A DNA stretch of 64,000 bases from Roseivirga misakiensis (GTDB lineage: Bacteria > Bacteroidota > Bacteroidia > Cytophagales > Cyclobacteriaceae), in the NCBI RefSeq assembly GCF_001747105.1, contig NZ_MDGQ01000005.1, forward strand, positions 310,001 to 374,000, read 5' to 3'. A program made the translations under genes and the position numbers. The notes below the pieces were generated by a model. The model made no database searches. It was given only the letters and a program-made list of their open reading frames with translations, and was not told where the DNA came from. Below, piece by piece: positions 1-64,000 of this stretch. How positions within the stretch are numbered: the first letter of the stretch is position 1; every line of letters begins with the position of its first letter.

Positions 1-494
1 ATTTTTGCTGAGGCCTCGTCTATATCGATCGCTACTACGAGGGTTCCATTCAGCTCCTTTTCACTAGGGATTCTAGCTTCACCCCATCGACCAGGGATTA
101 TATTTTCGGTGATGATTTCCAGCGCCTCCATTTTCTCATTGCGATCCTCAATAAGGTGAGCTTTTCCAAAAACGGTAACCGACCTATAGTTAACCGAATG
201 ATGAAAAACTGATCTTGCTAGTACCAAACCATCTAGATGACTGACAGTGAGGCTTGCTAAGTCTTGATCTAATAAAGAGAGCAACATTCTATTCTTATTT
301 GATCCGTGAACCAGAATCTGATTCCCTTTTCTACCATAAGCAGTAGGGATTACAATGGAAGTATTGCCATGGATATAAGGCACGTAGCAGATAAAATGAG
401 AATCAAGAATACCGTTAATCTGTGCTTTATCGTAGGTAGCTCTTTTCGACCCTCGAATGACTTTGTTTAATGGTGTTTTTTCGAATTCTGACAT
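1..494 (-). CDS. PNPOx-like FMN-binding split-barrel protein (3' end cut by window)
   Basis: About 164 codons are readable from the ATG at 494 down to the window edge, and the C-terminus is missing. The residues after the start (VIRGSKRATYD, then HFICYVPYIHG and later PGRWGEAR) resemble the NimA/Pyridox_ox_2 branch of pyridoxamine 5'-phosphate oxidase-like flavoproteins, which are usually about 200 residues long. These bind FMN in a split beta barrel, but the substrate of most members is unknown. The gene is divergent from a MocR-type regulator whose start lies 82 bp away, a classical regulator-target arrangement. The family call is fairly sure; the reaction is not. Confidence 0.8.
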   Translation of the reverse strand, partial: MSEFEKTPLNKVIRGSKRATYDKAQINGILDSHFICYVPYIHGNTSIVIPTAYGRKGNQILVHGSNKNRMLLSLLDQDLASLTVSHLDGLVLARSVFHHSVNYRSVTVFGKAHLIEDRNEKMEALEIITENIIPGRWGEARIPSEKELNGTLVVAIDIDEASAK

Positions 495-530
495 CTTTTG
501 AGTTTTTGTTCAAACGAATATGTCATTAAA

Positions 531-575
531 TTGGTCTATCATAATCATCCAGTTATTAATACTTAGGTAGTCCGG
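531..575. promoter_or_regulatory. Candidate MocR operator in the divergent intergenic region
   Basis: Two 8-bp elements, TTGGTCTA at 531-538 and TAGTCCGG at 568-575, form a weak inverted pair with 5 of 8 positions matching. The second abuts the start codon of the MocR gene. Regulators of this family usually bind paired half-sites in the shared promoter of the divergent target. The match is imperfect and the assignment is inference. Confidence 0.25.
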
Positions 576-576
576 T

Positions 577-2058
577 ATGATTGCATTTAAAAATTTGATT
601 GAGATTAAGCGAGGTGGTGAGCAGGCTGTTTACCTCCAGATTCAGAATGCGCTGATTCATTTAATACAGCAGGGCGTACTGACGAGTCGCCTCAGATTAC
701 CTGGTAGTCGAGATATGGCAGTACAGCTTTCTGTTCACCGAAAGACCGTTGTGGCGGCCTATGACGAATTGATGAGTCAAGGCTGGATTGAGAGTGTGCC
801 GTCGAAAGGCACATTTGTCAGCGGTCAATTGCCTGAAGTTAAACCAGAGGGCCTTGTACAAGAAGCGAGATTCTCAGAAAACGCACCATTTGGATTTGAT
901 AGGATTGAAGCACTCCATAGAATAGAGCCAGCCTTGCCAAGTAGTCTTACATTAGATGAGGGTACTCCAGACGTAAGAATAGCCCCTGTAACTGAAATAT
1001 TTCGACATTATAGGAGTGTTATTTCACGAAAATACAATGCAAAACACTTAAACTATGGGCCGTTTTATGGAGATCTTTCGCTCAGAGAAGTGCTGGTTAA
1101 GCATTTACAAGAAACACGTGGGTTAAGGTGCAGTGTAGATCAGATTCTAATTACTCGCGGCAGTCAAATGGCTATGTATCTCTCCAGTCAATTGTTGCAT
1201 CGGGAAGGTGGTATCTCTATCGTTGGTGAAACCAATTACATCGCTGCCAGCTTAACACTGGAGCATGCCGGTGCACAAGTCATGCAGGTTTCTGTAGACG
1301 ATAAGGGGCTCGTTACACATGAAGTGGAGGCTCTGTGTCAAGAATATATAATACGCTCAGTCTATGTAACCTCACATCACCACCACCCGACTACTGTAAC
1401 CATGAGTGCCGAAAGAAGAATGCACCTTGTGGAATTGTCAAGAGAGTATGGTTTTGCCATTTTGGAAGACGATTATGATTACGACTTCCACTATCAGCGT
1501 GCACCGCTTTTACCCTTGATCAGCATTGCCTCGAATGGGAATGTAGTTTATATGGGGGCACTGTGTAAAATTGTAGCACCAGCTATTCGCATTGGCTATA
1601 TGGTTGCCCCTAAAGATTTCATTGCTTCAGCCGGACATTTGAGGCGTATCATTGATCGGCAAGGCGATGCGATTATGGAAAGGTCAATTGCTCAAATGAT
1701 TCTACAAGGAGACTTGCAAAGGCATAGCAGAAAGGCTTTGAAATTATACCATGCTAGACGAGACCATTTTTGTAATCTTTTATCAGAACACCTTTCTGAT
1801 TATTTATCCTTTAAAATTCCAGAAGGTGGTATGGCGATTTGGGCATTGTTGAGAGGTGATATGGAATGGGGGAAAGTAGCGAAGGATTGTAAAGCAAAGG
1901 GTTTGATGATACCCGATTATAAGAATTACGATCAACTTGGCTTAGGTCATAATGGTCTACGTTTAGGGTTCGCCTCATTAGATTTTGACGAGCAAAAACG
2001 GGTTGTGGAGATTTTAAATGAGGTTTTAGAAGCTTATGAAAAAAGAATTAAAAAATAA
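577..2058 (+). CDS. MocR/PdxR-type regulator (GntR HTH + class I aminotransferase domain)
   Basis: A protein of 493 residues with a GntR-type winged helix at about 15-85 (LPGSRDMAVQLSVHRKTVVA, then GWIESVPSKGTFVS) and a fold-type I aminotransferase domain at about 125-485. The PLP-binding lysine is K331, in the motif GALCKIVAPAIRIGY. The length and layout are normal for MocR regulators, which use PLP as effector or cofactor and often control vitamin B6 or amino-acid genes. The divergent neighbour is a PNPOx-like protein, which points to a PdxR-like role. It probably autoregulates from the 82-bp shared intergenic region. The specific target is inference. Confidence 0.9.
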   Translation: MIAFKNLIEIKRGGEQAVYLQIQNALIHLIQQGVLTSRLRLPGSRDMAVQLSVHRKTVVAAYDELMSQGWIESVPSKGTFVSGQLPEVKPEGLVQEARFSENAPFGFDRIEALHRIEPALPSSLTLDEGTPDVRIAPVTEIFRHYRSVISRKYNAKHLNYGPFYGDLSLREVLVKHLQETRGLRCSVDQILITRGSQMAMYLSSQLLHREGGISIVGETNYIAASLTLEHAGAQVMQVSVDDKGLVTHEVEALCQEYIIRSVYVTSHHHHPTTVTMSAERRMHLVELSREYGFAILEDDYDYDFHYQRAPLLPLISIASNGNVVYMGALCKIVAPAIRIGYMVAPKDFIASAGHLRRIIDRQGDAIMERSIAQMILQGDLQRHSRKALKLYHARRDHFCNLLSEHLSDYLSFKIPEGGMAIWALLRGDMEWGKVAKDCKAKGLMIPDYKNYDQLGLGHNGLRLGFASLDFDEQKRVVEILNEVLEAYEKRIKK

Positions 2059-2069
2059 TTGTCTCCTTT

Positions 2070-2095
2070 TGTCCCTTAATTAATAAGCGCCCGTC
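2070..2095 (+). promoter_or_regulatory. Candidate ECF42-type promoter upstream of the YCII gene
   Basis: TGTCCC at 2070-2075 is followed after 16 nt by CGTC at 2092-2095. ECF42-group sigma factors are reported to recognise TGTC-containing -35 and CGA/TC -10 elements in front of DGPF/YCII genes, and this promoter precedes a YCII gene that is next to an ECF42-like sigma gene. The start codon lies about 57 nt downstream. The motif was recalled and matched by eye. Confidence 0.4.
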
Positions 2096-2151
2096 TTTTT
2101 TACGAATCGCGATTTTTTAAACTATATTTTGAATCATAATTTTTTAAGACA

Positions 2152-2496
2152 ATGCAAAAGTATTTATATCTATTTAGAGGAGGTGACGCGAGAATGGCTA
2201 CGATGTCTCCAGAAGAAGTTCAAGCTCATATGGCCGAGTGGGGCGTTTGGATGCAGGGACTTGCCGAAAAGGGTCAATTAATTGATGGCTTGCCGCTGAG
2301 AGCTGAAGGAAAACAAGTTTCGAAAGGTGGTAAAGTTGTAACTGATGGACCATTTGCAGAAGGTGCTGAGATTGTAGGCGGTTATTTAATGGTGAATGCC
2401 ACCTCTTTGGATGAAGCAACTGAGCTTTCGAAAGGATGTCCGATTCTAGATGCGGACGATGGCCATATTGAAATTAGAGAGATTTCAGATATGTGA
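2152..2496 (+). CDS. YCII-related (DGPF) domain protein
   Basis: A small protein of 114 residues made almost entirely of a YCII/DGPF domain. The signature DGPFAEGAEIVGGYLMV is at about 65-82 and is preceded by a beta strand starting MQKYLYLF. Members form dimeric ferredoxin-like barrels. Their enzymatic role is mostly unknown, but they are the hallmark partner of ECF42 sigma factors, and such a sigma gene lies 94 bp downstream on the same strand. A hairpin terminator separates the two genes, so the YCII gene may be transcribed separately from a promoter read by that sigma factor. Confidence 0.88.
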   Translation: MQKYLYLFRGGDARMATMSPEEVQAHMAEWGVWMQGLAEKGQLIDGLPLRAEGKQVSKGGKVVTDGPFAEGAEIVGGYLMVNATSLDEATELSKGCPILDADDGHIEIREISDM

Positions 2497-2501
2497 TCTT
2501 T

Positions 2502-2539
2502 AATGCACTTGGGAGTGAAAATTCTCAAGTGCATTTTTT
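2502..2539 (+). terminator. Rho-independent terminator after the YCII gene
   Basis: Perfect 10-bp arms AATGCACTTG (2502-2511) and CAAGTGCATT (2525-2534) enclose a 13-nt loop, and a T run continues to 2539. It sits 6 nt after the YCII stop codon and before the sigma gene. It could make the sigma gene a read-through product of a high-output YCII transcript. Confidence 0.8.
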
Positions 2540-2590
2540 CTTGCTGGTTTTTTTAAATTGAGACACAGTCTTCCAAGACTTTTATTTTTT

Positions 2591-3844
2591 ATGTCTAGCC
2601 CAGTAGTCAATAATACACTTGATCATCTTTTTCGTCACGAATACGGAAAACTAGTTTCGTTATTCACAAATAGATATTCCCCTCACCTCATCGATAAGAT
2701 TGAAGATGCTGTTCAGGAAGCCTTGTACAAAGCTGCTAAAATATGGTCTTACCAGCCCATGCCAGAGAACCCTTCGGCCTGGATTTATAGAGTGGCAAAT
2801 AATCAACTGATAGATTTTCTAAGGAAGGATAAAAAGAAGGCGGATTGGGACGATCATGCCACGTCTGAATTAGACAAAGATGCCCAGTCTTTGGAGCTGC
2901 CAGAGGAAAGTACTTTGGTGGATGACCAGTTAAGAATGATTTTCGCCTGTTGTCATCCGGCCATGAAGCCAAGCGAGCAACTGATGTTAAGCTTGAAGCT
3001 TTTGTGCGGTTTATCAATCAAAGAGATCGCGCGTGCTTTACTCAAAAAAGATGAGGCAGCTAAAAAGGCCATCACACGGGCTAAGAAAAAATTCAAGGAA
3101 GAAGTAGGCGAATTAGTTGTCCCGAAAGGTGATGAGATAAAATCGCGCCTTGCTGAAGTACTTCAAGTCATCTACTTGCTTTTTAATGAAGGATACAAGG
3201 CTACCGAGGGAGAAAAACTAATCAAACAAGATCTATGTGAAGAGGCCATTCGGTTGGCTTTTTTACTGACCAACGAACCGAGTTGCGACAAAGGCGAACT
3301 GCAATCACTTATTGCCATGATGTTGTTTAAAGCGGCAAGATTTCCCGCTAGAATGGATGAAAATGGGAATCTGTTGACGCTCGAGCATCAAAATCGTAGC
3401 CTCTACGATGAAGAGTATATCAAATGGGGCTGGAAATTTCTAAAAGAGTCATCTCTCCATGAAGGATCTTCGGTTTACCAGTTAGAAGCCGCAATTTCCG
3501 CTTATTATACAACTGCCAAGAATTATGAAGCAACCAACTGGAAAGTTATCCTTGGTTTGTATGATTCCTTGGTTAAGCTAAAGCCTGCACCAGTAGTACA
3601 AATGAGTAGGGTAGTGGTGTTGAGTAAAGTCGAAGGACCGGCAAAAGCGCTGAAAGTAATGGAATCCATAGAGCCTCAAATAAAAGGAAATCAATCATTT
3701 AATGCCTTAAAAGCCGATCTCTATGCGGCCACAGATGATTGGTCTAAAGCACGACTTTACGTTCAAAAAGCCATTTCAGAATCACTGAATATAGCCGAGA
3801 GACGTTTCCTTGAAAAGAAACTTCAATCTTGGATTGGTAAGTAA
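2591..3844 (+). CDS. ECF sigma factor, ECF42/DUF6596 type
   Basis: A protein of 417 residues. It opens with sigma region 2 (VEDAVQEALYKAAKIWSY, then NPSAWIYRVANNQLIDFLRK), followed by region 4 (LKLLCGLSIKEIARALLKKDEAAKKAITRAKKK). A helical C-terminal extension of about 200 residues (LLFNEGYKATEG, then LEAAISAYYTTAKNYEATNW) matches the DUF6596/TPR-like tail of ECF42 sigma factors. The tail is thought to replace the anti-sigma factor in this group, and none is seen here. I use the ATG at 2591; an upstream TTG at 2558 would add 11 residues but falls just behind the terminator and has no SD. The YCII gene upstream supports the group assignment. Confidence 0.87.
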   Translation: MSSPVVNNTLDHLFRHEYGKLVSLFTNRYSPHLIDKIEDAVQEALYKAAKIWSYQPMPENPSAWIYRVANNQLIDFLRKDKKKADWDDHATSELDKDAQSLELPEESTLVDDQLRMIFACCHPAMKPSEQLMLSLKLLCGLSIKEIARALLKKDEAAKKAITRAKKKFKEEVGELVVPKGDEIKSRLAEVLQVIYLLFNEGYKATEGEKLIKQDLCEEAIRLAFLLTNEPSCDKGELQSLIAMMLFKAARFPARMDENGNLLTLEHQNRSLYDEEYIKWGWKFLKESSLHEGSSVYQLEAAISAYYTTAKNYEATNWKVILGLYDSLVKLKPAPVVQMSRVVVLSKVEGPAKALKVMESIEPQIKGNQSFNALKADLYAATDDWSKARLYVQKAISESLNIAERRFLEKKLQSWIGK

Positions 3845-3884
3845 CACCCCTATCTTTTTGACTAAGAATTTTATTAATTGCAAT

Positions 3885-4307
3885 ATGCTTAAAACAGTAT
3901 TGCGCTTCGGTTTAATAATTGTTGCCTTACTCGTACTTTTTCAACTTAGTAATGTATCGCTATTCATTCCAAGCATACCTGCCGATGTAGTGATCAGTAT
4001 TGCAGCAGTTATTCTAATAGCATTGGGGATTTACCTCGGAGGCAATATGAAGAAAGACAAAGTGGTGGAAGTAGTTCCACCGCAGGAGGTCGATACGCAA
4101 AAAATCAGCGCCTTAGGAATTAGTACTCGAGAAATGGAGGTCTTAGAACTTATTGCCAAAGGAATGTCTAATCAAGAAATTGCCGAACGACTTTTTGTGT
4201 CAGAAAGTACCATTAAGACACACGTTTCGAGCCTTTTTGTAAAACTAGATGTCAAGCGAAGAACCCAGGCGGTTACCAGAGCTAAAGAGTGGCGTGTGAT
4301 CACTTAA
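3885..4307 (+). CDS. LuxR-type HTH protein with N-terminal membrane segments
   Basis: A protein of 140 residues from the ATG at 3885. Longer starts would run back into the sigma gene. Two hydrophobic segments lie within the first 50 residues (IIVALLVLFQLSNV and VVISIAAVILIALGIYLGG), followed by a charged linker. A complete LuxR/GerE helix-turn-helix then covers about 75-138 (ISTREMEVLELIAKGMSNQEI, then STIKTHVSSLFVKL). There is no receiver domain, so it would be a membrane-tethered DNA-binding protein. It begins 40 bp after the sigma gene and precedes a DUF4199 gene, a pairing common in Bacteroidota. The signal is unknown. Confidence 0.85.
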   Translation: MLKTVLRFGLIIVALLVLFQLSNVSLFIPSIPADVVISIAAVILIALGIYLGGNMKKDKVVEVVPPQEVDTQKISALGISTREMEVLELIAKGMSNQEIAERLFVSESTIKTHVSSLFVKLDVKRRTQAVTRAKEWRVIT

Positions 4308-4406
4308 TAGTCTCCTACTTTAGTACGATTCACGAGATTGGTACTTAAGTATGAGCGGAAAAATGTTGTAGCTGGGTTGATTTGAGCAAACAAAACAACA
4401 AATGAC

Positions 4407-4910
4407 ATGAAAAGAATACTTAAAATTTATTCCCCTTACATCTTTGGAATTCTAATGGGTGTGCCGATCATTTTTGGCCTTATTTATGGCTATGGACCGG
4501 AGACCTTTGATGCAGGAGAGGTTATAGGATACTCCTCTATGATTGTGGCGATGGCGCTTATTTTTGTCGCGGTAAAAAATCATAGAGATAAGGTTAATAA
4601 GGGATCAATTAGTTTTGGAGAGGCCATGCGAATCGGGTTGTCCTTATCTGGAATTGGTGGCCTGGCATGGGGCTTGTATAATTTCATTTTCGTTACTTGG
4701 ATAATGCCAGATTTCAATGAGCAATACTTAGCGCATCAAGAAGGATTAGAAATTGGAACGTCAGCTTTTCAAGAGAAATTCGACGCATTAATGAATAGCA
4801 GTGAAAGCTTTATGTATACGCCTTTAGGAGGAACTATTTTAATGTTTGTCACTGTATTTTTGATTGGTACTGTAATAAGTATAATTAGTGGTTTAGTACT
4901 AAAGTCGTAA
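4407..4910 (+). CDS. DUF4199 family membrane protein
   Basis: A protein of 167 residues with four predicted membrane helices: about 8-28, 38-56, 70-90 and 140-163. The layout and the stretch GSISFGEAMRIGLSLSGIGGL are typical of DUF4199, a Bacteroidota inner-membrane family of unknown function. A long loop at about 97-135 lies between helices three and four. It follows the LuxR-HTH gene by 99 bp and precedes a DUF1684 gene by 28 bp, so it may share a transcript with the latter. Confidence 0.8.
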   Translation: MKRILKIYSPYIFGILMGVPIIFGLIYGYGPETFDAGEVIGYSSMIVAMALIFVAVKNHRDKVNKGSISFGEAMRIGLSLSGIGGLAWGLYNFIFVTWIMPDFNEQYLAHQEGLEIGTSAFQEKFDALMNSSESFMYTPLGGTILMFVTVFLIGTVISIISGLVLKS

Positions 4911-4938
4911 ACCGACTCATAGTACTCAAAAATTTAAG

Positions 4939-5547
4939 ATGTTTAAGAAAGGCCTTTTTATAGCGACTTATTTAGTGACTATCCTGAGCGTGGCGATAGC
5001 TCAGGATAAGACTTTTTTCGAAGAGATTGCTGAATATAGAAAGTCACAGAATGAGGATTTTCTAGATCCACAAAAGTCGCCTTTAAACGCGGATCAAATT
5101 GAGAAATTTAAAGGCCATACTTTTTTTAAGCCAGACTCGATTTATCGGGTAAAAGCTAGATTTGAGAAAACACCAGATTCAAAACCTTTTCTTTTAGGGA
5201 CTAGTAAAGGAACCAACAGACTCTATAAACGCTTAGGTATTCTTCACTTTGAATTAAAGGGCCAATCACTGACCATAGAGGCTTATTTGCAGGTGCAAAG
5301 CTTTGCGCTCAGAACAAAGAAAGTCTATGTTTTCCTCCCGATTATGGATAAAACCACCGGAGAGAGTACCTATAGCGCAGGAAGGTATCTCCACTATGAG
5401 GGCATTCCAGAAGGGGATGAATGGATCGTTGATTTTAATAAGCTTTACAATCCAAGTTGTGCTTATAGCGATAGATTTGAATGCCCCAAAGTCCCTGAAC
5501 CAAATCACCTACCCATTGCGATAGAAGCAGGAATTAAGGGGTGGTAA
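4939..5547 (+). CDS. Exported DUF1684 family protein
   Basis: A protein of 202 residues with a signal peptide at about 1-21 (hydrophobic ATYLVTILSVAIAQ). The body matches DUF1684: EYRKSQNEDFL near the N-terminus, then SPL, a long beta-rich middle, and a C-terminal block RYLHYEGIPEG, DFNKLYNPSCAYSDRFECP and PIAIEAGIKGW. The family is widespread and of unknown function, and has a conserved Asn-Pro-x-Cys region that could be a binding site. It is probably periplasmic. It comes right after the DUF4199 gene on the same strand. Confidence 0.85.
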   Translation: MFKKGLFIATYLVTILSVAIAQDKTFFEEIAEYRKSQNEDFLDPQKSPLNADQIEKFKGHTFFKPDSIYRVKARFEKTPDSKPFLLGTSKGTNRLYKRLGILHFELKGQSLTIEAYLQVQSFALRTKKVYVFLPIMDKTTGESTYSAGRYLHYEGIPEGDEWIVDFNKLYNPSCAYSDRFECPKVPEPNHLPIAIEAGIKGW

Positions 5548-5576
5548 CCTGAGCTTTTGATTATTTTTTGAAATTA

Positions 5577-5600
5577 AACTTTCAATAATTTTTGAAAGTT
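5577..5600. promoter_or_regulatory. GbsR operator site 1 (9-6-9 palindrome)
   Basis: Perfect inverted repeat AACTTTCAA (5577-5585), 6-nt spacer, TTGAAAGTT (5592-5600). Its right arm overlaps the -33 element of the regulator's own promoter. The same left arm with the same spacing recurs at 6144-6167, in front of the next gene. That recurrence is the main reason for calling it the binding site of the GbsR-type protein encoded at 5625. Confidence 0.7.
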
Positions 5601-5620
5601 AGAAAAGTATGCTACATTTG
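5591..5620 (+). promoter_or_regulatory. Bacteroidota-type promoter of the GbsR gene
   Basis: TTTG at 5591-5594 and TACATTTG at 5613-5620 fit the TTTG / TAnnTTTG consensus, with 18 nt between the elements. The start codon begins only 4 nt after the -7 element, so the transcript would be leaderless or nearly so. The operator covers the -33 element, consistent with autorepression. Confidence 0.65.
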
Positions 5621-5624
5621 ATCC

Positions 5625-6128
5625 ATGCATTACGAAGAAGGCAAGGCGAAATTCATTCAATCTTGGGGTACACTGGGTTCTGCTTGGGGTATTAACAAGG
5701 CGATGGGACAAATACACGCTTTGTTGTTGATTTCAGAAGATTCTCTTTCTACGGAGGAAATTATGGAAGAATTGAAGATATCAAGGGGTAATGCGAACAT
5801 GAATATCAGAGGCTTGATTGATTGGGGCATTGTTACGAAGGTGTACAAACCTGGTGAACGTAAAGAGTATTTTACGGCAGGAAAGGATATTTTGGAACTA
5901 GCAAGACAAGTATCACGAGAGAGGCGCAGAAGAGAAATAGAACCAGTAATGCGCGTTTTGAATGAGATACAGGGAGTTAATGAGGGAGATGAGCGTGACA
6001 TTGAACACTTTAAAACTGTTACGAAGGATCTTGGCGAGTTCACCAAGCAAGTAGACGGTGCACTTGATAAGTTTAGTAGGTCAGATAAGAACTGGTTCTT
6101 TCAGGTGCTTATGAAAATGATGAGGTAA
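5625..6128 (+). CDS. GbsR/MarR family transcriptional regulator
   Basis: A protein of 167 residues with the GbsR-family signature: an N-terminal FIQSWGTLGSAWGINKAMGQIHALLL, then a winged helix (STEEIMEELKISRGNANMNI, GIVTKVYKPGERKEYF) at about 45-95 and a helical C-terminal dimerisation region. GbsR proteins are MarR-like repressors of osmoprotectant and other membrane genes. The palindrome at 5577-5600 covers its own promoter, and a second copy lies before the gene at 6176. It therefore probably represses itself and the four genes that follow. No osmolyte gene is present, so the regulated function is open. Confidence 0.87.
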   Translation: MHYEEGKAKFIQSWGTLGSAWGINKAMGQIHALLLISEDSLSTEEIMEELKISRGNANMNIRGLIDWGIVTKVYKPGERKEYFTAGKDILELARQVSRERRRREIEPVMRVLNEIQGVNEGDERDIEHFKTVTKDLGEFTKQVDGALDKFSRSDKNWFFQVLMKMMR

Positions 6129-6143
6129 AAAAATTTGCCTTAG

Positions 6144-6167
6144 AACTTTCAAAAAATATTGAAAATA
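6144..6167. promoter_or_regulatory. GbsR operator site 2
   Basis: AACTTTCAA (6144-6152), 6-nt spacer, TTGAAAATA (6159-6167). The left arm is identical to site 1 and the right arm agrees at 7 of 9 positions. It lies in the 47-bp gap between the regulator gene and the first target gene, 8 bp before its ATG. I see no clear TAnnTTTG element here, so it may tune read-through from site 1 or cover a non-standard promoter. Confidence 0.55.
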
Positions 6168-6175
6168 AGAAAACT

Positions 6176-6577
6176 ATGAAAAACACTGAAGCATATTTTA
6201 CTTGGCATTACATAGTCTTAACCTTGATCATACTGATCCTCATCAATGCACTATGGATAGGAGATTTTGCATGGTTATTCGCCACGATCCCATTTCTCAT
6301 TTCTATCGGGATTATTCAATTGATAACGGCAATAGACTATTCACTTAAAGATTTACCATCACGGTTTTCACACGATTGGCGGAGTTATTGGATTATGAAC
6401 GTGGTTTATTTTTCGGTAATGATCATCATTTTTCGAGCATCGGAGGACAAAGACTTACTACAGATTTGGTTGCTGGTCATTCCTTGGCTCATCGCTGGAT
6501 ATCAATTCGCTCTGGTCAAAAGAATTTACAAATGGAGAGTGTCAAACGCTGACACTCCCAATATTGATCAACTCTAA
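6176..6577 (+). CDS. Small membrane protein of unknown family (GbsR operon)
   Basis: A protein of 133 residues with four predicted membrane helices at about 10-25, 30-52, 72-88 and 95-113. A short hydrophilic stretch (DLPSRFSHDWRSY) lies between helices two and three, and the tail is charged (KRIYKWR). I do not recognise the family. The second GbsR operator lies directly upstream, and a second small membrane gene follows after 11 bp. That makes it the first gene of the probable GbsR-controlled operon. Confidence 0.7.
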   Translation: MKNTEAYFTWHYIVLTLIILILINALWIGDFAWLFATIPFLISIGIIQLITAIDYSLKDLPSRFSHDWRSYWIMNVVYFSVMIIIFRASEDKDLLQIWLLVIPWLIAGYQFALVKRIYKWRVSNADTPNIDQL

Positions 6578-6588
6578 ACCCTAATATT

Positions 6589-6945
6589 ATGAATTATACT
6601 GTTTTAGCTTACACCGCTTATTTAATGCTCACTATTGGACTTACAATGTGGGTCGCACACACGCTTTTTAAAAATGGGCAAGTATTTCTTGTCGAGATTT
6701 TTGGAGGCCAGGAAGAATTGGCATCGAGTGTCAATAGGTTATTAGTTGTTGGATTCTACTTGATAAATATCGGTTACGCTGTCTACACACTCGAAAGTAT
6801 GGGTGCTGTTGCGAATACTGTTCAAGTCTTTAAAGAACTGAGTAGAAGTGTCGGGTCTATAATCCTTATCCTTGGAGGTATGCATTTTCTTAATCTCTTC
6901 ATATTCTTTGAGTTAAGAAAACGCGCTAAAAATCGTTTGGCCTAA
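6589..6945 (+). CDS. Small membrane protein of unknown family (GbsR operon)
   Basis: A protein of 118 residues with three predicted membrane helices at about 5-25, 48-68 and 88-108, and a basic C-terminal tail (RKRAKNRLA). The middle stretch (VEIFGGQEELASSVNRLLVVGFYLINIGYA) is soluble and then hydrophobic. I do not recognise the family. It lies 11 bp after the previous membrane gene. A GC-rich hairpin follows its stop before the DCC gene, which may reduce downstream expression. Confidence 0.68.
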   Translation: MNYTVLAYTAYLMLTIGLTMWVAHTLFKNGQVFLVEIFGGQEELASSVNRLLVVGFYLINIGYAVYTLESMGAVANTVQVFKELSRSVGSIILILGGMHFLNLFIFFELRKRAKNRLA

Positions 6946-6954
6946 GTCATTGAT

Positions 6955-6979
6955 CCCCGGCGGATTCAAATAGCCGGGG
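6955..6979 (+). terminator. Intra-operon hairpin, possible weak terminator
   Basis: A perfect 7-bp GC stem, CCCCGGC (6955-6961) and GCCGGGG (6973-6979), with an 11-nt loop is followed by TGATTTTAAATTT. The T run is interrupted, so termination would be partial. It lies between two genes of the same operon, 21 bp before the next start. It may act as an mRNA processing or stability element instead. Confidence 0.45.
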
Positions 6980-6999
6980 TGATTTTAAATTTCATTAAC

Positions 7000-7854
7000 A
7001 TGGAGATTTTAAAAGATAAATGGATCATCTACGATGGGAATTGTGGGTTATGTCTTAGATCCAAGCGACTACTCGTTTCAATGGGGTGGTTTCCTGAAAA
7101 AAAGTTTCTCGATTATCATCACTTAAAAGACGACTTGAAGAGAATCATAAATAGTGCAAGGTTCAGATATGAAATGGCTCTAGTTGATGAGAAGACCAGA
7201 GAAACTAAGTATGGTTTGGAGGGGATTATTAGTGTCTTTGCTGAAAAGACGCCTGCTTTAGCAAAGCTTAAAACCACAGGAAAACTGTTTAAGGTTTTGG
7301 AATCCCTTTATCATACAATTTCATACAACCGATACTTCCTTTTTCCTGATAGCAGCGTTATAAAATGTGCTTGTGAGCCTCCTTTTAAAGCTGAAACATA
7401 CCGAAGTTGGCTCATTTTAAGCATAGTTTTTTCCTCCATTATCAGTTACTTATTTGGGTGGTCAGTCGCACCGATTTTTGAAGGAGAATCTATGGATTTT
7501 GCCTTAAAGACTCTCTTTTTAGTAGGCATTGGTTGGGTTATTCAATTAGGGTTAACCCTAGTCATGCTGGATCGACAAACATATCTAGATTATAGTCGAC
7601 ATCTATGTTTAATTATGGTAGTCGGGGTTATGGTGTTAATTCCATCAATTATTATTTCACTCTTCCTTCATATTGAGGCTGTAAAATGGATGCCGTTGAT
7701 GAGTATAGCGATAAGTAGTGCAGTAATGCTACGCATGCACACTCGCAGAGTTAGAGTAATGAGGTTAACCCAATGGTGGACTTTTAGCTGGTTTCTTGTG
7801 CTCCAAATTTCGGCGACTCTACTTATTTACTTATTTCAATTTAGGTTCAAATGA
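7000..7854 (+). CDS. DCC-family thiol-disulfide oxidoreductase-like protein (DUF393) with membrane tail
   Basis: A protein of 284 residues from the ATG at 7000. A GTG at 6979 is in frame but lies in the stem of the preceding hairpin. The N-terminus carries the DUF393/DCC signature YDGNCGLC with cysteines C15 and C18, and the domain runs to about 125. The second half has four or five hydrophobic helices (about 140-155, 168-190, 205-225, 235-250, 262-280), making it longer than stand-alone DCC proteins of about 130 residues. The redox role of DCC proteins is inferred from the CxxC motif. Its end overlaps the next start by 4 bp. Confidence 0.83.
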   Translation: MEILKDKWIIYDGNCGLCLRSKRLLVSMGWFPEKKFLDYHHLKDDLKRIINSARFRYEMALVDEKTRETKYGLEGIISVFAEKTPALAKLKTTGKLFKVLESLYHTISYNRYFLFPDSSVIKCACEPPFKAETYRSWLILSIVFSSIISYLFGWSVAPIFEGESMDFALKTLFLVGIGWVIQLGLTLVMLDRQTYLDYSRHLCLIMVVGVMVLIPSIIISLFLHIEAVKWMPLMSIAISSAVMLRMHTRRVRVMRLTQWWTFSWFLVLQISATLLIYLFQFRFK

Positions 7855-8528
7855 AATTTCTAAAAAAGATCCCCATTACCTATAGCGGGACATTAAACGA
7901 TGTTAAGCTGGTGAATTTTAGTGTAGCTATGGATGAAGTTTTGCCACTAGTTCCTAAGGAGATTAAAGTGTTGGACTTTAATGGTCGCGCAGTCATCTCT
8001 ATGGTGAATGTAAAACTCAAACAAATGAGGCCTTCATTTTTCCCTAAATGGCTCTCTTTTGAATATCAACATGTTGCATTTAGGCTTCTGGTTGACGATA
8101 CAAACCTGAATTCAGGTAAAGCCAAGGGCATTTATTTTCTAAAGTCCTTCACCAATAAGCCGCTTATTTCCGTTTTTGGAAATCTATTGAGCCACTATAA
8201 GCTTTCAAACGCAGAAATACACGATGTTTACGGCTTTGATCTATGGCAAAACAAGAAGTTTTTACACTACAACCTAAATGAAAAGACTCCTCTACAAAAA
8301 GAGTGGTTAAAAACCTCAATTGGTGCAATAGATAGGGCATATGCCGTAGATAATTCGTCAATTTACTGTACCCTAATTCAAAGAGAAAAGTGGCCCATAG
8401 AATGGGTCAATTGTATAGGTTTTAAAACTAACTTCTTTAAAACAGCTGAATTTTTGGGAGCCTTTTCTGTCAATGAAGTCATTGATTACAAATGGCTCCC
8501 TGCTAAAAAGATTTCCGCCTTACTCTAA
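7851..8528 (+). CDS. DUF2071 (YqjF-like) family protein
   Basis: A protein of 225 residues. The pattern VLPLVPKEIKVLDFNGRAVISMVNVKLKQMRP followed by a YQHVAFRLLV strand and GIYFLKSF matches the DUF2071/YqjF family. That is a beta-rich soluble family distantly like acetoacetate decarboxylase folds, with no established function. The start overlaps the DCC stop codon (ATGA), which implies translational coupling. The 3' end overlaps the convergent VWA lipoprotein gene by 9 bp. It is the last gene of the GbsR operon. Confidence 0.72.
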   Translation: MKFLKKIPITYSGTLNDVKLVNFSVAMDEVLPLVPKEIKVLDFNGRAVISMVNVKLKQMRPSFFPKWLSFEYQHVAFRLLVDDTNLNSGKAKGIYFLKSFTNKPLISVFGNLLSHYKLSNAEIHDVYGFDLWQNKKFLHYNLNEKTPLQKEWLKTSIGAIDRAYAVDNSSIYCTLIQREKWPIEWVNCIGFKTNFFKTAEFLGAFSVNEVIDYKWLPAKKISALL

Positions 8529-9536
8529 GGTGCAGCTTCCATTAAAGTCTGAGGCATCGAAAAGTGAATTGGCTCTACCCACAAGAGCGCCTTTATTCAC
8601 CTCAATGGTCAACTGATTGTTACCTGATCTTTTCGGCGAGCAATATTCCAGTAGATAATAGCTATTGGCCCTTCCATTAATCAAGTCTCCGATTTCCCTG
8701 AAACTATCTAGGAGCTCACCAATATTTGCCGCAGAAACAAAGCTGGTTTTGCCAATTTCGCGGAGTACTTGCTCATCAATTTCACCCCCTAAACCGATCG
8801 TGTAGATAGATAAGTCCCGATCCGCATTGGTTACTGAAGATAGTGCTTGTCCCTTAGTGTTTCGGTTGGCTTGATCTGTACCATCTGTGAAAATCACAAC
8901 GGCACTTGAGGCGATTTCATCAAGGTTTCGAGTTTGGGTTAACTTTTGAGTCGCCACTTCTATGCCTTGGATTACCGCACCATATAAGTTTGTAGAGTTA
9001 TCGGAGCTCATTGCTGGCGAAATGTCATCAATCGAAGCTTTAAGTTCTGTGGCACTGGTCGATACCGCTTGTAGTTGTTTGATATTTTCTGATCCATCAA
9101 ACCACCATATATCCATTTTTATAGCTTGCGCATTAGTCTTATCATCAGACGGTACAACTTCATCAATGAAGCTTTTGGCTGCAGTTTTGAGCGCCTCCAA
9201 ATTCTCGCTACCAAGTACACTTCCACTTAAATCTAGCATAAGGGTGATGTGATAGTCAAAGACCTGTTCGTTAGGTTGAATTTTACGAGTCGCTTCAAAT
9301 TCAGAAATGATTGCTCCGTTTTCGTAGATAGAAAAGTCATCTTCTGTTAGGCCCGCTACACCATTTCCAGCGGCATCTTCTACTCTAAAGAAAACCGAGA
9401 CATTCGATGGTAGGTTTACAAACTGATCCTCAATGGTAACAGAAAGATTGAGGTTTTCGCCGTCGTCACTTCCACATGACAATGTGAACATGATAGACAG
9501 CAATAAAATGAAGGAATAAAGTTTTGATTGTTGCAT
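8520..9536 (-). CDS. VWA-domain lipoprotein
   Basis: A protein of 338 residues with a lipoprotein signal ending at C21 (MFTLSC). A short beta-sandwich-like stretch (about 30-90, VFFRVEDAAGNGVAGLTEDDFSIYENG) precedes a von Willebrand A domain at about 95-270 whose MIDAS motif DLSGS is at 102-106, with a later TDGTD. The C-terminal part ends in a short cysteine-containing tail (YCSPKRSG). Such proteins bind metal-dependent ligands at the cell surface or periplasm. Its partner is not evident. It is monocistronic, and its stop overlaps the convergent DUF2071 gene. Confidence 0.85.
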   Translation of the reverse strand: MQQSKLYSFILLLSIMFTLSCGSDDGENLNLSVTIEDQFVNLPSNVSVFFRVEDAAGNGVAGLTEDDFSIYENGAIISEFEATRKIQPNEQVFDYHITLMLDLSGSVLGSENLEALKTAAKSFIDEVVPSDDKTNAQAIKMDIWWFDGSENIKQLQAVSTSATELKASIDDISPAMSSDNSTNLYGAVIQGIEVATQKLTQTRNLDEIASSAVVIFTDGTDQANRNTKGQALSSVTNADRDLSIYTIGLGGEIDEQVLREIGKTSFVSAANIGELLDSFREIGDLINGRANSYYLLEYCSPKRSGNNQLTIEVNKGALVGRANSLFDASDFNGSCTLE

Positions 9537-9610
9537 TTTCTTAGGTTTTGAGTTCCCCCTAAAACCGTGAAACTTATTTTCTTATTGTACAGTTAGCTGT
9601 TTAATTAGAT

Positions 9611-9618
9611 TAAATTTG
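9611..9618 (+). promoter_or_regulatory. -7 element of the OsmC gene promoter
   Basis: TAAATTTG matches the Bacteroidota TAnnTTTG -7 consensus and lies 23 bp before the OsmC start codon. The -33 element is weak: the nearest TTG is 23 nt upstream, further than usual. Confidence 0.45.
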
Positions 9619-9641
9619 CAAGCCATACAATTTCAGACAAT

Positions 9642-10043
9642 ATGAAGACAACAACCACGTTTTTAGGAGATTACGAATTCGAAGCCGTTAATGAAAATGG
9701 TAATAAGGTACAGATTGACATGCGCGCTCCAGAAGAGAAAAAAGCACAATCTCCAACTGAACTATTATTGTCTGCCTTAGCCGGTTGTGCTTCTGTAGAT
9801 CTGGTACAAATGCTGAAAAAGCGAAAGCGTACGGTGAATGGTTTAACCGTTGAAGCTGAAGGTGATAGGAGAGATGATCATCCAAGAGGATTTACTCATA
9901 TTAGACTACATTTCGTTTTAGATTCTCCAGATGCCAAACAAGAAGAGTTTGAAAAACTAGGTCATTTAGCAGCCACAAAATATTGCTCGGTGGCAGGATC
10001 GCTCAGTGCAGAAATGAGTCATACTTTCGCCATCAACCGTTAA
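9642..10043 (+). CDS. OsmC/Ohr family peroxiredoxin-like protein
   Basis: A protein of 133 residues covering a full OsmC domain. The first cysteine block is LLSALAGCASVDLVQMLKKR and the second is AATKYCSVAGSL, the two cysteines expected for hydroperoxide reduction. The region GLTVEAEGDRRDDHPRGFTHI is characteristic of the YhfA/OsmC branch. Members reduce organic hydroperoxides in the cytoplasm, although the exact substrate of this branch is unclear. It is transcribed alone. Its stop codon shares the TTAA at 10040-10043 with the convergent DUF5916 gene. Confidence 0.88.
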   Translation: MKTTTTFLGDYEFEAVNENGNKVQIDMRAPEEKKAQSPTELLLSALAGCASVDLVQMLKKRKRTVNGLTVEAEGDRRDDHPRGFTHIRLHFVLDSPDAKQEEFEKLGHLAATKYCSVAGSLSAEMSHTFAINR

Positions 10044-12262
10044 AGGTTTAGCCAATAAGTAAGCTTAATGACGAGCGCACGATTTTTATTGATAAAGTCG
10101 TTCGGGAAGTAATTATCAGTGTAAGCTATAAAAATATCTGACACTGGCTTGAACCTCCATTGTAGCCTGGAATTAATGTTCAGATTATCAATCTGGCTGT
10201 TGTACTGAATAAAGGTTGTCCAGAAAAGAGATTTGGAGAAAGTAATGTCGAATCTTGGGCCAAAGAGTATGATGTCTGCATCACCATATGGCTCTGGCAA
10301 CCTAATGTTGTTGTAATTATAGTTGAGGCTAATTAATCCATAAGGTTGGAAACGGTAGTTTAAGGCGCCTCCAAGACTAAACCGATCACCATTAAAATAC
10401 TCGCCATAACTAGTTCTTATAGTGTAATAAAGCTTTTTACGCGTATCTGAGTTGTAATCGGCCTCGAAATTGGTAAAAGTATAGTCGTTGCCCTCCGGAA
10501 GTTCTAGGTTCCCTTCTCGTGTTGGATCGAAATCAGAAAACAGATAAATGAAATTTCTGACAAGACTCGCATTAATTCTTCCAGTGTTCTGTAGTTGACT
10601 TCTTAAACCGATTCGGTACTCAGAATCTGTTGTTCCATTGAGATCATTTTCAAAAAAATCTACTGATACAAATGGGTTTAATTGCTGAAAAGCACCTTTT
10701 TCAGGATAGAAATTCTTGGTAATACTTAAACTACCTCTATTGTAGCCACTCCGTCTTGCGAAACCGACTTCAGGGTTATAGTTATTGCCAACCTGCTGGG
10801 CGAGCGCCTCTATCCGCCAATCAATCGTGGAGTAACTTAAGCTGGCCGCCGTAGCATAAGCGTCATCCAAATCAGTTTTATCGAATGATTGATGGTAGAA
10901 AATTTTACCGTTCCAGACATTATCTGCTGAGGCTAAGTTGTAGTCAACCCCTAAAACCCGGTTGTATTGATTAAAAGCCGAGCCATTTTCATTGTTCAAG
11001 TCCTGTTTGTTAATGAAAATCAGACCGATGTTTGATCGGCTAAATACTTTACGCTGCAGAGCGGCCACAGTGTAGTTCAGTTTAGGGAGGTTAATATCTG
11101 ACTCTTCGGCGGCCTGCATATTCAAAACTCCAATACGCCAGTTGTTATTAAGTTTTCCACTCAATCGCGCTCCGAAATTTATCTTGTTTTGAATATTTGT
11201 TCCTGTAGACTCATCTCTAGAAACACCAATGCGACGCGAAAAGAAAGGCCTTAGACCATCAGCGCCGAATTGGCCGAATAAATCAGCGTTTTCAAGAAAG
11301 AATTGCCGCCTTTCAGGGAAGAATATTTCGAACCTATCCAAATTAGTCACTTGCCGATCGACCTCAACCTGAGAGAAATCTGGATTAACAGTTAAGTCAA
11401 GATTTAATGCGGGACCAACACCAATTTTTGCATCGAATCCATAATCCCCAGCTGCATCCGATGACCGAGGAAGAACATCGGTTTCACCGGTAGGTGTATA
11501 ACCACCATTGGCATTCATGTTTGCCGATAAATAAGGAATAACGGCAATATTAGCCCCCGGATTTTTCAATGGTTTATCCCAGATTAACTGGCCAGTATGC
11601 GCTAAAGAATAGAGTACAAAGTTTCTTGGTATTGGATTCCAGGTAGACCGCTCCCCGGTATTGCTATCAATCCGGTAAGAATTGATATTCCAAATCGATC
11701 CACCTTCTTTAAATCGGATGCTCTTGAATGGAATAGCCATTTCAACCATCCAATACCCATCATGCTGGGTGGCTTCACCACGCCATTTATTCTCCCAGTC
11801 TAGCGATAAATCACCACGGTTTCCACCACCATTAGAAACTAGCCCTTCACGGCGTACGCCAAATGGATTTATGCCAAATTGAAAAGCATTTGTTTTATCA
11901 TCGAAAGTGTCAAAATGCACGACAAACATATCGTTACCGCCGCCCCGAAAATCCCTTCTTAAAGAAGGAGTTACATAGTCGTTTGCCCCTGTATTATACA
12001 TCTTTGCTCCTATGTAGATGTATTTGTCATCATACGTAAAACGCATTTCCGTGAGTGCATTGGCGCTTATGCTATCGCTTGGAAAGTTTTGTTGATAGTC
12101 TTTGGCGATATCGGCGACTTGCCAGGTAGACTCTGTCATTAACCCATCTAGTATGATCGGGTCAGTCGCTTTTTTAATTCGCACCTGCTTCCGTTGTTGG
12201 GCGAAGCTAGTCGCACAGCACAAACACAATAAAAACGTAGTGATTAGTCTGAGGTTGAACAT
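10040..12262 (-). CDS. DUF5916 outer-membrane protein with CBM9-like N-terminal domain
   Basis: A protein of 740 residues from the ATG at 12262, which gives a clean signal peptide (MFNLRLITTFLLCLCCATSFA). A start 13 codons earlier would spoil the signal. Residues about 25-220 form a carbohydrate-binding-family-9-like domain (DPIILDGLMTESTW, DDKYIYIGAKMYN). The rest is DUF5916, beginning near VNPDFSQVEVD and RFEIFFPERRQFFLENADLF and ending in many alternating strands that look like an outer-membrane barrel. Its length is normal for the family. The substrate is unknown; a role at the outer membrane is inferred. Confidence 0.85.
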   Translation of the reverse strand: MFNLRLITTFLLCLCCATSFAQQRKQVRIKKATDPIILDGLMTESTWQVADIAKDYQQNFPSDSISANALTEMRFTYDDKYIYIGAKMYNTGANDYVTPSLRRDFRGGGNDMFVVHFDTFDDKTNAFQFGINPFGVRREGLVSNGGGNRGDLSLDWENKWRGEATQHDGYWMVEMAIPFKSIRFKEGGSIWNINSYRIDSNTGERSTWNPIPRNFVLYSLAHTGQLIWDKPLKNPGANIAVIPYLSANMNANGGYTPTGETDVLPRSSDAAGDYGFDAKIGVGPALNLDLTVNPDFSQVEVDRQVTNLDRFEIFFPERRQFFLENADLFGQFGADGLRPFFSRRIGVSRDESTGTNIQNKINFGARLSGKLNNNWRIGVLNMQAAEESDINLPKLNYTVAALQRKVFSRSNIGLIFINKQDLNNENGSAFNQYNRVLGVDYNLASADNVWNGKIFYHQSFDKTDLDDAYATAASLSYSTIDWRIEALAQQVGNNYNPEVGFARRSGYNRGSLSITKNFYPEKGAFQQLNPFVSVDFFENDLNGTTDSEYRIGLRSQLQNTGRINASLVRNFIYLFSDFDPTREGNLELPEGNDYTFTNFEADYNSDTRKKLYYTIRTSYGEYFNGDRFSLGGALNYRFQPYGLISLNYNYNNIRLPEPYGDADIILFGPRFDITFSKSLFWTTFIQYNSQIDNLNINSRLQWRFKPVSDIFIAYTDNYFPNDFINKNRALVIKLTYWLNL

Positions 12263-12375
12263 GTTGGACTGCAACAATAATTTTATTTCTGGATTCTTCA
12301 AAAAACAGGGAAAACTTTGTGACAGATGGAGGATTTGGTAGAAAGTTTATCTTTGTCAAAATTTTACATCATCAG

Positions 12376-12609
12376 ATGAGAATAGTCAAAGAAATAGAAG
12401 GCAAGCCATGTAAGATTACGGTATTCAGCTGGAACGGTAAATACATCATTAAGCTGGAAAAAGGGCCTTTTGAGCAAACATTCAAAGTCAGCGAATTTGA
12501 TTTTATGGAAGATGAAATTGATGATATTCTCAACGAAGAGTTTCTGGCCGATGCAATTACCCGATTTAGTGCAATGGCGCTATCACTCAAAAAGGCCACA
12601 GATTATTAA
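12376..12609 (+). CDS. Small conserved protein of unknown function
   Basis: A protein of 77 residues from the ATG at 12376. An upstream start at 12319 would add 19 poorly conserved-looking residues. The sequence (MRIVKEIEGKPCKITVFSWN, then GKYIIKLEKGPFEQTFKVSE) predicts four beta strands followed by a helix with acidic residues (DEIDDILNEEF). I recognise the pattern from other Bacteroidota as a conserved hypothetical of this size but know no function. It is cytoplasmic, with no signal or membrane segment. It lies between the DUF5916 gene and the hybrid kinase. Confidence 0.68.
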   Translation: MRIVKEIEGKPCKITVFSWNGKYIIKLEKGPFEQTFKVSEFDFMEDEIDDILNEEFLADAITRFSAMALSLKKATDY

Positions 12610-12680
12610 TGCTAGTTATACTGCTATAGTTAATAAGTAATATTATATGGTTAATTTGCTTTAATATCGAGTCTAGATAA

Positions 12681-14747
12681 ATGTCTGTGTATTTCTATTT
12701 CTTAATAGTAGCCGTTCTTTTACTGACCATTGTTACCTTCTACTTGATTCAATTTAGAAGAAAAGCAAAGGGCTTAGAAGATAAGCTGATCATTGTAAAA
12801 ATGCGCAATGAATCCATTACAGATACTTTTGATCTTTTAATGGAGCATTCGTCAGACTTCGTATTTCGCTATAATAGAGAGGGTGTCATCACTTATGTAT
12901 CAAGTAATGTGGAAAGAACGCTTGGATACGCGCAAAGCGATGGCGAAATGCATTTCAGAGATATCGTCACGCCAAATAAGATCAATGAGAAGATCGCTGG
13001 TCATGTCAAGGATAGGTTTCGTAACATCTCAACGCTCAAGTCACCTTATTTTATCGAGGTTTTCGATAAAAACAAGCAAACTAATATGCTGGAGATATTT
13101 GAATTCCCTTTTACTAATAACAAAGGAGAGATTGATTATGTGACCTGCGTGGCAAGGAATGTAACCAGTATATACAAGGCTGAATTAGAGTTAAAACAAA
13201 GCGAGTTACAACAAGCAATAATTCTCGACGCTATACCGGACGCGATGTTCACAATGGACCGAGAAACGAGATATATTGATTATCAGATACAGGAAGAAGA
13301 TGAGCTTTGGTTTAAGCCCGATGAATTTTTAGGCAAGAAGATTTCTGAAGTAATTCCAGACCCGTTAGGAACGATTTTTTCTGATGCCATAGCGAATGCC
13401 TTTAAGACCGGGCAAATGCAAACTTTGGAATATCAGTTTGGTAAGCCCGGAAAAGAATCTACTTATGAGGGCAGGTTTATAAAACTTGACGAACAAAGGG
13501 TATTCGTCATGGCGAGAGATATTTCCGCGCAAAAAAATCTAGAAATCGAGCTCCGAAAAGCTAAAACTGCAGCCGAAAATGCCACCAAGGCTAAGAGTAA
13601 CTTCTTGGCCACCATGAGTCATGAAATTAGGACACCAATGAATGGAGTCATCGGTATGACGAGCCTTTTAGCGGATACTGATTTAACAGAAGACCAACTT
13701 GAATTTGTCGAGACTATTCAAGCCAGCGGTGATACGCTCCTTCGGATTATTAACGACATCCTAGACTACTCGAAAATTGAATCAGGTAAACTATCGTTTG
13801 AAGAAAGCGTTTTCTCGCTAGATAAAGTCATCGATGATTCTATCGCTCTTATCGCTTTTGAGGCCCAGAAAAAGGATTTAGTTGTCAATAAAAATATTGC
13901 GGCAGACGTTCCAGACTTTATTAAAACAGATCGAGGCAGATTGAGGCAAATCATCCTTAATTTACTCTCAAATGCCGTTAAATTTACTGAACGTGGCAGC
14001 GTTTTTATCAACGTTACCTTAGAAAGCACTACCAACAAACATGCTACCCTCGCTTTTCATGTAAAGGATACAGGTATTGGTATTCCAAAGAAAAAATTAG
14101 GGAGTCTATTCAAGGAGTTTACGCAGGCAGACTCTTCTCACTCTAGAAAATTTGGTGGTACAGGACTTGGTTTGGCTATTGTAAAACGTTTGGTGAAGTT
14201 GCTTCATGGAAAAATATCGGTGAAAAGTGAAGTAGGTATTGGGTCGGAATTCTGTTTTACAACAAAGGCTAAACTGGTGACAGAAATGGAGAAAACGAAA
14301 ACGCTGTCCTTAATGGAGAACATTCCAGCACTACCAGAAAGCCGAAAAATAAGTGATGACTATCCTCTCAAAGTCTTGTTTGCAGAAGATAATGTGGTGA
14401 ATAGAAGGCTAACAGCCATTTTTTTAGAACGACTAGGATTTACACCAAAAATTGTGTCCACAGGCTTAGAAGTAGTATCTGAAGTAGAGGATACGGTTTA
14501 TGACGTAATTCTGCTCGATATTTCAATGCCAGAAATGGATGGTTACGAAGCCACCAAAGCCATTAGGGAAAAGAATTTAAATCCATCGCCATACATCATA
14601 GGATTCTCCGCCAATGCGTTCCAAGATGACATTGATAAGGCATTAGATTTAGGCATGGATGACTACCTGACAAAACCTATCCGGTTCGAAGAACTTAAAA
14701 GCAAATTGATGACTGCAGGAAGGCGTCGATTTCCTTTTGTCTCTTAA
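12681..14747 (+). CDS. Hybrid sensor histidine kinase with two PAS domains and a receiver
   Basis: A protein of 688 residues with one N-terminal membrane helix (about 3-24). It has PAS 1 at about 50-165 (FDLLMEHSSDFVFRYN), PAS 2 at about 175-285 and a HisKA domain with H314 in the motif FLATMSHEIRTPMNG. The HATPase domain covers about 410-540 (NLLSNAVKF, DTGIGIP, GGTGLGLAIVKRLV). A C-terminal receiver at about 560-680 carries phospho-acceptor D613 (LLDISMPEMDGYEA). There is no periplasmic sensor, so PAS signals are likely cytoplasmic. No output regulator is adjacent, and no Hpt domain is visible. The ligand is unknown. Confidence 0.93.
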   Translation: MSVYFYFLIVAVLLLTIVTFYLIQFRRKAKGLEDKLIIVKMRNESITDTFDLLMEHSSDFVFRYNREGVITYVSSNVERTLGYAQSDGEMHFRDIVTPNKINEKIAGHVKDRFRNISTLKSPYFIEVFDKNKQTNMLEIFEFPFTNNKGEIDYVTCVARNVTSIYKAELELKQSELQQAIILDAIPDAMFTMDRETRYIDYQIQEEDELWFKPDEFLGKKISEVIPDPLGTIFSDAIANAFKTGQMQTLEYQFGKPGKESTYEGRFIKLDEQRVFVMARDISAQKNLEIELRKAKTAAENATKAKSNFLATMSHEIRTPMNGVIGMTSLLADTDLTEDQLEFVETIQASGDTLLRIINDILDYSKIESGKLSFEESVFSLDKVIDDSIALIAFEAQKKDLVVNKNIAADVPDFIKTDRGRLRQIILNLLSNAVKFTERGSVFINVTLESTTNKHATLAFHVKDTGIGIPKKKLGSLFKEFTQADSSHSRKFGGTGLGLAIVKRLVKLLHGKISVKSEVGIGSEFCFTTKAKLVTEMEKTKTLSLMENIPALPESRKISDDYPLKVLFAEDNVVNRRLTAIFLERLGFTPKIVSTGLEVVSEVEDTVYDVILLDISMPEMDGYEATKAIREKNLNPSPYIIGFSANAFQDDIDKALDLGMDDYLTKPIRFEELKSKLMTAGRRRFPFVS

Positions 14748-14768
14748 CTTGCAAGCTTAATTTAAAGC

Positions 14769-15380
14769 ATGACGTTTTTCGTAACAGCTATTGGAACCGA
14801 TAGCGGAAAATCACTAGTGTCGGCAATTCTGACCGAGGCATTGAAAGCAGATTATTGGAAGCCAGTTCAGGCAGGTATTCCAACGGATACTGAAACTGTC
14901 AGCAGTTTGGTGAAGAATAGTATTACAACCTTTCATCCCGAAACCCACTTGCTCAAATTACCTGCCTCACCACATGCCGCAGCTAAATTTGAACACCTGC
15001 ATATTCAATTAGACGATTTTGTGCTTCCAGAAACTAGCAACGATCTGGTGATAGAAGGTGCCGGAGGAATTCTTGTGCCACTGAACGATGAAGACTTTGT
15101 CATAGACATCGCCGTCGCACTAAAGGCCCCCGTCATCCTAGTCGCTAATCTCTATTTAGGAAGCATCAATCATACCCTTCTGAGCATTGATTACCTACAA
15201 CGGAACAATATTCCGGTAAAAGGGATCATTTTTAACGGTGATTCGAATCCAGAAAGTGAGCGAATCATAGAAAAACATTCGGGATACAAAGTGCTTCTTC
15301 GACTACCTAAATTAGGTTTGATTAACAAAGGGGTGATTGAATACTGGGCAGACGAATTATTACTGAATTGGTATGACTGA
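14769..15380 (+). CDS. bioD: Dethiobiotin synthase
   Basis: A protein of 203 residues that begins with the BioD P-loop region (FFVTAIGTDSGKSLVSAIL) and has the later segment VIEGAGGILVPL. The enzyme makes dethiobiotin from 7,8-diaminopelargonate, CO2 and ATP, the penultimate step of biotin synthesis. The P-loop is the shortened GTDSGKS form rather than the GTDTxVGKT of the E. coli enzyme, which I regard as usual in Bacteroidota. Its last 8 bases overlap the start of bioA, so the two are translationally coupled. bioB and bioF are not in the window. Confidence 0.92.
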   Translation: MTFFVTAIGTDSGKSLVSAILTEALKADYWKPVQAGIPTDTETVSSLVKNSITTFHPETHLLKLPASPHAAAKFEHLHIQLDDFVLPETSNDLVIEGAGGILVPLNDEDFVIDIAVALKAPVILVANLYLGSINHTLLSIDYLQRNNIPVKGIIFNGDSNPESERIIEKHSGYKVLLRLPKLGLINKGVIEYWADELLLNWYD

Positions 15381-16674
15381 TTGGATAAAAAGAGATGAAT
15401 TAGCTATTTGGCACCCATTTACTCCATTAAGAGGAATGGAGAAGCCGCTGATGGTTGAAAGAGCAGAAGGGGTTAATCTATATACCGATGATGGCAAAAC
15501 GATAATTGATGCTATTTCTTCTTGGTGGGTCAATATTCATGGGCATAGCCATCCGCATTTAGCCCAAGCGATCGCTACTCAAGCATCTCGACTAGAACAT
15601 GTGATTTTCGCAGGTTTTACCCACGAACCAGCTATTCGACTAGCCGAAAGACTTCTTCAAATACTTCCAGAAAATCAAGCTAAGATTTTCTATTCGGACA
15701 ATGGAAGTACAGCTGTAGAAGTAGCCATGAAAATGGCTTTTCAGTTCTTTCATAACCAAGGTGTCGAGAAGAGAAAGATTATCGCCATAGATGGCGCATA
15801 TCATGGAGATACATTTGGGGCGATGTCTGTTGGCGAAAGAGGTCCATTTACTTCCCCTTTTGATCCTTACTTGTTCGAAGTAGACTTTGTCGATTTTCCG
15901 AATGGTGAAAATGATGAGCAAGTGTGGCAACATTTTCAGGAAATAATAGCAACAAACGATGTTGCCGCTTTCATTTATGAGCCTATTGCCCAAGGAGCAT
16001 CAGGAATGCGCGTTTATGATAAAAAACTCCTCGATCGGATGATTAGCCTGGCACAGGCTGAAGGAGTTATATGCATTGCCGACGAGGTTATGACAGGTTT
16101 TGGCAGGACTGGTGAACTCTTTGCAGCCGATGCCTTGGAAACCAATCCCGACATTATGTGCCTTTCTAAAGGTTTGACGGGAGGAGCTTTGGCTATGGGC
16201 GTAACCACCTGTACACAGAAGATTCAGGACGCCTACCAGTCCAGTGATTTGATGAAGACTTTTTTTCATGGACATTCCTTTACCGCCAACCCAATAACAT
16301 GTGCTGTGGCTAATGCTTCGTTAGATTTACTCTTAACGGATGAATGCACTGCCAATAGAGCTAGACTTAATGATAGGCACACGACCTTTGGGAAAAAGAT
16401 AGCCGAACACCCTTTGGTTAGAAATACCAGAGTGCTTGGAACGATTATCGCTTTTGAATTAAATACCGATCGGGATACCTCTTATTTTAATGAGGCAAGG
16501 CATCATCTCTATCCATATTTTATTGAGAAAGGAATTTTGATCAGGCCGCTGGGTAACGTTATCTACCTGATACCGCCTTATATTATCTCAAACAACGAAT
16601 TAGACTTCATTTACCAAACTATCTTTAACTTTCTTGAAGAATACCCAACACTGATTAAAAACAACGCATTATGA
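15373..16674 (+). CDS. bioA: Adenosylmethionine-8-amino-7-oxononanoate aminotransferase
   Basis: A protein of 433 residues of class III aminotransferase type. It opens IWHPFTPLRGME, has SSWWVNIHGHSHP and IADEVMTGFGRTGE, and carries the PLP lysine K266 in CLSKGLTGGALAMGVT. The near-N-terminal WHPFT motif and SSWW separate BioA from other class III transaminases. It transfers the amino group of S-adenosylmethionine to KAPA to make DAPA, the substrate of the upstream BioD. The start overlaps bioD, and the stop overlaps the next gene by 4 bp. Confidence 0.94.
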   Translation: MTDWIKRDELAIWHPFTPLRGMEKPLMVERAEGVNLYTDDGKTIIDAISSWWVNIHGHSHPHLAQAIATQASRLEHVIFAGFTHEPAIRLAERLLQILPENQAKIFYSDNGSTAVEVAMKMAFQFFHNQGVEKRKIIAIDGAYHGDTFGAMSVGERGPFTSPFDPYLFEVDFVDFPNGENDEQVWQHFQEIIATNDVAAFIYEPIAQGASGMRVYDKKLLDRMISLAQAEGVICIADEVMTGFGRTGELFAADALETNPDIMCLSKGLTGGALAMGVTTCTQKIQDAYQSSDLMKTFFHGHSFTANPITCAVANASLDLLLTDECTANRARLNDRHTTFGKKIAEHPLVRNTRVLGTIIAFELNTDRDTSYFNEARHHLYPYFIEKGILIRPLGNVIYLIPPYIISNNELDFIYQTIFNFLEEYPTLIKNNAL

Positions 16675-17414
16675 AAAGGTACTTTTTTGTGATTCTTATC
16701 ACCGCTCTCTTCACTAATTGTCAGGCACAACAAGCCAATGATGTCTATTACAAAGTGATCACTATGCGTGCCACACCAGGTAAGTTATTGGATTTGATCG
16801 ATGTGATAAAGGCAGATTTAAAGAATTATGAGCGTGCTGGAATTGAAAAGCCCTACTTAATGCGTCACTCACAAGGCGATCATTGGGATTTGCTATTAAT
16901 GTACCCTATTCAAGACCTAAGCAAGCACTTTTCCACCACTGAAATGGAAAAACGACGAGATAATTCCGCTACGCTAGATCAAGGTTATGGAAGGCCTTAC
17001 TATAATATGGTTTCATGGCAAGAAGAGTCAATCGTTGAAGGACCATCTTTGAAGGAGTTTAATGCAAGGTTTTCCGAATTTGATTACTACCATGTAGAAA
17101 TGTTTCAAGCCCTAGCAGGAAAGCAAGAGGAGCTTTTGAGGCAAAGGGAGATGGAAAATGTCTATTTGACTGAAATAGGAAGAGATACTAACCTCATTTT
17201 CACTAAAATCTTTGGTGGAGAAGTCGATATCTTCACTTTAGGCTTCTACAGAGACATTAAACACTTCGCTGAAAGCGCTGATATCCCAATAGAAAAGGAA
17301 AATGTTGCCGCAAAAAAGGCTGGTTTCGAAAGTGTCTTTACAATCGGAAGTTATCTAAGGTCATTGCTTTTAGAGCATCATGATACGCTAGCCGGAGCCC
17401 TTAGAAACGACTAA
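16671..17414 (+). CDS. Unknown exported protein coupled to bioDA
   Basis: A protein of 247 residues with an N-terminal signal (FFVILITALFTNCQAQ) that fits either a lipoprotein with C17 or a cleaved signal. The body seems to contain two related halves, each with a strand-helix pattern of the dimeric alpha/beta barrel type: YYKVITMRATPGKLLDLIDV near 26-45 and YYHVEMFQALAGKQEELL near 140-157. I do not recognise the family beyond this. Its ATG overlaps the bioA stop (ATGA), so it is co-translated with biotin genes although its export suggests a separate role. Its 3' end shares CTAA with the convergent cupin gene. Confidence 0.68.
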   Translation: MKRYFFVILITALFTNCQAQQANDVYYKVITMRATPGKLLDLIDVIKADLKNYERAGIEKPYLMRHSQGDHWDLLLMYPIQDLSKHFSTTEMEKRRDNSATLDQGYGRPYYNMVSWQEESIVEGPSLKEFNARFSEFDYYHVEMFQALAGKQEELLRQREMENVYLTEIGRDTNLIFTKIFGGEVDIFTLGFYRDIKHFAESADIPIEKENVAAKKAGFESVFTIGSYLRSLLLEHHDTLAGALRND

Positions 17415-18196
17415 GTATTAGTTTTCTCGATAGTCAGATATTTGACCAAACCGTGTCCGTCACTTTTCCATTGACCGGTGAATCCGGCTGGAATCATAAA
17501 GAAGTCGCCAGTGTAGAAAACTTGCTCGCCACCGCTACTGTCACCGATGGTGAGTTGGCCTGAAAGTACATGAATTATCATTTCTTTCGCGGGGTCTTTT
17601 AAGTCTTTTTGAATCGGTTTTTGCGCTTTGAGTTTGATCGTTAATTCGGCACCTGTTGTCAAAGTTTTCTCATAGCTACCAGAGTCGTTGAGCTTAATGT
17701 TAATGCCCGAAAGGTCATCTTTTGAGTAAAGTTGCGGAACAGTTAATTGCTCGTTCTTGGATGCCGATCTATCGGTAGTGATGATGGACAATTCATAGTG
17801 TAAACTTTCAGAAGAATCTATTTGCCAAGCACCAGTATAGCCTTTTGGGATAAAAAAGAATTCGTTTGATTGAAAAGTATTACTACTGCCCTGATCTGGT
17901 TTTATGTTGGCTTTTCCATTCAACATATACACGACTTCGTCTATCGAAAAGTCATTCATTCTGGTGGTCCAAGACTGGCTGGAGACGATGTAGACTGAAA
18001 GGTCTTTTCCCCGAATTAATCTCTTCTGATAAAATTCTCTTTCGGGTTCATCCTTCAATTCAACTTTTTTTAATCCGATACCAGAAAGGGCAGACTTATC
18101 AAATGGTATAGGTTTTAAGGTAGTTTGGGCGAAGGTTTCATTGGCAATTGTACCAATGAAAAGTATTGCCCCGAAAAAGATATTGAGCTTATTCAT
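17411..18196 (-). CDS. Exported bicupin-like protein
   Basis: A protein of 261 residues with a signal peptide (FFGAILFIGTIANETFAQ). Two cupin modules follow: one at about 45-130, with the block FFFIPKGYTGAWQ, and one at about 180-258, with FFMIPAGFTGQWK. The repeated FxIPxGxTGxW pattern shows that the halves are duplicates. The usual metal-binding histidines of the first cupin motif are hard to find, so this may be a non-metal, ligand-binding cupin. It is probably periplasmic. It is transcribed alone, tail to tail with the bioA-linked gene. Confidence 0.78.
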   Translation of the reverse strand: MNKLNIFFGAILFIGTIANETFAQTTLKPIPFDKSALSGIGLKKVELKDEPEREFYQKRLIRGKDLSVYIVSSQSWTTRMNDFSIDEVVYMLNGKANIKPDQGSSNTFQSNEFFFIPKGYTGAWQIDSSESLHYELSIITTDRSASKNEQLTVPQLYSKDDLSGINIKLNDSGSYEKTLTTGAELTIKLKAQKPIQKDLKDPAKEMIIHVLSGQLTIGDSSGGEQVFYTGDFFMIPAGFTGQWKSDGHGLVKYLTIEKTNT

Positions 18197-18307
18197 ATCA
18201 AGTAATTTCTATTGAATTTCATCAAAATAGAGATGCGAGTTTTGCTTTTTCTACCAACGTGTATTTAATACATCCTATTAGCGGGTTTCTATAGATGAAT
18301 GCTTGTT

Positions 18308-20758
18308 TTAACTACCCCTTAAAGACTGTAATGGACTTTGGATACTCGTGCCCCATGATTGTTTCACGATGATGCCGACTGAAAGCAGACACATGCCGAA
18401 TACGGGTAAAAGAGTAAGGCCTATATGCAAATTAATCCTGAAAGCATAGCTCTCAAGCCATTCTCGAGCAGCATAAATGACCATAGGAATGGCGATGGCA
18501 CTACCAATAAACATAAGTCTTAGAAAGTCATAGACTAGTAAATAGAGGATTTGGCTGATGTCCGCACCCAGTATTTTTCTGATGCTTATTTCCTTCGCTC
18601 TTTTTAATGCGGTAAAAGAGGATAAACCAAAGATGCCTAAAGAGGCAATGAGTACCGCCATCAGGGTAAAAGCGAAGAATATTTTAACCAGATTCTTCTC
18701 CATGACGAGTTGCTCATCATATTTTCTTGTGAGGAAATAAATACCGCTGAGTTGTCGGTTTAGATTGTTTTGTGCGGCTCTGAGAGATGAATTTAGCTTT
18801 TCAGCGGAATTCCCTCTTGCCAGAATGGTAAGGTCAAAATATGTCGGATAACGCAGGCCGGTGACATAGATTTTAGGAATATCGTTGATTGAGTCATTTT
18901 TTATAACTCCTTGAATCTTCAACGGACCGTTATATGGCCTGACCATTTTGTTAATGGCCGAATCCGGATTGGTAAACCGCATAGCTTTTAGTGCAGATTC
19001 ATTTACGATTGTCCCATTATAGTCATAGCCGAACCTTCGGTCAAAATTTTGACCTGATAGGAACTGATCATTCGCACCGTCGAAATACTGATGATCGATA
19101 ACGTAGAGATCGAATTTATCAACTAATGCAGTGGTGTCACCGCCAACTTGATAAAGCGGTTTAATCGTCTGACGCATTTTTATTTGCCCGTTGTAGAGAT
19201 TTGAAATATCGGCCGATTCAATTTTATCGTCTTTGATCAAATTGCTTATGAAACCTTGAATCTGTCTAGCGTAATCATCATTTGCCCCAGTCAGTCCAGG
19301 AAATTTTGCTGTAAGGTTCATCCTAAAGCTTTTGTTTTCCTTGTCTTTGACATAATTCAGCTGTTTTTGAACAATGTAAAGGCCCGAAACGAAAATGATA
19401 CTCGTCGTAATTTGAAAAACGAGTAGCACCCGCATAATTCCCGAACCTTTGGATGACTGTTTTGAATTGACTACTTGATTTTTTCCTCTCATGGCTTCAA
19501 TCGGCTTAAGACTGATTAAAAGACGGGCTGGAAAGTAGCCTGAGAGTAATGCAGCAATAATGATGATGACAATGAGCGACAATACGCTTGCGAGCATAAC
19601 ATGGGTATTCAAGACATTAGGATAGTCGATGGAGGTAAAAAGATCGACGGATCTGACACCAAAAAGGAAGACGCCCAGCGCCAAAAGCCCAGAAATTAAA
19701 TTGATAAATCCAGACTCCACTAAAATGTTAAAAATGAGTTGAACTGGTCTTACCCCTAACAATTTTCTAATACCGACCTCTTTCGACCTTTCAATAGAAT
19801 TAATGATCGAGCTGTTGATATAATTTGTAGCAGCAAGAATTAGGATAATTGACCCCATCACGATCAAGAACAGAATAAAAGTAGGTTTTGCGCTTTGTCC
19901 CGGGTCATTAGAAACGTTGGTTGACGTGTGGATGTCTCGTAAGGGCCTGAATGATAAAAAGTCCAGTTCTTTATATGAAAACTCAGACAGGAGATCGCGA
20001 TCGATTAGTTTTTCCTTGAACAATTTTCGATCATAGTCATTATTGACAAGGGCGTAGGTATAAGTGTTTTCTTGACTGGCAGAATTCAATAAAAAGTCTT
20101 TTGCTGAAAGAGAGAATAACGCACCGAAGGTTAGGTGAGAGTTTTTAGGAAGAGGCTTGAACACCCCTTGAATAATCCATGTCTCTTCATTTTGACTCGA
20201 AATTCGAATGTTGACTTTTTTTCCGAGAATGGATTGCCCGTTCTGAATCAATTTTGGAAAAAGACTTTGTGCAGTGGTAGTTGATACGACCAGTCCATTC
20301 TCGCTAAGCATTTCTTCATTTGCCTTCTTTTCCACCCAGTCGACGGAAAAAATATCGAAAAAAGAGGATTCCGAATAGTAGGCTTTTTCCAAAAATGTGG
20401 TTCGCTTTCTACCTTCTAAATCTTTTGTTAAAAGAAAGGCAGAACTGTTCTCTGAAAAGGGGATCAGTCGGGCGCTGTTTTCTATTTCAGGATGTGAGTT
20501 TTCAAGACTTTGGCCCACCCCATATTTAGTAAAAGCATTAGTCTTAATAACCTCCTGCCTGAAATAAGTGTCTGTTTCGACGCGGTGAATCTCACGTGCT
20601 TTTTCATTAAAATTATCGTAGCTGTATTCAAACCTTACATAATTAAATATGAACAAGCAAGTAGCCATACCTAAGGTAAGGCAAAGAATATTCAGCACCG
20701 ACGACCCTTTATTACTCCGAATGTTTCGGAGTGAAATGAGGAGGTAGCTTTTTAGCAT
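18308..20758 (-). CDS. MacB-like ABC transporter permease (FtsX/MacB_PCD)
   Basis: A protein of 816 residues with the layout of the large Bacteroidota FtsX-like permeases. It has an N-terminal helix (SVLNILCLTLGMATCLFIFNY), a periplasmic MacB_PCD domain to about 280, three helices with the FtsX signature (SIERSKEVGIRKLLGVRP), a second periplasmic domain and a final set of helices (SLGIFGLSSFTALKRAKEIS, IRKILGADISQI). The two EVGIRK/EISIRK motifs mark the two FtsX domains. No ATPase gene is adjacent, so its partner must lie elsewhere. These proteins are linked to export of antimicrobial or lipophilic compounds; the substrate here is unknown. Confidence 0.9.
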   Translation of the reverse strand: MLKSYLLISLRNIRSNKGSSVLNILCLTLGMATCLFIFNYVRFEYSYDNFNEKAREIHRVETDTYFRQEVIKTNAFTKYGVGQSLENSHPEIENSARLIPFSENSSAFLLTKDLEGRKRTTFLEKAYYSESSFFDIFSVDWVEKKANEEMLSENGLVVSTTTAQSLFPKLIQNGQSILGKKVNIRISSQNEETWIIQGVFKPLPKNSHLTFGALFSLSAKDFLLNSASQENTYTYALVNNDYDRKLFKEKLIDRDLLSEFSYKELDFLSFRPLRDIHTSTNVSNDPGQSAKPTFILFLIVMGSIILILAATNYINSSIINSIERSKEVGIRKLLGVRPVQLIFNILVESGFINLISGLLALGVFLFGVRSVDLFTSIDYPNVLNTHVMLASVLSLIVIIIIAALLSGYFPARLLISLKPIEAMRGKNQVVNSKQSSKGSGIMRVLLVFQITTSIIFVSGLYIVQKQLNYVKDKENKSFRMNLTAKFPGLTGANDDYARQIQGFISNLIKDDKIESADISNLYNGQIKMRQTIKPLYQVGGDTTALVDKFDLYVIDHQYFDGANDQFLSGQNFDRRFGYDYNGTIVNESALKAMRFTNPDSAINKMVRPYNGPLKIQGVIKNDSINDIPKIYVTGLRYPTYFDLTILARGNSAEKLNSSLRAAQNNLNRQLSGIYFLTRKYDEQLVMEKNLVKIFFAFTLMAVLIASLGIFGLSSFTALKRAKEISIRKILGADISQILYLLVYDFLRLMFIGSAIAIPMVIYAAREWLESYAFRINLHIGLTLLPVFGMCLLSVGIIVKQSWGTSIQSPLQSLRGS

Positions 20759-21008
20759 GTTTATTATTTTCTATCCGATTATCGTCTTCCAATGGTAGTG
20801 CCACAAGTTGTAAAGGGCTATTTTACGGCCTGGAGCGCTATTTTATTAATTCTTCAAAAATTCTTTTGAACGTTTATGAACTGGTATTGTACGGACTTGA
20901 ACAGAACATGATTTTATCTGAGACTTTGTTAGGGTCTTTATAATCAAAGGGTTATAATTAATAACAAAGAAGATTCACCACTTCTTATCAGAACCAAAAC
21001 AACGTACT

Positions 21009-23414
21009 ATGAACAAGCTTGCTCAAAAAGCCATTTCGGCTTCCTTTGTGCTATTTTTTTCGCTTTTCAGCGTAGCACAAACCCAAAAACCGATCAAAAT
21101 ATGGGATAATAGGTATGGTGGCAGTCTCAGAGATACCGATATCAACTCCATTAGAACTGCAGATAATGGCTTCCTAATTACATCAAGTTCTTTATCAGGA
21201 ATTAGTGGCACCAAGACGTCTCCAAACGTTGGAAATGATGATTGGTGGGTAGTCAAAACCGATGCCCAGGGTAATTTTCAATGGGATTTTAGTTTTGGCG
21301 GAACCAATGAAGAAGGTTTGCATGCAGGCGCCGTTCAGACGGCCGATGGTAACTATGTGCTTGCTGGAAGAACGCGATCTGGGATATCTGGAGATATTAC
21401 TTCTTCTGGTCGCGGAAAGGACGATATTCTGGTAGTGAAGATTAGTGCGGCAGATCGAAGTATCCTTTGGCAAGTTAGGCTAGGAGGAAATGGTGCTGAC
21501 TGGGCCTATGACATGGTAGAAACCAATGATGGACAAATTGTAATTGGGGGCTATACACAATCGACAAATCTTAGCGGCATTGAGCCAAAAGGCTCTTTGG
21601 ACTTGTATTTGGCTAAACTAAACGCCAGCTCTGGCGATGTGATCTGGGAAAGAACTTATGGTGGTAGTGGTTTCGAATCAGTGGATAAACTACTCCCAAA
21701 TGAAGTTGGGGGAGTAGTGGTAGGAGCGTACTCGGCATCTACCGATTTAGCGATTACTAATAATGGAAGTTTTGATTTTTGGGCATTTTCGACCAATGCT
21801 GCTGGTGAAGTACAATGGGAAAATTTATATGGTGGCAGTGGATTAGACGCTATTCGATCCATGGCCAAAACTGATGATGGAGGTTATATCTTTTCAGGAC
21901 AGAGTAATTCAAATGCAAGCGGTGATAAAACTGAGAATAGTAACGGTCTGGATGATGTCTGGATAGTTAAAACGGATAATCTTGGAAATCTGATTTGGGA
22001 AAAGACGATCGGAGGAGCTGGGTATGATTGGGGACAAGCGACTTATGCACTTTCCGATGGCTCTTTTATAGTCGGTGGGTTCTCTAATTCGAATATTTCG
22101 GGCGACAAGCTGAGTTCAAATTTAAATGAGTCATTAGATATTTGGTTTTTTGGCCTTACGGCAGATGGTGTGTTGACTTGGCAAGCGGACTTTGCTGGTA
22201 ATGGCTCTGAGGGGGAACTTAATATTCCCTATGTAGATGAACTGAACGGAGATATTTACCTAAGTGGCGGAACACAGTCTGGGCTTGGGAGTTATTTATC
22301 TACCCCAAATTTCGGCGGGAGTAAAACCGATTTGTGGTTTGCGAAATATAGGCTTCATGAGTTAGAGAAGACTACTGTCAGTGCTTGTCCTGGTCAGTCT
22401 GCAGTGATCATTGTAGATGGAGGTTCTGATTTGCTAGAATATCAGCTGCAAAATGCCGATGGTTCATACCAGAGTGACGTGATGCAAGCTGAAAGTGGGT
22501 TGTTAGAACTAGCTACTTTTCCAATAGTTTCAGACACCACTTTATTCATTTACGCGCTGAGTGATATTGGCGATGGAAACGATCTAAGGCAATTGGTTGG
22601 CGAGGTATCGGTCGTTGCTGGAGACGAGTTATTATCCGCTGCGGTGAATAACGAGATCGTATATGCCGATCAAGTCTGTTATAATCGAAAGTCCAAAATA
22701 GAAATCCCGAATTCTACTTTAGGTGTCACTTATAGATTGTTGAATGACAATAATGAGGTTCTCAAATCAAAAGAGGGTAATGGCGAAGACCTAGTCTTCC
22801 GAACTCCTAAATTAATTTCAGATTCGGTGTTTAGGATAGAAATCTTAAATACCGCTTCAGGCTGCACGGTCATCCACCCTAATGAAATTCTGGTCAGTGT
22901 TTCTGATAAGATTAAAACCAAGATTTCCTTTGACAGGCAATCATTAAATATTGGTAGTCCTGTGACCTTTCAAACAATTAACGATGAAGGAATCGTTTCT
23001 TGGGATTGGACTTTTAATAAAAAGGAAAAAATATCAGGTCCTACTGTCGACTTTACTTTCAAAAGAACTGGAATTCATTGGATTACGCTGAAAGTTGAAA
23101 ATGCTTCTGGCTGCACGAAGGAGATTCGCAAGAAAATTTTAGTGAAGCGTAAAATCTTTTTTGGTGTACCTGGAGTCTTCTGGCCATGTTCTTCTCAGGG
23201 AGTATTTAAAGCCAAGTTGAAGCACGTAAAAAAGGTCAAATTGGTCATTGTAGATCGTTATGGAAAAGTTGTGCATGCTGGGAAAAACGAATGGCATGGA
23301 TTTAATAAACGGAAGCGATTAGTGCCAGCTGGGCGCTATTTCTATCAAGTTATGGCCACCACAGTTGACGGGAAGCCTTTCCAGAAAAGAGGATCGTTTT
23401 TAGTGTCATACTAA
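21009..23414 (+). CDS. Large secreted surface protein with WD-like repeats, PKD domain and T9SS type-B C-terminus
   Basis: A protein of 801 residues with a signal peptide (about 1-23, LFFSLFSVAQ). Residues about 35-450 hold roughly seven repeats of about 55-60 residues with the pattern W-x-GGSG-D, DDGGYI-G-SNSN-SGD, D-WVVK-D-G-W, probably a beta propeller. A PKD-like region lies at about 640-715 (VSWDWTFN, SGPTVDFTFKRTGIHWITLKV). The last 85 residues resemble the gliding-motility-associated/type-B T9SS sorting domain (VKLVIVDRYGKVVH, PAGRYFYQV), which would direct export by the type IX system. The ligand is unknown. Its stop shares CTAA with the convergent LytTR gene. Confidence 0.85.
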   Translation: MNKLAQKAISASFVLFFSLFSVAQTQKPIKIWDNRYGGSLRDTDINSIRTADNGFLITSSSLSGISGTKTSPNVGNDDWWVVKTDAQGNFQWDFSFGGTNEEGLHAGAVQTADGNYVLAGRTRSGISGDITSSGRGKDDILVVKISAADRSILWQVRLGGNGADWAYDMVETNDGQIVIGGYTQSTNLSGIEPKGSLDLYLAKLNASSGDVIWERTYGGSGFESVDKLLPNEVGGVVVGAYSASTDLAITNNGSFDFWAFSTNAAGEVQWENLYGGSGLDAIRSMAKTDDGGYIFSGQSNSNASGDKTENSNGLDDVWIVKTDNLGNLIWEKTIGGAGYDWGQATYALSDGSFIVGGFSNSNISGDKLSSNLNESLDIWFFGLTADGVLTWQADFAGNGSEGELNIPYVDELNGDIYLSGGTQSGLGSYLSTPNFGGSKTDLWFAKYRLHELEKTTVSACPGQSAVIIVDGGSDLLEYQLQNADGSYQSDVMQAESGLLELATFPIVSDTTLFIYALSDIGDGNDLRQLVGEVSVVAGDELLSAAVNNEIVYADQVCYNRKSKIEIPNSTLGVTYRLLNDNNEVLKSKEGNGEDLVFRTPKLISDSVFRIEILNTASGCTVIHPNEILVSVSDKIKTKISFDRQSLNIGSPVTFQTINDEGIVSWDWTFNKKEKISGPTVDFTFKRTGIHWITLKVENASGCTKEIRKKILVKRKIFFGVPGVFWPCSSQGVFKAKLKHVKKVKLVIVDRYGKVVHAGKNEWHGFNKRKRLVPAGRYFYQVMATTVDGKPFQKRGSFLVSY

Positions 23415-24175
23415 CCAACGTTTCGCGCTTGAAATTTTGAAAGGGCTTCTTTCTTGTATTTTCTTCCCAAAGGTAGTTTAGTGGAATTTACTTCTACATA
23501 GTCGTGTCCGTACGAATTGAGTCTGTTTTGATCGATCAGAAATGATCTGTGAATCCTTACAAACCAGTTGGGAAGCGTATATGCTAGATTACTGATTTTC
23601 TCTTTGGTAACAACGACCTCATTTTCCGTATGAACCTTAACATAGTCTGCTAGACTTTCTATATAAATGATCTCTGAAATATTAATTGAGATAGTCTTTC
23701 GGTTGGACCTAACACTTATGGTCTTCTGAAGATTTTTCTCATTATCGGCCTCCAGAATATGTAATTCGGTACGATTCTTTTTATCTGAGCTGTAAACATG
23801 GATAAATGAAAAAAGGATCGCCACAAAATAGATTATTATCCCCAACTGAAATAAGTCAGCCACAACGGGGTTCATGTCATTCCAATTCAGGTCGGCTAAA
23901 ATTATGAACGATATGATGGAGACAACTGCCGACAGGAATACTGATACAATTATTGTGTAAACAGTATATAAGCCAAATTTAAAATGTTGCCCTTTCGATA
24001 AATATTTGGGAACAAGGAATAGGTTGAAAAAATAGGAAGTTGCCAACGCCACAGGCATCAGCATTGATGTATAATAAAAAGAGTTACTGTAGTCTCCCCA
24101 CTTAGATCCAAAAACTAAGTTCAAGAACACGAATATCAATATCCAAAAAATGATCTGGTTCGATGCTTTATGCAT
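23411..24175 (-). CDS. Membrane-anchored LytTR transcriptional regulator
   Basis: A protein of 254 residues with four predicted membrane helices at about 8-22, 33-52, 70-92 and 105-125, then a short linker. A C-terminal LytTR DNA-binding domain covers about 150-250 (ISEIIYIESLADYVKVHTEN, LPNWFVRIHRSFLIDQNRL, PLGRKYKKEAL). There is no receiver domain, so the membrane part probably senses the signal itself or through a partner. Neighbouring genes give no hint of the target. It is convergent with the surface-protein gene and divergent from the ExbB-like gene. Confidence 0.88.
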   Translation of the reverse strand: MHKASNQIIFWILIFVFLNLVFGSKWGDYSNSFYYTSMLMPVALATSYFFNLFLVPKYLSKGQHFKFGLYTVYTIIVSVFLSAVVSIISFIILADLNWNDMNPVVADLFQLGIIIYFVAILFSFIHVYSSDKKNRTELHILEADNEKNLQKTISVRSNRKTISINISEIIYIESLADYVKVHTENEVVVTKEKISNLAYTLPNWFVRIHRSFLIDQNRLNSYGHDYVEVNSTKLPLGRKYKKEALSKFQARNVG

Positions 24176-24335
24176 ACCAATTAAGATTGTCTAACAACGT
24201 TACTAAAATCCCCATTTTTTGCATATTACGAAGGGTTTGTCGATAAACAACAAATTAAGGTAGGGATACAACTTCCTGTCTTACAGGCATGGATTCTAAC
24301 TTTATGAAAAGTTTTAAAATCTAAAAAATCAGATT

Positions 24336-24710
24336 ATGATCAGTTTATTTAATGAAGGAGGCCCGCTCTATATGGGAATCATATCTATAGTAGCCCTAGT
24401 GATGTTTATTCTTTCAGTATTCCATGCAAGAGCAGCATTTTTGACAGGGTTTAGAGGCTATTCTATTCAAAAGTTAGGACAAATCAAGGAGGTAGGATTA
24501 TTTGCCCTGATCTTTGGTATCCTTTCGACTACCATAAGTTTGGTAAACGTTTTTAGTGCCATAGAAGAGGTAGGGGATGTGCCACTTCCTTTGTTGGCAG
24601 GTGGGTTAAAATATGCGGCTTATACCTTGATTTATGGGCTAATCATTTACCTGATCTCGCTGCTTATTTCGATTGCCCTTAAGTGGAAAATTTCAAGCCA
24701 AAGTTATTGA
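24336..24710 (+). CDS. MotA/TolQ/ExbB-like proton channel family protein
   Basis: A protein of 124 residues, essentially only the membrane core of the MotA/TolQ/ExbB family. It has a first helix (MGIISIVALVMFILSV), then the signature block about 48-68 (VGLFALIFGILSTTISLVNVF) and a third helix around 88-115 (LKYAAYTLIYGLIIYLISLL). Full family members are usually over 200 residues, so this is a short form without the large cytoplasmic loop. No ExbD/TolR partner is next to it. It may stand alone as an ion channel or scaffold; the function is uncertain. Confidence 0.75.
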   Translation: MISLFNEGGPLYMGIISIVALVMFILSVFHARAAFLTGFRGYSIQKLGQIKEVGLFALIFGILSTTISLVNVFSAIEEVGDVPLPLLAGGLKYAAYTLIYGLIIYLISLLISIALKWKISSQSY

Positions 24711-24755
24711 AGTCCCTATTGACCATAATAAGTTTTCTATTTTCAGCACCTAGAA

Positions 24756-26234
24756 TTATAAGGCGTCCAAAAAAGCTTGCCCATTTTCTAAGTGGGCCTT
24801 TTTCTTGTCTTCTTCCATTTTGTCAAATGTTCTAACTAACATGCCCAAACGTGGATTTTTCAAGAAAAAGTCTCTGTTTATGTGCATAAAGCGCCAGAAA
24901 AGCCCATCCCATGTGACTTGCCAATCGCCCTTTTTGTAGTTGCTCATTTTCATTAAATAATTGGAGCCACTAATGTATGGTTTAGTGGCAAAGAGGCCGC
25001 CATCTGCAAATTGACTCATACCATACACATTAGGTACCATTACCCAATCGTAAGCGTCTATAAATAACTCCATGAACCATCGATAGACTTCTTTTGGATC
25101 AAATTCACAGAGTAACATGAAGTTCCCCAAAACCATAAGGCGTTCGATATGGTGGCAATATCCAGTATTTAATATCTGCTTAATAGTCATGTCTATGGGA
25201 TCTATTCCCGTAGTTCCATCGTAAAAAGAAGCCGGTATTTTTCGATCAAACCCCCAGAAATTTTTGGTTCTTGAAAAACTCCCTTTTGCCTCATACATTC
25301 CCCTTATAAACTCTCGCCAACCGAGAATTTGACGAATAAAGCCCTCTAAATCGTTGATCGCCACATCGTGATCATTGGCATATTTCACGGCTTCTTCAAT
25401 TACCTCTTTTGGTTGAATTAACCCCACATTCATCATAGGCGTCAGTACACTATGATGTAAATAAGACTCATTCGTAACGATAGCATCCTCATAATCCCCA
25501 AAACCATGGAACCGATAATTAAAGAATTGTTCTAGCCATTTCTTTGTCTCATCCCGTGTAGTTGGGTAGGTTTTAGATTTCGGGAGTTGTCCTAAGTTCT
25601 TATCAAAGTGCTCATCAACATAGTCGACAGCATCGCTCCAAAACTTATCAGTTTCAGGATAGTGAATGCTCGGAGGTGTTTTATCTTTTGGGTATTTCTT
25701 TCTGTTTTCTCCATCGAAACTCCATTTTCCACCAGTAGGATTACCGTCTGCATCAATGAGAATATCCCTTTGGCTACGCTGTTGTTTATAGAAGGTGGTT
25801 TGAAAAAACGATTTCTTATCTGGTTTAAAAAAGTGCTTTAAGTCTTCCCTTGTGTTAATAAATAATGGGTTTTCGTGGTGACTGACATCGATTTGAGTCT
25901 CTTTGATTGCTTCAGAAAATCTTTTTTCAAGCCAATTATCGGTTGGGTTAATGAAGTGAATTTTTTCAACCCCCTCTTCGCCTAATTTCTTGATCAAGAC
26001 GCTGATATCCGATCGTTTGTCTGATGAGTCTATGTAGATCACCTCAAGGTTTTTGCTTTCCAAATAAGCCTGATGGCTTTTCATGGATGCTCTGTGAAAA
26101 ACCAGTTTCACTTTGTGGAAGTTGAACTCCTTGAAAAACAGTGATTCCTCTACCAAGTAAATTGGAGCACCGTTATCATATATCTCGTGCTTCTCAAACA
26201 GTTGGTGAGGAAATAAAAGGTTGATTGACTTCAT
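24756..26234 (-). CDS. Cryptochrome/(6-4) photolyase of the FeS-BCP (PhrB-like) group, without cluster cysteines
   Basis: A protein of 492 residues. The alpha/beta antenna domain is at 1-130 and opens [10 protein letters not shown]. The FAD-binding helical domain follows, with the family motifs [51 protein letters not shown] and [16 protein letters not shown]. The double histidine expected at the active site is kept. However, the place of the iron-sulfur ligands (SDYCxxC loop and ACPF in PhrB) reads [19 protein letters not shown], without cysteine, and the upstream ligand position reads DPIDMTI. So the loop is shortened and no 4Fe-4S cluster is expected. It would bind FAD and repair (6-4) lesions or signal light. 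It is coupled to DUF2256 by a 4-bp overlap. Confidence 0.9.
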
Positions 26235-26368
26235 ACTTTTGACTTAGTTCTACGGCATTTTTCACTACAATATTTAACAGCATCCCAATCTCGAGCCCAT
26301 TTTTTTCTCCACGTGAATGGTCGATCGCAAACAGGACATACTTTAGTGGGTAAATGCTCTTTTTTCAT
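26231..26368 (-). CDS. DUF2256 zinc-ribbon-like mini-protein
   Basis: A protein of 45 residues found by reading the minus strand: [20 protein letters not shown], then [20 protein letters not shown] and a short basic tail. Two CxxC-type pairs (CPVC and CSEKC) around a basic, tryptophan-rich core are the DUF2256 signature. The cysteines could hold one zinc ion. It starts 2 bp after the flavin reductase stop and its TGA overlaps the cryptochrome ATG, so all three are co-translated. DUF2256 proteins are repeatedly seen beside photolyase/cryptochrome genes; their role is unknown. Because of its size it is easily missed by gene callers. Confidence 0.9.
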
Positions 26369-26370
26369 GG

Positions 26371-27000
26371 TTAGAACTTTGGTACCTCGCTAACCCTCGC
26401 GTATGGGAAGTCAGCCATTTTTTGAAAGCTGTAATAAGAATTAAGACCAGAGATTCCGACACCTTCTGCAATGCTCAAATCTATATAGCCTTGCGTGCTG
26501 ATCGCCTGGTCTGGAATGTATAAGTGCTCAATTTGCCCTACAAGCATCGTAGTACCACTCGACTGAATCGGCACACTTTCTACGTGTTTCAAACCCATTT
26601 TCAAACCACTTTCTTTCACATAAGGTGCATTAAAGTCGTTCAGCGTTTCCTCAGTAAGGCCGCAAGCCTCAAATTCAGAGATGTCGGCATCGAATTTCGC
26701 TGAAGTGTAATGAGCATTTTCAATGAAATCTTTTTGAATATGATTGATGGTGAAAAAGCCGTTTTCGTTAATATTTTCCTGTGTATGACGGCGTACTTCT
26801 TGACTCGGCCTTACGATAAAGCCTAAATATGCTGGATTACTGCCCAAATGGACTACCGAACTGATGATCGCTAAGTTAGCTTGTCCACTATTCGAACGCG
26901 TGCCGATCAGGTTCCCAGGTTTAATACCAGAGACAGAGTTGATGATATTTAGCCTCTTCACTCTTTCCGTGTTTTCGATATCAGTTTTTGATAAATACAT
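26371..27000 (-). CDS. Flavin reductase-like FMN-binding protein
   Basis: A protein of 209 residues of the flavin reductase-like split-barrel family. The motif [36 protein letters not shown] is the FMN-contact region, and [20 protein letters not shown] follows. Such proteins reduce free flavin with NAD(P)H or act as flavoprotein oxidoreductases. It is 1 bp downstream of a photolyase-like gene and 2 bp upstream of DUF2256, deep inside the light-repair operon. A role in supplying or reducing flavin for the cryptochromes is plausible but inferred. Length is normal. Confidence 0.86.
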
Positions 27001-27001
27001 G

Positions 27002-28459
27002 TTAGTTATTTCTGGTATGGGTTTTTACGATTCTTTTTTTCTCTGCTTTTACCGCTTGGTGCTTTCGATGTCCCCAGATTTTAGCCCGAGCCTTTTTACC
27101 GCTCTCTGTTAAATCAACCAATGGTTTTGGGTAATCTAGCGGAGGGGTGATATTGTTGAAGGTCATATCCATTTCAGTCATTTTCCATGGTTCATGGATG
27201 AACTCTGTTGGCACCTCTCTCAATTCTGGGACCCACATTTTTATGAATTTACCCTCATAGTCATGTTCCTGAGATTGCTTTATAGGATTGTACATCCTAA
27301 TGGTGTTGACGCCAGTAGTGCCAGCCTGCATTTGAAATTGAGGATAGTGAATGCCGGGTTCGTAATCCAAAAAATGATTTGCCAAATGGTAGACACCAGT
27401 ACGCCAGTCTTGGTCTAAATGGTGGCAAAGTATGGAAACCACCATCGCGCGCATCCTAAAGTTTATCCAGCCTGTTTGGGCAACACACCTCATGCAAGCA
27501 TCGACTAGCGGAAAGCCTGTTTTACCTGCTTTCCATGCCTTCACAAACGATTCATTCAAGGGGCGTTCTAATAATTCGTACCCCCGGTTGATGCAGATAG
27601 TCTCATAAGAGCATTCCACTTCAAACTTTTGAATAAAGTGGCAATGCCACTTCAATCTTGTTAAGATTCCGTTAAAAGCGCGCTTATTGTGAGGGTAGTT
27701 TTCGTGACCTTTGATGTGCTGTACCGCTTGCTTAATACTAATGTTGCCCCAGGCTAAATAGGGTGATATTCTTCCGCAGGAAGTTCGGCTTTCAAGTGGT
27801 TTTGATATAAGCCTGTGATAGTCCTTGCCTCGTTCGTTGGTAAATGAATTCAAATATTTCCACGCATTTGATTCTCCTGCAGGTTGGAATTTTTTTGGAT
27901 AATCGCTTAGCCGTTTCTTAAGGGTCGAAGTCAAAGGAAATGGATGCGCTAAAGGCGCTAGTTCTTGTGGGCTATAGGTATTATGAATCTGTGACTGACT
28001 CATGGTAACATACCATTGTTTATCCCATCCATCACGGTCTTTGATACCTCTTTCTATGCCATCTCTTTTGAATTGTGTCCAATGGATATTGTTGGATTTG
28101 AGTAAGTTATAAACTGATTTATCCCTTTCCCAAGTGAGCTGTATACCACTTTCTCGGTGAGAGAAGACCTCTGATATATTGTGATTCGTAATAAGGTACT
28201 CGAATGCCGAAGTGGCATCTTCTTCCATGATTTCTATGGTTCTATTGAATCCACTCAGCTTGCGATTGAAATCTAAAATCGAATGATAGACAAATTGTAA
28301 ATGACGATCAGATGTATCTGGATGCGCCATTAATTCAGGTTCGAAAAGATAAATGATGTAGTAGGGGATACCACGCTGCTCTGCTGCCTGAAGTGGTGCA
28401 TGATCTAGCGTTCTGATATCACGCTTTAGCCAAACGATATTGATCGGGTCCTTTACCAA
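27002..28459 (-). CDS. Cryptochrome/deoxyribodipyrimidine photolyase-like flavoprotein
   Basis: A protein of 485 residues with a DNA photolyase alpha/beta domain at about 5-150 (IVWLKRDIRTLDHAPL, then FSHRESG and ERD) and an FAD-binding domain at about 200-430 (GRISPYLAWGNISIKQAV, KTGFPLVDACMRCVAQTGWI, NFRMRAMVVSILCHHL). Where the CPD photolyase has DGDLAANNGGWQW, this has FLDYEPGIHYPQFQ, so by eye the flavin-facing asparagine is replaced by histidine. The start is TTG (28459), supported by an SD-like GAAGG and by overlap with the upstream stop; no ATG lies nearby. It may be a photolyase variant or a cryptochrome. The substrate is unknown. Confidence 0.87.
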   Translation of the reverse strand: MVKDPINIVWLKRDIRTLDHAPLQAAEQRGIPYYIIYLFEPELMAHPDTSDRHLQFVYHSILDFNRKLSGFNRTIEIMEEDATSAFEYLITNHNISEVFSHRESGIQLTWERDKSVYNLLKSNNIHWTQFKRDGIERGIKDRDGWDKQWYVTMSQSQIHNTYSPQELAPLAHPFPLTSTLKKRLSDYPKKFQPAGESNAWKYLNSFTNERGKDYHRLISKPLESRTSCGRISPYLAWGNISIKQAVQHIKGHENYPHNKRAFNGILTRLKWHCHFIQKFEVECSYETICINRGYELLERPLNESFVKAWKAGKTGFPLVDACMRCVAQTGWINFRMRAMVVSILCHHLDQDWRTGVYHLANHFLDYEPGIHYPQFQMQAGTTGVNTIRMYNPIKQSQEHDYEGKFIKMWVPELREVPTEFIHEPWKMTEMDMTFNNITPPLDYPKPLVDLTESGKKARAKIWGHRKHQAVKAEKKRIVKTHTRNN

Positions 28460-29547
28460 GTTTTTATTTCCTTCTTACATTTTTTCCAGAAAGCAAAAAA
28501 CGATGGGTAATAACCTTTTACGCCAAACATCCAGTCTCTTGGTTCTTCTTCTCCTTCATAATGGCCATTTAGAGGATGTTCCTTAAAGTGAACCTGGCTT
28601 TGACCTATTTTCAGCTTTAGATCATGGAACTCCCCTACAAAAACTTGAAGATCAGGAATATTCTCTCCCAACTTTTGGCAAAATTCCAAGCAATGATCGG
28701 CAACAGGATATCGCTCAAAAATAGAAGGCTCTAAAAGTAAAACTCTGTTCGCTGGCAGGTCCGCATGCCAGTTTGGGTCTAAATTATAGTAGTTATAGAC
28801 TAAGGTTGGTCGACTAGCATCTACTTTTAAATCACTGACCGGAGGTAAGTTTGTAGATAGCCTCAATGGCTGTGTTTCTTTCAGAATTTCTGGTGTCTCT
28901 AATTCCGGAAATGCCTCGTACGGCACATCAAGAAAACTTCCCTTCTGATTTAAGTAAAAGAACGTATTGATGTTCTCTTGATTCGCATAGTATTTCTTGT
29001 TGGCGTTGGCGCCAGCCACCCATTGCCAGCTGAGTGCATTGCTTGCCCAGTCACCATCTAAAAGGTGATAATACATCCATTGTGCAGGCACCTTCCAATG
29101 ACTACGGCCTATGTTACAAGCAATTGAAGCTATATACATGCGCATGTGGTTATGGATATAACCTGTCTTCCAAAGCTTGGCAATATGCTCGTCGACTACC
29201 TCAATTCCTGTCTTTCCTGCCAAGATTGCAGCTGGAATTTGGGTATGGCTAAAATCTGGTTGTTCCCGCTTAAGGTCATTATTGATATCCTCACCTTTTG
29301 CTATCCATATTTGCTGCCAATAGTCTCTCCAAGCTAGTTCTTGTACAAACTTTTCCATTTCAGGCATGCCGTAGCCTTTCTTTAAAAGGCTTTCCAGTAC
29401 AAAACGAGTAGAAATAACACCTCTAGAAATATATGGGGATAGATAACTTACTGCCCCATCTACGAAGTTTCTCGATTGCGCATAGGCTTTCGGATCAATA
29501 GCATCGATTTTGTCAAGAATATTAGAAAACGAGGTTTCGAAGCTCAT
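28453..29547 (-). CDS. FAD-domain-first photolyase homolog with C-terminal alpha/beta-like segment
   Basis: A protein of 364 residues that begins directly with photolyase FAD-domain motifs: AVSYLSPYISRGVIS near 30-45, FVQELAWRDYWQQIW, GKTGIEVVDEHIAKLWKTGY, NHMRMYIASIACNIGR and DGDWASNALSWQW. There is no N-terminal antenna domain. Instead, residues about 245-360 (PTLVYNYYNLDP, ANRVLLLEPSIFERYPVADH, CLEFCQKLGENI, LQVFVGEFHDL) look like an alpha/beta fold, as if the usual order were permuted. The second asparagine of the DGDxxxNN motif is alanine. It overlaps the next gene by 7 bp and the previous one by 4 bp. It is a flavoprotein of unknown activity. Confidence 0.83.
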   Translation of the reverse strand: MSFETSFSNILDKIDAIDPKAYAQSRNFVDGAVSYLSPYISRGVISTRFVLESLLKKGYGMPEMEKFVQELAWRDYWQQIWIAKGEDINNDLKREQPDFSHTQIPAAILAGKTGIEVVDEHIAKLWKTGYIHNHMRMYIASIACNIGRSHWKVPAQWMYYHLLDGDWASNALSWQWVAGANANKKYYANQENINTFFYLNQKGSFLDVPYEAFPELETPEILKETQPLRLSTNLPPVSDLKVDASRPTLVYNYYNLDPNWHADLPANRVLLLEPSIFERYPVADHCLEFCQKLGENIPDLQVFVGEFHDLKLKIGQSQVHFKEHPLNGHYEGEEEPRDWMFGVKGYYPSFFAFWKKCKKEIKTW

Positions 29548-29825
29548 CTCTTGCTGATTTTATTCCCAGTAATTTGTCGTTGAAGTGTACTTTTAAACCG
29601 ATCAATTTCTGGGCTTCTTTTCTTCAAATGCTTTTGACTAACCCCGCTGTTGACTCGCTTTCGCCATAGCTTAAAACTCGAAGGTTTCAGGGTGTTCCGC
29701 ATTAATTTGATGACTTCTTTTTCAGGTAAACCGAATTGTTGGTGAATAGCTTCGAAGGGAGTTCGGTCTTCCCAAGCCATTTCTATCACTCTATCTTTAT
29801 CTATTTCAGAAAGGTTGGAATTCAT
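29544..29825 (-). CDS. TIGR03643/DUF2805 small protein
   Basis: A protein of 93 residues from the ATG at 29825; a TTG at 29840 would add five. The sequence IEMAWEDRTPFEAIHQQFGL, then EKEVIKLMRNTLKPSSFKLW and RKRVNSGVSQKHLKK is the TIGR03643/DUF2805 signature. The first half looks like a helix-turn-helix, followed by a strongly basic tail. The family is reported beside photolyase and light-response genes in many bacteria, and its role is unknown. Nucleic acid binding is plausible from the fold and charge but inferred. The stop overlaps the FAD-domain gene by 4 bp. Confidence 0.87.
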   Translation of the reverse strand: MNSNLSEIDKDRVIEMAWEDRTPFEAIHQQFGLPEKEVIKLMRNTLKPSSFKLWRKRVNSGVSQKHLKKRSPEIDRFKSTLQRQITGNKISKR

Positions 29826-29882
29826 TGGTGTTTTAACCAATTGTCCATAAAACTGTTTGTCTGTGAAGCTTTTAATTTGACG

Positions 29883-30482
29883 CTAATCTTTCAAAAGAAT
29901 ATCACTCTCTTCGAATCTCACAAATCCATTTTTCATCGGCATGCGCCTCTTTTTATTCCAGCAAGCTTTTGCATCTACAAACTTTGCATTAGGATTCGCT
30001 GCCGAAAAGTCTCTGATGTATTGACAGTACATATTATTGGTAGCAATATCTCTTTTAAAGTTGGGGTCTTTCTTTCGCTCTTCCAGTTCTTCCCATTTTA
30101 GCACTGCATCTTGAAGTGTGGCGCCTACATTTTCTTTCACCCAATTCATAAAGTCGCTATGACAACTGAACTTCTTATCCACCTGCGATGACATAAAGGA
30201 TCGAAAGTTAGGTCCGAAAGAAACGTTGTCTGTGATTTTTGTCGCGAGGCTTAATTCTGCCTTAGCCCAATTGAAAGTAGAGTTAGGGCGTATTTTCTTT
30301 TCCTCATTTTTGACTTGACCTTCATGATCAAGGGCGTACATAATTCGATCCCTGAGTATGAATTTGCTGCCATTTGAAGGTAAATGGCTCATTTTACAAA
30401 TGTCCACCATTTCTTCTTTGGTCCAATACCAGTTATTAAATTCTTGTCCCGAATTAATTTGAGTAAAATCAGGTCTTTGCAT
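29883..30482 (-). CDS. SAP-like / DUF6434 domain protein
   Basis: A protein of 199 residues. Residues about 15-55 form a SAP-like helix-loop-helix (WTKEEMVDICKMSHLPSNGS, KFILRDRIMYAL), a fold usually used for DNA binding. The remainder (FNWAKAELSLATKITDNVSF, GPNFRSFMSSQVDKKFSCHS, DFMNWVKENVGATLQDAVLKW) matches DUF6434. A short basic end, WNKKRRMPMKNGF, follows. It is the first gene of the photolyase operon, 57 bp before the DUF2805 gene. A DNA-binding partner of the repair enzymes is a reasonable hypothesis, not shown. Confidence 0.8.
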   Translation of the reverse strand: MQRPDFTQINSGQEFNNWYWTKEEMVDICKMSHLPSNGSKFILRDRIMYALDHEGQVKNEEKKIRPNSTFNWAKAELSLATKITDNVSFGPNFRSFMSSQVDKKFSCHSDFMNWVKENVGATLQDAVLKWEELEERKKDPNFKRDIATNNMYCQYIRDFSAANPNAKFVDAKACWNKKRRMPMKNGFVRFEESDILLKD

Positions 30483-30562
30483 GAGTGAGCGTCTTTTAAC
30501 CCTTGTTTGACTTTAAATTGTCAGGTTAATAGAACTCACAACATGCTCAAGTGTTTGCTCTA

Positions 30563-30574
30563 AAAAGTACTTTT
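30563..30574. promoter_or_regulatory. 12-bp palindrome upstream of the photolyase operon
   Basis: AAAAGTACTTTT is a perfect 12-bp palindrome in the 98-bp gap between the SAP-DUF6434 gene start and the stop of the next upstream gene. It lies about 80 bp before the operon's start codon. It could be an operator. I see no TAnnTTTG promoter near it, and AT-rich palindromes occur by chance. Confidence 0.25.
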
Positions 30575-30580
30575 GGTCAG

Positions 30581-31033
30581 CTAAGAAGTGGCTTTTCTAC
30601 CTTTGAAATAGGCATAAAAACTGAGGGTAATGGCTGCGCTAGAAACAATTGTCATAAGCGTGCCAGGCATGAAGTTTACGAATCCTCCCAAGTCTAAGAA
30701 TAAGAAGTAGCCTAAATCAGCCAGCCCACCAGTAATGGCTGCGAGAAAAATCGCGTTCTTATTCTTCTTCCAGATGTAAAATGCACTGATTAAGGTGACT
30801 AGTCCAATCCATAGTAGGTTGAAACCGTGCTGCGAGATTATCGCTCCAGCAGCGTCTGGATAATCTCTCTGAACATTAGCGGGATCGACGGCATCCGCAA
30901 TACCTGAAATAGCGCCTGAGATATCATCACTGAGTACAAAGTTTATGGTGAAAACACCGGCCATAATGTGCACGATTCCCCAAAAAACCCATAAGATGGC
31001 TGATATTTTGAAGAGTAAACTAAGGTCTTTCAT
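30581..31033 (-). CDS. Four-helix membrane protein of unknown family
   Basis: A protein of 150 residues with four predicted membrane helices at about 8-30, 72-90, 95-115 and 122-142, and a soluble acidic loop (DDISGAISGIADAVDPANVQ) after the first. The N-terminal FKISAILWVFWGIVHIMAG suggests a small DUF-type membrane family common in Bacteroidota, but I cannot name it. It lies 80 bp after the Crp/Fnr-type gene on the same strand and 98 bp before the photolyase operon. It may belong with the former. Confidence 0.65.
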   Translation of the reverse strand: MKDLSLLFKISAILWVFWGIVHIMAGVFTINFVLSDDISGAISGIADAVDPANVQRDYPDAAGAIISQHGFNLLWIGLVTLISAFYIWKKNKNAIFLAAITGGLADLGYFLFLDLGGFVNFMPGTLMTIVSSAAITLSFYAYFKGRKATS

Positions 31034-31113
31034 GATTTTGCATTTGTTTGATGTGAAGGTTTAGAAACTTCACGCCAAATGCATTAACCTAGATTAAGAA
31101 TTAATCGCTTGAC

Positions 31114-31587
31114 TCAATTTCCTTTGAAATGATTTTTCTTTGATTTGCTCAAGGCTTCAGGGGTGATTCCTAAATAGGAAGCAATCATTCTTTGCGGTAC
31201 CCTTTTTGTAATTTTCGGATAGGTTTTAATGAAGTGGTCATAGCGGGTAATTGCTGAAGCACTCATGAGCATTATTACTCTCTTTTGAAGGACGGTGAGC
31301 CTTTTGATGAACTTTTCACTGTCTTTTTCTTCACTAATATCTTTCTCTTTTACGATAACCTCAGAATCTTCTATGGCATCGATAAATAGGTCAGCGGGTA
31401 GATCACTCGGTAAATTATCGGCAATAATCCAGCCTTCAGGAGCGAACATAAAGATGTGTTCTTTGCCTTTTTCATCAATAGCATAGCTTCTTAATAACCC
31501 TTTTTGAACCACGTAAACCTTAGTATTTAAGTCGCCCTTTCGTTGTAGGAATTGCCCTTTCTTTACGTTGATCAACTTCTTGCTCAT
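31114..31587 (-). CDS. Crp/Fnr-family regulator (short)
   Basis: A protein of 157 residues with a cyclic-nucleotide-binding-like domain at about 5-90 (VKKGQFLQRKGDLNTKVYVV, QKGLLRSYAIDEKGKEHIFMF, PEGWIIAD) and a short C-terminal HTH (RVPQRMIASYLGITPEALSK). It is shorter than the usual 190-residue Bacteroidota members. The expected basic residues that hold cAMP are not visible, so the effector is unknown. The gene lies 80 bp before the four-helix membrane protein. It is the nearest regulator to the photolyase operon, but a regulatory link is only possible, not supported. Confidence 0.85.
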   Translation of the reverse strand: MSKKLINVKKGQFLQRKGDLNTKVYVVQKGLLRSYAIDEKGKEHIFMFAPEGWIIADNLPSDLPADLFIDAIEDSEVIVKEKDISEEKDSEKFIKRLTVLQKRVIMLMSASAITRYDHFIKTYPKITKRVPQRMIASYLGITPEALSKSKKNHFKGN

Positions 31588-31641
31588 TGATTCATTCTAT
31601 CGTTGATGGCTACTGATTTTGGAAGAAGTTAGGAAAAAAGA

Positions 31642-31674
31642 AATAAAAAAAGCCTCTAGGGTTTAGAGGCTTTA
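31642..31674 (-). terminator. Terminator of the E2 gene
   Basis: AGCCTCTA (31651-31658) and TAGAGGCT (31664-31671) form an 8-bp stem with a 5-nt loop. On the minus strand a U-rich run (A-tract 31642-31650 on the plus strand) follows, 26-46 nt beyond the stop of the E2 gene at 31697. The T-rich other side could also terminate rightward transcription. Confidence 0.8.
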
Positions 31675-31696
31675 AATTTTTAAAACTTAAGTTTTT

Positions 31697-33022
31697 TTAG
31701 ATCGGTCTGTTGGCGTCGAATCTTTCTAGGTAGTCAGCTACTCGCCTTACGAACATACCGCCTAAAGATCCATCAACCACACGGTGATCATATGAGTGTG
31801 ATAAAAACATTTTATGACGAATCGCGATTGCATCACCAGTCGGTGTCTCAACAACTGCTGGCTTTTTCACTACTGCGCCTAGTGCTAAAATACCGACTTG
31901 AGGTTGCATTATGATCGGTGTGCCCATTACATTTCCGAATGAACCGACATTAGAAATTGTATAAGTTCCACCTTGTAAGTCGTCTGGTGAAAGCTTATTC
32001 TCTCTCGCTCTTCTTGCTAGATCGTTTACCTTTTTAGTCAGGCCAACCAAGTTATATTGGTCTGTATTGTGAATTACGGGAACAATTAAGTTGCCAGTAG
32101 GTAGGGCAACGGCCATTCCGACGTTGATTGCTTTTTTCTTCACAATGTTGGAACCATCTACCTGCACATTGATCATCGGGTAGTCTTTGATGGCATTGAC
32201 AACGGCCTCTAAGAATATAGGTGTAAACGTGATTGGTTCGCCCTCTTTTTCTTTAAAGGTCTGCTTAATTCTATTTCTCCAGTGAACTATGTTGGTGACA
32301 TCTGCTTCCACAAAAGAAGTTACGTGTGGAGAAATTCGTTTAGAATCCACCATACGCTCTGCAATCATTTTGCGCATGCGATCCATTTCGATGATTTCAT
32401 CTTCACCTGAAATGGAAACAGGCATTGGTTTCGGAGCGCTTGCTGGTGCAGCTGCAGGGGCACTGGATGCTGCAGGAGCACTCACAGGTGCTTGAACTCC
32501 ACCCGCTGGCCTTGACTTTAAATAAGCCATTATATCTTTCTTAGTCACTCTGCCATCTCGACCTGTTCCAGGTACTAACTCCAGTTCAGTCATTGGAATA
32601 CTCTCTTGGCGAGCAATATTCATTACTAAAGGAGAGTAGAACCTATCCGAAGCTGGTTTTTCCAAAACTACGGCATGTCCGTTAGCAGCTGGGGTAGCGG
32701 CTACTGGTGTGGCAGGCTCGCTTGCCGCTTCTGCCTTTGGTGCAGGTGTATCTTGTGCTGGAGCAGCATCTTCTACATCTGCTTCCGTTTCGATTTTTGC
32801 AATCACTGCGCCAACGGCAACTACATCACCTTCTTGCACTAAAATTTCTTTTAAAACACCCCCGTGGGTCGCTGGTACCTCAGTATCAACTTTGTCAGTT
32901 GCTACTTCTAATACAGATTCATCTGCTTCAATAGATTCACCTTCTTGCTTGAGCCAAGACAGTACTGTACCCTCCATGATACTTTCTCCCATCTTTGGCA
33001 TTACCATTTCTACTATAGCCAT
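31697..33022 (-). CDS. 2-oxo acid dehydrogenase E2 (dihydrolipoamide acyltransferase)
   Basis: A protein of 441 residues. A lipoyl domain at 1-78 has the lipoylated lysine K44 in EVATDKVDTEV. An Ala/Pro-rich linker follows, then a peripheral-subunit-binding domain at about 130-165 (SPLVMNIARQESIPMTELE). A second Ala/Pro linker leads to the catalytic domain at about 215-440, with the active-site H413 in SYDHRVVDGS. The enzyme transfers acyl groups to CoA in a 2-oxoacid dehydrogenase complex. The single lipoyl domain and motif pattern resemble the Bacteroidota branched-chain or pyruvate/2-oxoglutarate variants. E1 and E3 are not adjacent, so the exact complex is undecided. Confidence 0.93.
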   Translation of the reverse strand: MAIVEMVMPKMGESIMEGTVLSWLKQEGESIEADESVLEVATDKVDTEVPATHGGVLKEILVQEGDVVAVGAVIAKIETEADVEDAAPAQDTPAPKAEAASEPATPVAATPAANGHAVVLEKPASDRFYSPLVMNIARQESIPMTELELVPGTGRDGRVTKKDIMAYLKSRPAGGVQAPVSAPAASSAPAAAPASAPKPMPVSISGEDEIIEMDRMRKMIAERMVDSKRISPHVTSFVEADVTNIVHWRNRIKQTFKEKEGEPITFTPIFLEAVVNAIKDYPMINVQVDGSNIVKKKAINVGMAVALPTGNLIVPVIHNTDQYNLVGLTKKVNDLARRARENKLSPDDLQGGTYTISNVGSFGNVMGTPIIMQPQVGILALGAVVKKPAVVETPTGDAIAIRHKMFLSHSYDHRVVDGSLGGMFVRRVADYLERFDANRPI

Positions 33023-33097
33023 AACTTAAATACTAGCGATTTAAAACGTTTGCACAGAAAGACAAAAGTAAGTCTTTTGCCAAATATTATCAATGTT

Positions 33098-34345
33098 TTA
33101 GTCCGTTAAACTTTTCCTAACCAAATTTAATAATGCAATTTCTGTTAATTCGATATTTAATATTCTATTTTTCGTTAATTGCAGTTTTTTTGCAATGGTT
33201 TGGTTCTCATCTGCATAAGCAATCCATACCGTGCCTACTGGTTTCTCTTCTGTTCCGCCGCCAGGCCCTGCAATTCCACTGCTCGAGGCGCCAATTTCGG
33301 CACCAAAAGCCTTTCTAACGCCTTCTGCCATCTCTTTTACACAAGCTTCACTAACGGCGCCATGTTCTGCTAAGGTTTCTTCTTTTACCCCTAACAAATT
33401 GACTTTGTGGTCATTGTGATATGGGACAACCCCACCTTGGAAATAGGCTGAAGACCCTGCTATGCTCGTGATTTTGTGCTGAACATAGCCTCCTGAACAA
33501 CTTTCTGCCAAAGCGATTGTTTTTCCTTTTTCAATAAGCATTTCGCCAATTGCTTTCTCCAAGGTCATGCCATCATAACCGTAAACGTACTTACCAGCAA
33601 TTGCTAAAAATCCATCTATAAGCCCTTGAACCTCCCTGGCTAAAGTATCTTTGTTTTGACCAACGGCTGTCAGTCTGAGTTTCACATGCCCCACACTCGG
33701 TAAATAAGCCAGAGAAATGTGTGCTGGAAGTGCTTCTTCCCAATCTTTTATTTTATCGGCAAGGAAAGACTCTCCAATCCCCACAGTTTTGATCAATTTG
33801 TGGTAGATGACCGGTGTTTGGAAGGTGGTTTGAAGCTTTGGAAGCACCTTAGTTGTCATGAGATTTTTCATCTCATACGGCACACCAGGCATTGAAACGA
33901 ACACTTTTTTATTACGCTCATACCATGTACAGGGGGCTGTTCCAAGGTCGTTATGAATTACTTCCGCTACTTTGGGAACCAGCGCCTGATTTCGATTCAT
34001 TTCTGTAAACACTCTGCCTCTTCTTTCAAAAAAGTCACGAACGTGTTCTAGGACATCATTATTGAGTATAATTTCACTATTAAAGTGTTTAGCCAGCATG
34101 GGCATAGTGAGGTCGTCATTGGTTGGCCCCAAACCACCAGTTATTAAGACGATATCTGCTCTAGACTCTGCCTCTTCAAAAGCCGTCAAGATATCTTGTT
34201 CAGTATCTGCGACGGTAGTCTTTCTTACCACTTTTATGCCCAGTTTGTCCAATTCGGCACTCATCCACTGGGAATTCGTATCAGTGATTTGACCGTAAAG
34301 GATTTCATCTCCGATGGTCAGAATTTCAGCAAGAATTTTTCGCAT
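33098..34345 (-). CDS. cinA: CinA family protein (competence/damage-inducible, NMN deamidase)
   Basis: A protein of 415 residues with an N-terminal MoCF-like domain (EILTIGDEILYGQITDTNSQ, then ITGGLGPTNDDLTM). A middle section follows, then the C-terminal CinA domain at about 260-410 (GKTIALAESCSGGYVQHKIT, VPYHNDHKVNLLGV, SGIAGPGGGTEEKPVGTVWI). The C-terminal domain hydrolyses nicotinamide mononucleotide to recycle NAD, and the N-terminal domain is linked to ADP-ribose pyrophosphatase activity. Its length is normal. It lies on the minus strand between the E2 gene and metZ with small gaps, which may mean only shared direction. Confidence 0.93.
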   Translation of the reverse strand: MRKILAEILTIGDEILYGQITDTNSQWMSAELDKLGIKVVRKTTVADTEQDILTAFEEAESRADIVLITGGLGPTNDDLTMPMLAKHFNSEIILNNDVLEHVRDFFERRGRVFTEMNRNQALVPKVAEVIHNDLGTAPCTWYERNKKVFVSMPGVPYEMKNLMTTKVLPKLQTTFQTPVIYHKLIKTVGIGESFLADKIKDWEEALPAHISLAYLPSVGHVKLRLTAVGQNKDTLAREVQGLIDGFLAIAGKYVYGYDGMTLEKAIGEMLIEKGKTIALAESCSGGYVQHKITSIAGSSAYFQGGVVPYHNDHKVNLLGVKEETLAEHGAVSEACVKEMAEGVRKAFGAEIGASSSGIAGPGGGTEEKPVGTVWIAYADENQTIAKKLQLTKNRILNIELTEIALLNLVRKSLTD

Positions 34346-34364
34346 TAATAGTTAATTCTAAGGT

Positions 34365-35540
34365 TTATGATTTGGTCAATGCTTGATCTAAATCTGCGAT
34401 AATATCATCAATATGCTCTAAACCTACTGAGATGCGGATTAGTTCAGGAGAAATGTCAACGGCCAGTCTTTCTTCCTCGCTGAGTTTAGCGTGTGTAGTG
34501 GATGATGGGTGTGTGACAATGGTTCTACTATCACCTAAATTTGCGGTTAAGGAGCACATTTTCAATTGATTTAAAAATTCAATTCCAGCTGCTAGTCCGC
34601 CTTTTATACCGAAACTGACTACACCACCGCCGCCACTCATTTGCTTCTTAGCAGTATCATATTGTGGGTGACTTGGCAAAAATGGATATTTCACCCACCC
34701 CACTGCCGAATGGTCGGATAGAAACTTGCTTAAGGCCAAAGCATTGCTACAGTGCCTATCCATTCTAACTGCCAATGTTTCTAGACTTTTTGAGAGTACC
34801 CAGGCATTAAATGGCGACATGGCCGGGCCCGTACTTCTCGAAAAGGCATAAATTTCGTCGATCAGCTCTTTTTTACCGACAGTAATACCGCCTAAGACTC
34901 TACCTTGACCGTCAATAAATTTTGTGGCAGAATGGATGACTAGATCAGCACCATAGGAAATTGGAGTTTGTAAATAAGGCGTTGCGAAGCAATTGTCAAC
35001 CACTAAAATTAGATTGTGGCTTTTAGTAAAATTTCCAAGCCATTCTAAATCCACCAAGTCGATCGCTGGGTTAGTTGGCGTTTCCACATAGACAATTTTC
35101 GTCTCAGGTTTCACCGCGTTCGACCACGAATCGGTATTCTTAATGTCTACATAAGTTGTTTCAATATTCCATTTGGGTAGGATTTTGTTGAAAACCGTAT
35201 GCGTAGATCCAAAAATCGATCGGCAAGAGATGATGTGATCACCACTGGAAAGTAGCGCCGCAAAAGTTGAAAAGACAGCGGCCATACCTGAGGCAAATGC
35301 GTAACCTGCCTCGGCTTTTTCCATAGCACAAATCTTATCGACAAGTTCCTGAGTATTGGGATTACTAAATCTGCTATAAATGTTCTTATCTATTTCACCG
35401 GCAAATGCCGCCCTCATTTCCTCAGCATTTTCATATGTAAAACTAGACGTCATGTAAAGTGGGGTCGCATGTTCTTGGGCATGCGTAGTCTCAATCTGAG
35501 TGCGTACAGCTTTAGTTTCGAAATTGCTCGACTTGTCCAT
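34365..35540 (-). CDS. metZ: O-succinylhomoserine sulfhydrylase-like trans-sulfuration enzyme
   Basis: A protein of 391 residues of the Cys/Met metabolism PLP family. Motifs are NIYSRFSNPNTQELVDKICAMEKAEAGYAF, the Asp of VVDNCFATPYLQ and the PLP lysine in HSATKFIDGQGRVLGG. The start used is the ATG at 35540, before SSNFETKAVRTQ; an ATT/ATG eight codons earlier is poorer. The enzyme makes homocysteine from O-succinylhomoserine and sulfide. Cystathionine gamma-synthase or methionine gamma-lyase activity cannot be excluded by eye. It is 19 bp upstream of cinA on the same strand. Confidence 0.86.
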   Translation of the reverse strand: MDKSSNFETKAVRTQIETTHAQEHATPLYMTSSFTYENAEEMRAAFAGEIDKNIYSRFSNPNTQELVDKICAMEKAEAGYAFASGMAAVFSTFAALLSSGDHIISCRSIFGSTHTVFNKILPKWNIETTYVDIKNTDSWSNAVKPETKIVYVETPTNPAIDLVDLEWLGNFTKSHNLILVVDNCFATPYLQTPISYGADLVIHSATKFIDGQGRVLGGITVGKKELIDEIYAFSRSTGPAMSPFNAWVLSKSLETLAVRMDRHCSNALALSKFLSDHSAVGWVKYPFLPSHPQYDTAKKQMSGGGGVVSFGIKGGLAAGIEFLNQLKMCSLTANLGDSRTIVTHPSSTTHAKLSEEERLAVDISPELIRISVGLEHIDDIIADLDQALTKS

Positions 35541-35772
35541 GAGTAAAATAGTTTTCGGCAAAGATAGTGTCTGTTTTAACTCTGGTAATCTGTCTATGTG
35601 ATTCTTTTTAAACCAAGACGTATCAATAGAAGTGACGAACTAGTCATTTGCCCGACACCCAATTACATCAGTGGTTTAGAAAGCATCATTTTGAAAGCTT
35701 AGGTTTGCATTACTTTTTAAATGACTCAGTTGGTATTAATATTTTGCTTATCTGGGTACAAAAAATTGACTT

Positions 35773-36561
35773 ATGAAAAAGACTTTATTTCTGTGTTTAC
35801 TGCTTGCCGTAATGGCATGTGAAGGCACAAAAACAGCATCAACCGAAGAAGTGGTTGTTAAACAAGAAGTTTCAAAAACAGACCATCATATTGAAGCGAT
35901 CACAAAGGTTTTCAATGCTCACGGTGGATTTGATAACTGGACCGCATTAAAACAATTGTCTTATGAAAACGGTGGACAAAAGACGCTGGTTGAGTTGCAA
36001 AACAGATATACGAGAATAGATTCAGAGGGTCAGACGGTTGGATTTGACGGCGAGCATGTTTGGGTTAATCCGCCAAGCGAGAATGCCTCAAGACAACGTA
36101 TGCGCTACAATCTGATGTTTTATTTCTACGCTTTTCCGTTTGTGATCGGTGATCCTGGAATTACTTATGAAGATATGGGACCGAAGGAGTTAATGGGCAA
36201 AACTTACAATGGAGTGAAGGTATCTTACGGTGATGGCGTTGGTGATTCGCCAAAGGATAATTACATCGTGTATTCAGATCCAGAAACAAATCAAATGCAC
36301 TGGCTCATGTACACAGCTACATTTGGTGGAGGTGAAACGAGTGACAGATATAGCTTGATCAAATATGATGGTTGGAAAGAGATGGAAGGCGTGATATTGC
36401 CAAGTTCACTACAGTGGTATCAATACCGAGATGGCGTTGTTGGAGAGCCAAGAGGAGGCGCTAGAGTATTTGAGAATATTCAAGTTTCTAAAGAATATCC
36501 TACCATGGAGAACTTTTCAATGCCTGAGGGAGCACAAGACATTACGAACCCTGCTTCGTAG
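35773..36561 (+). CDS. Exported lipoprotein, DUF6503 family
   Basis: A protein of 262 residues with a lipoprotein signal ending at C16 (LLAVMAC). The mature part (FNAHGGFDNWTALKQLSYEN, then GFDGEHVWVNPPSENASRQR and a beta-rich C-terminus) matches DUF6503, a Bacteroidota family of exported proteins with a LolA/LppX-like fold. The function is unknown. It stands alone, divergent from the metZ gene and followed by a strong terminator. Confidence 0.78.
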   Translation: MKKTLFLCLLLAVMACEGTKTASTEEVVVKQEVSKTDHHIEAITKVFNAHGGFDNWTALKQLSYENGGQKTLVELQNRYTRIDSEGQTVGFDGEHVWVNPPSENASRQRMRYNLMFYFYAFPFVIGDPGITYEDMGPKELMGKTYNGVKVSYGDGVGDSPKDNYIVYSDPETNQMHWLMYTATFGGGETSDRYSLIKYDGWKEMEGVILPSSLQWYQYRDGVVGEPRGGARVFENIQVSKEYPTMENFSMPEGAQDITNPAS

Positions 36562-36882
36562 GATTTGATCAAAAAAACAGTAAAAAGCCCGAATCATTAA
36601 GTTGGTTTGGGCTTTTTACATCTAATAAAAACATGTTTAATCGGCCTTTTTTTCCTCTGAAATTAATTGATGACCAGTTTTGTAAATCGATGGCGACAGT
36701 TTCAAAATTTAGCCTTAAATTTATCATACTGTTAACTCAACAGCGCACACCTATCATTTACCTGTAATAGTGTCTACAGGCAGGCCGTAATTCTATACTG
36801 CCTAGTGGAAACGCATTGTTTATATTTTAATTTAATTAGGAACACAAGTTGCTACTTGTTGCTTACTCAAAAACTTTAAAAG
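36562..36882. other. Intergenic region before the LRR operon
   Basis: A 321-bp gap. It holds the terminator of the DUF6503 gene at 36580-36619, then about 260 bp without an ORF. A short inverted repeat AGGCAG (36778-36783) and CTGCCT (36798-36803), extendable to 9 bp with one bulge, lies about 80 bp before the operon and could structure a long 5' leader. I see no unambiguous promoter. Confidence 0.5.
36580..36619 (+). terminator. Terminator of the DUF6503 lipoprotein gene
   Basis: GTAAAAAGCCC (36580-36590) and GGGCTTTTTAC (36609-36619) form a perfect 11-bp stem that includes a T run, 18 bp after the stop codon. The mirrored A-tract means it can also work on the other strand. Confidence 0.85.
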
Positions 36883-37377
36883 ATGAAAATCAAAAACACC
36901 CCATTGATTAATTCGCTCAAAGGACTAGCCTTTGTTGCCATAATAGCGCTAATGACTGCTTCATGTAAGAGTAAAAAGGCAGTAGCCGATTTACAACCCG
37001 AAACTACGGAACCTGAGGTGGTAGATACCCCAGCTCCTAAGCCAGAACCTAAACCACAGCCAAAAGTCGAAGAGCCATCTGCTGAAGAGGTCTTAACGGG
37101 TAGACTTAACTCTTATTTTTCAGGTATAGCCAATGCTTCTTCCTTAAGCGCAGCCAATAGAAATATTAATGAGGCAACGAGGCTTTTTAGCGGAAACGAT
37201 GCGCCAGTTCTTATCATTTTTTATGCCGCCAATGGTCAGGAAGATTTCGATGAGCCAACAACGATCTCGAAATACTTGAACTACTTGAAAGATCAAGGAA
37301 AGAACCCGCATAAAGTGAAAGAAATGGTACTTGATGCACAAGGAAAAGTAAAAGAACTGGTACTCGTAAAGAAGTAG
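36883..37377 (+). CDS. Lipoprotein of unknown family (LRR operon gene 1)
   Basis: A protein of 164 residues with a lipobox ending at C28 (MTASC), a Lys/Pro/Glu-rich spacer at about 40-68 (PAPKPEPKPQPKVEEP) and a C-terminal domain at about 70-164. The start of that domain (LNSYFSGIANASSLSAANRN, INEATRLFSGN, SKYLNYLKDQGKNP) resembles the N-terminal domain of the next gene and of the LRR protein by eye. I cannot name the family. It is the first gene of a four-gene operon with gaps of 22 bp or less; its own promoter region is the 320-bp gap. Confidence 0.75.
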   Translation: MKIKNTPLINSLKGLAFVAIIALMTASCKSKKAVADLQPETTEPEVVDTPAPKPEPKPQPKVEEPSAEEVLTGRLNSYFSGIANASSLSAANRNINEATRLFSGNDAPVLIIFYAANGQEDFDEPTTISKYLNYLKDQGKNPHKVKEMVLDAQGKVKELVLVKK

Positions 37378-37399
37378 AATAACTCATTTAGAAAAAGAC

Positions 37400-37981
37400 A
37401 TGAAAAACTATATATCAAAAATATCTATCGCATTAGTTATGATCTGCTTTATGGGTTTGAGCCTGAGTGCTCAAAACGCTGTTGATCCTAACAGAGAAAA
37501 GGCAATTGATTCGCTGGCATTAGAAAAGGTAAAAGATCTAGGGAAATACATCAGCATAATCGGAAATAAGGATACTCCTTTTTCTGAAGCGACAAGAGTA
37601 ATGGACAGAGCCGAAGAATTATTTGCTCCTGGAAGTGAAATGGGTGTTTCGTCTCTCGCCGAGGAGGAAATCAGCTATTATAAAGTTAGAGAGTATTTTA
37701 AGCGTTTGATGGCGTTGAACTACTCAAAAGTGACAATTGAATGGTATGATATACAATATATCTCCGATTTAGAGCGTCAACCTGATGGAAAGTATGTTGG
37801 AGTAGTTACAGTTTACCAAAAATTCGAAGGTCGTAGCGGTGATTTACTTCAGTACAAGGATACCACTAAAAAGGATATTACGATTTATGTAGAGAAAAAA
37901 CAAACACAAATCGCTGGTAGAACAGTAGAATTTTGGGATGTGATCCTTGGAGATATTAGAGTTTCCGAAACCTCAGTATGA
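37400..37981 (+). CDS. Exported protein of unknown family (LRR operon gene 2)
   Basis: A protein of 193 residues with a signal peptide (about 1-25, IALVMICFMGLSLSAQ). The mature part (LGKYISIIGNKDTPFSEATR, then VREYFKRLMALNYSKVTIEW and an all-beta end ending VILGDIRVSE) is an alpha-then-beta domain. It appears to be the stand-alone version of the N-terminal domain of the LRR protein two genes downstream, which has LEFYFNLLGSKRTTAKEKET at the same place. The role is unknown. It starts 22 bp after gene 1 and overlaps gene 3 by 4 bp. Confidence 0.75.
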   Translation: MKNYISKISIALVMICFMGLSLSAQNAVDPNREKAIDSLALEKVKDLGKYISIIGNKDTPFSEATRVMDRAEELFAPGSEMGVSSLAEEEISYYKVREYFKRLMALNYSKVTIEWYDIQYISDLERQPDGKYVGVVTVYQKFEGRSGDLLQYKDTTKKDITIYVEKKQTQIAGRTVEFWDVILGDIRVSETSV

Positions 37982-38811
37982 TCAAAAAAATATCTGTAAT
38001 TATAGTAATAGCTGCTCTTTGTACTGGCTATGCTTCTGCTCAAGTACTCAATGATGATTTTGATATTGAGCAGCAGTTGTTAGCCAGTACCAAACAGCTA
38101 AATCAATTTTTTAAACGATTCAATGGAGAGGAGACCAATCGTGGCGATGAATTGGAGCCTACCGATCGTCGATATCGTAATACAAGGCTAAGAAAGCGTT
38201 ACATCAACGTATTATTCGATGAAGAATATGCCCAAATCAGTAAGGCTTTAAAAAACAAATTCATAGAGACTGCGACTAATTCGCAGACGGCACAGTTCTT
38301 GAGTCTCAGGTCGAAAGACTGGTTTGCTGTGGTAAATACGGTATTCGAGTACGAAGGCAGAGAACAGCCGCTTACTTTATATATGAAGATTCAAAAAGAA
38401 GGTCTGGGTTATGAATGGGTGATTTCTGATATATCATTCAATGCTTATGATCAGCTATTTGATAAGCAACGAGGGGAGACAAAGGAGTTTCTTCACCCCA
38501 TGAGCCACGAACTAGACTTTATGAACCTTCGCAAAGCACTCGTTCAAAATGGCAGCCCTGAATCATACACGCTCGCCGATTATAAACCAGATTATTTGAC
38601 GCTATTCCTTTATGAAGTGAAAAAAGGCCTCCTAAAGTTTAAAACTGTCGAGAACCTGAAGTATCATTTCTTTTCGGTCGACGGATGGTATTTTTCATTA
38701 AACAACTATAACCGACCCGGTTTTAATAGCGGTTGGCTAATTTCTGACCTCACAGAAATTAATAACTCACAAAAAGATCAACTACTTAAGTTTATCTATG
38801 GTAAGGATTAA
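37978..38811 (+). CDS. Exported protein of unknown family (LRR operon gene 3)
   Basis: A protein of 277 residues with a signal peptide (about 1-20, IIVIAALCTGYASAQ). The first half contains LNQFFKRFNGEE and RKRYINVLFDEEYAQISKAL, then a strand-rich region (WFAVVNTVFEYEG, YMKIQKEGLGYEWVISDISF) that could be an NTF2-like fold. The second half has a helical segment (LDFMNLRKALVQNGSPESYT, LFLYEVKKGLLKFK) and ends in YFSLNNYNRPGFNSGWLISD. I recall the FxKRFNxEE pattern from other Bacteroidota exported proteins but know no function. It overlaps gene 2 by 4 bp and gene 4 by 14 bp. Confidence 0.73.
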   Translation: MIKKISVIIVIAALCTGYASAQVLNDDFDIEQQLLASTKQLNQFFKRFNGEETNRGDELEPTDRRYRNTRLRKRYINVLFDEEYAQISKALKNKFIETATNSQTAQFLSLRSKDWFAVVNTVFEYEGREQPLTLYMKIQKEGLGYEWVISDISFNAYDQLFDKQRGETKEFLHPMSHELDFMNLRKALVQNGSPESYTLADYKPDYLTLFLYEVKKGLLKFKTVENLKYHFFSVDGWYFSLNNYNRPGFNSGWLISDLTEINNSQKDQLLKFIYGKD

Positions 38812-41233
38812 GGCCCTTTTACTTATTGGCTTTCTTACTATCAGTACTTGGTCCTTAGCCCAAACAGAAACCCCCACCGATAGTATTGCAGACCCTGAAA
38901 AGGAACAAGTGATGGCTATGGTAGAGGCGCTTGAGTTTTATTTCAATTTGTTAGGATCCAAAAGAACAACCGCCAAAGAAAAGGAAACGATCATTAACCA
39001 AAGTTATACGAAGCTATTTCGCGACGGTAAGGTTCAGGTCGAGGATGATTTGCAAGAGAATAGGTCGACACAAATTTTCAAAGATGTTCAGGCGTATTTG
39101 AAAGATGTAGATTTCTTTTTTCAAGAAGCCGTTTTTGACTTCGAGGTCAAGAATGTGGAAAGACTCTATCTTCCGGATAGTACCCCATATTTTAAAGCTG
39201 AGACTGTCCGAAATTTAACAGCCACAGGAATAGAAGGCGATACCTTAAGAATAGCTGGGCAACGGTTTATCGAATTTAATTTTGATAAGCCAGGAGGCGA
39301 CTTAAAAGTGGTGAGTATCTACACCAAAAAAATAGATAGAGAAAAACAATTGAGAAATTGGTGGTTGAGTCTTTCGATCGGCTGGAAAAAGATTTTTCAG
39401 GATGAGATCGGTATTTATGACGATAGTTTGACGACCGATGAGCTTACAAGAATTGCAGAAATGGATTCACTCGATTTGGCAAACAATGATCAGGTCGTTT
39501 CACTAGAACCCATTTACGTTTTAACCGAATTATCGTACCTCCGGTTGAGTAATACCTTTATTAGCGACCTTTCGCCGCTTACCGCCATCAATAGTTTAAA
39601 GACCCTTGACGTTTCGAATAGCTCGGTTTACGACCTAAGCGTGCTGAAATACCATACCGGTTTGGAGGAAATGATTTTGTTCAATAGTCATGTCAAGGAT
39701 TTCACAGTATTAGAGTCTTTCGGAAAGCTAAGGCGACTGAATTTGAGCAATGCAAATGGGCTAGATTTCTCATTTATAAATTCATTGAAGGCAATTAAAG
39801 AATTGCAACTCACTGGAGTAGATGGGATTGACAAAATCGACTTTTCAAACCTCTTGGAACTAGAAAAATTAGACTTACACCAAAGCGATATTAAATCTTT
39901 ATCAGGGTTTGATGTATTGAATGACCTAAAAGAGCTGAATATCAGTCAAACTTCCATAGCCGATCTCGCGCCGATCGCTCAATTGAATGATCTTCAAGTC
40001 TTAATTCTCTCGAATTCTCAGGTAAAAAGCATTACTCCTTTAAAGTCTTCACCCACCATTAAGAAGGTATACATTGATGGTTTGACCATTCCTGAAGCTG
40101 AGGTAAATGAATTTATGGATGCAAAGCCTGAAACTTTATTGATTAAAGATATAGAAGAGCTTTCTGCCTGGTGGGGAGCACTTTCAGAGGAATGGAAAAC
40201 TAGGTTTTCTGAACAAATGGAATGGGTTTCACCGCCCGGTGAAGCGCTGGTTTTATTGCTAAACATTAAGTCCTTGGATGCTGATAATGCTGGAATTAGA
40301 ACCCTTGAGCCAGTTGCTAAGCTTAGCAGACTGACCTATCTGAACGTCAGCAATAATAATATCAAAAGTCTAATTGGGGTGAGTAAACTAAAGCCTTTAG
40401 AAGTTCTAAAAATCAACAATACCAATATCAATGACTTTACCTTGTTGGCGGGATTAAATAACCTGAAATCAATTGAAGCAGTCAATACTAGTGTCAGGTC
40501 TTTGAAAGGAATTGATGGGTTGGCCAAGTTAGCCTCGCTAAACGTTGATGGTGCCCCAGTCAGGGCAGAGGAGGTAGTTAAGTTGTTAGTTTCAAATGAT
40601 CAACTGGATGTTAAATTTCAAACAGAGGCGCTCAATTCATGGTGGGGAGGACTGAGCGAAACAATGAAAAAGATATTCTCATCGGCGATGGAAATTTCAG
40701 GTACACCAGACTCCGATGATCTACATGCGCTTACGAGACAGTCTGAATTCTCTATCAATGAAAACATAGAAGCTGGCGATTTATCAGCTTTTGAAAAGTT
40801 CTACCGATTATCGTCTATCTCCTTGACCCGAACGGGACTAAGCGACCTTGATTACATGCCAAATAAGGAAAATATTCGATCACTAAGTATCACAGAATCT
40901 CCATTAGCCGACTTATCGTCAATTCTTCAATTTAAATCACTGACCAGCCTGAATATAAGTAACACTGCTGTGAATGATTTAAGACCGTTGTCCGTATTGA
41001 TTGATCTGCAAATGCTAAATTGTTCTGGAACCAACCTGAGGCGCCTTAGAGGGGTGGAATCATTGATCAACCTACAAAAACTCGATTGTTCTAACACCAG
41101 TATCAATCGACTGGATAGGCTAGAAGACCTACAGAAGCTAACGGAGGTCATCTGTTTTAATACAAGGTTAAAAGGCAACGATATCGAAGGCTTAAAAGCG
41201 GCGTTGCCTAGCGTAAAGATCGTATTCTATTAA
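38798..41233 (+). CDS. Large exported leucine-rich-repeat protein (LRR operon gene 4)
   Basis: A protein of 811 residues with a signal peptide (about 1-22). Residues about 30-185 form the same alpha-beta domain as gene 2. Then come three LRR blocks, each opened by a helical linker with a WW motif: WWLSLSIGWKKIF at 188, WWGALSEEWKTRF at 458 and WWGGLSETMKKIF at 615. The repeats follow LxxLNxSxxxIxxLxPL in units of about 22, with consensus blocks such as LRRLNLSNANG and LTYLNVSNNNI. It has no C-terminal T9SS sorting domain. LRRs usually bind proteins; the partner is unknown. It shares TTAA with the convergent fabF. Confidence 0.85.
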   Translation: MVRIKALLLIGFLTISTWSLAQTETPTDSIADPEKEQVMAMVEALEFYFNLLGSKRTTAKEKETIINQSYTKLFRDGKVQVEDDLQENRSTQIFKDVQAYLKDVDFFFQEAVFDFEVKNVERLYLPDSTPYFKAETVRNLTATGIEGDTLRIAGQRFIEFNFDKPGGDLKVVSIYTKKIDREKQLRNWWLSLSIGWKKIFQDEIGIYDDSLTTDELTRIAEMDSLDLANNDQVVSLEPIYVLTELSYLRLSNTFISDLSPLTAINSLKTLDVSNSSVYDLSVLKYHTGLEEMILFNSHVKDFTVLESFGKLRRLNLSNANGLDFSFINSLKAIKELQLTGVDGIDKIDFSNLLELEKLDLHQSDIKSLSGFDVLNDLKELNISQTSIADLAPIAQLNDLQVLILSNSQVKSITPLKSSPTIKKVYIDGLTIPEAEVNEFMDAKPETLLIKDIEELSAWWGALSEEWKTRFSEQMEWVSPPGEALVLLLNIKSLDADNAGIRTLEPVAKLSRLTYLNVSNNNIKSLIGVSKLKPLEVLKINNTNINDFTLLAGLNNLKSIEAVNTSVRSLKGIDGLAKLASLNVDGAPVRAEEVVKLLVSNDQLDVKFQTEALNSWWGGLSETMKKIFSSAMEISGTPDSDDLHALTRQSEFSINENIEAGDLSAFEKFYRLSSISLTRTGLSDLDYMPNKENIRSLSITESPLADLSSILQFKSLTSLNISNTAVNDLRPLSVLIDLQMLNCSGTNLRRLRGVESLINLQKLDCSNTSINRLDRLEDLQKLTEVICFNTRLKGNDIEGLKAALPSVKIVFY

Positions 41234-42474
41234 GCTTTGAATTTCTTGAAAATTGCAGTGGCAATATGTCCGCCAAATCCAAAAGTATTGCTCATAGCAT
41301 AATCGACTTTTCTTGATTTAGCCTCACCTAATGTCAAGTCATATTTATCTGCCCATTCGGGTTCTACTTCCGAAGTGTTGATAGTCGGCGGCACAATATC
41401 ATCAACCGTGGCCATCACACTCGCGATCGCTTCAATAGCACCAGCAGCACCCAAAAGGTGGCCCGTCATGGATTTTGTCGCGCTAATGCTGAGGTCTGTC
41501 GCATTGCCAAAAACACGTTCTAAAGATTTTAACTCGCTAATGTCACCCATTGGTGTGGATGTAGCATGCATATTGACGTAATCAATGTCATTAGCTGATA
41601 TTTCCGCCTCCCGAAGCGCTTCCGTCATGCCTAAGTAAGCGCCTTCACCATCAGGGTGCGTGCCTGTCAAGTGGTAAGCATCGGCTGCCATGCCACCACC
41701 GACAACTTCGGCAATGATGTCGGCACCGCGAGCTTGGGCGTGCTCAAGCGATTCTAATACTAAAGCGCCAGCACCTTCTCCCATCACAAATCCATCACGA
41801 CTCGTGTCAAAGGGTCTGGAGGCTGTTGTTGGGTCATCATTTCTTGTAGATAGCGCACGAGAGGCGTTAAAGCCTCCGACTCCGGCAATGGTAATTGGTG
41901 CTTCCGACCCTCCGGTAATAATCATGTCAGCTTTCCCCCAACGAATATGATTGAAAGCGTCTAAAATCGCGGTTGTCGATGTGGCACAGGCTGAAATAGT
42001 CGTGAAATTCGGCCCTCTTAATCCATATTTGATTGAAATGATACCTGAGGCAATGTCTGCTATGATTTTAGGAATAAAAAATGGGTTGAAACGTGGCGTT
42101 TCTCCGTTTTTCACATAATCGACCATTTCTTCGGTAAATGTTTGGATTCCGCCATTTCCTGAACCCCAAATTACGCCAATTCTGTTCGTGTCGAGCTTAT
42201 CAAAGTCGATCTTACCATTTTCCAAGGCTTCGTTTACAGCAACTAAGGCATATGAAGTAAATGGGTCGTAGCGTCTGGCTTCACTCTTAGGGATGAACTC
42301 ACCTAGGTCAAAGTCCTTCAGTTCGCAAGCAAATTTTGTCTTGAACTTTTCAGTATCGAACCGAGTAATTGGGGCGGCACCGCTTTTCCCAGCTTTGAGG
42401 TTAGTCCAATAGTCTTCTAAATTATTGCCGATCGGGGTGAGTGCACCCATTGCTGTGATTACGACTCTTTTCAT
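41230..42474 (-). CDS. fabF: 3-oxoacyl-ACP synthase II
   Basis: A protein of 414 residues with the KAS II catalytic triad: C163 in SACATSTT, H303 in MHATSTP and H339 in TGHLLGAAGA. The N-terminus (VVITAMGALTPIGN) and the C-terminal MSNTFGFGGH are canonical. The enzyme elongates fatty acyl-ACP in type II fatty-acid synthesis. No acpP is next to it, so it may be an extra paralog rather than the housekeeping copy. A TetR-family gene ends 2 bp upstream, so both are probably one transcript. A lipid-responsive control is inferred. Confidence 0.93.
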   Translation of the reverse strand: MKRVVITAMGALTPIGNNLEDYWTNLKAGKSGAAPITRFDTEKFKTKFACELKDFDLGEFIPKSEARRYDPFTSYALVAVNEALENGKIDFDKLDTNRIGVIWGSGNGGIQTFTEEMVDYVKNGETPRFNPFFIPKIIADIASGIISIKYGLRGPNFTTISACATSTTAILDAFNHIRWGKADMIITGGSEAPITIAGVGGFNASRALSTRNDDPTTASRPFDTSRDGFVMGEGAGALVLESLEHAQARGADIIAEVVGGGMAADAYHLTGTHPDGEGAYLGMTEALREAEISANDIDYVNMHATSTPMGDISELKSLERVFGNATDLSISATKSMTGHLLGAAGAIEAIASVMATVDDIVPPTINTSEVEPEWADKYDLTLGEAKSRKVDYAMSNTFGFGGHIATAIFKKFKA

Positions 42475-42476
42475 AA

Positions 42477-43073
42477 TTAATTTAGGTTAAGTTCTTGCTG
42501 TACGAAAGCTCTTAATTGATTGGCAATTTGCTTGAAGTATTCAGGCTCCTCCATGGTTTTGGCCAATAAAATACCGCCCTCAACAAGAGCAATGAATGTA
42601 TTTGAAAATGATATTGGGTCAACATCTGCGCTCACTTCAAATGCTTTTTGACTGTCGATAATGGTTCCAGAAAGCTCGGCTTTCCATAACTTGAATGTAT
42701 CCTGGACCTTCTTTTTCAGAACCGGATAGGCATCGTCTGCTTCAATTGCTGAATTCATCAAGGGACATCCTCCATTTACCGATATATTCAAATAATGGTC
42801 CTCGTAAAAATCGATCAGCCCTTCCAGTTTTTGAACCGCGGATCCCCTTTTTGCCAAGGATTTATAGAGGCCTTTTTGAAGAAACCTTAGATTATATTCA
42901 AAACAAGCCATTGCTAGAGCATCCTTATCGATGAAGTTGCCATAAATAGCTCCTTTTGTTAAACCAGTAGCGTTAGTAATATCGGACAGACTCGTACCAT
43001 GAACACCTTTTTTATTAAAGATCGGTGCCACTTGCTCAATAATGTAACTACGAGTTCTATCGGCTTTGGTCAT
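42477..43073 (-). CDS. TetR/AcrR-family transcriptional regulator
   Basis: A protein of 198 residues with an N-terminal TetR HTH at about 8-55 (RSYIIEQVAPIFNKKGVHGT, SLSDITNATGLTKGAIYGNF) and a helical ligand domain. Its length is normal. A palindrome 13 bp upstream of the start (43086-43105) would cover its own promoter, and fabF follows 2 bp later in the same direction. So it probably represses itself and fabF. The ligand may be a fatty acyl compound or a toxicant; this is not shown. Confidence 0.9.
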   Translation of the reverse strand: MTKADRTRSYIIEQVAPIFNKKGVHGTSLSDITNATGLTKGAIYGNFIDKDALAMACFEYNLRFLQKGLYKSLAKRGSAVQKLEGLIDFYEDHYLNISVNGGCPLMNSAIEADDAYPVLKKKVQDTFKLWKAELSGTIIDSQKAFEVSADVDPISFSNTFIALVEGGILLAKTMEEPEYFKQIANQLRAFVQQELNLN

Positions 43074-43085
43074 ATCTTATACAAA

Positions 43086-43105
43086 AATATACTGATCGGT
43101 ATATT
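43086..43105. promoter_or_regulatory. Palindromic operator of the TetR-type regulator
   Basis: AATATACTGA TCGGTATATT: the two 10-bp halves match at 9 of 10 positions (one T/C mismatch). It lies 12-32 bp upstream of the TetR start codon, on the regulator's own promoter side. TetR proteins bind such near-perfect palindromes. Confidence 0.65.
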
Positions 43106-43258
43106 AATTCAAATTTATTCAGAGTTTTTTGACGGAATACTAGAGTTTGAAGTGATTCGTTTTATCAAAATCATTAAACAAACGTCGTCAGACTTATATT
43201 CCATGGTCGGTTTGAATTAGAGACTACTATTCCCGTCCTTGGTCAAAACTCTTTTAAC

Positions 43259-43810
43259 ATGAAACTCAAAATCGCACTCATTCTTCTATTATCATTTGGG
43301 GTTAATCTTACTTACGGTCAAGAGAAGAAAAAATGGGTTAATCCTATTATAAAGAACTATGGAGGTATCTTAGATTTAGAACGTGTGGATGTAGCTCCAG
43401 ATCCGGATATGGAATATAAGATCCTTGTGGAGTTGGTTCATAAAATGGATAAGAAGTCAAAACGACCGGCATTTTCAGCAACTAATGTAGCCCGACTGAT
43501 GAATTTGCACGGAGTAGGTGGTGTGAAGCCTGAAAACCTGAAGGTCGTAGTCGTAATTCATGGTCAGGCGACAAGTTCGGTTTTAAATGCTGAATCCTAT
43601 AAGGACAAATATGATAATGAAAGTCCCTATGTACCGTTATACAAGGAGTTGATGGAAGCGGGCGTGCAGGTAGTAGTCTGTGGACAGTCTTATGTGAATT
43701 ATGGCTACACTTTTGACAAACTGATGGATAATGTGAAAGTGGGTACCTCAGCCTTAACGACCATTACAACTTACACGCAAAAAGGATACACCTACTTCAA
43801 ATGGGATTAG
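43259..43810 (+). CDS. Exported DsrE-family protein, copy 1
   Basis: A protein of 183 residues with a signal peptide (about 1-20). The mature part has a common motif NPIIKNYGGI at about 28-38, then an alpha/beta DsrE-like domain (YKILVELVHKM, NVARLMNLHGVGGV, LKVVVVIHGQATSSVL) and a cysteine in VVVCGQS. DsrE/DsrF-like proteins carry sulfur on a cysteine in the cytoplasm; exported versions in Bacteroidota are of unknown function. It is followed by a paralog after 73 bp. The two share NPIIKNYGGI, NVARLMNLHxxGGVKxEN and the CxQS motif, so they are a tandem duplication. Confidence 0.83.
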   Translation: MKLKIALILLLSFGVNLTYGQEKKKWVNPIIKNYGGILDLERVDVAPDPDMEYKILVELVHKMDKKSKRPAFSATNVARLMNLHGVGGVKPENLKVVVVIHGQATSSVLNAESYKDKYDNESPYVPLYKELMEAGVQVVVCGQSYVNYGYTFDKLMDNVKVGTSALTTITTYTQKGYTYFKWD

Positions 43811-43883
43811 TCGAATAAGGCTCCTTTTATTGATTTATTCTTCAAAATTGTGTCTATTGACACCTAGATAAATCAATGAAACT

Positions 43884-44426
43884 ATGAACCTTCTTAAAAG
43901 CTCACTTCTCTTACTTTTCGGTATTCTTGCGATTAATGTATCTATCGCTCAGGAGCAGATTAATCCTATTATCAAGAACTATGGTGGTATTTTCGATGCT
44001 CCACATGCTACGGAAAAACCAGACCCCAATATGGAGTACAAGGTCATCGTAGACATTGTAACCGCAGACTCGAAAGTAAGTGAGCCTTTCTATTCAATTG
44101 TCAATGTGGCCCGACTGATGAATTTGCATGCGATGGGCGGGGTAAAGAAGGAAAATATGAAGGTTGTTATGGCCATTCACGGCGGTGCGGTTTGGTCAGT
44201 ATTGAATAATGAGAAATACAATGAAAAGTACGGTATCGATAACCCTCACATTCCTCTTTTTAATGAGCTTCAAGCGGCAGGCGTTAAAATCGTGGTCTGC
44301 TCTCAATCCATGTTAGGACGTCAGATTGATCATACTAAATTGGCACCGGGCTTGGAAACAGCTACTTCTATGCTTACTACCATGACTACTTATCAGTTGA
44401 AGGGCTATGCCGCCCTAAAGTTTTAG
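43884..44426 (+). CDS. Exported DsrE-family protein, copy 2
   Basis: A protein of 180 residues with a signal peptide (LLFGILAINVSIAQ). It has the same layout as the preceding gene: NPIIKNYGGI, NVARLMNLHAMGGVKKEN, VVMAIHGGAVWSVLNN and the cysteine motif VVCSQS, with a shorter middle loop. The pair are tandem paralogs; the GTGTC-TATT-GACAC hairpin at 43850-43863 lies just upstream of this copy. Function is unknown; a periplasmic sulfur- or redox-related role is inferred from the fold and the single cysteine. It ends 3 bp before the convergent small membrane gene. Confidence 0.83.
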   Translation: MNLLKSSLLLLFGILAINVSIAQEQINPIIKNYGGIFDAPHATEKPDPNMEYKVIVDIVTADSKVSEPFYSIVNVARLMNLHAMGGVKKENMKVVMAIHGGAVWSVLNNEKYNEKYGIDNPHIPLFNELQAAGVKIVVCSQSMLGRQIDHTKLAPGLETATSMLTTMTTYQLKGYAALKF

Positions 44427-44429
44427 AGC

Positions 44430-44714
44430 TTAAGAAAACCTCTCGAGTGTCATAATTAGAAATGAGATCAGGAAGATTGCCATTCCAATTCCAATAAGAA
44501 AAATAAATCTGGCACTTGCCTTTTGTTTCCTTCTGGCATTTTCCTTTCTCAATCTTAAGAGCTCATCAAAGTCAGTAGTAACGTTCCTTTTGACGGAACG
44601 CCTAAAGGGTGTGTCCTCCATTCTGTCACCGTAAACACTTCTTGCTTTTGCAAATGCTTTTTTTGGTTTATTCTCTTGAATTTGTTGTTTGATGTGAATT
44701 GCTGACCAGCCCAT
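44430..44714 (-). CDS. Small protein with C-terminal membrane anchor
   Basis: A protein of 94 residues: a basic, mostly helical N-terminal part (VYGDRMEDTPFRRSVKRN, FDELLRLRKENARRKQK) and one membrane helix near the end (RFIFLIGIGMAIFLISFLIM). No family is recognised. The basic segment before the helix predicts a cytoplasmic N-terminus. It is convergent with the DsrE pair and stands alone. Confidence 0.65.
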   Translation of the reverse strand: MGWSAIHIKQQIQENKPKKAFAKARSVYGDRMEDTPFRRSVKRNVTTDFDELLRLRKENARRKQKASARFIFLIGIGMAIFLISFLIMTLERFS

Positions 44715-44901
44715 TTTTCTTTGTTTTAACCTCTTATGGTAAGATTATACGAGTATATGAACCCCTTGGAGGCGGGTTCATGGTCATCGGTTTAGCTGGC
44801 GGTTAAACGTCTTTTCGACAATAGTTTAAGATACTTGTGATTGGAAATGAGTTGCCCTAAAACAGTCGAGAGGTTATCTGGATTCTTCTAAGTATTACAT
44901 C

Positions 44902-45945
44902 TTAAGCTTGGAATTGATTGATCACTCGGACCCCAATACCTTTAAAGTCATTCATTTTTGGAAGGAGGGCGGCGCCTTCTTCCAAACTGATCAACTCACC
45001 GATTAATCGTTCTGGCTGAAGCTTGCCTGATTGAATGAACTGCATCATTTCTGGGTAGGCATGTGCTTGCATTCCATGGCTGCCAAGGATTTCCAGTTCA
45101 TTGGCAACTACCAAGTGCATGGGGACGCTAGGATTGTAATCTTCTCCTGCCATAAGCCCAACCTGTATGTGTTTCCCTCTCTTTCTTAGGTTAGCGATTG
45201 AATTATAGCATGTGATTTTGTTGCCTAGTGCGTCTAAGGAGACATGTACGCCTCCTTTTGACAATTCTTTCACAGCTTCCACTGGGTCTTCCTCATTCGC
45301 ATTGACTAAAAAGTCTGCTCCGATTGATTTGGCAAAATCTAATGCCTTTTGATTGATGTCGATAGCGATAACCTGTGCTCCTTTTGACTTGGCGATCATT
45401 ATGGCCGAAAGTCCAACACCACCACATCCATGTACGGCTACAAAGTGATCAGATTCAACTTGTCCTTGATGCATAACTGCCCGATAAGAGGTAATGAATC
45501 GGCAGCCAAGGCTTGCGGCGGTTTCAAACGAGATTTCATCTGGCAAGTGTACCAAATTTATATCTGCATAATGAATGCCCACATATTCCGCAAAACTTCC
45601 CCAATGTGTAAATCCAGGCTGAAATTGATTATCACAAACTTGATGATTTCCAGTTTTGCATTGATGGCATTTTCCACAACCACTGACAAAAGGCACAGTC
45701 ACCCGATCGCCAACTTTGAATTTTTTAATGCCTTTCCCTACAGCAGCTACTGTGCCTGCCAGTTCATGACCCGGTACATGCGGTAATAGTATATCGCTGT
45801 CATGTCCCATCCATCCATGCCAATCAGATCGGCATAGTCCCGTAGCTTCAACTTTCAAGACTACGCCACCAAAAACTGGTGTGGGATCTAGTAAGTTTTC
45901 AACAGTGATTGGCCCATTAAATTCAGCGTAAAAGGCAGCTTTCAT
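44902..45945 (-). CDS. Zinc-dependent alcohol dehydrogenase
   Basis: A protein of 347 residues of the medium-chain dehydrogenase family. Catalytic zinc ligands are C38 and H60 ([11 protein letters not shown]), and the structural zinc cysteines are C90, C93, C96 and C104 in [17 protein letters not shown]. The Rossmann motif [18 protein letters not shown] binds NAD(P). Oxidation of an alcohol is expected, with unknown substrate. It is monocistronic and divergent from a small membrane gene with no obvious metabolic partner nearby. Confidence 0.9.
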
Positions 45946-46058
45946 ATCGACTATCTGTTTGTGGTAGCGTGAAAATTAGGGATTTGAAGTGAAGGAAAAA
46001 ATAGCAAAATATAAGTCGAAAGAGTTTTGTGATTAAATTGCATATAAATCATACCACT

Positions 46059-46496
46059 ATGTACAACGGACTTTTACACGCTCACTCAGGCTTACGCTGG
46101 GTTGTTTTGGTTTTATTACTCGTAGCGATCGCCAATGCTTTCTCTAAAAAAGGAAATGGCCGATGGTCTCCGAAAGACAAGAAGATTACTCTTTTTGCTA
46201 TGATCTTCACCCATATACAACTTGTCCTCGGAATTGTGATGTACTTCATGAGTCCAAAAGTGGTTTTTTCGAGCGAGACTATGTCTAGCCCCGTGCTTAG
46301 GTTTTACACCGTTGAGCATATCAGTCTTATGCTTGTGGCCATAGCTTTAATTACAATAGGTTATAGCAAAGCAAAACGTGCTATTAGCGATGCTAAGAAA
46401 TTTAAGGCTGTATCAACTTTCTATTTGATCGGACTCATTTTAATCCTAGCATCCATTCCGTGGCCGTTCAGAAACTTGGGTGCTGGCTGGTTTTAG
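46059..46496 (+). CDS. Four-helix membrane protein (cytochrome b-like, unnamed family)
   Basis: A protein of 145 residues from the ATG at 46059; a GTG at 46029 would add ten. It has four membrane helices (about 13-30, 45-65, 80-102, 115-132). Histidines lie in positions that could face a membrane cofactor (LLHAHSGLRWV near the N-terminus, EHISLMLVAIALITIGYSK in helix three), which gives a cytochrome b-like look. The motif LxHAHSGLRW is known in Bacteroidota small membrane proteins annotated as cytochrome B, but heme binding is not shown. A hairpin overlaps its stop codon (46482-46502). Confidence 0.72.
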   Translation: MYNGLLHAHSGLRWVVLVLLLVAIANAFSKKGNGRWSPKDKKITLFAMIFTHIQLVLGIVMYFMSPKVVFSSETMSSPVLRFYTVEHISLMLVAIALITIGYSKAKRAISDAKKFKAVSTFYLIGLILILASIPWPFRNLGAGWF

Positions 46497-46515
46497 GCCA
46501 GCTAAAAATTCACTT

Positions 46516-47976
46516 TTACTGTGAAGAGTTCGAGTTTTTGATGAGCTGAATATAGAAGCGAATGGCATCCTTGTAGTCATCTATAGGAATACGCTCATCA
46601 ATACCGTGAAATGTATCTATGTTGTCCTCATTGATATGGTAGGGAACAAAGCGATAGATATTTGGGCTAACAGCGCTAAAATGTCTGGAGTCAGTGGCTG
46701 CTATGACCAAATTAGGTCCAGTTAAAGTCTTATCGAAAATTTGTTTGATCGTTTTATTTATTGTTTCAAACCCCTCAGTTTCGATAGAAGAAACTGGGGA
46801 TGGCTCCGAATTAAAGCCTGAAAACTTGGCTTTTACACGATCATCGCCAATTACTTTATTGGCATGAACCAAAATGTCTTCAGCTGTTTGACCCGGTACT
46901 ATTCGGAAGTTTACTAGTGCTCTGGCATAGGTCGGAATTACATTTTCTTTTACACCAGCTTCAAAAACAGTTGGAGCCGTTGTGGTTCGGACGAGAGCGT
47001 TGCCTGCCGTACTAGCGTTTTCATAAGTACTTATGATCATGCCTTTGAAAAGGTCACGGTTTGCAAAGGCAAGTTTATTGACAAAGCCCATTTCAGGGCC
47101 CAAGTAATCCATAAAACCATTCATGGCTTCTGAAATAGATGCTTCTAATGGACTGGCTTTAAGGTCAGAAATAGCCTTAGCTAATACGTCGATAGCAGTT
47201 TCTTTGGCTGGTTTAGAAGAGTGTCCGCCATCCATATCAACAGTAAACTCAATAGTCGTAGAACCTTTCTCGCCTATGCCGATCATAGCTACGTCTGCCT
47301 CAATACCCGGTACTAACTTTTGAGTGATGGCGTACCCTTCATCCAATACATAGGCCGCTTTTACACCTTGATTTTCCAGGTGTTTTGCGATGACAACGGC
47401 ACCTTTTTCACCACCAATTTCTTCGTCATGACCGAAGGCTAAGTAAATGGTTCTTTCTGGTTGGAAGCCTTCTTTCAAAAGCATTTCAACTGATTCTAAA
47501 ATCCCAATGACAGAGAATTTATCATCGATGGTACCTCGCCCCCAAATCTCACCATCCTTGATTTCTCCTGCGAACGGATCGACCGACCATTTATCAGGCG
47601 AAGCGATCGGCACTACATCAATATGCCCCATAAGTACAATAGGTGCAAGGCTTAAATTACGCCCCTTCCACTCATATAGATGGCTGTATTCGCTAAATAT
47701 TTGGTGATTGAGTAACGAGTCAGTCAACGGGTAATTTCGATTTAATATATCGTTGAAATCTTGAAAAGGCGTAGGATCGAAGTCTGCTTCGTTTTCGAAA
47801 GAAATAGTTTTTAGCCTTAAGGCTTCTTGGAGACGGGTAATTGAAGCGTCGCCGACCGGAATTTTATCGATCACTGCTATTTCAGCCTGAATGGATGTGA
47901 ACGTGAAAGTTTTTACGAGCAGAAAGGCAACGAATAAAACGAGGATAACTAGAACACCAAGAGCAAATTTCTTCAT
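46516..47976 (-). CDS. M20-family metallopeptidase (PM20D1/carboxypeptidase-like)
   Basis: A protein of 486 residues with an N-terminal signal or anchor helix (about 4-23). The M20 motifs are LMGHIDVVP with the first metal histidine, GRGTIDDKFSV with the bridging aspartate, and FGHDEEIGGEKGA with the catalytic glutamate. The dimerisation domain is in the middle and a late histidine lies in TDSRHFS. The closest known type is the PM20D1/yeast carboxypeptidase S branch, which hydrolyses N-acyl amino acids or peptides. The substrate is unknown. It is exported or anchored to face the periplasm. Confidence 0.9.
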   Translation of the reverse strand: MKKFALGVLVILVLFVAFLLVKTFTFTSIQAEIAVIDKIPVGDASITRLQEALRLKTISFENEADFDPTPFQDFNDILNRNYPLTDSLLNHQIFSEYSHLYEWKGRNLSLAPIVLMGHIDVVPIASPDKWSVDPFAGEIKDGEIWGRGTIDDKFSVIGILESVEMLLKEGFQPERTIYLAFGHDEEIGGEKGAVVIAKHLENQGVKAAYVLDEGYAITQKLVPGIEADVAMIGIGEKGSTTIEFTVDMDGGHSSKPAKETAIDVLAKAISDLKASPLEASISEAMNGFMDYLGPEMGFVNKLAFANRDLFKGMIISTYENASTAGNALVRTTTAPTVFEAGVKENVIPTYARALVNFRIVPGQTAEDILVHANKVIGDDRVKAKFSGFNSEPSPVSSIETEGFETINKTIKQIFDKTLTGPNLVIAATDSRHFSAVSPNIYRFVPYHINEDNIDTFHGIDERIPIDDYKDAIRFYIQLIKNSNSSQ

Positions 47977-48021
47977 AGTAAATGATAACTACATGAGTTT
48001 ACAATTTACCCAATTTGCAGA

Positions 48022-48897
48022 TTAATATGTCTTGGTCATGTGGCTATCTACACAAATAATAAAATCTGCCTGACCAAAATGGTCTTTTGAAAGTTTGGAG
48101 ATATCGGCTTGTTCTACGGTGGAAATAGTGATGACTCTATATTCTGGCTTTAGTTTATTTAAATACCATAAAATACCTTCGAAAAAGTCAGAATGGTAGG
48201 CGCCATTGTAATGAATGAATAATTCTCCATCAGAATGGTTTTTGGCAATGAAGTGGGCCATTGTGGCGTCTTTGGAGGCTTGCGATTTAACCAGATTCGG
48301 GGTACCGTGATCGCCCATCATGCTCAGAATGTTTACATAACGAGGTAGTTCTGGATCGAATGGAATTGGTAAAGATGCTATCCATGATTTCTCCGTAGGC
48401 GTAAGTGATTCTAAAACTTCGAACCCATTTTTGTACACTTGATTGGCATACCTTCTTGGAATATTCGTGCCGATAAATTTTAGTTCATGCTGTTTGGCAA
48501 AATCAACGAGCGGGGCATAATCCGTTGGGTAATTTTTCCATAGGCGTGCCAATGTATCAAAGGCTTTTTGGTCGATCGTTCCTTTGAGATAATTGTCCAG
48601 TGCCTCCTGATTATCAGCCTCTATCATTTCGGCACCTAGGATTAAATCGCGTTTGTTGTGTAGTGCTCGAGTTACCTCATACTGAAGCCAATGAGCAATT
48701 GGGTTGTTATGTTGTTCGCCAAAAAAGATAACATCTTGCTTTTCAAGCTGCTTCAACATTTTCTTGTACGAAACCTTTTTGCCTTTGGCGTTATAGATAA
48801 TATATGGCGTCATATCCTGACTAACACCCTGGAAGCCTAGGCATACGATAAGAAAAAGTACTAGCGTGCTTTTTGAACTGCAGATTAGAGTTTTCAT
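48022..48897 (-). CDS. ChaN-family exported protein
   Basis: A protein of 291 residues from the ATG at 48897; a TTG 15 bp earlier is poorer. A signal peptide covers about 1-26. The ChaN/DUF399 signature FFGEQHNNPIAHWLQYEVTR is near residue 55, and MIEADNQEALDNYLKG, FAKQHELKFIGTNIPRRYAN and FIHYNGAYHSDFFEGI follow. ChaN proteins bind heme or iron through conserved histidines and are linked to iron uptake in pathogens. Here it is probably periplasmic. There is no heme-uptake neighbour. Confidence 0.87.
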   Translation of the reverse strand: MKTLICSSKSTLVLFLIVCLGFQGVSQDMTPYIIYNAKGKKVSYKKMLKQLEKQDVIFFGEQHNNPIAHWLQYEVTRALHNKRDLILGAEMIEADNQEALDNYLKGTIDQKAFDTLARLWKNYPTDYAPLVDFAKQHELKFIGTNIPRRYANQVYKNGFEVLESLTPTEKSWIASLPIPFDPELPRYVNILSMMGDHGTPNLVKSQASKDATMAHFIAKNHSDGELFIHYNGAYHSDFFEGILWYLNKLKPEYRVITISTVEQADISKLSKDHFGQADFIICVDSHMTKTY

Positions 48898-49019
48898 GCT
48901 TATTGACTTCAATGTTCAATGAATCAATAAGATAGGTCAATCGATCTATCAACTCAAAATAATTTTATGAGTGGGAAGTTAAAGGTCGATAGGGGCAACT
49001 TCTCGATTTCGATGTAAAT

Positions 49020-50081
49020 CTAGAGCTTACCGATCTTTACTTTTATGCCTTCATTATTTCCAGAGATTAGTCTGGCAATGACTTTGGTGCTTTCGAATTG
49101 CTCTAAGAGGATTTTAATAAATACAGTGATGGGGATGGACATAATTAGTCCAGGGATACCCCATACATAGCCCCAGAGCATTAACATGATCAGAATTGTG
49201 ATTACATTAATGGAGAACGATTTGCCCATAAAAATAGGCTCTAAAATACCTCCAAATAGTACTTGAACACCTGTAATAGTGGCTACGAAGAAGAACAATA
49301 TAGATGTGGTTTCTATTTCAACGAAAGAAAAAACAGCTAGTAGTACCACGCTTATCACCGAGCCAACCATTTGCAAGAAGTTGATCGCAAAGGCGAAAAG
49401 TCCCCAGAAAATAGGGAAACTGACCCCAAAGGCCCAGCAAGAAACACCAATGCCTAAGCCCGTAAATAAACTAATGAAGAACTTTACCTTAATGAACGTT
49501 ATAAGGTCTTTTTCTATCTTCATAAAGGTCTTGATAGAGGAAAACTGTTGTTTTAAAACGGTGATTCTCAGAATCTTTTGAATGTCTATTGAGCCAGCAA
49601 GCAACAAGAGTACGAAGAATGCTGTGGTCAGAGTCATAGTGAGGGTATTTGATATAAAACCCACCGTCGGTGCAAAGTTCTTACTGATCGTTTCTTGGTT
49701 GATAAATGAGGCCAATGTGTCTTCTCCTTGTAGGAAATCGACACCAAAAAAGCTCTCGATCGAGTAGAGTAATCCACTGAGTTTTACTTTCGCCTGATCT
49801 AAAAAGGCATTGTCTTTAGAAAGGATTTCTTTGCTTGATAGTTGTATTAGTTCACCACTGAGCTTGAAGAATGTCGCAATAATCAGCACTACGATGATTA
49901 GGCTCAAAACTTTGGGACATCCTTTACTTTTCAACCATCGCATCAAGGGTAGGAAGAGCAAGGCGATAAACATCGACGATACAAAAGGTATCAGTATGAA
50001 CGACAACGTTTTAAAGAGGAAAAAAACCAAAGGAATAACGATAATCAATAATAATATGTTAGTCGTTTTTCGATCGTTCAT
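49020..50081 (-). CDS. AI-2E family transporter
   Basis: A protein of 353 residues with the AI-2E/PerM transporter layout: about eight membrane helices in two groups, a central soluble region at about 70-150, and the conserved block GIGVSCWAFGVSFPIFWGLFAFAINFL followed by GGILEPIFMGKSFSINVITI. Related proteins export autoinducer-2 or act as Na+/H+ antiporters. The substrate is not predictable. It stands alone. Confidence 0.88.
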   Translation of the reverse strand: MNDRKTTNILLLIIVIPLVFFLFKTLSFILIPFVSSMFIALLFLPLMRWLKSKGCPKVLSLIIVVLIIATFFKLSGELIQLSSKEILSKDNAFLDQAKVKLSGLLYSIESFFGVDFLQGEDTLASFINQETISKNFAPTVGFISNTLTMTLTTAFFVLLLLAGSIDIQKILRITVLKQQFSSIKTFMKIEKDLITFIKVKFFISLFTGLGIGVSCWAFGVSFPIFWGLFAFAINFLQMVGSVISVVLLAVFSFVEIETTSILFFFVATITGVQVLFGGILEPIFMGKSFSINVITILIMLMLWGYVWGIPGLIMSIPITVFIKILLEQFESTKVIARLISGNNEGIKVKIGKL

Positions 50082-50274
50082 TTTTAAATGCTTTCTTCCG
50101 CAAAGGTATACCGAATTACTTCTTTAAATGTTTTATGGAAAGAACTTTCTTTTTAATAAAAGGCCATCCTTTGGAAGTTTTGATAGGAATACCAGATAAA
50201 AATGAAAATGGCGTTTTAGCTATACTTGTTTCTTAAGAGTTCCTTAATTTCAGATAAACCCAATTCAGAAGCGT

Positions 50275-50574
50275 ATGCCAAAAGGTGGTTATACCTACAT
50301 CATGTCGAACAAGCAAAGGACTACTTTATACATAGGTGTTACTTCTGATTTAGAAACTCGAGTTTATCAACATAGAAATGGGGAAGGATCAAAGTTTACA
50401 AAAAAGTATAGATGCTATCATTTGATCTATTTCGAAGTATTTGAAGCGATTGAATCGGCAATTGAACGAGAAAAGGTCCTGAAACGATGGAATAGATCTT
50501 GGAAGGAAGAATTAATAAAGGGCTTCAATCCGCAGTTGAGAGATCTTTGGGATCAAATTCAAGGCTTTAACTAG
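50275..50574 (+). CDS. GIY-YIG family endonuclease
   Basis: A protein of 99 residues, all GIY-YIG domain: the first strand YTYIMSNKQRTTLYIGVTSD, then ETRVYQHRNGEG with the catalytic arginine region, then YEVFEAIESAIEREKVLKRW with the glutamate. This single-domain form is common, free-standing and of unclear function, and it often lies beside short palindromic repeats. A palindrome of that kind starts 24 bp after its stop. It could be a solitary selfish gene, a repair nuclease, or part of a REP-like element. Confidence 0.9.
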   Translation: MPKGGYTYIMSNKQRTTLYIGVTSDLETRVYQHRNGEGSKFTKKYRCYHLIYFEVFEAIESAIEREKVLKRWNRSWKEELIKGFNPQLRDLWDQIQGFN

Positions 50575-50593
50575 TCGCTCATTTGTTCATTAC

Positions 50594-50622
50594 CGTCACC
50601 CTCAACTTGATTGAGGGTCTCC
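50594..50622. repeat. REP-like palindromic repeat after the GIY-YIG gene
   Basis: ACCCTCAA (50598-50605), 5-nt loop, TTGAGGGT (50611-50618) is a perfect 8-bp stem, flanked by GTC before and CTCCC after. The pattern GTCA-stem-loop-TCTCC resembles dispersed elements that I recall from Bacteroidota and Proteobacteria, often next to GIY-YIG genes. Only one copy is visible in this window. Confidence 0.5.
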
Positions 50623-50815
50623 CAATAAGGTGCCAAACTCATCGTTAAGTGCTTGGCTTAAAAACTCATGGATCAATTTAAAACTCTTTTTATTCATCCT
50701 GTTTTTCAATCGATTTCAGAGAGAATTTCGATTGGGGTATATGGAACAAGAATCCTTAGATAACAATCGTGATTCAACACTGTTAATTATCAAACCATTG
50801 TTTTAAATTCGACCA

Positions 50816-50829
50816 AACAAACGTTCGTT
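50816..50829. promoter_or_regulatory. Candidate TetR-type operator abutting the paaN start
   Basis: AACAAACGTTCGTT is a palindrome with one mismatch at each mirrored pair (AACxAACGTTCGTT), ending 1 bp before the ATG. It resembles binding sites of TetR-family regulators of aromatic and fatty-acid catabolism. The regulator is not in this window. Confidence 0.4.
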
Positions 50830-52506
50830 ATGGGATTGTCACCAGCAAATAAAGAAATTTTAGATAAGGCGATCGAAGCCTTACACACCAGAGTTTTTCA
50901 CGCACAATATCCAGAGCATCCATCGCCTAAGATTTATGGCGAAACCGCGGATGAAGATGGAAAAAATGCATTTAAAGCTTTGAGAAAAGGGAGGTTTGAG
51001 GAGCTTCAACAGCAAGGCGAAATAGCTTGGGTTGGCGAAGAAGACTCACCATATTTTGCTGAACCAGTGGGCACCACTTATCCTCAATTTACAAACGAGG
51101 TCCTGATTGAACGTGCCGAGAAGGCATTCCATAGCTGGAGAAAGGTGTCAAAAGAAGATCGTGCACAGGTATTAATCGATTCTCTTGAAAGGTTTTCGAA
51201 AAGGTTTTTCGAGAATGCTTATGCCACTATGCATACAACCGGTCAAGGTTATATGATGGCTTTCCAAGCTTCTGGCCCTCATGCTGCCGACCGAGCATTA
51301 GAAGCTGTAGCTGCTGGCTATGAAGAATTGGGAAGGTTTCCTGATTCAACGGTGTGGGAAAAACCAATGGGTAAGTACAACTTGGTGATTAACAAAGAAT
51401 GGAGAGCTGTTCCTAAAGGAATTGGCCTGGTTATCGGCTGTTCTACTTTCCCGACATGGAATTCTGTTCCTGGCGTATATGCCGATTTGATGATGGGTAA
51501 TTCAGTATTAGTAAAACCACATCCGGGTGCGGTATTGCCTATGGCCATTGTAGTGGCTGAGATTAGAAATGCACTCAGAGATGCTGGCTTTGATCCAGAT
51601 GCGTGCCAGCTCGCAATCGACACTAAATCAGCACCAATTGCAAAGGAACTTGCAGAGCATAAAGCCGTCAAGGTTGTGGATTTCACAGGTAATTCTGAAT
51701 TCGGTTCTTATTTAGAGACTTTACCGAAGGCGGTATTTACTGAAAAAACAGGGGTTAATTCAATCATACTAGACTCTGTGGAAGACCTAGATAAAGTAAT
51801 CCAGAACATTACCTTTTCTGTGGCGCTTTATTCTGGTCAGATGTGTACGGCTCCTCAAAACTTCTTTATCCCAGCAGGTGGTGTGAAAACTCCAGAGGGC
51901 GTTGTTTCATTTGATGAAGTAGCTCAGAAATTTGCTGATTTCACCAATGGACTTATCAATAACCCTAAAGCAGGGCCTTTTGTGGCGGGTACTATTCAGA
52001 ATCCAGCTACGGCAGAACGAACAGTTGAGGCATCAAAAGCTATTGGGGGTAAAACTTGGTTGGAAACAAGAAATATTGAGCAGCCCATTCCGTATTTCAA
52101 AAATGCGAGAACGCAAACACCTACAGTTATTGAGTTAACCGCAGGAGACAAGGATAAATTCTCGAAAGAAATGTTCGGGCCGATTGCTTTCTTAATTAAA
52201 ACGAAGGATACAAAAGAGTCTGTTGCTTTAGCAAAGGAAATGGCCGAGTCTTATGGCGCAATTTCATGTGGTGCCTACACTACTGATAATGATATGAAAG
52301 AATATATAGCTGATGAAATGTCTTTAGCGGCAACTCCAGTGTCTTTCAATTTAGTTGGTCAGATATTCGTGAATCAGAATGCAGCATTTTCTGATTTCCA
52401 CGTGACTGGTGGTAACCCAGCAGGAAATGCCTCTTTCACAAATCCAGATTATGTCAATCGTCGATTTACATGGGTGGGTATGAGAGAACCAGCTCCAAGG
52501 GGCTAA
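50830..52506 (+). CDS. paaN: PaaN-type aldehyde dehydrogenase (phenylacetate degradation)
   Basis: A protein of 558 residues of the aldehyde dehydrogenase superfamily. The catalytic cysteine is C339 in SGQMCTAPQNFF. The conserved region GIGLVIGCSTFPTWNSVPGV, then SVLVKPHPGAVLPMAIVV is typical of PaaN/PaaZ-type enzymes, which are longer than ordinary ALDHs. In PaaZ a C-terminal MaoC hydratase is fused; here it is absent. It would oxidise the ring-opened semialdehyde in phenylacetyl-CoA breakdown. No other paa gene is near. A palindrome touching its start may be its operator. Confidence 0.85.
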   Translation: MGLSPANKEILDKAIEALHTRVFHAQYPEHPSPKIYGETADEDGKNAFKALRKGRFEELQQQGEIAWVGEEDSPYFAEPVGTTYPQFTNEVLIERAEKAFHSWRKVSKEDRAQVLIDSLERFSKRFFENAYATMHTTGQGYMMAFQASGPHAADRALEAVAAGYEELGRFPDSTVWEKPMGKYNLVINKEWRAVPKGIGLVIGCSTFPTWNSVPGVYADLMMGNSVLVKPHPGAVLPMAIVVAEIRNALRDAGFDPDACQLAIDTKSAPIAKELAEHKAVKVVDFTGNSEFGSYLETLPKAVFTEKTGVNSIILDSVEDLDKVIQNITFSVALYSGQMCTAPQNFFIPAGGVKTPEGVVSFDEVAQKFADFTNGLINNPKAGPFVAGTIQNPATAERTVEASKAIGGKTWLETRNIEQPIPYFKNARTQTPTVIELTAGDKDKFSKEMFGPIAFLIKTKDTKESVALAKEMAESYGAISCGAYTTDNDMKEYIADEMSLAATPVSFNLVGQIFVNQNAAFSDFHVTGGNPAGNASFTNPDYVNRRFTWVGMREPAPRG

Positions 52507-52523
52507 AAAATCTTAACGTAAGT

Positions 52524-52557
52524 AAAAAGCCGCTTCGATTGATGAAGCGGCTTTTTT
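52524..52557 (+). terminator. Terminator of paaN
   Basis: AAAAAGCCGCTTC (52524-52536) and GAAGCGGCTTTTT (52544-52556) form a perfect 13-bp stem with a 7-nt loop, ending in a T run. It starts 18 bp after the paaN stop codon. Confidence 0.92.
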
Positions 52558-52606
52558 GTTAACCTAACTTCGAAGAGTATATTAGCTTGAGATAAATAAC
52601 CAAGTA

Positions 52607-53026
52607 ATGAATTATCCTGCAACGAGTTTCAGAGTAAAGGCTTCACTAATTGATGCTGTTTTGATTCTTTTAATTATGGTTATCTCTGCCTATTTAATTG
52701 ATTCCGTTGGAGCGGTTCCTGATTGGGTTAGGGCTATGGTTATGATAATCTTGTTTGTCATTTATGAACCTTTAACAGTTGGCATTGCCGGTGGAACGCT
52801 GGGTCATAGAATACAAGGATTGGAAGTTAGACGTGTATCAGATACGTCGCAAAGAATTGGGCTGATGATGGCGATTATTAGAGTAGTATTCAAATTTGCC
52901 CTTGGCCTGTTTTCAATTCTGACTTCATATCTAAGATCGGATAATAGATGTATTCATGATTTGGTTTGCGGTTCTGTTGTTGTTTACAGAAGTCAAGCTA
53001 ATACTATCTCACCTTCGCTTTCTTGA
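52607..53026 (+). CDS. RDD family membrane protein
   Basis: A protein of 139 residues: an N-terminal FRVKASLIDAVLILLIMVIS helix with the RDD-like Arg/Asp, a second helix (AMVMIILFVIYEPL), the block GTLGHRIQGLEVRR and a third helix ending near SDNRCIHDLVCGSVVV. RDD proteins are small, mostly three-helix membrane proteins of unknown transport function. The 3' end overlaps the convergent SDR gene by 23 bp, one of the longest tail overlaps here. Confidence 0.85.
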   Translation: MNYPATSFRVKASLIDAVLILLIMVISAYLIDSVGAVPDWVRAMVMIILFVIYEPLTVGIAGGTLGHRIQGLEVRRVSDTSQRIGLMMAIIRVVFKFALGLFSILTSYLRSDNRCIHDLVCGSVVVYRSQANTISPSLS

Positions 53027-53795
53027 TCAACCGGGCGAAGAGCCATGGTAAGTACCTTTTCACATAAGCGGCATAAGACTCCTTACCGATATAGACCTCC
53101 CTTTTTTGTTTTCTGATCGCTTTAATGATCGCTTTGGCGCATTCATCAGGTGTGAGGCCATTTGCTTGAGCATCATCCATTTGACCTAACGCTTGACCGT
53201 CGCCTTGAAAGGCATTGATAGAGACATTCGTTTTTACAAACCCTGGTGCGGCAATTGTCACTTTTATCCCAACATCCTCTAGTTCAGCTCTCATGCTATC
53301 ATAGAAACCATGGAGTGCGTGTTTACTAGCCGCATACCCAGACCGATATGGTGTTCCAAAAACACCGGTTAAACTGGTGATAATTGTAAAATGACCACTT
53401 CCACGCTTAAGCATATGCGGCAGAAGTTGTTTGGTGAGACTGACAGATCCAAAATAATTGACCTCCATTAAATCACGATCCACCTGAAGAATAGTGTCTT
53501 TGACAAGCGATCGTTGACTTCGACCACCGTTGTTGATTAAATGATCTACTTGGCCGAAAAGAGATATGGCCTCAGTTGTCTTTTCACCATGACTATCTAA
53601 ATCAGTAAGATCAAGCGGAAGGATTTTTACTTTTTCAGGAGAAGCGCAAAGTGCCCTAACTCGTTCTAGTTCAACCGTTCTTCTGGCAGAAAGTATCAGG
53701 TTTACCCCCATGACTGAGAGTTGTATGGCTAAGGCTTCACCTATTCCTGAAGAAGCGCCTGTAATCCAAATTGTATTGTCTTTTAGATCTTTCAT
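53004..53795 (-). CDS. SDR-family oxidoreductase (DHRS7-like)
   Basis: A protein of 263 residues with the classical short-chain dehydrogenase motifs: NAD(P)-binding TGASSGIGEALA at about 11-22, a modified NNAG (NNGG in HLINNGGRSQR), the catalytic serine in ITSLTG, and the YAASK motif with the catalytic Tyr-Lys. The substrate is unknown; the C-terminal basic helix (RYLPWLFARLIKKAK) may bind membranes. It is transcribed in the same direction as folA, 57 bp downstream of it. Confidence 0.9.
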   Translation of the reverse strand: MKDLKDNTIWITGASSGIGEALAIQLSVMGVNLILSARRTVELERVRALCASPEKVKILPLDLTDLDSHGEKTTEAISLFGQVDHLINNGGRSQRSLVKDTILQVDRDLMEVNYFGSVSLTKQLLPHMLKRGSGHFTIITSLTGVFGTPYRSGYAASKHALHGFYDSMRAELEDVGIKVTIAAPGFVKTNVSINAFQGDGQALGQMDDAQANGLTPDECAKAIIKAIRKQKREVYIGKESYAAYVKRYLPWLFARLIKKAKVR

Positions 53796-53852
53796 GATGG
53801 TGAGTTTCTAAAATAAGTAGATTCCGCCAAACTGATCTAAGATAAAGAACTG

Positions 53853-54356
53853 TCAGACTTTAGAGTAGGTGACGAAATCAAAAGCGTATTCGTGCTTATC
53901 ATCTGCAGAGTGATACTCCCTAGCCACTTCTTTCCATTCATTCATGCTGAATTCAGGGAAGAAGGTGTCCGCGTCCTCAATATTGGCATCGACTTCGGTA
54001 ATGAACATTTTATCAATCAGACCTTTATCGATAGATTCTTTATAAATCACTCCGCCACCGATTACAAATACTTCTTGCTGTGTTTGTTCTTGGCATATTC
54101 TGTAAGCTTCTTCTAAACTGTGAGCAACAAAGTGTCCTTCAGGTGCTTGATATTCCTTTTGTCTTGTGATAATTACGAAGGTTCTTCTCGGTAGTAAGCC
54201 AGGTAAAGATTCGAAAGTCTTTCTTCCAAGAATAACAAAATGGTCTAGCGTGACCTGCTTAAAGAATTTGAAATCATCAGGTAGACGCCATAGAAGGTCG
54301 TTATTTTTTCCAATGGCATTGTTTTTAGCTTTTGCGACTACAATCGTACTAATCAT
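53853..54356 (-). CDS. folA: Dihydrofolate reductase
   Basis: A protein of 167 residues with the DHFR motifs: IVVAKAKNNAIGKNNDLLWR with the substrate-binding W, LPDDFKFFKQVTL with the catalytic aspartate, ILGRKTFESLP, and VIGGGVIYKE for the cofactor. It reduces dihydrofolate to tetrahydrofolate with NADPH. Its start overlaps the fmt stop by 4 bp, linking folate supply with the enzyme that uses formyl-tetrahydrofolate. Length is normal. Confidence 0.96.
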   Translation of the reverse strand: MISTIVVAKAKNNAIGKNNDLLWRLPDDFKFFKQVTLDHFVILGRKTFESLPGLLPRRTFVIITRQKEYQAPEGHFVAHSLEEAYRICQEQTQQEVFVIGGGVIYKESIDKGLIDKMFITEVDANIEDADTFFPEFSMNEWKEVAREYHSADDKHEYAFDFVTYSKV

Positions 54357-55273
54357 AATGTGTTTCCAAGTAAAAAGGATTTAATATCCATACGCTTCTT
54401 TCCGTCCATTTGGAGTGATGCAATGGAAATGGGACCTGATCCTGTCATCACATTCAAATAAGATTTGTTATCCGTTTCTACAGTGCCGGGTTCTCCAATG
54501 TTTTGTTCCGAATTAACTTTTTTTGTTTCGTAAATCTTGAATTTCTTTCCATTCAAAATGCTCCATGCTGCAGGGTATGGTGATAAGCCACGCACAAAAT
54601 TATGGACTTCATCAGCCGATTTAGACCAATCAATTTCGCAGGTCTCCTTAAATATCTTTGGGGCATGCTTTATGTCCACACTTTCGTCTTGTACTTCTTG
54701 TGGATAGTCTCCTTTTTGAATTGCTTCTACTGTTCTGAGCACTAATTGAGCCCCTTTACGCATTAGTCGTTCATAAACATCGCCCACGTTATCATTCTCA
54801 TCGATCGGTTCCTTCTCTTGGAAAATGATGTTGCCCGTATCGATTTCATGCTTTAAAAAGAAAGTGGTCACCCCAGTTTCTTTTTCACCATTTATAATGG
54901 CCCAATTAATTGGTGCTGCCCCTCTATACTGAGGTAATAATGAACCGTGAAGGTTAAATGTTCCAATTTCAGGCATGTCCCATACGGCCACGGGTAGCAT
55001 TCTAAATGCCACTACGATTTGAAGGTTCGCGTTATAGCCCTTTAACTCTTCCAGAAATTCAGGGTTTTTTAGGTTTGTGGGTTGCAGAACCGGTATGTTT
55101 TGGGAAACAGCGTAATCTTTTACCGGCGTAGTGGTCAGTTTTCGGCCCCGTCCTTTAGGTCTGTCGGGAGCAGTGATAACCGCTACAACATTGAGACTAT
55201 TCTCAACTAGTATTTGCAAACTAGGTACGGCAAATTCTGGCGTACCCATGTATATGATCCGTAAATCCTGCAT
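54353..55273 (-). CDS. fmt: Methionyl-tRNA formyltransferase
   Basis: A protein of 306 residues that opens IIYMGTPEFAVPSLQIL and carries the active-site region FNLHGSLLPQYRGAAPINWA, followed by INGEKETGVTTF. A C-terminal tRNA-binding domain follows (about 210-306). It formylates initiator Met-tRNA with 10-formyl-tetrahydrofolate. Its start directly adjoins the DUF1343 gene and its stop overlaps folA, so the three form a minus-strand run. Confidence 0.96.
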   Translation of the reverse strand: MQDLRIIYMGTPEFAVPSLQILVENSLNVVAVITAPDRPKGRGRKLTTTPVKDYAVSQNIPVLQPTNLKNPEFLEELKGYNANLQIVVAFRMLPVAVWDMPEIGTFNLHGSLLPQYRGAAPINWAIINGEKETGVTTFFLKHEIDTGNIIFQEKEPIDENDNVGDVYERLMRKGAQLVLRTVEAIQKGDYPQEVQDESVDIKHAPKIFKETCEIDWSKSADEVHNFVRGLSPYPAAWSILNGKKFKIYETKKVNSEQNIGEPGTVETDNKSYLNVMTGSGPISIASLQMDGKKRMDIKSFLLGNTL

Positions 55274-56425
55274 TTATTCGAAATCGGGATATAGTAAATA
55301 CTTTTTTCTAATGACTTTGTAAGCATCCAGCTTTGGCTGCCAAGTGGCTCTAATCTGTTCTTCAGTCCAACCTTTTTCTACTTGCTCCCGAAAGGATTTG
55401 GTTCCAGTCAATTGGTTGATATATGGCCTGAAAAAAGTAGTGTCATCCTTTAAATCGGCATAGTATTTCATAAGGTATTTCAAGCTAAACTCGTGTTGGG
55501 CTATTTGATCACCAAAATATTGACCTTGGCACAACTCGCCTTCTAAAGGTGGATATTTCGAACCCGAATTTGGAGCTGGAGTAAAACTGAAAGTGCCTTG
55601 AGAGTAATCTGGATGCCCAATGACTTCAAATGGAAAATCGGTTCCTCTACCCACACTCACTACTGTCCCTTCAAATAAGCCTAGACTTGGATAGAGCGTA
55701 ATCGCATTGTTTGTTGGTAAATTTGGTGAAGGAGCTATAGGCAGGTTATAAGTCATTTTATGATCCCAACCTTTCATAGGGATTACGGTCAGGTCGCTCT
55801 TTACCGCATTTTTTAACCACCCTTCTTGGTTGATCATTTGAGCAAGTTCGCCTACAGTGAGGCCATGGACTACAGGGATAGGGTGCATGCCCACAAAACT
55901 ACTGATGTCATCATCTTTTACTGGGCCATCTACCAACATTCCATTAGGGTTTGGTCTGTCAAAAATGATTACTTGTTTATTATTTTCAGCAGAGGCTTCC
56001 ATCACATAGTGCATGGTACTGATGAAGGTGTAAAACCGAACGCCTACATCTTGAATATCAAAAATGATAACATCTAAATCTGCTAGCATTTCTGGGCTAG
56101 GTTTTTTTGACTTTCCGTAAATAGAAATTATCGGTAAGCCAGTTTTAGAATCTTTGGCATCATCAATTGTTGCACCATCAGGCGCTTCACCCCGAAAACC
56201 GTGTTCAGGTGCCATTACCTTTACTACATTCACGCCACGAGACAGTAAGGTGTCCACCAAATGAGTGTTACCTATGACAGATGTCTGGTTCACCACTAGA
56301 CCCACGCGTTTACCCTCTAAAAGGGGGAGATATTCGTCTAGTCGTGCGGCGCCCAACTCAAGTTCTTGCGCACTTGAACAGGCAAAAAGAGAAATAATGC
56401 ATAGGCTAAGCAGTACTCTAATCAT
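55274..56425 (-). CDS. DUF1343/NamZ-type lipoprotein (exo-N-acetylmuramidase-like)
   Basis: A protein of 383 residues with a lipobox ending at C16 (SLFAC). The DUF1343 body follows: RVGLVVNQTSVIG, HLVDTLLSRGVNVVKVMAPEHGFRGEA, DVIIFDIQDVGVRFYTFIS, then FEGTVVSVGRGTDFPFEVIG. NamZ, a member of the family, removes terminal N-acetylmuramic acid from peptidoglycan fragments. This one could do so in the periplasm or at the membrane face. It lies upstream of fmt with no gap. Confidence 0.9.
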   Translation of the reverse strand: MIRVLLSLCIISLFACSSAQELELGAARLDEYLPLLEGKRVGLVVNQTSVIGNTHLVDTLLSRGVNVVKVMAPEHGFRGEAPDGATIDDAKDSKTGLPIISIYGKSKKPSPEMLADLDVIIFDIQDVGVRFYTFISTMHYVMEASAENNKQVIIFDRPNPNGMLVDGPVKDDDISSFVGMHPIPVVHGLTVGELAQMINQEGWLKNAVKSDLTVIPMKGWDHKMTYNLPIAPSPNLPTNNAITLYPSLGLFEGTVVSVGRGTDFPFEVIGHPDYSQGTFSFTPAPNSGSKYPPLEGELCQGQYFGDQIAQHEFSLKYLMKYYADLKDDTTFFRPYINQLTGTKSFREQVEKGWTEEQIRATWQPKLDAYKVIRKKYLLYPDFE

Positions 56426-56472
56426 TCGCTTCGTTTATCTTTGGAGAAAGTGATTTAAAATTAACTATAATC

Positions 56473-57693
56473 TTGAACCTCCCTTACTTCATTTCCAAAA
56501 GAATAAATGCTACTGATAAAGGGAGTTTTTCTTCTATCATTCATAAAGTTGCTATAGCAAGTGTGGCTTTGGGAATAGCCATTATGGTCATCTCATTTCA
56601 AGTACTAGGTGGCTTTCAGAATAACATAAAAGACAAGATTTTTAGCTTTGCAGGCCATATTCAGATTAAAAAGTACTCCTCTACCAATGTTTATGAAGAG
56701 GATCCGATCACTATGGAACAAGAAAGGATGGCCAACCTTCTAGAAGATGATCATGTAGTGCATGTTCAAGAATTTGCGCATAAGCCAGGACTTGTCCCTC
56801 ATGATGACGAAGTGTTTTCCCTTTTATTCAAAGGCATCACAGATTCTTTTAACCGAGAGTTCTTTGACGAATATTTGATCGAAGGGGCATATCCAAATCT
56901 GGAAACGGATGAAAAAGCTTCTTATGAGATATTAATGAGTCGTCGGATGGCCAATAAAATGCGCGTTGAAATAGGCGATCGTATTGTTACACATTTTATT
57001 ATGGACCCACCTAGAACCAGGTCTTTTTATGTGACTGGCATTTTCGAAACGGGCTTAGATAATTTCGATGAGCAAACCGTCATTGGCGATATGAATGTGA
57101 TTAGGATCTTAAATGGCTGGGCGGCTGATGAGGTTGGAGGTTATGAAGTTTTCGTAAATGATGTGAACGATTTGGAAGGCGCAGAAAATGCTATTATCCC
57201 CAAAATAAGTGTCGAGCACTACACTGAACGAGCCGATGAAAAGTTTGCTCAGATATTTGACTGGTTAGGACTCTTAAGTCAAAATGTTTTCATTTTGATC
57301 ACGCTTATTCTTTTCGTTGCCTGCTTTAATATGGTTTCGGTGTTGTTTATCCTAATCATGGAAAGGACTCAAATGATTGGTTCTTTCAAAGCATTTGGAG
57401 CGACCAATAAATTGATCAGAAGGATTTTTACTTATAACGGCATCCGATTGGTAATCAAAGGGCTCATTTTGGGAAATGCTATTGCCTTTGGATTCGGCGC
57501 TATTCAGTACTTTTTTGAAGTTATTCCACTTGAACCCGCCACTTATTATATGGATCATGTACCGATCGACTGGAACTGGTTGAGTACTTTGGGTATCAAT
57601 GTATTGACCTTGGTTTTAGTTGGGCTCATTTTAGTAATTCCAACGGCAATAATCTCAAGAATTAGCCCAGTTAAGGCCATCAGATTCGACTAG
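56473..57693 (+). CDS. LolC/E-type ABC transporter permease (FtsX-like)
   Basis: A protein of 406 residues with the LolC/LolE layout: an N-terminal helix (IASVALGIAIMVISFQVL), a large periplasmic MacB_PCD domain to about 250 and three C-terminal helices with the FtsX signature (IMERTQMIGSFKAFGATNKL). The start is TTG at 56473, because the conserved N-terminus MNLPYFISKRIN begins there and no ATG lies upstream. LolCDE moves lipoproteins to the outer membrane. No LolD ATPase is adjacent. A single-permease system is usual in Bacteroidota. Confidence 0.88.
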   Translation: MNLPYFISKRINATDKGSFSSIIHKVAIASVALGIAIMVISFQVLGGFQNNIKDKIFSFAGHIQIKKYSSTNVYEEDPITMEQERMANLLEDDHVVHVQEFAHKPGLVPHDDEVFSLLFKGITDSFNREFFDEYLIEGAYPNLETDEKASYEILMSRRMANKMRVEIGDRIVTHFIMDPPRTRSFYVTGIFETGLDNFDEQTVIGDMNVIRILNGWAADEVGGYEVFVNDVNDLEGAENAIIPKISVEHYTERADEKFAQIFDWLGLLSQNVFILITLILFVACFNMVSVLFILIMERTQMIGSFKAFGATNKLIRRIFTYNGIRLVIKGLILGNAIAFGFGAIQYFFEVIPLEPATYYMDHVPIDWNWLSTLGINVLTLVLVGLILVIPTAIISRISPVKAIRFD

Positions 57694-57725
57694 ATCACAA
57701 AAAGATAATTTTAAAAACCTTACGG

Positions 57726-58490
57726 TTAACTCGCCATCACATCTGGCGTGGCATCCATTGATCTGCGGTAAGTGGTAAATAGGCTACTAAGTTTAATCTG
57801 AATTACCCCTAATACGGCCTCTTTTATGATGCCACCACTCATTTTTGATTCTCCACGTGTACGATCGGTAAATATGATAGGTACTTCCGTGATCTTGAAT
57901 CCAAATTTCCATGTCAGAAACTTCATTTCAATCTGGAAAGCATAGCCCATGAACCTTACTCCATCTAGGTGAATTGTTTCTAGAACACTTCGTCTATAGC
58001 ACTTAAAACCTGCCGTGGTGTCATTAATCGGCATACCAGTCACAAACCGAACATAGTGGCTCGCAAAATACGATAGCATGACGCGCGACATTGGCCAGTT
58101 GACCACATTTACTCCAGTCACATACCTGGAACCGATCGCCATATCATGACCATCTTCTTTACAGGCAGCATAAAGTTTATTTAAGTCAGCCGGATTATGA
58201 GAAAAGTCAGCGTCCATTTCAAAAATGAACTCATAATTTCGTTTTAGTGCCCAGCGAAACCCATGAATATAAGCGGTGCCCAACCCGAGTTTTCCTGATC
58301 TTTCTTCAATGAAAATACGATCGGGGTAAAGCTCCATTTTCTCTTTTACCAATGAAGCGGTGCCATCAGGAGAACCATCATCAACCACCAATAAATGGAA
58401 AGGAGACGGTTGATTCATGACGACTTCGATCATCTCAGAGATGTTCTCCTTTTCGTTATAAGTTGGTATGATTACTAGACAGTCGCTCAT
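57726..58490 (-). CDS. Polyprenol-phosphate mannosyltransferase (DPM1-like, GT2)
   Basis: A protein of 254 residues of glycosyltransferase family 2. Motifs are VIIPTYNEKENISEMI, the nucleotide-binding VVDDGSPDGTASLV, EMDADFSHNPADLN, and a C-terminal DRTRGESKMSGGIIKEA. Unlike larger GTs it has no C-terminal membrane helices. It probably transfers mannose from GDP-mannose to a polyprenyl phosphate, giving the donor for protein or polysaccharide mannosylation. It is convergent with the LolC/E gene. Confidence 0.92.
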   Translation of the reverse strand: MSDCLVIIPTYNEKENISEMIEVVMNQPSPFHLLVVDDGSPDGTASLVKEKMELYPDRIFIEERSGKLGLGTAYIHGFRWALKRNYEFIFEMDADFSHNPADLNKLYAACKEDGHDMAIGSRYVTGVNVVNWPMSRVMLSYFASHYVRFVTGMPINDTTAGFKCYRRSVLETIHLDGVRFMGYAFQIEMKFLTWKFGFKITEVPIIFTDRTRGESKMSGGIIKEAVLGVIQIKLSSLFTTYRRSMDATPDVMAS

Positions 58491-58572
58491 GGGGTGGTCA
58501 CAAAACTAATATAATCTCAAATACAGCACTCGGGTGGAGAAAATTAATTTACTTTAATACCTACAGAATTAA

Positions 58573-59088
58573 ATGAGCTACATGAATAAATGTGTGTTTC
58601 TGGATAGAGATGGAGTTTTAAATGAAGAATTGGGTTTCCAAGTCACCTCTTTCGATCAGTTTAAAATTAAAGATGGTGTTGCCGAAGGCTTAAAACGGTT
58701 GAAGTCAGCAGGGTTTATCTTGATTGTGATTACCAACCAAAGCGGTATAGCTAAAGGGCACTATACTGACGAATTTGTTATGAAGTGCCATAATGCCATA
58801 CAAGAAATAAGTGACAATGCTTTGGACGACATTTATTTTGCTCCAGGATATGACACGGTATCCAAAACCCTTTCTAGAAAACCTAATTCATTAATGTTTG
58901 AAAGGGCAATTGCAAAACATCATATAGATATTGCCAACTCTTGGATGATCGGCGACCGGGAAAGCGATATGATTCCAGCAAAAAAAATGAAGTTCACGAC
59001 AATTCAAGTGACTTCAGATGAAGGCTCTAGTCAAGCAGACTTTGTGGTCGATGATTTTACTAGTGCTGTAGGCGCTGTTTTGAGTTAA
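58573..59088 (+). CDS. HAD-IIIA phosphatase (GmhB/histidinol-phosphatase-like)
   Basis: A protein of 171 residues (or 168 from the ATG at 58582). Motif I is FLDRDGVLNEE with both catalytic aspartates, motif II is ITNQSGIAKG, and motifs III and IV are SRKP and MIGDRESDMIPAKK. The family makes D-glycero-D-manno-heptose 1-phosphate or related sugar phosphates. The zinc-binding cysteine cluster that normally precedes the CRKP motif is absent: the stretch reads APGYDTVSKTLSRKP. This may be a zinc-free variant. It is monocistronic. Confidence 0.85.
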   Translation: MSYMNKCVFLDRDGVLNEELGFQVTSFDQFKIKDGVAEGLKRLKSAGFILIVITNQSGIAKGHYTDEFVMKCHNAIQEISDNALDDIYFAPGYDTVSKTLSRKPNSLMFERAIAKHHIDIANSWMIGDRESDMIPAKKMKFTTIQVTSDEGSSQADFVVDDFTSAVGAVLS

Positions 59089-59167
59089 TAAAGCTAGTTT
59101 TTCATGTTCGTCCGGAAAAATCTAGTGTTCACCGATAAAATTTTACTAGGCACGACTTCTCCTACAC

Positions 59168-59191
59168 CTTTGAGACATCAAAAACTCAAAG
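59168..59191. promoter_or_regulatory. Inverted repeat upstream of the twin-lipoprotein/LytSR operon
   Basis: CTTTGAG (59168-59174), 10-nt spacer, CTCAAAG (59185-59191), perfect over 7 bp. It lies 23-46 bp before the first lipoprotein start. It could be an operator, possibly for the LytTR regulator encoded at the end of the operon, or a leader hairpin. The promoter itself is not clear. Confidence 0.4.
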
Positions 59192-59213
59192 TAGAATTAA
59201 AAAGTCAAATGTC

Positions 59214-60101
59214 ATGAAAAAGAAATTTAAAGTACTAGTAGCCATTAGCGTGCTCATGATCTGTATGAGCTCATGTGTTTATTCGCTTTTACCCATTTAT
59301 ACAGAAGAAAGTATAGTCTATTTACCGGAACTGATCGGAAAATGGGAATTGGATGGTTTTGGGAATCGAACGGTGGAATTCAAGTCAGGGAGTGTCATCG
59401 ACACTGAAGTTAGCATAGCTCGAACTGAACCGGTCGAAAGAAGCCAAGTAAAAGTCAATAGTTCAATCTCAGTTACAATTGAGGATGGCGACTATATTGT
59501 AGTGAAAGGCGATACCATCCGGGATAAAGAAAAGGTGCAAGCTTATTGGGATGCACAAATGGACTCCTTAGGTGAAGAACTGGAAGGCGACTTGCTAGAA
59601 TTTGGAGAAAATTTAGAAGAGTCATTCAGTAAAATGGGTGCAGCATTTAATAAGCTGGGCAAAGCCTTAAATAATATTGGATCTGCTAACACAATGAAGT
59701 ACTCTAGTTCTTCGAAATCATATAAAATGGTTTTGAACGATGAAGGGCAAATCTTCGAGTATGAAGCTACGCTAACACTTATTGGTGATGACTACTTCTT
59801 GGATTTGTATGCCACCGAAAGTGATCATGTAGATTTGACCATGGAGTCACGTGTATGGTTTCCAGTGCACACGTTTATGAAACTTGAAGTAGAGGCTGAT
59901 CGATTAGCCATAACAGAGTTTGACCTTCATAAAATGAATAAACTCTTTGAAAGTAACTTGGTGAGAATGCGTCATGAAAATGTGGACGGAACAATTCTAA
60001 TTACTGCCAAAACAGAGGAGCTTCGAAAGTTTTTGGAAAAGTACTCCAACGACGAATCTGTCTTTGAGAAGCCGGAATACTATCAAAAAGTAGAACTATA
60101 A
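59214..60101 (+). CDS. Lipoprotein, twin copy 1 of LytSR operon
   Basis: A protein of 295 residues with a lipobox ending at C21 (MSSC) followed by VYSLLPIYTEESIVYLPELI. The C-terminal domain at about 225-285 (FMKLEVEADRLAITEFDLHK, NLVRMRHENVDGTILITAKT) is shared with the next gene. A helical, acidic section at about 115-165 (DSLGEELEGDLLEFGENLEE) is special to this copy. No family is recognised. Probably outer- or inner-membrane anchored. The operon position before a LytS kinase makes it a candidate signal-input or target protein. Confidence 0.8.
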   Translation: MKKKFKVLVAISVLMICMSSCVYSLLPIYTEESIVYLPELIGKWELDGFGNRTVEFKSGSVIDTEVSIARTEPVERSQVKVNSSISVTIEDGDYIVVKGDTIRDKEKVQAYWDAQMDSLGEELEGDLLEFGENLEESFSKMGAAFNKLGKALNNIGSANTMKYSSSSKSYKMVLNDEGQIFEYEATLTLIGDDYFLDLYATESDHVDLTMESRVWFPVHTFMKLEVEADRLAITEFDLHKMNKLFESNLVRMRHENVDGTILITAKTEELRKFLEKYSNDESVFEKPEYYQKVEL

Positions 60102-60114
60102 AGCAAGGTTGATT

Positions 60115-61026
60115 ATGAAAAATCGTTTCAAATCACTATTTCTTTTTGTTCTATTAGCATTGGCACTGAATTCATGCGTGTATTCTCTTTTTCCCCTATA
60201 CACGGAAGATACATTAGTATACCTGCCAGAGCTTGTTGGCAAATGGCAGGCAGGACGTTTTGCAGATGAATATATCATTATCCAGGCATCAAACGAAAAT
60301 GAAGTTGCAAGTGAGCAGGAAAAACCAACCGATTCAATTGTAGGAGAAAAATGGGTAGCTCGTTTTGTTGGAGAACCTTCCATAAAAGTAGGTGAAAAAG
60401 TGGTGACAAATCGTGATTCTATTTGGATGTACTATGATCGTATTTATTCAAAAATTGACCAAGGAAATCATAACACTATACGATCACTAATGGACTCTTC
60501 TGCCAAAATGAGAGAGTTATTGCTGCTATTAGCCGATGAAGAGGAGGCATTGTCCACTATTTTAAATTCAGCAGAAATAGGACTGGATAAGTTAATTAGT
60601 GACAAGAAGCCGAAGTTTAAGGGCACTGTATCCGTCGGAGGTTCTAAATCGTACCGCATGATTTATCAGGAGGGAGATGAACGAACAGAATATACAGCAC
60701 ATTTAGTGAGAATAGGCAAAGATTATTTTCTGGATATTTTACCAGATGCGGAACAGTCAGATTATGCCTTTGGAGCAATAATGCTACCAACGCACACCTT
60801 CCTGAGGATTGATTTAGATAAAGACAATCTAAATATTCAAAGATTCGACCTTGAACGAATGGCTGAACTTTTTGAACGAAATCAAGTACGCTTAAGGCAT
60901 GAAAATGTAGACGGCACAATGGTAATTACCGCTAAGCCAAAAGAACTCCAAAGTTTTATCAAGAGATATGCCCTAAAAAAAGGTGTCTTTGAGGAAAAAG
61001 AAGTTTTTAAAAGAATAGGTCAGTGA
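60115..61026 (+). CDS. Lipoprotein, twin copy 2 of LytSR operon
   Basis: A protein of 303 residues from the ATG at 60115 (a TTG at 60109 is poorer). The lipobox ends at C21, followed by VYSLFPLYTEDTLVYLPELVGKWQ, nearly the same as copy 1. The C-terminal domain FLRIDLDKDNLNIQRFDLER and RHENVDGTMVITAKPKEL also matches. The middle differs. It starts 13 bp after copy 1, and its stop overlaps the kinase start by 4 bp. A tandem duplication followed by divergence of the middle is the simplest reading. Confidence 0.8.
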   Translation: MKNRFKSLFLFVLLALALNSCVYSLFPLYTEDTLVYLPELVGKWQAGRFADEYIIIQASNENEVASEQEKPTDSIVGEKWVARFVGEPSIKVGEKVVTNRDSIWMYYDRIYSKIDQGNHNTIRSLMDSSAKMRELLLLLADEEEALSTILNSAEIGLDKLISDKKPKFKGTVSVGGSKSYRMIYQEGDERTEYTAHLVRIGKDYFLDILPDAEQSDYAFGAIMLPTHTFLRIDLDKDNLNIQRFDLERMAELFERNQVRLRHENVDGTMVITAKPKELQSFIKRYALKKGVFEEKEVFKRIGQ

Positions 61027-62036
61027 AACAAGTATTTGCATTAGTAATCAATTCAAAATGGTTTCAGCATCCAGTTTTTTGGGTGCTATCCATTTATGTT
61101 ATTGGTGATTACTTTGCTATTTCTAACTTCCTGAAGTTTGTAGATTTTTTCTATGCGCTCCTTTTCCATATACCTCTTTTTCTTTTGGTATATATCAACT
61201 TGGGACTACTAATCCCGAGGTTTCTTCAGCGCGGAAAATATTTCCTTTATGGCACGCTAGCCATCGCTTTAATTCATTTAGCTTATGGTTTTCATGAATT
61301 GACATTTGAGGTCCTTTTGCCGCTTTTACCTGTAGAGTATTACATGGTTTCTTTCACTGACTACGAAGTGTTGGTGACCATTTTTCTAATCTATTTGGTG
61401 CTGACTACACTCCTCAAACTTTCTAAATCTTGGTATCAGTTACAACGCGTAGAGAAAGAAAAACTAACGATAGAGCTCAATTCTCTAAAGTCTCAGGTTA
61501 ACCCACATTTTTTGTTCAATAGCTTAAATAGTATCTATTCTTTGGCCCTTTCTAAAAGCGATCAGACAGCAGAAACGGTTTTAGAATTATCAAATTTATT
61601 GCGGTATATGCTTTATGAGGTTGGTGAGGATGAAGTGGAGTTATCCAAAGAATTGGAAATGCTCGAAAACTATATTGAGCTGCAAAAACTAAGGTCTGAT
61701 ATCAGTACTCAAGTTACTTTTAGTGTAAAGGGAGACCTTTCGGCTTATAGAATTGCGCCCTTACTCTTTTTTCCACTAGTCGAAAACAGTTTCAAGCATG
61801 GCGTGAAGGGAGTCTCTGATTCAGCCTATGTGAATATTTCCCTGATTGCTGAAGATGGGATTTCATTCATTATTGAAAACAATAAGGGAACTGTCGATGA
61901 TATGGAAGATGGCAAGTATGGTGGGATTGGTCTTGAAAACGTAAAGCGAAGATTAGCTTTGATTTACGGAGGAAGACATGATTTTGAGATTGAAGAAACA
62001 GCCACAGAATTTAAAGTAAAACTCACTATAAAATGA
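61023..62036 (+). CDS. LytS-type sensor histidine kinase
   Basis: A protein of 337 residues starting with GTG, coupled to the upstream stop (GTGA). Four hydrophobic helices at about 15-135 form a membrane domain. The kinase core of the His_kinase (LytS) type follows, with H162 in SQVNPHFLFNSLNSIYSLAL, and the ATP-binding region (VENSFKHGVKG, GGIGLENVKRRL). It lacks the periplasmic ligand domain of E. coli-like kinases. It is translationally coupled to the twin lipoproteins and to the LytTR regulator that follows. Confidence 0.92.
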   Translation: MKQVFALVINSKWFQHPVFWVLSIYVIGDYFAISNFLKFVDFFYALLFHIPLFLLVYINLGLLIPRFLQRGKYFLYGTLAIALIHLAYGFHELTFEVLLPLLPVEYYMVSFTDYEVLVTIFLIYLVLTTLLKLSKSWYQLQRVEKEKLTIELNSLKSQVNPHFLFNSLNSIYSLALSKSDQTAETVLELSNLLRYMLYEVGEDEVELSKELEMLENYIELQKLRSDISTQVTFSVKGDLSAYRIAPLLFFPLVENSFKHGVKGVSDSAYVNISLIAEDGISFIIENNKGTVDDMEDGKYGGIGLENVKRRLALIYGGRHDFEIEETATEFKVKLTIK

Positions 62037-62725
62037 TCAATTGTTTGATTATCGATGACGAGCCGTTATCCAGAAACGTATTGAAGACTTTTGTTAACGA
62101 TCACCCCGATCTCCACTTGGTTGGGGAGTGTAAAGACGCGTTTGAGGCCATGGCTGAACTGAACAAACAATCAGTGGATTTGCTCTTTTTGGACATCAAT
62201 ATGCCCAAATTATCGGGAGTGAATTTTTATAAAGGGTTAAGCAAAAAACCACAGGTGATTTTTACTACAGCTTATCCTGAATTCGCTGTGGAGGGATTTG
62301 AGTTAAATGCGGTCGATTACTTGATGAAGCCCATTGCTTTTGAGCGATTTGTTCAAGCAATTAATAAAGTGAAAGAAAAGTTAGGGACTCTTTCAGTGCC
62401 AGAATCTGCCCAGGATTATATTCTATTAAAGGCCGATAAAAAGGTTTATAGGACTTCCTTTGACGATATTTTACTGTGCGAGGCGCTTGGCGATTATGTA
62501 AAAGTTCACTTGTCTGATAAGGTGCTTATTGTCACTACGACGATGAAAAAACTGATCAGTGAACTACCAGCCGATCAATTTGTACGGACTCACAAATCCT
62601 TTATCATTAATAAAACTAAGTTCGAATACATAGAAGGTAATCAAGTGAAGATAGGCAAGCATATGGTTTCGATCGGTCAGTCATACCGAGAGGAAGTGCT
62701 GCGCCAATTGGGAAGTGCTAAGTGA
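62033..62725 (+). CDS. LytTR-type response regulator
   Basis: A protein of 230 residues with a receiver domain at 1-120, phospho-acceptor D54 in LLFLDINMPKLSG, and a LytTR DNA-binding domain at about 135-228 (ILLKADKKVYRTSFDDILLC, LPADQFVRTHKSFIINKTKF). It is the cognate partner of the LytS kinase gene it overlaps by 4 bp (ATGA). The regulated genes likely include the upstream operon, but no site is proven. Confidence 0.94.
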   Translation: MINCLIIDDEPLSRNVLKTFVNDHPDLHLVGECKDAFEAMAELNKQSVDLLFLDINMPKLSGVNFYKGLSKKPQVIFTTAYPEFAVEGFELNAVDYLMKPIAFERFVQAINKVKEKLGTLSVPESAQDYILLKADKKVYRTSFDDILLCEALGDYVKVHLSDKVLIVTTTMKKLISELPADQFVRTHKSFIINKTKFEYIEGNQVKIGKHMVSIGQSYREEVLRQLGSAK

Positions 62726-62734
62726 TCTTAAAAC

Positions 62735-63379
62735 CTACTGGGCATTAGTGTATTCTAGAATGGCTGACTCTAAAATTTCCATGGCCTTCTCTCTACCATA
62801 AAAGCCGTTGGTTTCCAATACTCCTTCTCCTTTGTAATGACTAAACCACAGGTTAATAATTTCAGTGACTCCTTTAAAATTTGCTTCTAACTCCGCTACG
62901 GAGTTAATACCATATAGAGGAGAATCTTTTTGTACCGCAATAAGTTTGTCGTCCTGCTCTCCGCCATCTAATAATCGCAATACGCCGATTATTTTCACGC
63001 CCACAACATCTCCTCTCTCAACTGGGGAGCCTAAAACAAGTACGTCCAAAGGGTCACCATCTCCGCCGAGAGCTTTTGGTAGAAGTGTCTGCGGAATCAT
63101 ACCATAATTCCCGGGGTACCCTAGGTACTGAATGATTCTCGGTTTTCCGTCAATCATATTTAAGGATAACTTACCCGATGGCTTGCTGACTTCCCACTTC
63201 TCTAAAGTCCCCGCCGGAATTTCTACAACTACATTAACTAGGCCGTCTACCGTTTTGGGTTCGTAGTCTGTCAGGTAGTTAACTTTGGATTTACGGTCTT
63301 GCTCAGGGCTAATGGTACAAGAAATAAGCACGAAGGTGAGGAGAAAGAGTAACGAGCAGTTAGTTAAAAGTTTGCGCAT
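62735..63379 (-). CDS. Lipoprotein-type inorganic pyrophosphatase
   Basis: A protein of 214 residues. Family I soluble pyrophosphatase motifs are clear: YLGYPGNYGMIPQT and DGDPLDVLVLGSP, with the metal-binding aspartates, plus KAMEILE near the end. Unlike the usual cytoplasmic enzyme it has a lipoprotein signal (LLFLLTFVLISC, C21). So it should sit at the membrane facing the periplasm, where it could hydrolyse pyrophosphate or a related phosphoanhydride. The enzyme fold is certain; the location is a strong inference from the lipobox. Convergent with the response-regulator gene, 9 bp apart. Confidence 0.9.
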   Translation of the reverse strand: MRKLLTNCSLLFLLTFVLISCTISPEQDRKSKVNYLTDYEPKTVDGLVNVVVEIPAGTLEKWEVSKPSGKLSLNMIDGKPRIIQYLGYPGNYGMIPQTLLPKALGGDGDPLDVLVLGSPVERGDVVGVKIIGVLRLLDGGEQDDKLIAVQKDSPLYGINSVAELEANFKGVTEIINLWFSHYKGEGVLETNGFYGREKAMEILESAILEYTNAQ

Positions 63380-63471
63380 AGGACAATTTTGATCTAATGA
63401 TCGTGAATTATTGCCATGACAGCCCGCTTTTTATATGAAGCAATTGTTAAAAATATTCTAACTTATTCAGA

Positions 63472-64000
63472 ATGATTCAGAACCCGATTTACATTTTAGC
63501 CACGCTGAGCTTCTTGATTTTTGCCAGTGAATGGCTTTGTAAGTACACTAAGCTTAAGCATTTGAGTAGCTCGCTTTTAGTGATTTTGCTGGGTGCTTTG
63601 TTTGCGAATTTGGGGTTGATACCATCGGCGTCCAATGCCAGCCCAGTTTACGATTCAATATTTCAATACGTCGCGCCGGCGAGTATCTTTTTTCTACTGC
63701 TTGGTGTAAGCCTAACTGAACTCAAAAAGGCGGGAATGCCTATGCTTATTGCGTTTTCTTTAGGTGCTTTGGGTACCATGGTCGGCGTGTTGGTCGCATT
63801 ACAACTGATCGATTATCAAACCGTATTTGGAACAAATTATCCCCCGATAGCTGGCATGATGACCGGAACTTATACAGGGGGAAGTGCCAATTTTAATGCA
63901 ATCGCACTTGAATATGGTATGGTTAAGGAAGGAGCGGTTTTTACAGGGATAGTCGTAGCTGATAATATCATGACTACAATTTGGATGCTAGTAACCCTGA
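63472..64000 (+). CDS. DUF819 (YjcL-like) membrane protein, 3' end cut by window
   Basis: The open frame runs from the ATG at 63472 through the window edge, giving 176 codons of a larger protein (family length about 380-400). Several membrane helices are visible (ILATLSFLIFASEWL, SLLVILLGALFANLGL, IFFLLLGVSL, MLIAFSLGALGTMVGVLVAL). The block GMMTGTYTGGSANFNAIALE matches DUF819/YjcL. These are putative transporters of unknown substrate. It is divergent from the pyrophosphatase gene by 92 bp. Confidence 0.82.
   Translation, partial: MIQNPIYILATLSFLIFASEWLCKYTKLKHLSSSLLVILLGALFANLGLIPSASNASPVYDSIFQYVAPASIFFLLLGVSLTELKKAGMPMLIAFSLGALGTMVGVLVALQLIDYQTVFGTNYPPIAGMMTGTYTGGSANFNAIALEYGMVKEGAVFTGIVVADNIMTTIWMLVTL

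Follow-up and report, generated by a model that had tools for sequence, protein, structure and literature searches.

A putative photorepair gene module of Bacteroidota and its photolyase look-alike with exchanged active-site residues

The window analysed here is the whole stretch of 64,000 nucleotides taken from Roseivirga misakiensis (contig NZ_MDGQ01000005.1, positions 310,001 to 374,000). Between positions 24756 and 30482 it carries seven open reading frames, all on the minus strand, whose places and Pfam and NCBIfam families agree with a preliminary description of the locus. In the direction of reading, these are a SAP_new25-DUF6434 protein (29883..30482, Pfam domains), a small DUF2805/TIGR03643 protein (29544..29825; PF10985 5e-35, 120.1 bits against a cut-off of 22.5; TIGR03643 116 bits against 66.55), an inverted-order photolyase of 364 aa with its FAD domain first (28453..29547, FAD_binding_7 alone), a protein of 485 aa with a full-length photolyase fold, called PCF here (27002..28459, DNA_photolyase and FAD_binding_7), a split-barrel flavin reductase (26371..27000; PF01613, 55.2 bits against a gathering score of 27; related to 3fge, E 1e-58), a Cys-rich DUF2256 protein of 45 aa (26231..26368; Pfam profile, 81.5 against 25 bits) and a DPRP-type photolyase of the PhrB/CryB family (24756..26234; PF04244 4e-53, DPRP and FAD_binding_7). 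The tight spacing described from DUF2805 onward was reproduced from the coordinates, with gaps of 1-2 bp or overlaps of 4-7 bp. DUF2805 and the inverted photolyase overlap by 4 bp, the latter and PCF (start codon TTG) by 7 bp, and DUF2256 and DPRP by 4 bp; gaps of 1 and 2 bp separate PCF from the reductase and the reductase from DUF2256, respectively. The SAP gene lies upstream of DUF2805, at 57 bp from its ATG at 29825 (product of 93 aa) or at 42 bp if the TTG at 29840 is used (98 aa).

The six genes from DUF2805 to DPRP form a module of Bacteroidota that recurs in many genomes in the same order, DUF2805, inverted photolyase, PCF, flavin reductase, DUF2256 and DPRP photolyase. Outside the window, we compared the loci of the best 80 of at least 580 confirmed relatives of the inverted photolyase, which was the search query; because only these were kept, the sample is biased towards close relatives. 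At least two module genes were found at 74 of the 80. Scattered orthologs without conserved order, named in the preliminary description as evidence against a common operon, were not what we observed, since order and a single strand were kept in 72 of the 74. The 208 spacings between successive module genes at the outside loci, measured between tblastn match ends, had a median of 11 bp and were of 50 bp or less in 184 cases. Given such short spacings and the order and strand kept in 72/74 loci, the clustering exceeds what chance would produce. Three photolyase-type genes lie side by side in 21/80 outside loci, which together with the conserved order supports a photorepair module. Among cultured relatives, Cellulophaga baltica and Spongiivirga citrea carry the greater part of the module. 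The photorepair part of the earlier proposal is supported to this extent, less its SAP member.

That member had been counted into the operon, and here the preliminary description failed: SAP-DUF6434 stands at the module in 1/80 outside loci only. DUF6434 occurs in 6 of the 118 genomes that we sampled from the order of the host, and in the five besides the present one it lies on contigs that carry no module gene. On these counts we ruled it out as a module member and judge the gene to be a neighbour in this genome, outside the conserved module. A gene for a 134-aa protein fills the slot upstream of DUF2805 in 15/80 outside loci; the one tested of these 15 proteins is a DUF2452 protein.

The same order sample, whose counts take no account of ancestry, was used to examine pairs of genes lying at most 5 kb apart among genomes having both. 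DUF2256 was found in this way with DPRP in 29/59, with the inverted photolyase in 12/16, with PCF in 14/44 and with the reductase in 19/75 genomes. The inverted photolyase was close to DUF2805 in 9/14 and to the reductase in 8/14. A promoter motif search of 78 stretches upstream of DUF2805 or the inverted photolyase gave no clear common element, and a Bacteroidota-type promoter pattern was matched in 4 of them. The top k-mers in these stretches may derive from upstream coding sequence.

Most parts of the module are of known kinds. Pfam assigns residues 67-189 of the inverted photolyase to FAD_binding_7 and detects no DNA_photolyase domain in it; alignment and an AlphaFold model (pLDDT 92.5, C-terminal part alpha/beta) likewise place the FAD domain first, with no N-terminal photolyase (antenna) domain. 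Of the 14 active-site residues of E. coli photolyase (numbering without Met1), whose roles we take as assumed, ten are identical in 16/16 inverted photolyases (R226, W277, R278, N341, W359, D372, D374, N378, W382 and W384) and E274 and M345 are kept in 14/16. R342 is a His in 16/16, and W306 of the Trp chain is replaced. With a CPD-repair active site kept, the protein is predicted to be a CPD photolyase. It would split cyclobutane dimers, with single-stranded or unpaired DNA as the probable substrate, by analogy with its NewPHL/Phr7 kin, of which the NewPHL inverted photolyases were reportedly described by Emmerich et al. Identity with a Ruegeria FAD-first protein is 36% over 195 FAD-domain columns; a profile alignment with the alphaproteobacterial FAD-first protein ends at residue 199, leaving the C-terminal domain (cf. 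Z-domain) uncovered.

In the DPRP photolyase, both the DPRP domain (PF04244) and the photolyase FAD domain (PF03441) score above cut-off, and PDB matches include 7ykn, 5kcm and 3zxs. The four cysteines of the [4Fe-4S] cluster are absent, a Pro standing in place of the first and the two-Cys loop being deleted. They are equally absent from the 43 operon relatives read, out of 45 outside loci with DPRP; we also read the cysteines in 40 of the 62 other order genomes with DPRP, picked among the highest and the lowest scores. The protein is filed as an iron-sulfur-free DPRP and not as an FeS-BCP because these cysteines are missing. Alignment to 5kcm indicates that the active-site His pair and Tyr are kept; that these are the residues that matter is, Y424 excepted, our assumption. 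Y424 is named in the title of structure 5lfa. Such an enzyme may have (6-4) photoproducts as its substrate, or else CPDs, which one paper predicts for forms of this kind.

The two small proteins accompany photolyases with variations. DUF2256, assigned to the zinc-type TRASH clan in the available text of PMC4047054, occurs in the vicinity of genes for DPRP, PCF or the inverted photolyase. DUF2805, perhaps a small helix-turn-helix-like protein as judged by eye, is present at 49/80 outside loci, where it precedes the inverted photolyase on the same strand. Ten genomes of the order, mostly small, gave no photolyase match; DUF2256 is found in 1/10 and DUF2805 in 0/10 of these, compared to 93/108 and 80/108 of the others, counts that are not corrected for ancestry and include three weak DUF2805 matches (G018, G069 and G103, the last with internal stops). 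In 13 genomes the two also stand together with no DPRP, PCF or inverted photolyase gene in the surrounding 5 kb, and on one plasmid each of Pseudoalteromonas and Nostoc DUF2805 has no annotated photolyase within 6 kb. No PDB sequence matched DUF2805 at E 10 or better, and matches for DUF2256 were weak (best E 0.17). In the open literature searched, we found no paper joining DUF2256 with cryptochrome, nor one joining two of TIGR03643, DUF2805 and photolyase.

PCF departs from this picture of familiar parts. We aligned 38 PCF sequences from Bacteroidota, Proteobacteria and Deinococcota. In all of them the flavin-N5 Asn N378 is replaced by His and the lesion-binding N341 by Phe; R226 is also replaced in 38/38. 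Further exchanges are E274 to Arg and W384 to Met (37/38 each), R278 to His (35/38) and a change at M345, while W277 and R342 stay. In the window PCF, H371, F334, R268, M377 and I218 take the places of N378, N341, E274, W384 and R226, respectively. W382, the Trp closest to the flavin in the classical photoreduction chain, is replaced in 38/38 (Phe 25, Val 5, Leu 5, then Thr, Ile and Cys once each). The flavin contacts Y222, R236, S238, R344 and D372 are unchanged in 38/38; T234 is Cys in 33/38 and A377 is Ile in 38/38. The pattern of exchanges is consistent: the active site is remodelled, not decayed. The loss of most repair residues in this middle photolyase had not been pointed out in the preliminary description.

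The nearest solved folds to PCF are 1np7 and 4u63 (TM-scores 0.81 and 0.84, respectively). The PCF model has two weak stretches, residues 281-300 and 371-390. In a quick LG+G4 tree search, which carried a long-branch warning and in which one of ten DASH-type rows (L194) was NCBIfam-checked, PCF rows form one clade and DASH-type rows a separate one. On the DASH profile TIGR02765 (cut-off 317), PCF scored 142 bits and a Vibrio relative 183, compared to 591 for L194, the DASH protein of the order. The score below cut-off, the separate clade and the residues rule out a DASH cryptochrome. A class I CPD photolyase is ruled out by the residues, the canonical R226, E274, N341, N378 and W384 being absent in 38/38 PCF and present in 16/16 class I-like rows. 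Phage relatives (10 records) share 26 to 30% identity. Within the order, PCF was detected in 45/118 genomes at E below 1e-100, and in at least 46 when G021 is included (E 2e-73), since this protein, under threshold, shows the PCF residues (L199). No description of PCF was found in the open literature searched, a search confined to papers outside subscription and hence without the NewPHL paper.

A listing of 30 out of 192 records was used to look at the neighbours of PCF. A relative of the reductase directly follows PCF in the eight Vibrio records listed (of 11 counted); in Salinivibrio and Tritonibacter, the gene after PCF is DUF2256. Deinococcus proteins join PCF and a uracil-DNA glycosylase domain in one chain, as seen by Pfam on one protein and by gene spans on two more; in strain QL22 PCF adjoins genes for DNA polymerase IV and spore photoproduct lyase. 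Three Pseudoalteromonas stretches (L180, L187, L188) have PCF but none of reductase, DUF2256 and DUF2805. Of the 39 order genomes with both genes, only four have the reductase near PCF, and the two are far apart in 5/13 plasmid records compared.

We favour, with a probability of roughly 0.6, a photorepair module of Bacteroidota whose genes are probably co-expressed, presumably from a common transcript, with labour divided among the photolyases, PCF, the reductase and the DUF proteins. PCF would most likely serve DNA repair in a new way, the adjoining reductase supplying it with reduced flavin chemically instead of by Trp-chain photoreduction. The loss of a chain Trp alone is no proof of chemical reduction, because the inverted photolyase also lacks W306. 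DUF2256 and DUF2805 would be small accessory proteins of the repair set.

The strongest competitor is that the genes are bundled by shared stress induction only, their functional link being one of shared timing. This would agree with members entering and leaving the module and pairing in other combinations, and with a reductase often found elsewhere. It accounts poorly for the conservation of order, beyond membership, in 72/74 loci and for the recurrence of PCF with reductase or DUF2256 in Proteobacteria, and we consider it less likely than not.

A narrower question is what PCF does. It could be a light-driven repair enzyme for another lesion, such as deaminated (uracil-containing) or other photoproducts, with the glycosylase finishing the reaction in Deinococcus. 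The fusion, the QL22 neighbourhood and the consistent remodelling of the active site point in this direction. However, no glycosylase gene recurs beside the Bacteroidota module among the part of the recurrent neighbours that is annotated, and we know of no characterised photolyase that has His at N5; the proposal appears unlikely. The fuller version, in which PCF is a new functional class with an N5 His, no Trp-chain photoreduction, charging by a dedicated reductase, a lesion left by classical photolyases and DUF2256/DUF2805 as partners, we hold to be unlikely.

Having lost the catalytic residues, PCF could also be a scaffold or a binder of nucleic acids with no photochemistry of its own. A chain named 'DNA photolyase, putative' in 7pua, presumably a trypanosome mitoribosome assembly structure, is among the PCF matches and may be such a protein. 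Five invariant flavin contact residues would be needless for a pure scaffold, which makes this role quite improbable. A cryptochrome-type light sensor, regulating the operon or other genes, in line with the light-sensing reading of the preliminary description, appears more doubtful still. Plant and animal cryptochromes are established receptors, photolyase-like proteins can act as such, and PCF has lost most repair residues while keeping the fold and several flavin contacts. Nevertheless, all 38 PCF sequences have another residue in place of the flavin-proximal Trp on which cryptochrome photoreduction relies, no signalling partner was seen among those recurrent neighbours that are annotated, and the Deinococcus protein carries a glycosylase. 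Moreover, the genome has a separate CarH/LitR-like candidate, a MerR and B12-binding protein on contig C2; consistent with the earlier statement that the window holds no LitR/CarH regulator, the genome search for B12-binding domains gave no match inside it. Finally, a single multi-protein photorepair complex, which tight spacing and gene overlaps might suggest, is very improbable given that subsets of the module occur apart at many loci, e.g. an inverted photolyase where PCF, DPRP and reductase are all missing.

Photolyases belong to the best understood light enzymes. PCF is a conserved member, present in three phyla or more, in which other residues take up much of the textbook active site. 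The make-up of the cluster suggests that this look-alike may now have a different task in the repair of sun damage. If true, its lesion might be, for example, a deaminated, uracil-bearing product, as the fusion to uracil-DNA glycosylase hints. Its place between two repair-type photolyases and beside a reductase makes possible a direct test of whether it uses chemically reduced flavin or repairs another lesion. In addition, two common small proteins, DUF2256 and DUF2805, become tied to photorepair with named partners.

Compared with known systems, PCF shares with class I CPD photolyases and DASH cryptochromes the whole fold and several flavin contacts, and differs at their lesion and N5 sites, where 37 or all of the 38 sequences carry other residues. 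The bifunctional CPD/(6-4) photolyase operon of Synechococcus PCC 7335, UV-inducible and class-II-related, also joins photolyase genes, but only two according to the available text of PMC9649867. From the same text, the PhrSph98 type has a conserved lesion-stabilising Glu and Asn and a chain Trp, where PCF has other residues (Arg and Phe for the first two) if the numbering is equivalent, as we presume; a PhrSph98-type enzyme finds no support in these residues. The light-inducible, LitR-controlled clusters of Pseudomonas likewise place photolyase-type genes, phrB and cryB, beside other genes; the set differs, and the portion of PMC9758184 consulted names neither an inverted photolyase nor a flavin reductase. 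The DPRP protein has in common with FeS-BCP/CryPro proteins (PhrB, CryB) the DPRP domain, the HH pair and active-site Tyr residues, and differs in having no cluster cysteines; an iron-sulfur-free Phr2/PromaPL form appears in the available text of PMC9426592. Phr7 inverted photolyases are treated there too, and our inverted photolyase has in common with NewPHL/Phr7 an N-terminal FAD domain, another C-terminal domain, the CPD active-site residues and, going by that text, the lack of an N-terminal antenna domain. Unlike them, it sits in a six-gene module of Bacteroidota.

The seven ORFs proposed in the preliminary description for positions 30482 to 24756 (SAP-DUF6434, DUF2805, an inverted photolyase with its FAD domain first, the middle photolyase PCF, a flavin reductase, DUF2256 and the PhrB/CryB-family photolyase DPRP) are all present on the minus strand, and Pfam and NCBIfam return the same family names for their products. 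The tight spacing claimed from DUF2805 onward was measured as -4, -7, +1, +2 and -4 bp. The source genome, 4.45 Mb in 5 contigs and 99.95% complete, carries photolyase FAD domain matches at four loci: three in the operon and one elsewhere, an ordinary class I-like photolyase near C5:2400000. Two proteins encoded upstream of the operon, judged by eye as 2-oxo-acid dehydrogenase E2-like (31697-33022) and CinA-like (33098-34345), are apparently ordinary housekeeping functions. A candidate light regulator, a CarH/LitR-type MerR and B12-binding protein, is encoded outside the window on contig C2 of this genome (G000:C2 ~82605-82811; L207:1078-1980, minus strand). It scores 81.5 bits against the NCBIfam CarH model, below the cut-off of 400. 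Its gene stands beside an ECF-type sigma factor gene and a fatty-acid-hydroxylase-family gene that possibly encodes a carotene hydroxylase.

Gene order was compared at outside loci found with a profile of 16 inverted photolyases, keeping the best 80 of at least 580 confirmed relatives. These were mostly labelled Bacteroidota, many being metagenome bins; the few bins labelled Gammaproteobacteria, Rhodobacteraceae or Verrucomicrobia may be binning errors. Searches with the window proteins detected DUF2256 at 51/80, DUF2805 at 49/80, DPRP at 45/80, PCF at 35/80 and the reductase at 28/80 of these loci, with the three photolyase-type genes together at 21/80 and the full six-gene set at 7/80, all lower bounds because some contigs are short (58 of the 80 loci had sufficient flank). 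The order DUF2805, inverted photolyase, PCF, reductase, DUF2256, DPRP was kept on one strand at 72 of the 74 loci carrying at least two of these six genes (hereafter the module), the reductase and PCF being swapped at the remaining two. SAP-DUF6434, previously included in the operon, does not belong to this conserved set: it was detected at only 1/80 loci, and DUF6434 occurs in 6 of 118 genomes sampled across the order. The slot upstream of DUF2805, filled by SAP-DUF6434 in the window, is occupied at 15/80 loci by a 134-aa gene (L038:4263-4670 and 14 others), a DUF2452 in the single one examined.

In the 118-genome sample, DUF2256 was present in 94 genomes, the operon-type flavin reductase in 81, DUF2805 in 80, DPRP in 63, PCF in 45 (at least 46) and the inverted photolyase in 16. 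All 16 inverted photolyase genes had at least one other module gene inside 5 kb. DUF2256 lay within 5 kb of the inverted photolyase in 12/16 genomes, of DPRP in 29/59 genomes with both, of PCF in 14/44 and of DUF2805 in 24/76. The module genes also recombine. Four genomes carry two separate clusters, DUF2805-PCF-DPRP and inverted photolyase-reductase-DUF2256, and two (L120/G024 and L123/G040) carry a reductase-DUF2256-DUF2805 trio but give no match to DPRP, PCF or the inverted photolyase, so that the trio could serve a separate function. DUF2805 was found in 0/10 and DUF2256 in 1/10 of the genomes without any photolyase match, versus 80/108 and 93/108 of the others (Fisher p ~5e-6 and ~1e-6, respectively, uncorrected for ancestry). 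Outside the phylum, no annotated photolyase was found within 6 kb of DUF2805 on two plasmid stretches; Acinetobacter plasmids also bear TIGR03643/DUF2805 genes (plasmid matches H52-H56). Inspected by eye, DUF2805 resembles small HTH proteins. DUF2256 is placed in the TRASH zinc clan in PMC4047054.

The inverted photolyase carries its FAD domain at the front, and the N-terminal antenna domain is absent (Pfam). Its confident structure model (pLDDT 92.5) has an alpha/beta part behind the FAD domain. PDB sequence matches stop near residue 189 and the first ten structure matches cover 201-243 aligned columns (TM-scores 0.41-0.47), so in these searches solved relatives are limited to the FAD part. 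Sites were compared by alignment to E. coli Phr (numbering without Met1), with the roles we take its active-site residues to have. R226, W277, R278, N341, W359, D372, D374, N378, W382 and W384 are retained in 16/16 inverted photolyases, and E274 and M345 in 14/16; R342 is His in 16/16 and W306 is replaced. In these features the protein agrees with NewPHL, the inverted single-strand CPD photolyases called Phr7 in PMC9426592.

DPRP matches PhrB, CryB and other solved family members (PDB, E 4e-79 to 1e-66). The window protein lacks all four cluster cysteines: Pro and Val replace the first and the fourth, and a deletion in the CxxC loop removes the other two. The active-site His pair and Tyr residues are retained. 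The fourth position is Cys in 0/43 operon relatives. Two kinds of DPRP exist in the order, since 20 of 40 others have the cluster cysteines and 20 do not. DUF2256, PCF or DUF2805 lies within 5 kb of 17/21 Fe-S-free DPRPs (window protein included) versus 6/20 Fe-S forms (p = 0.0016). DPRP matches in two genomes are split across two frames (G102:C25:26114-26907 and G104:C41:29838-30490), as broken genes or sequencing errors. In PMC9426592, Fe-S-free forms are already described from picocyanobacteria and expected to act on CPDs, and PromaPL, also Fe-S-free, is cited as a (6-4) enzyme, so the DPRP substrate could be either.

PCF is modelled with a full photolyase fold (pLDDT 86.8; lowest confidence at residues 281-300 and 371-390 and over the final five), best matched in the PDB by 4u63 (TM 0.84, 23% identity) and 1np7 (TM 0.81, 21% identity). 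We compared 38 PCFs from Bacteroidota, Gammaproteobacteria, Alphaproteobacteria and Deinococcota with 16 class I-like and 10 DASH-type sequences. The canonical residues are retained in 16/16 class I-like rows and in the DASH-type rows except for M345 (Gln) and W384 (Tyr). In PCF, N378 is His and N341 Phe in 38/38, E274 is Arg and W384 Met in 37/38, and R278 is His in 35/38; R226 is Ile, Met or Leu and W382 is replaced in 38/38. T234 (Cys in 33/38) and A377 (Ile in 38/38) are not retained either. Y222, R236, S238, R344, D372, R342 and W359 are nevertheless kept in 38/38, and W277 in 37/38. In the tree, PCF forms one side of a single branch (SH-aLRT support 100%). The PCF active site is thus consistently remodelled rather than decayed. 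Within one family of the order, PCF relatives measure 563-570 aa (L200:592-2304, L202:383-2074); they have extra N-terminal-domain sequence and the PCF active-site residues.

Outside Bacteroidota, a related flavin reductase lies 106-666 bp downstream of PCF on the same strand in 8/8 Vibrio records among the matches listed, of 11 counted (THAF191c, THAF191d and THAF64 look like near-duplicates). Five other records among the matches listed, four from Pseudoalteromonas and one from Persicobacter, have the reductase far from PCF. DUF2256 directly follows PCF in Salinivibrio and Tritonibacter, and three Pseudoalteromonas stretches carry PCF without reductase, DUF2256 or DUF2805. A uracil-DNA glycosylase (UDG) annotation lies under the PCF match in 7/7 Deinococcus records among the matches listed. 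The PCF-UDG fusion on a plasmid of Deinococcus QL22 (L185:3983-6262, 759 aa) has both photolyase domains and PF03167 (Pfam); on two other Deinococcus plasmids (L208:3995-6316, 773 aa; L209:3977-6259, 760 aa) a single annotated gene spans the match. In D. gobiensis, the annotated gene starts inside the PCF match.

On the simplest reading, the module would be a set of UV-repair tools: a pair of repair-competent photolyases, PCF as one remodelled partner, and a flavin supply for PCF. Normal photoreduction of PCF should fail because the flavin-proximal Trp is missing, and the adjoining reductase could load reduced flavin into PCF. The glycosylase fusion points to a role of PCF in DNA repair rather than signalling. 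In the open literature searched, we found no description of the module, of the PCF residues or of a DUF2256/DUF2805-photolyase link, which is weak evidence for their novelty. Precedents exist for inverted photolyases, for Fe-S-free DPRPs and for photolyase operons; PCF is the part of the module which could be more than a variation on known systems.
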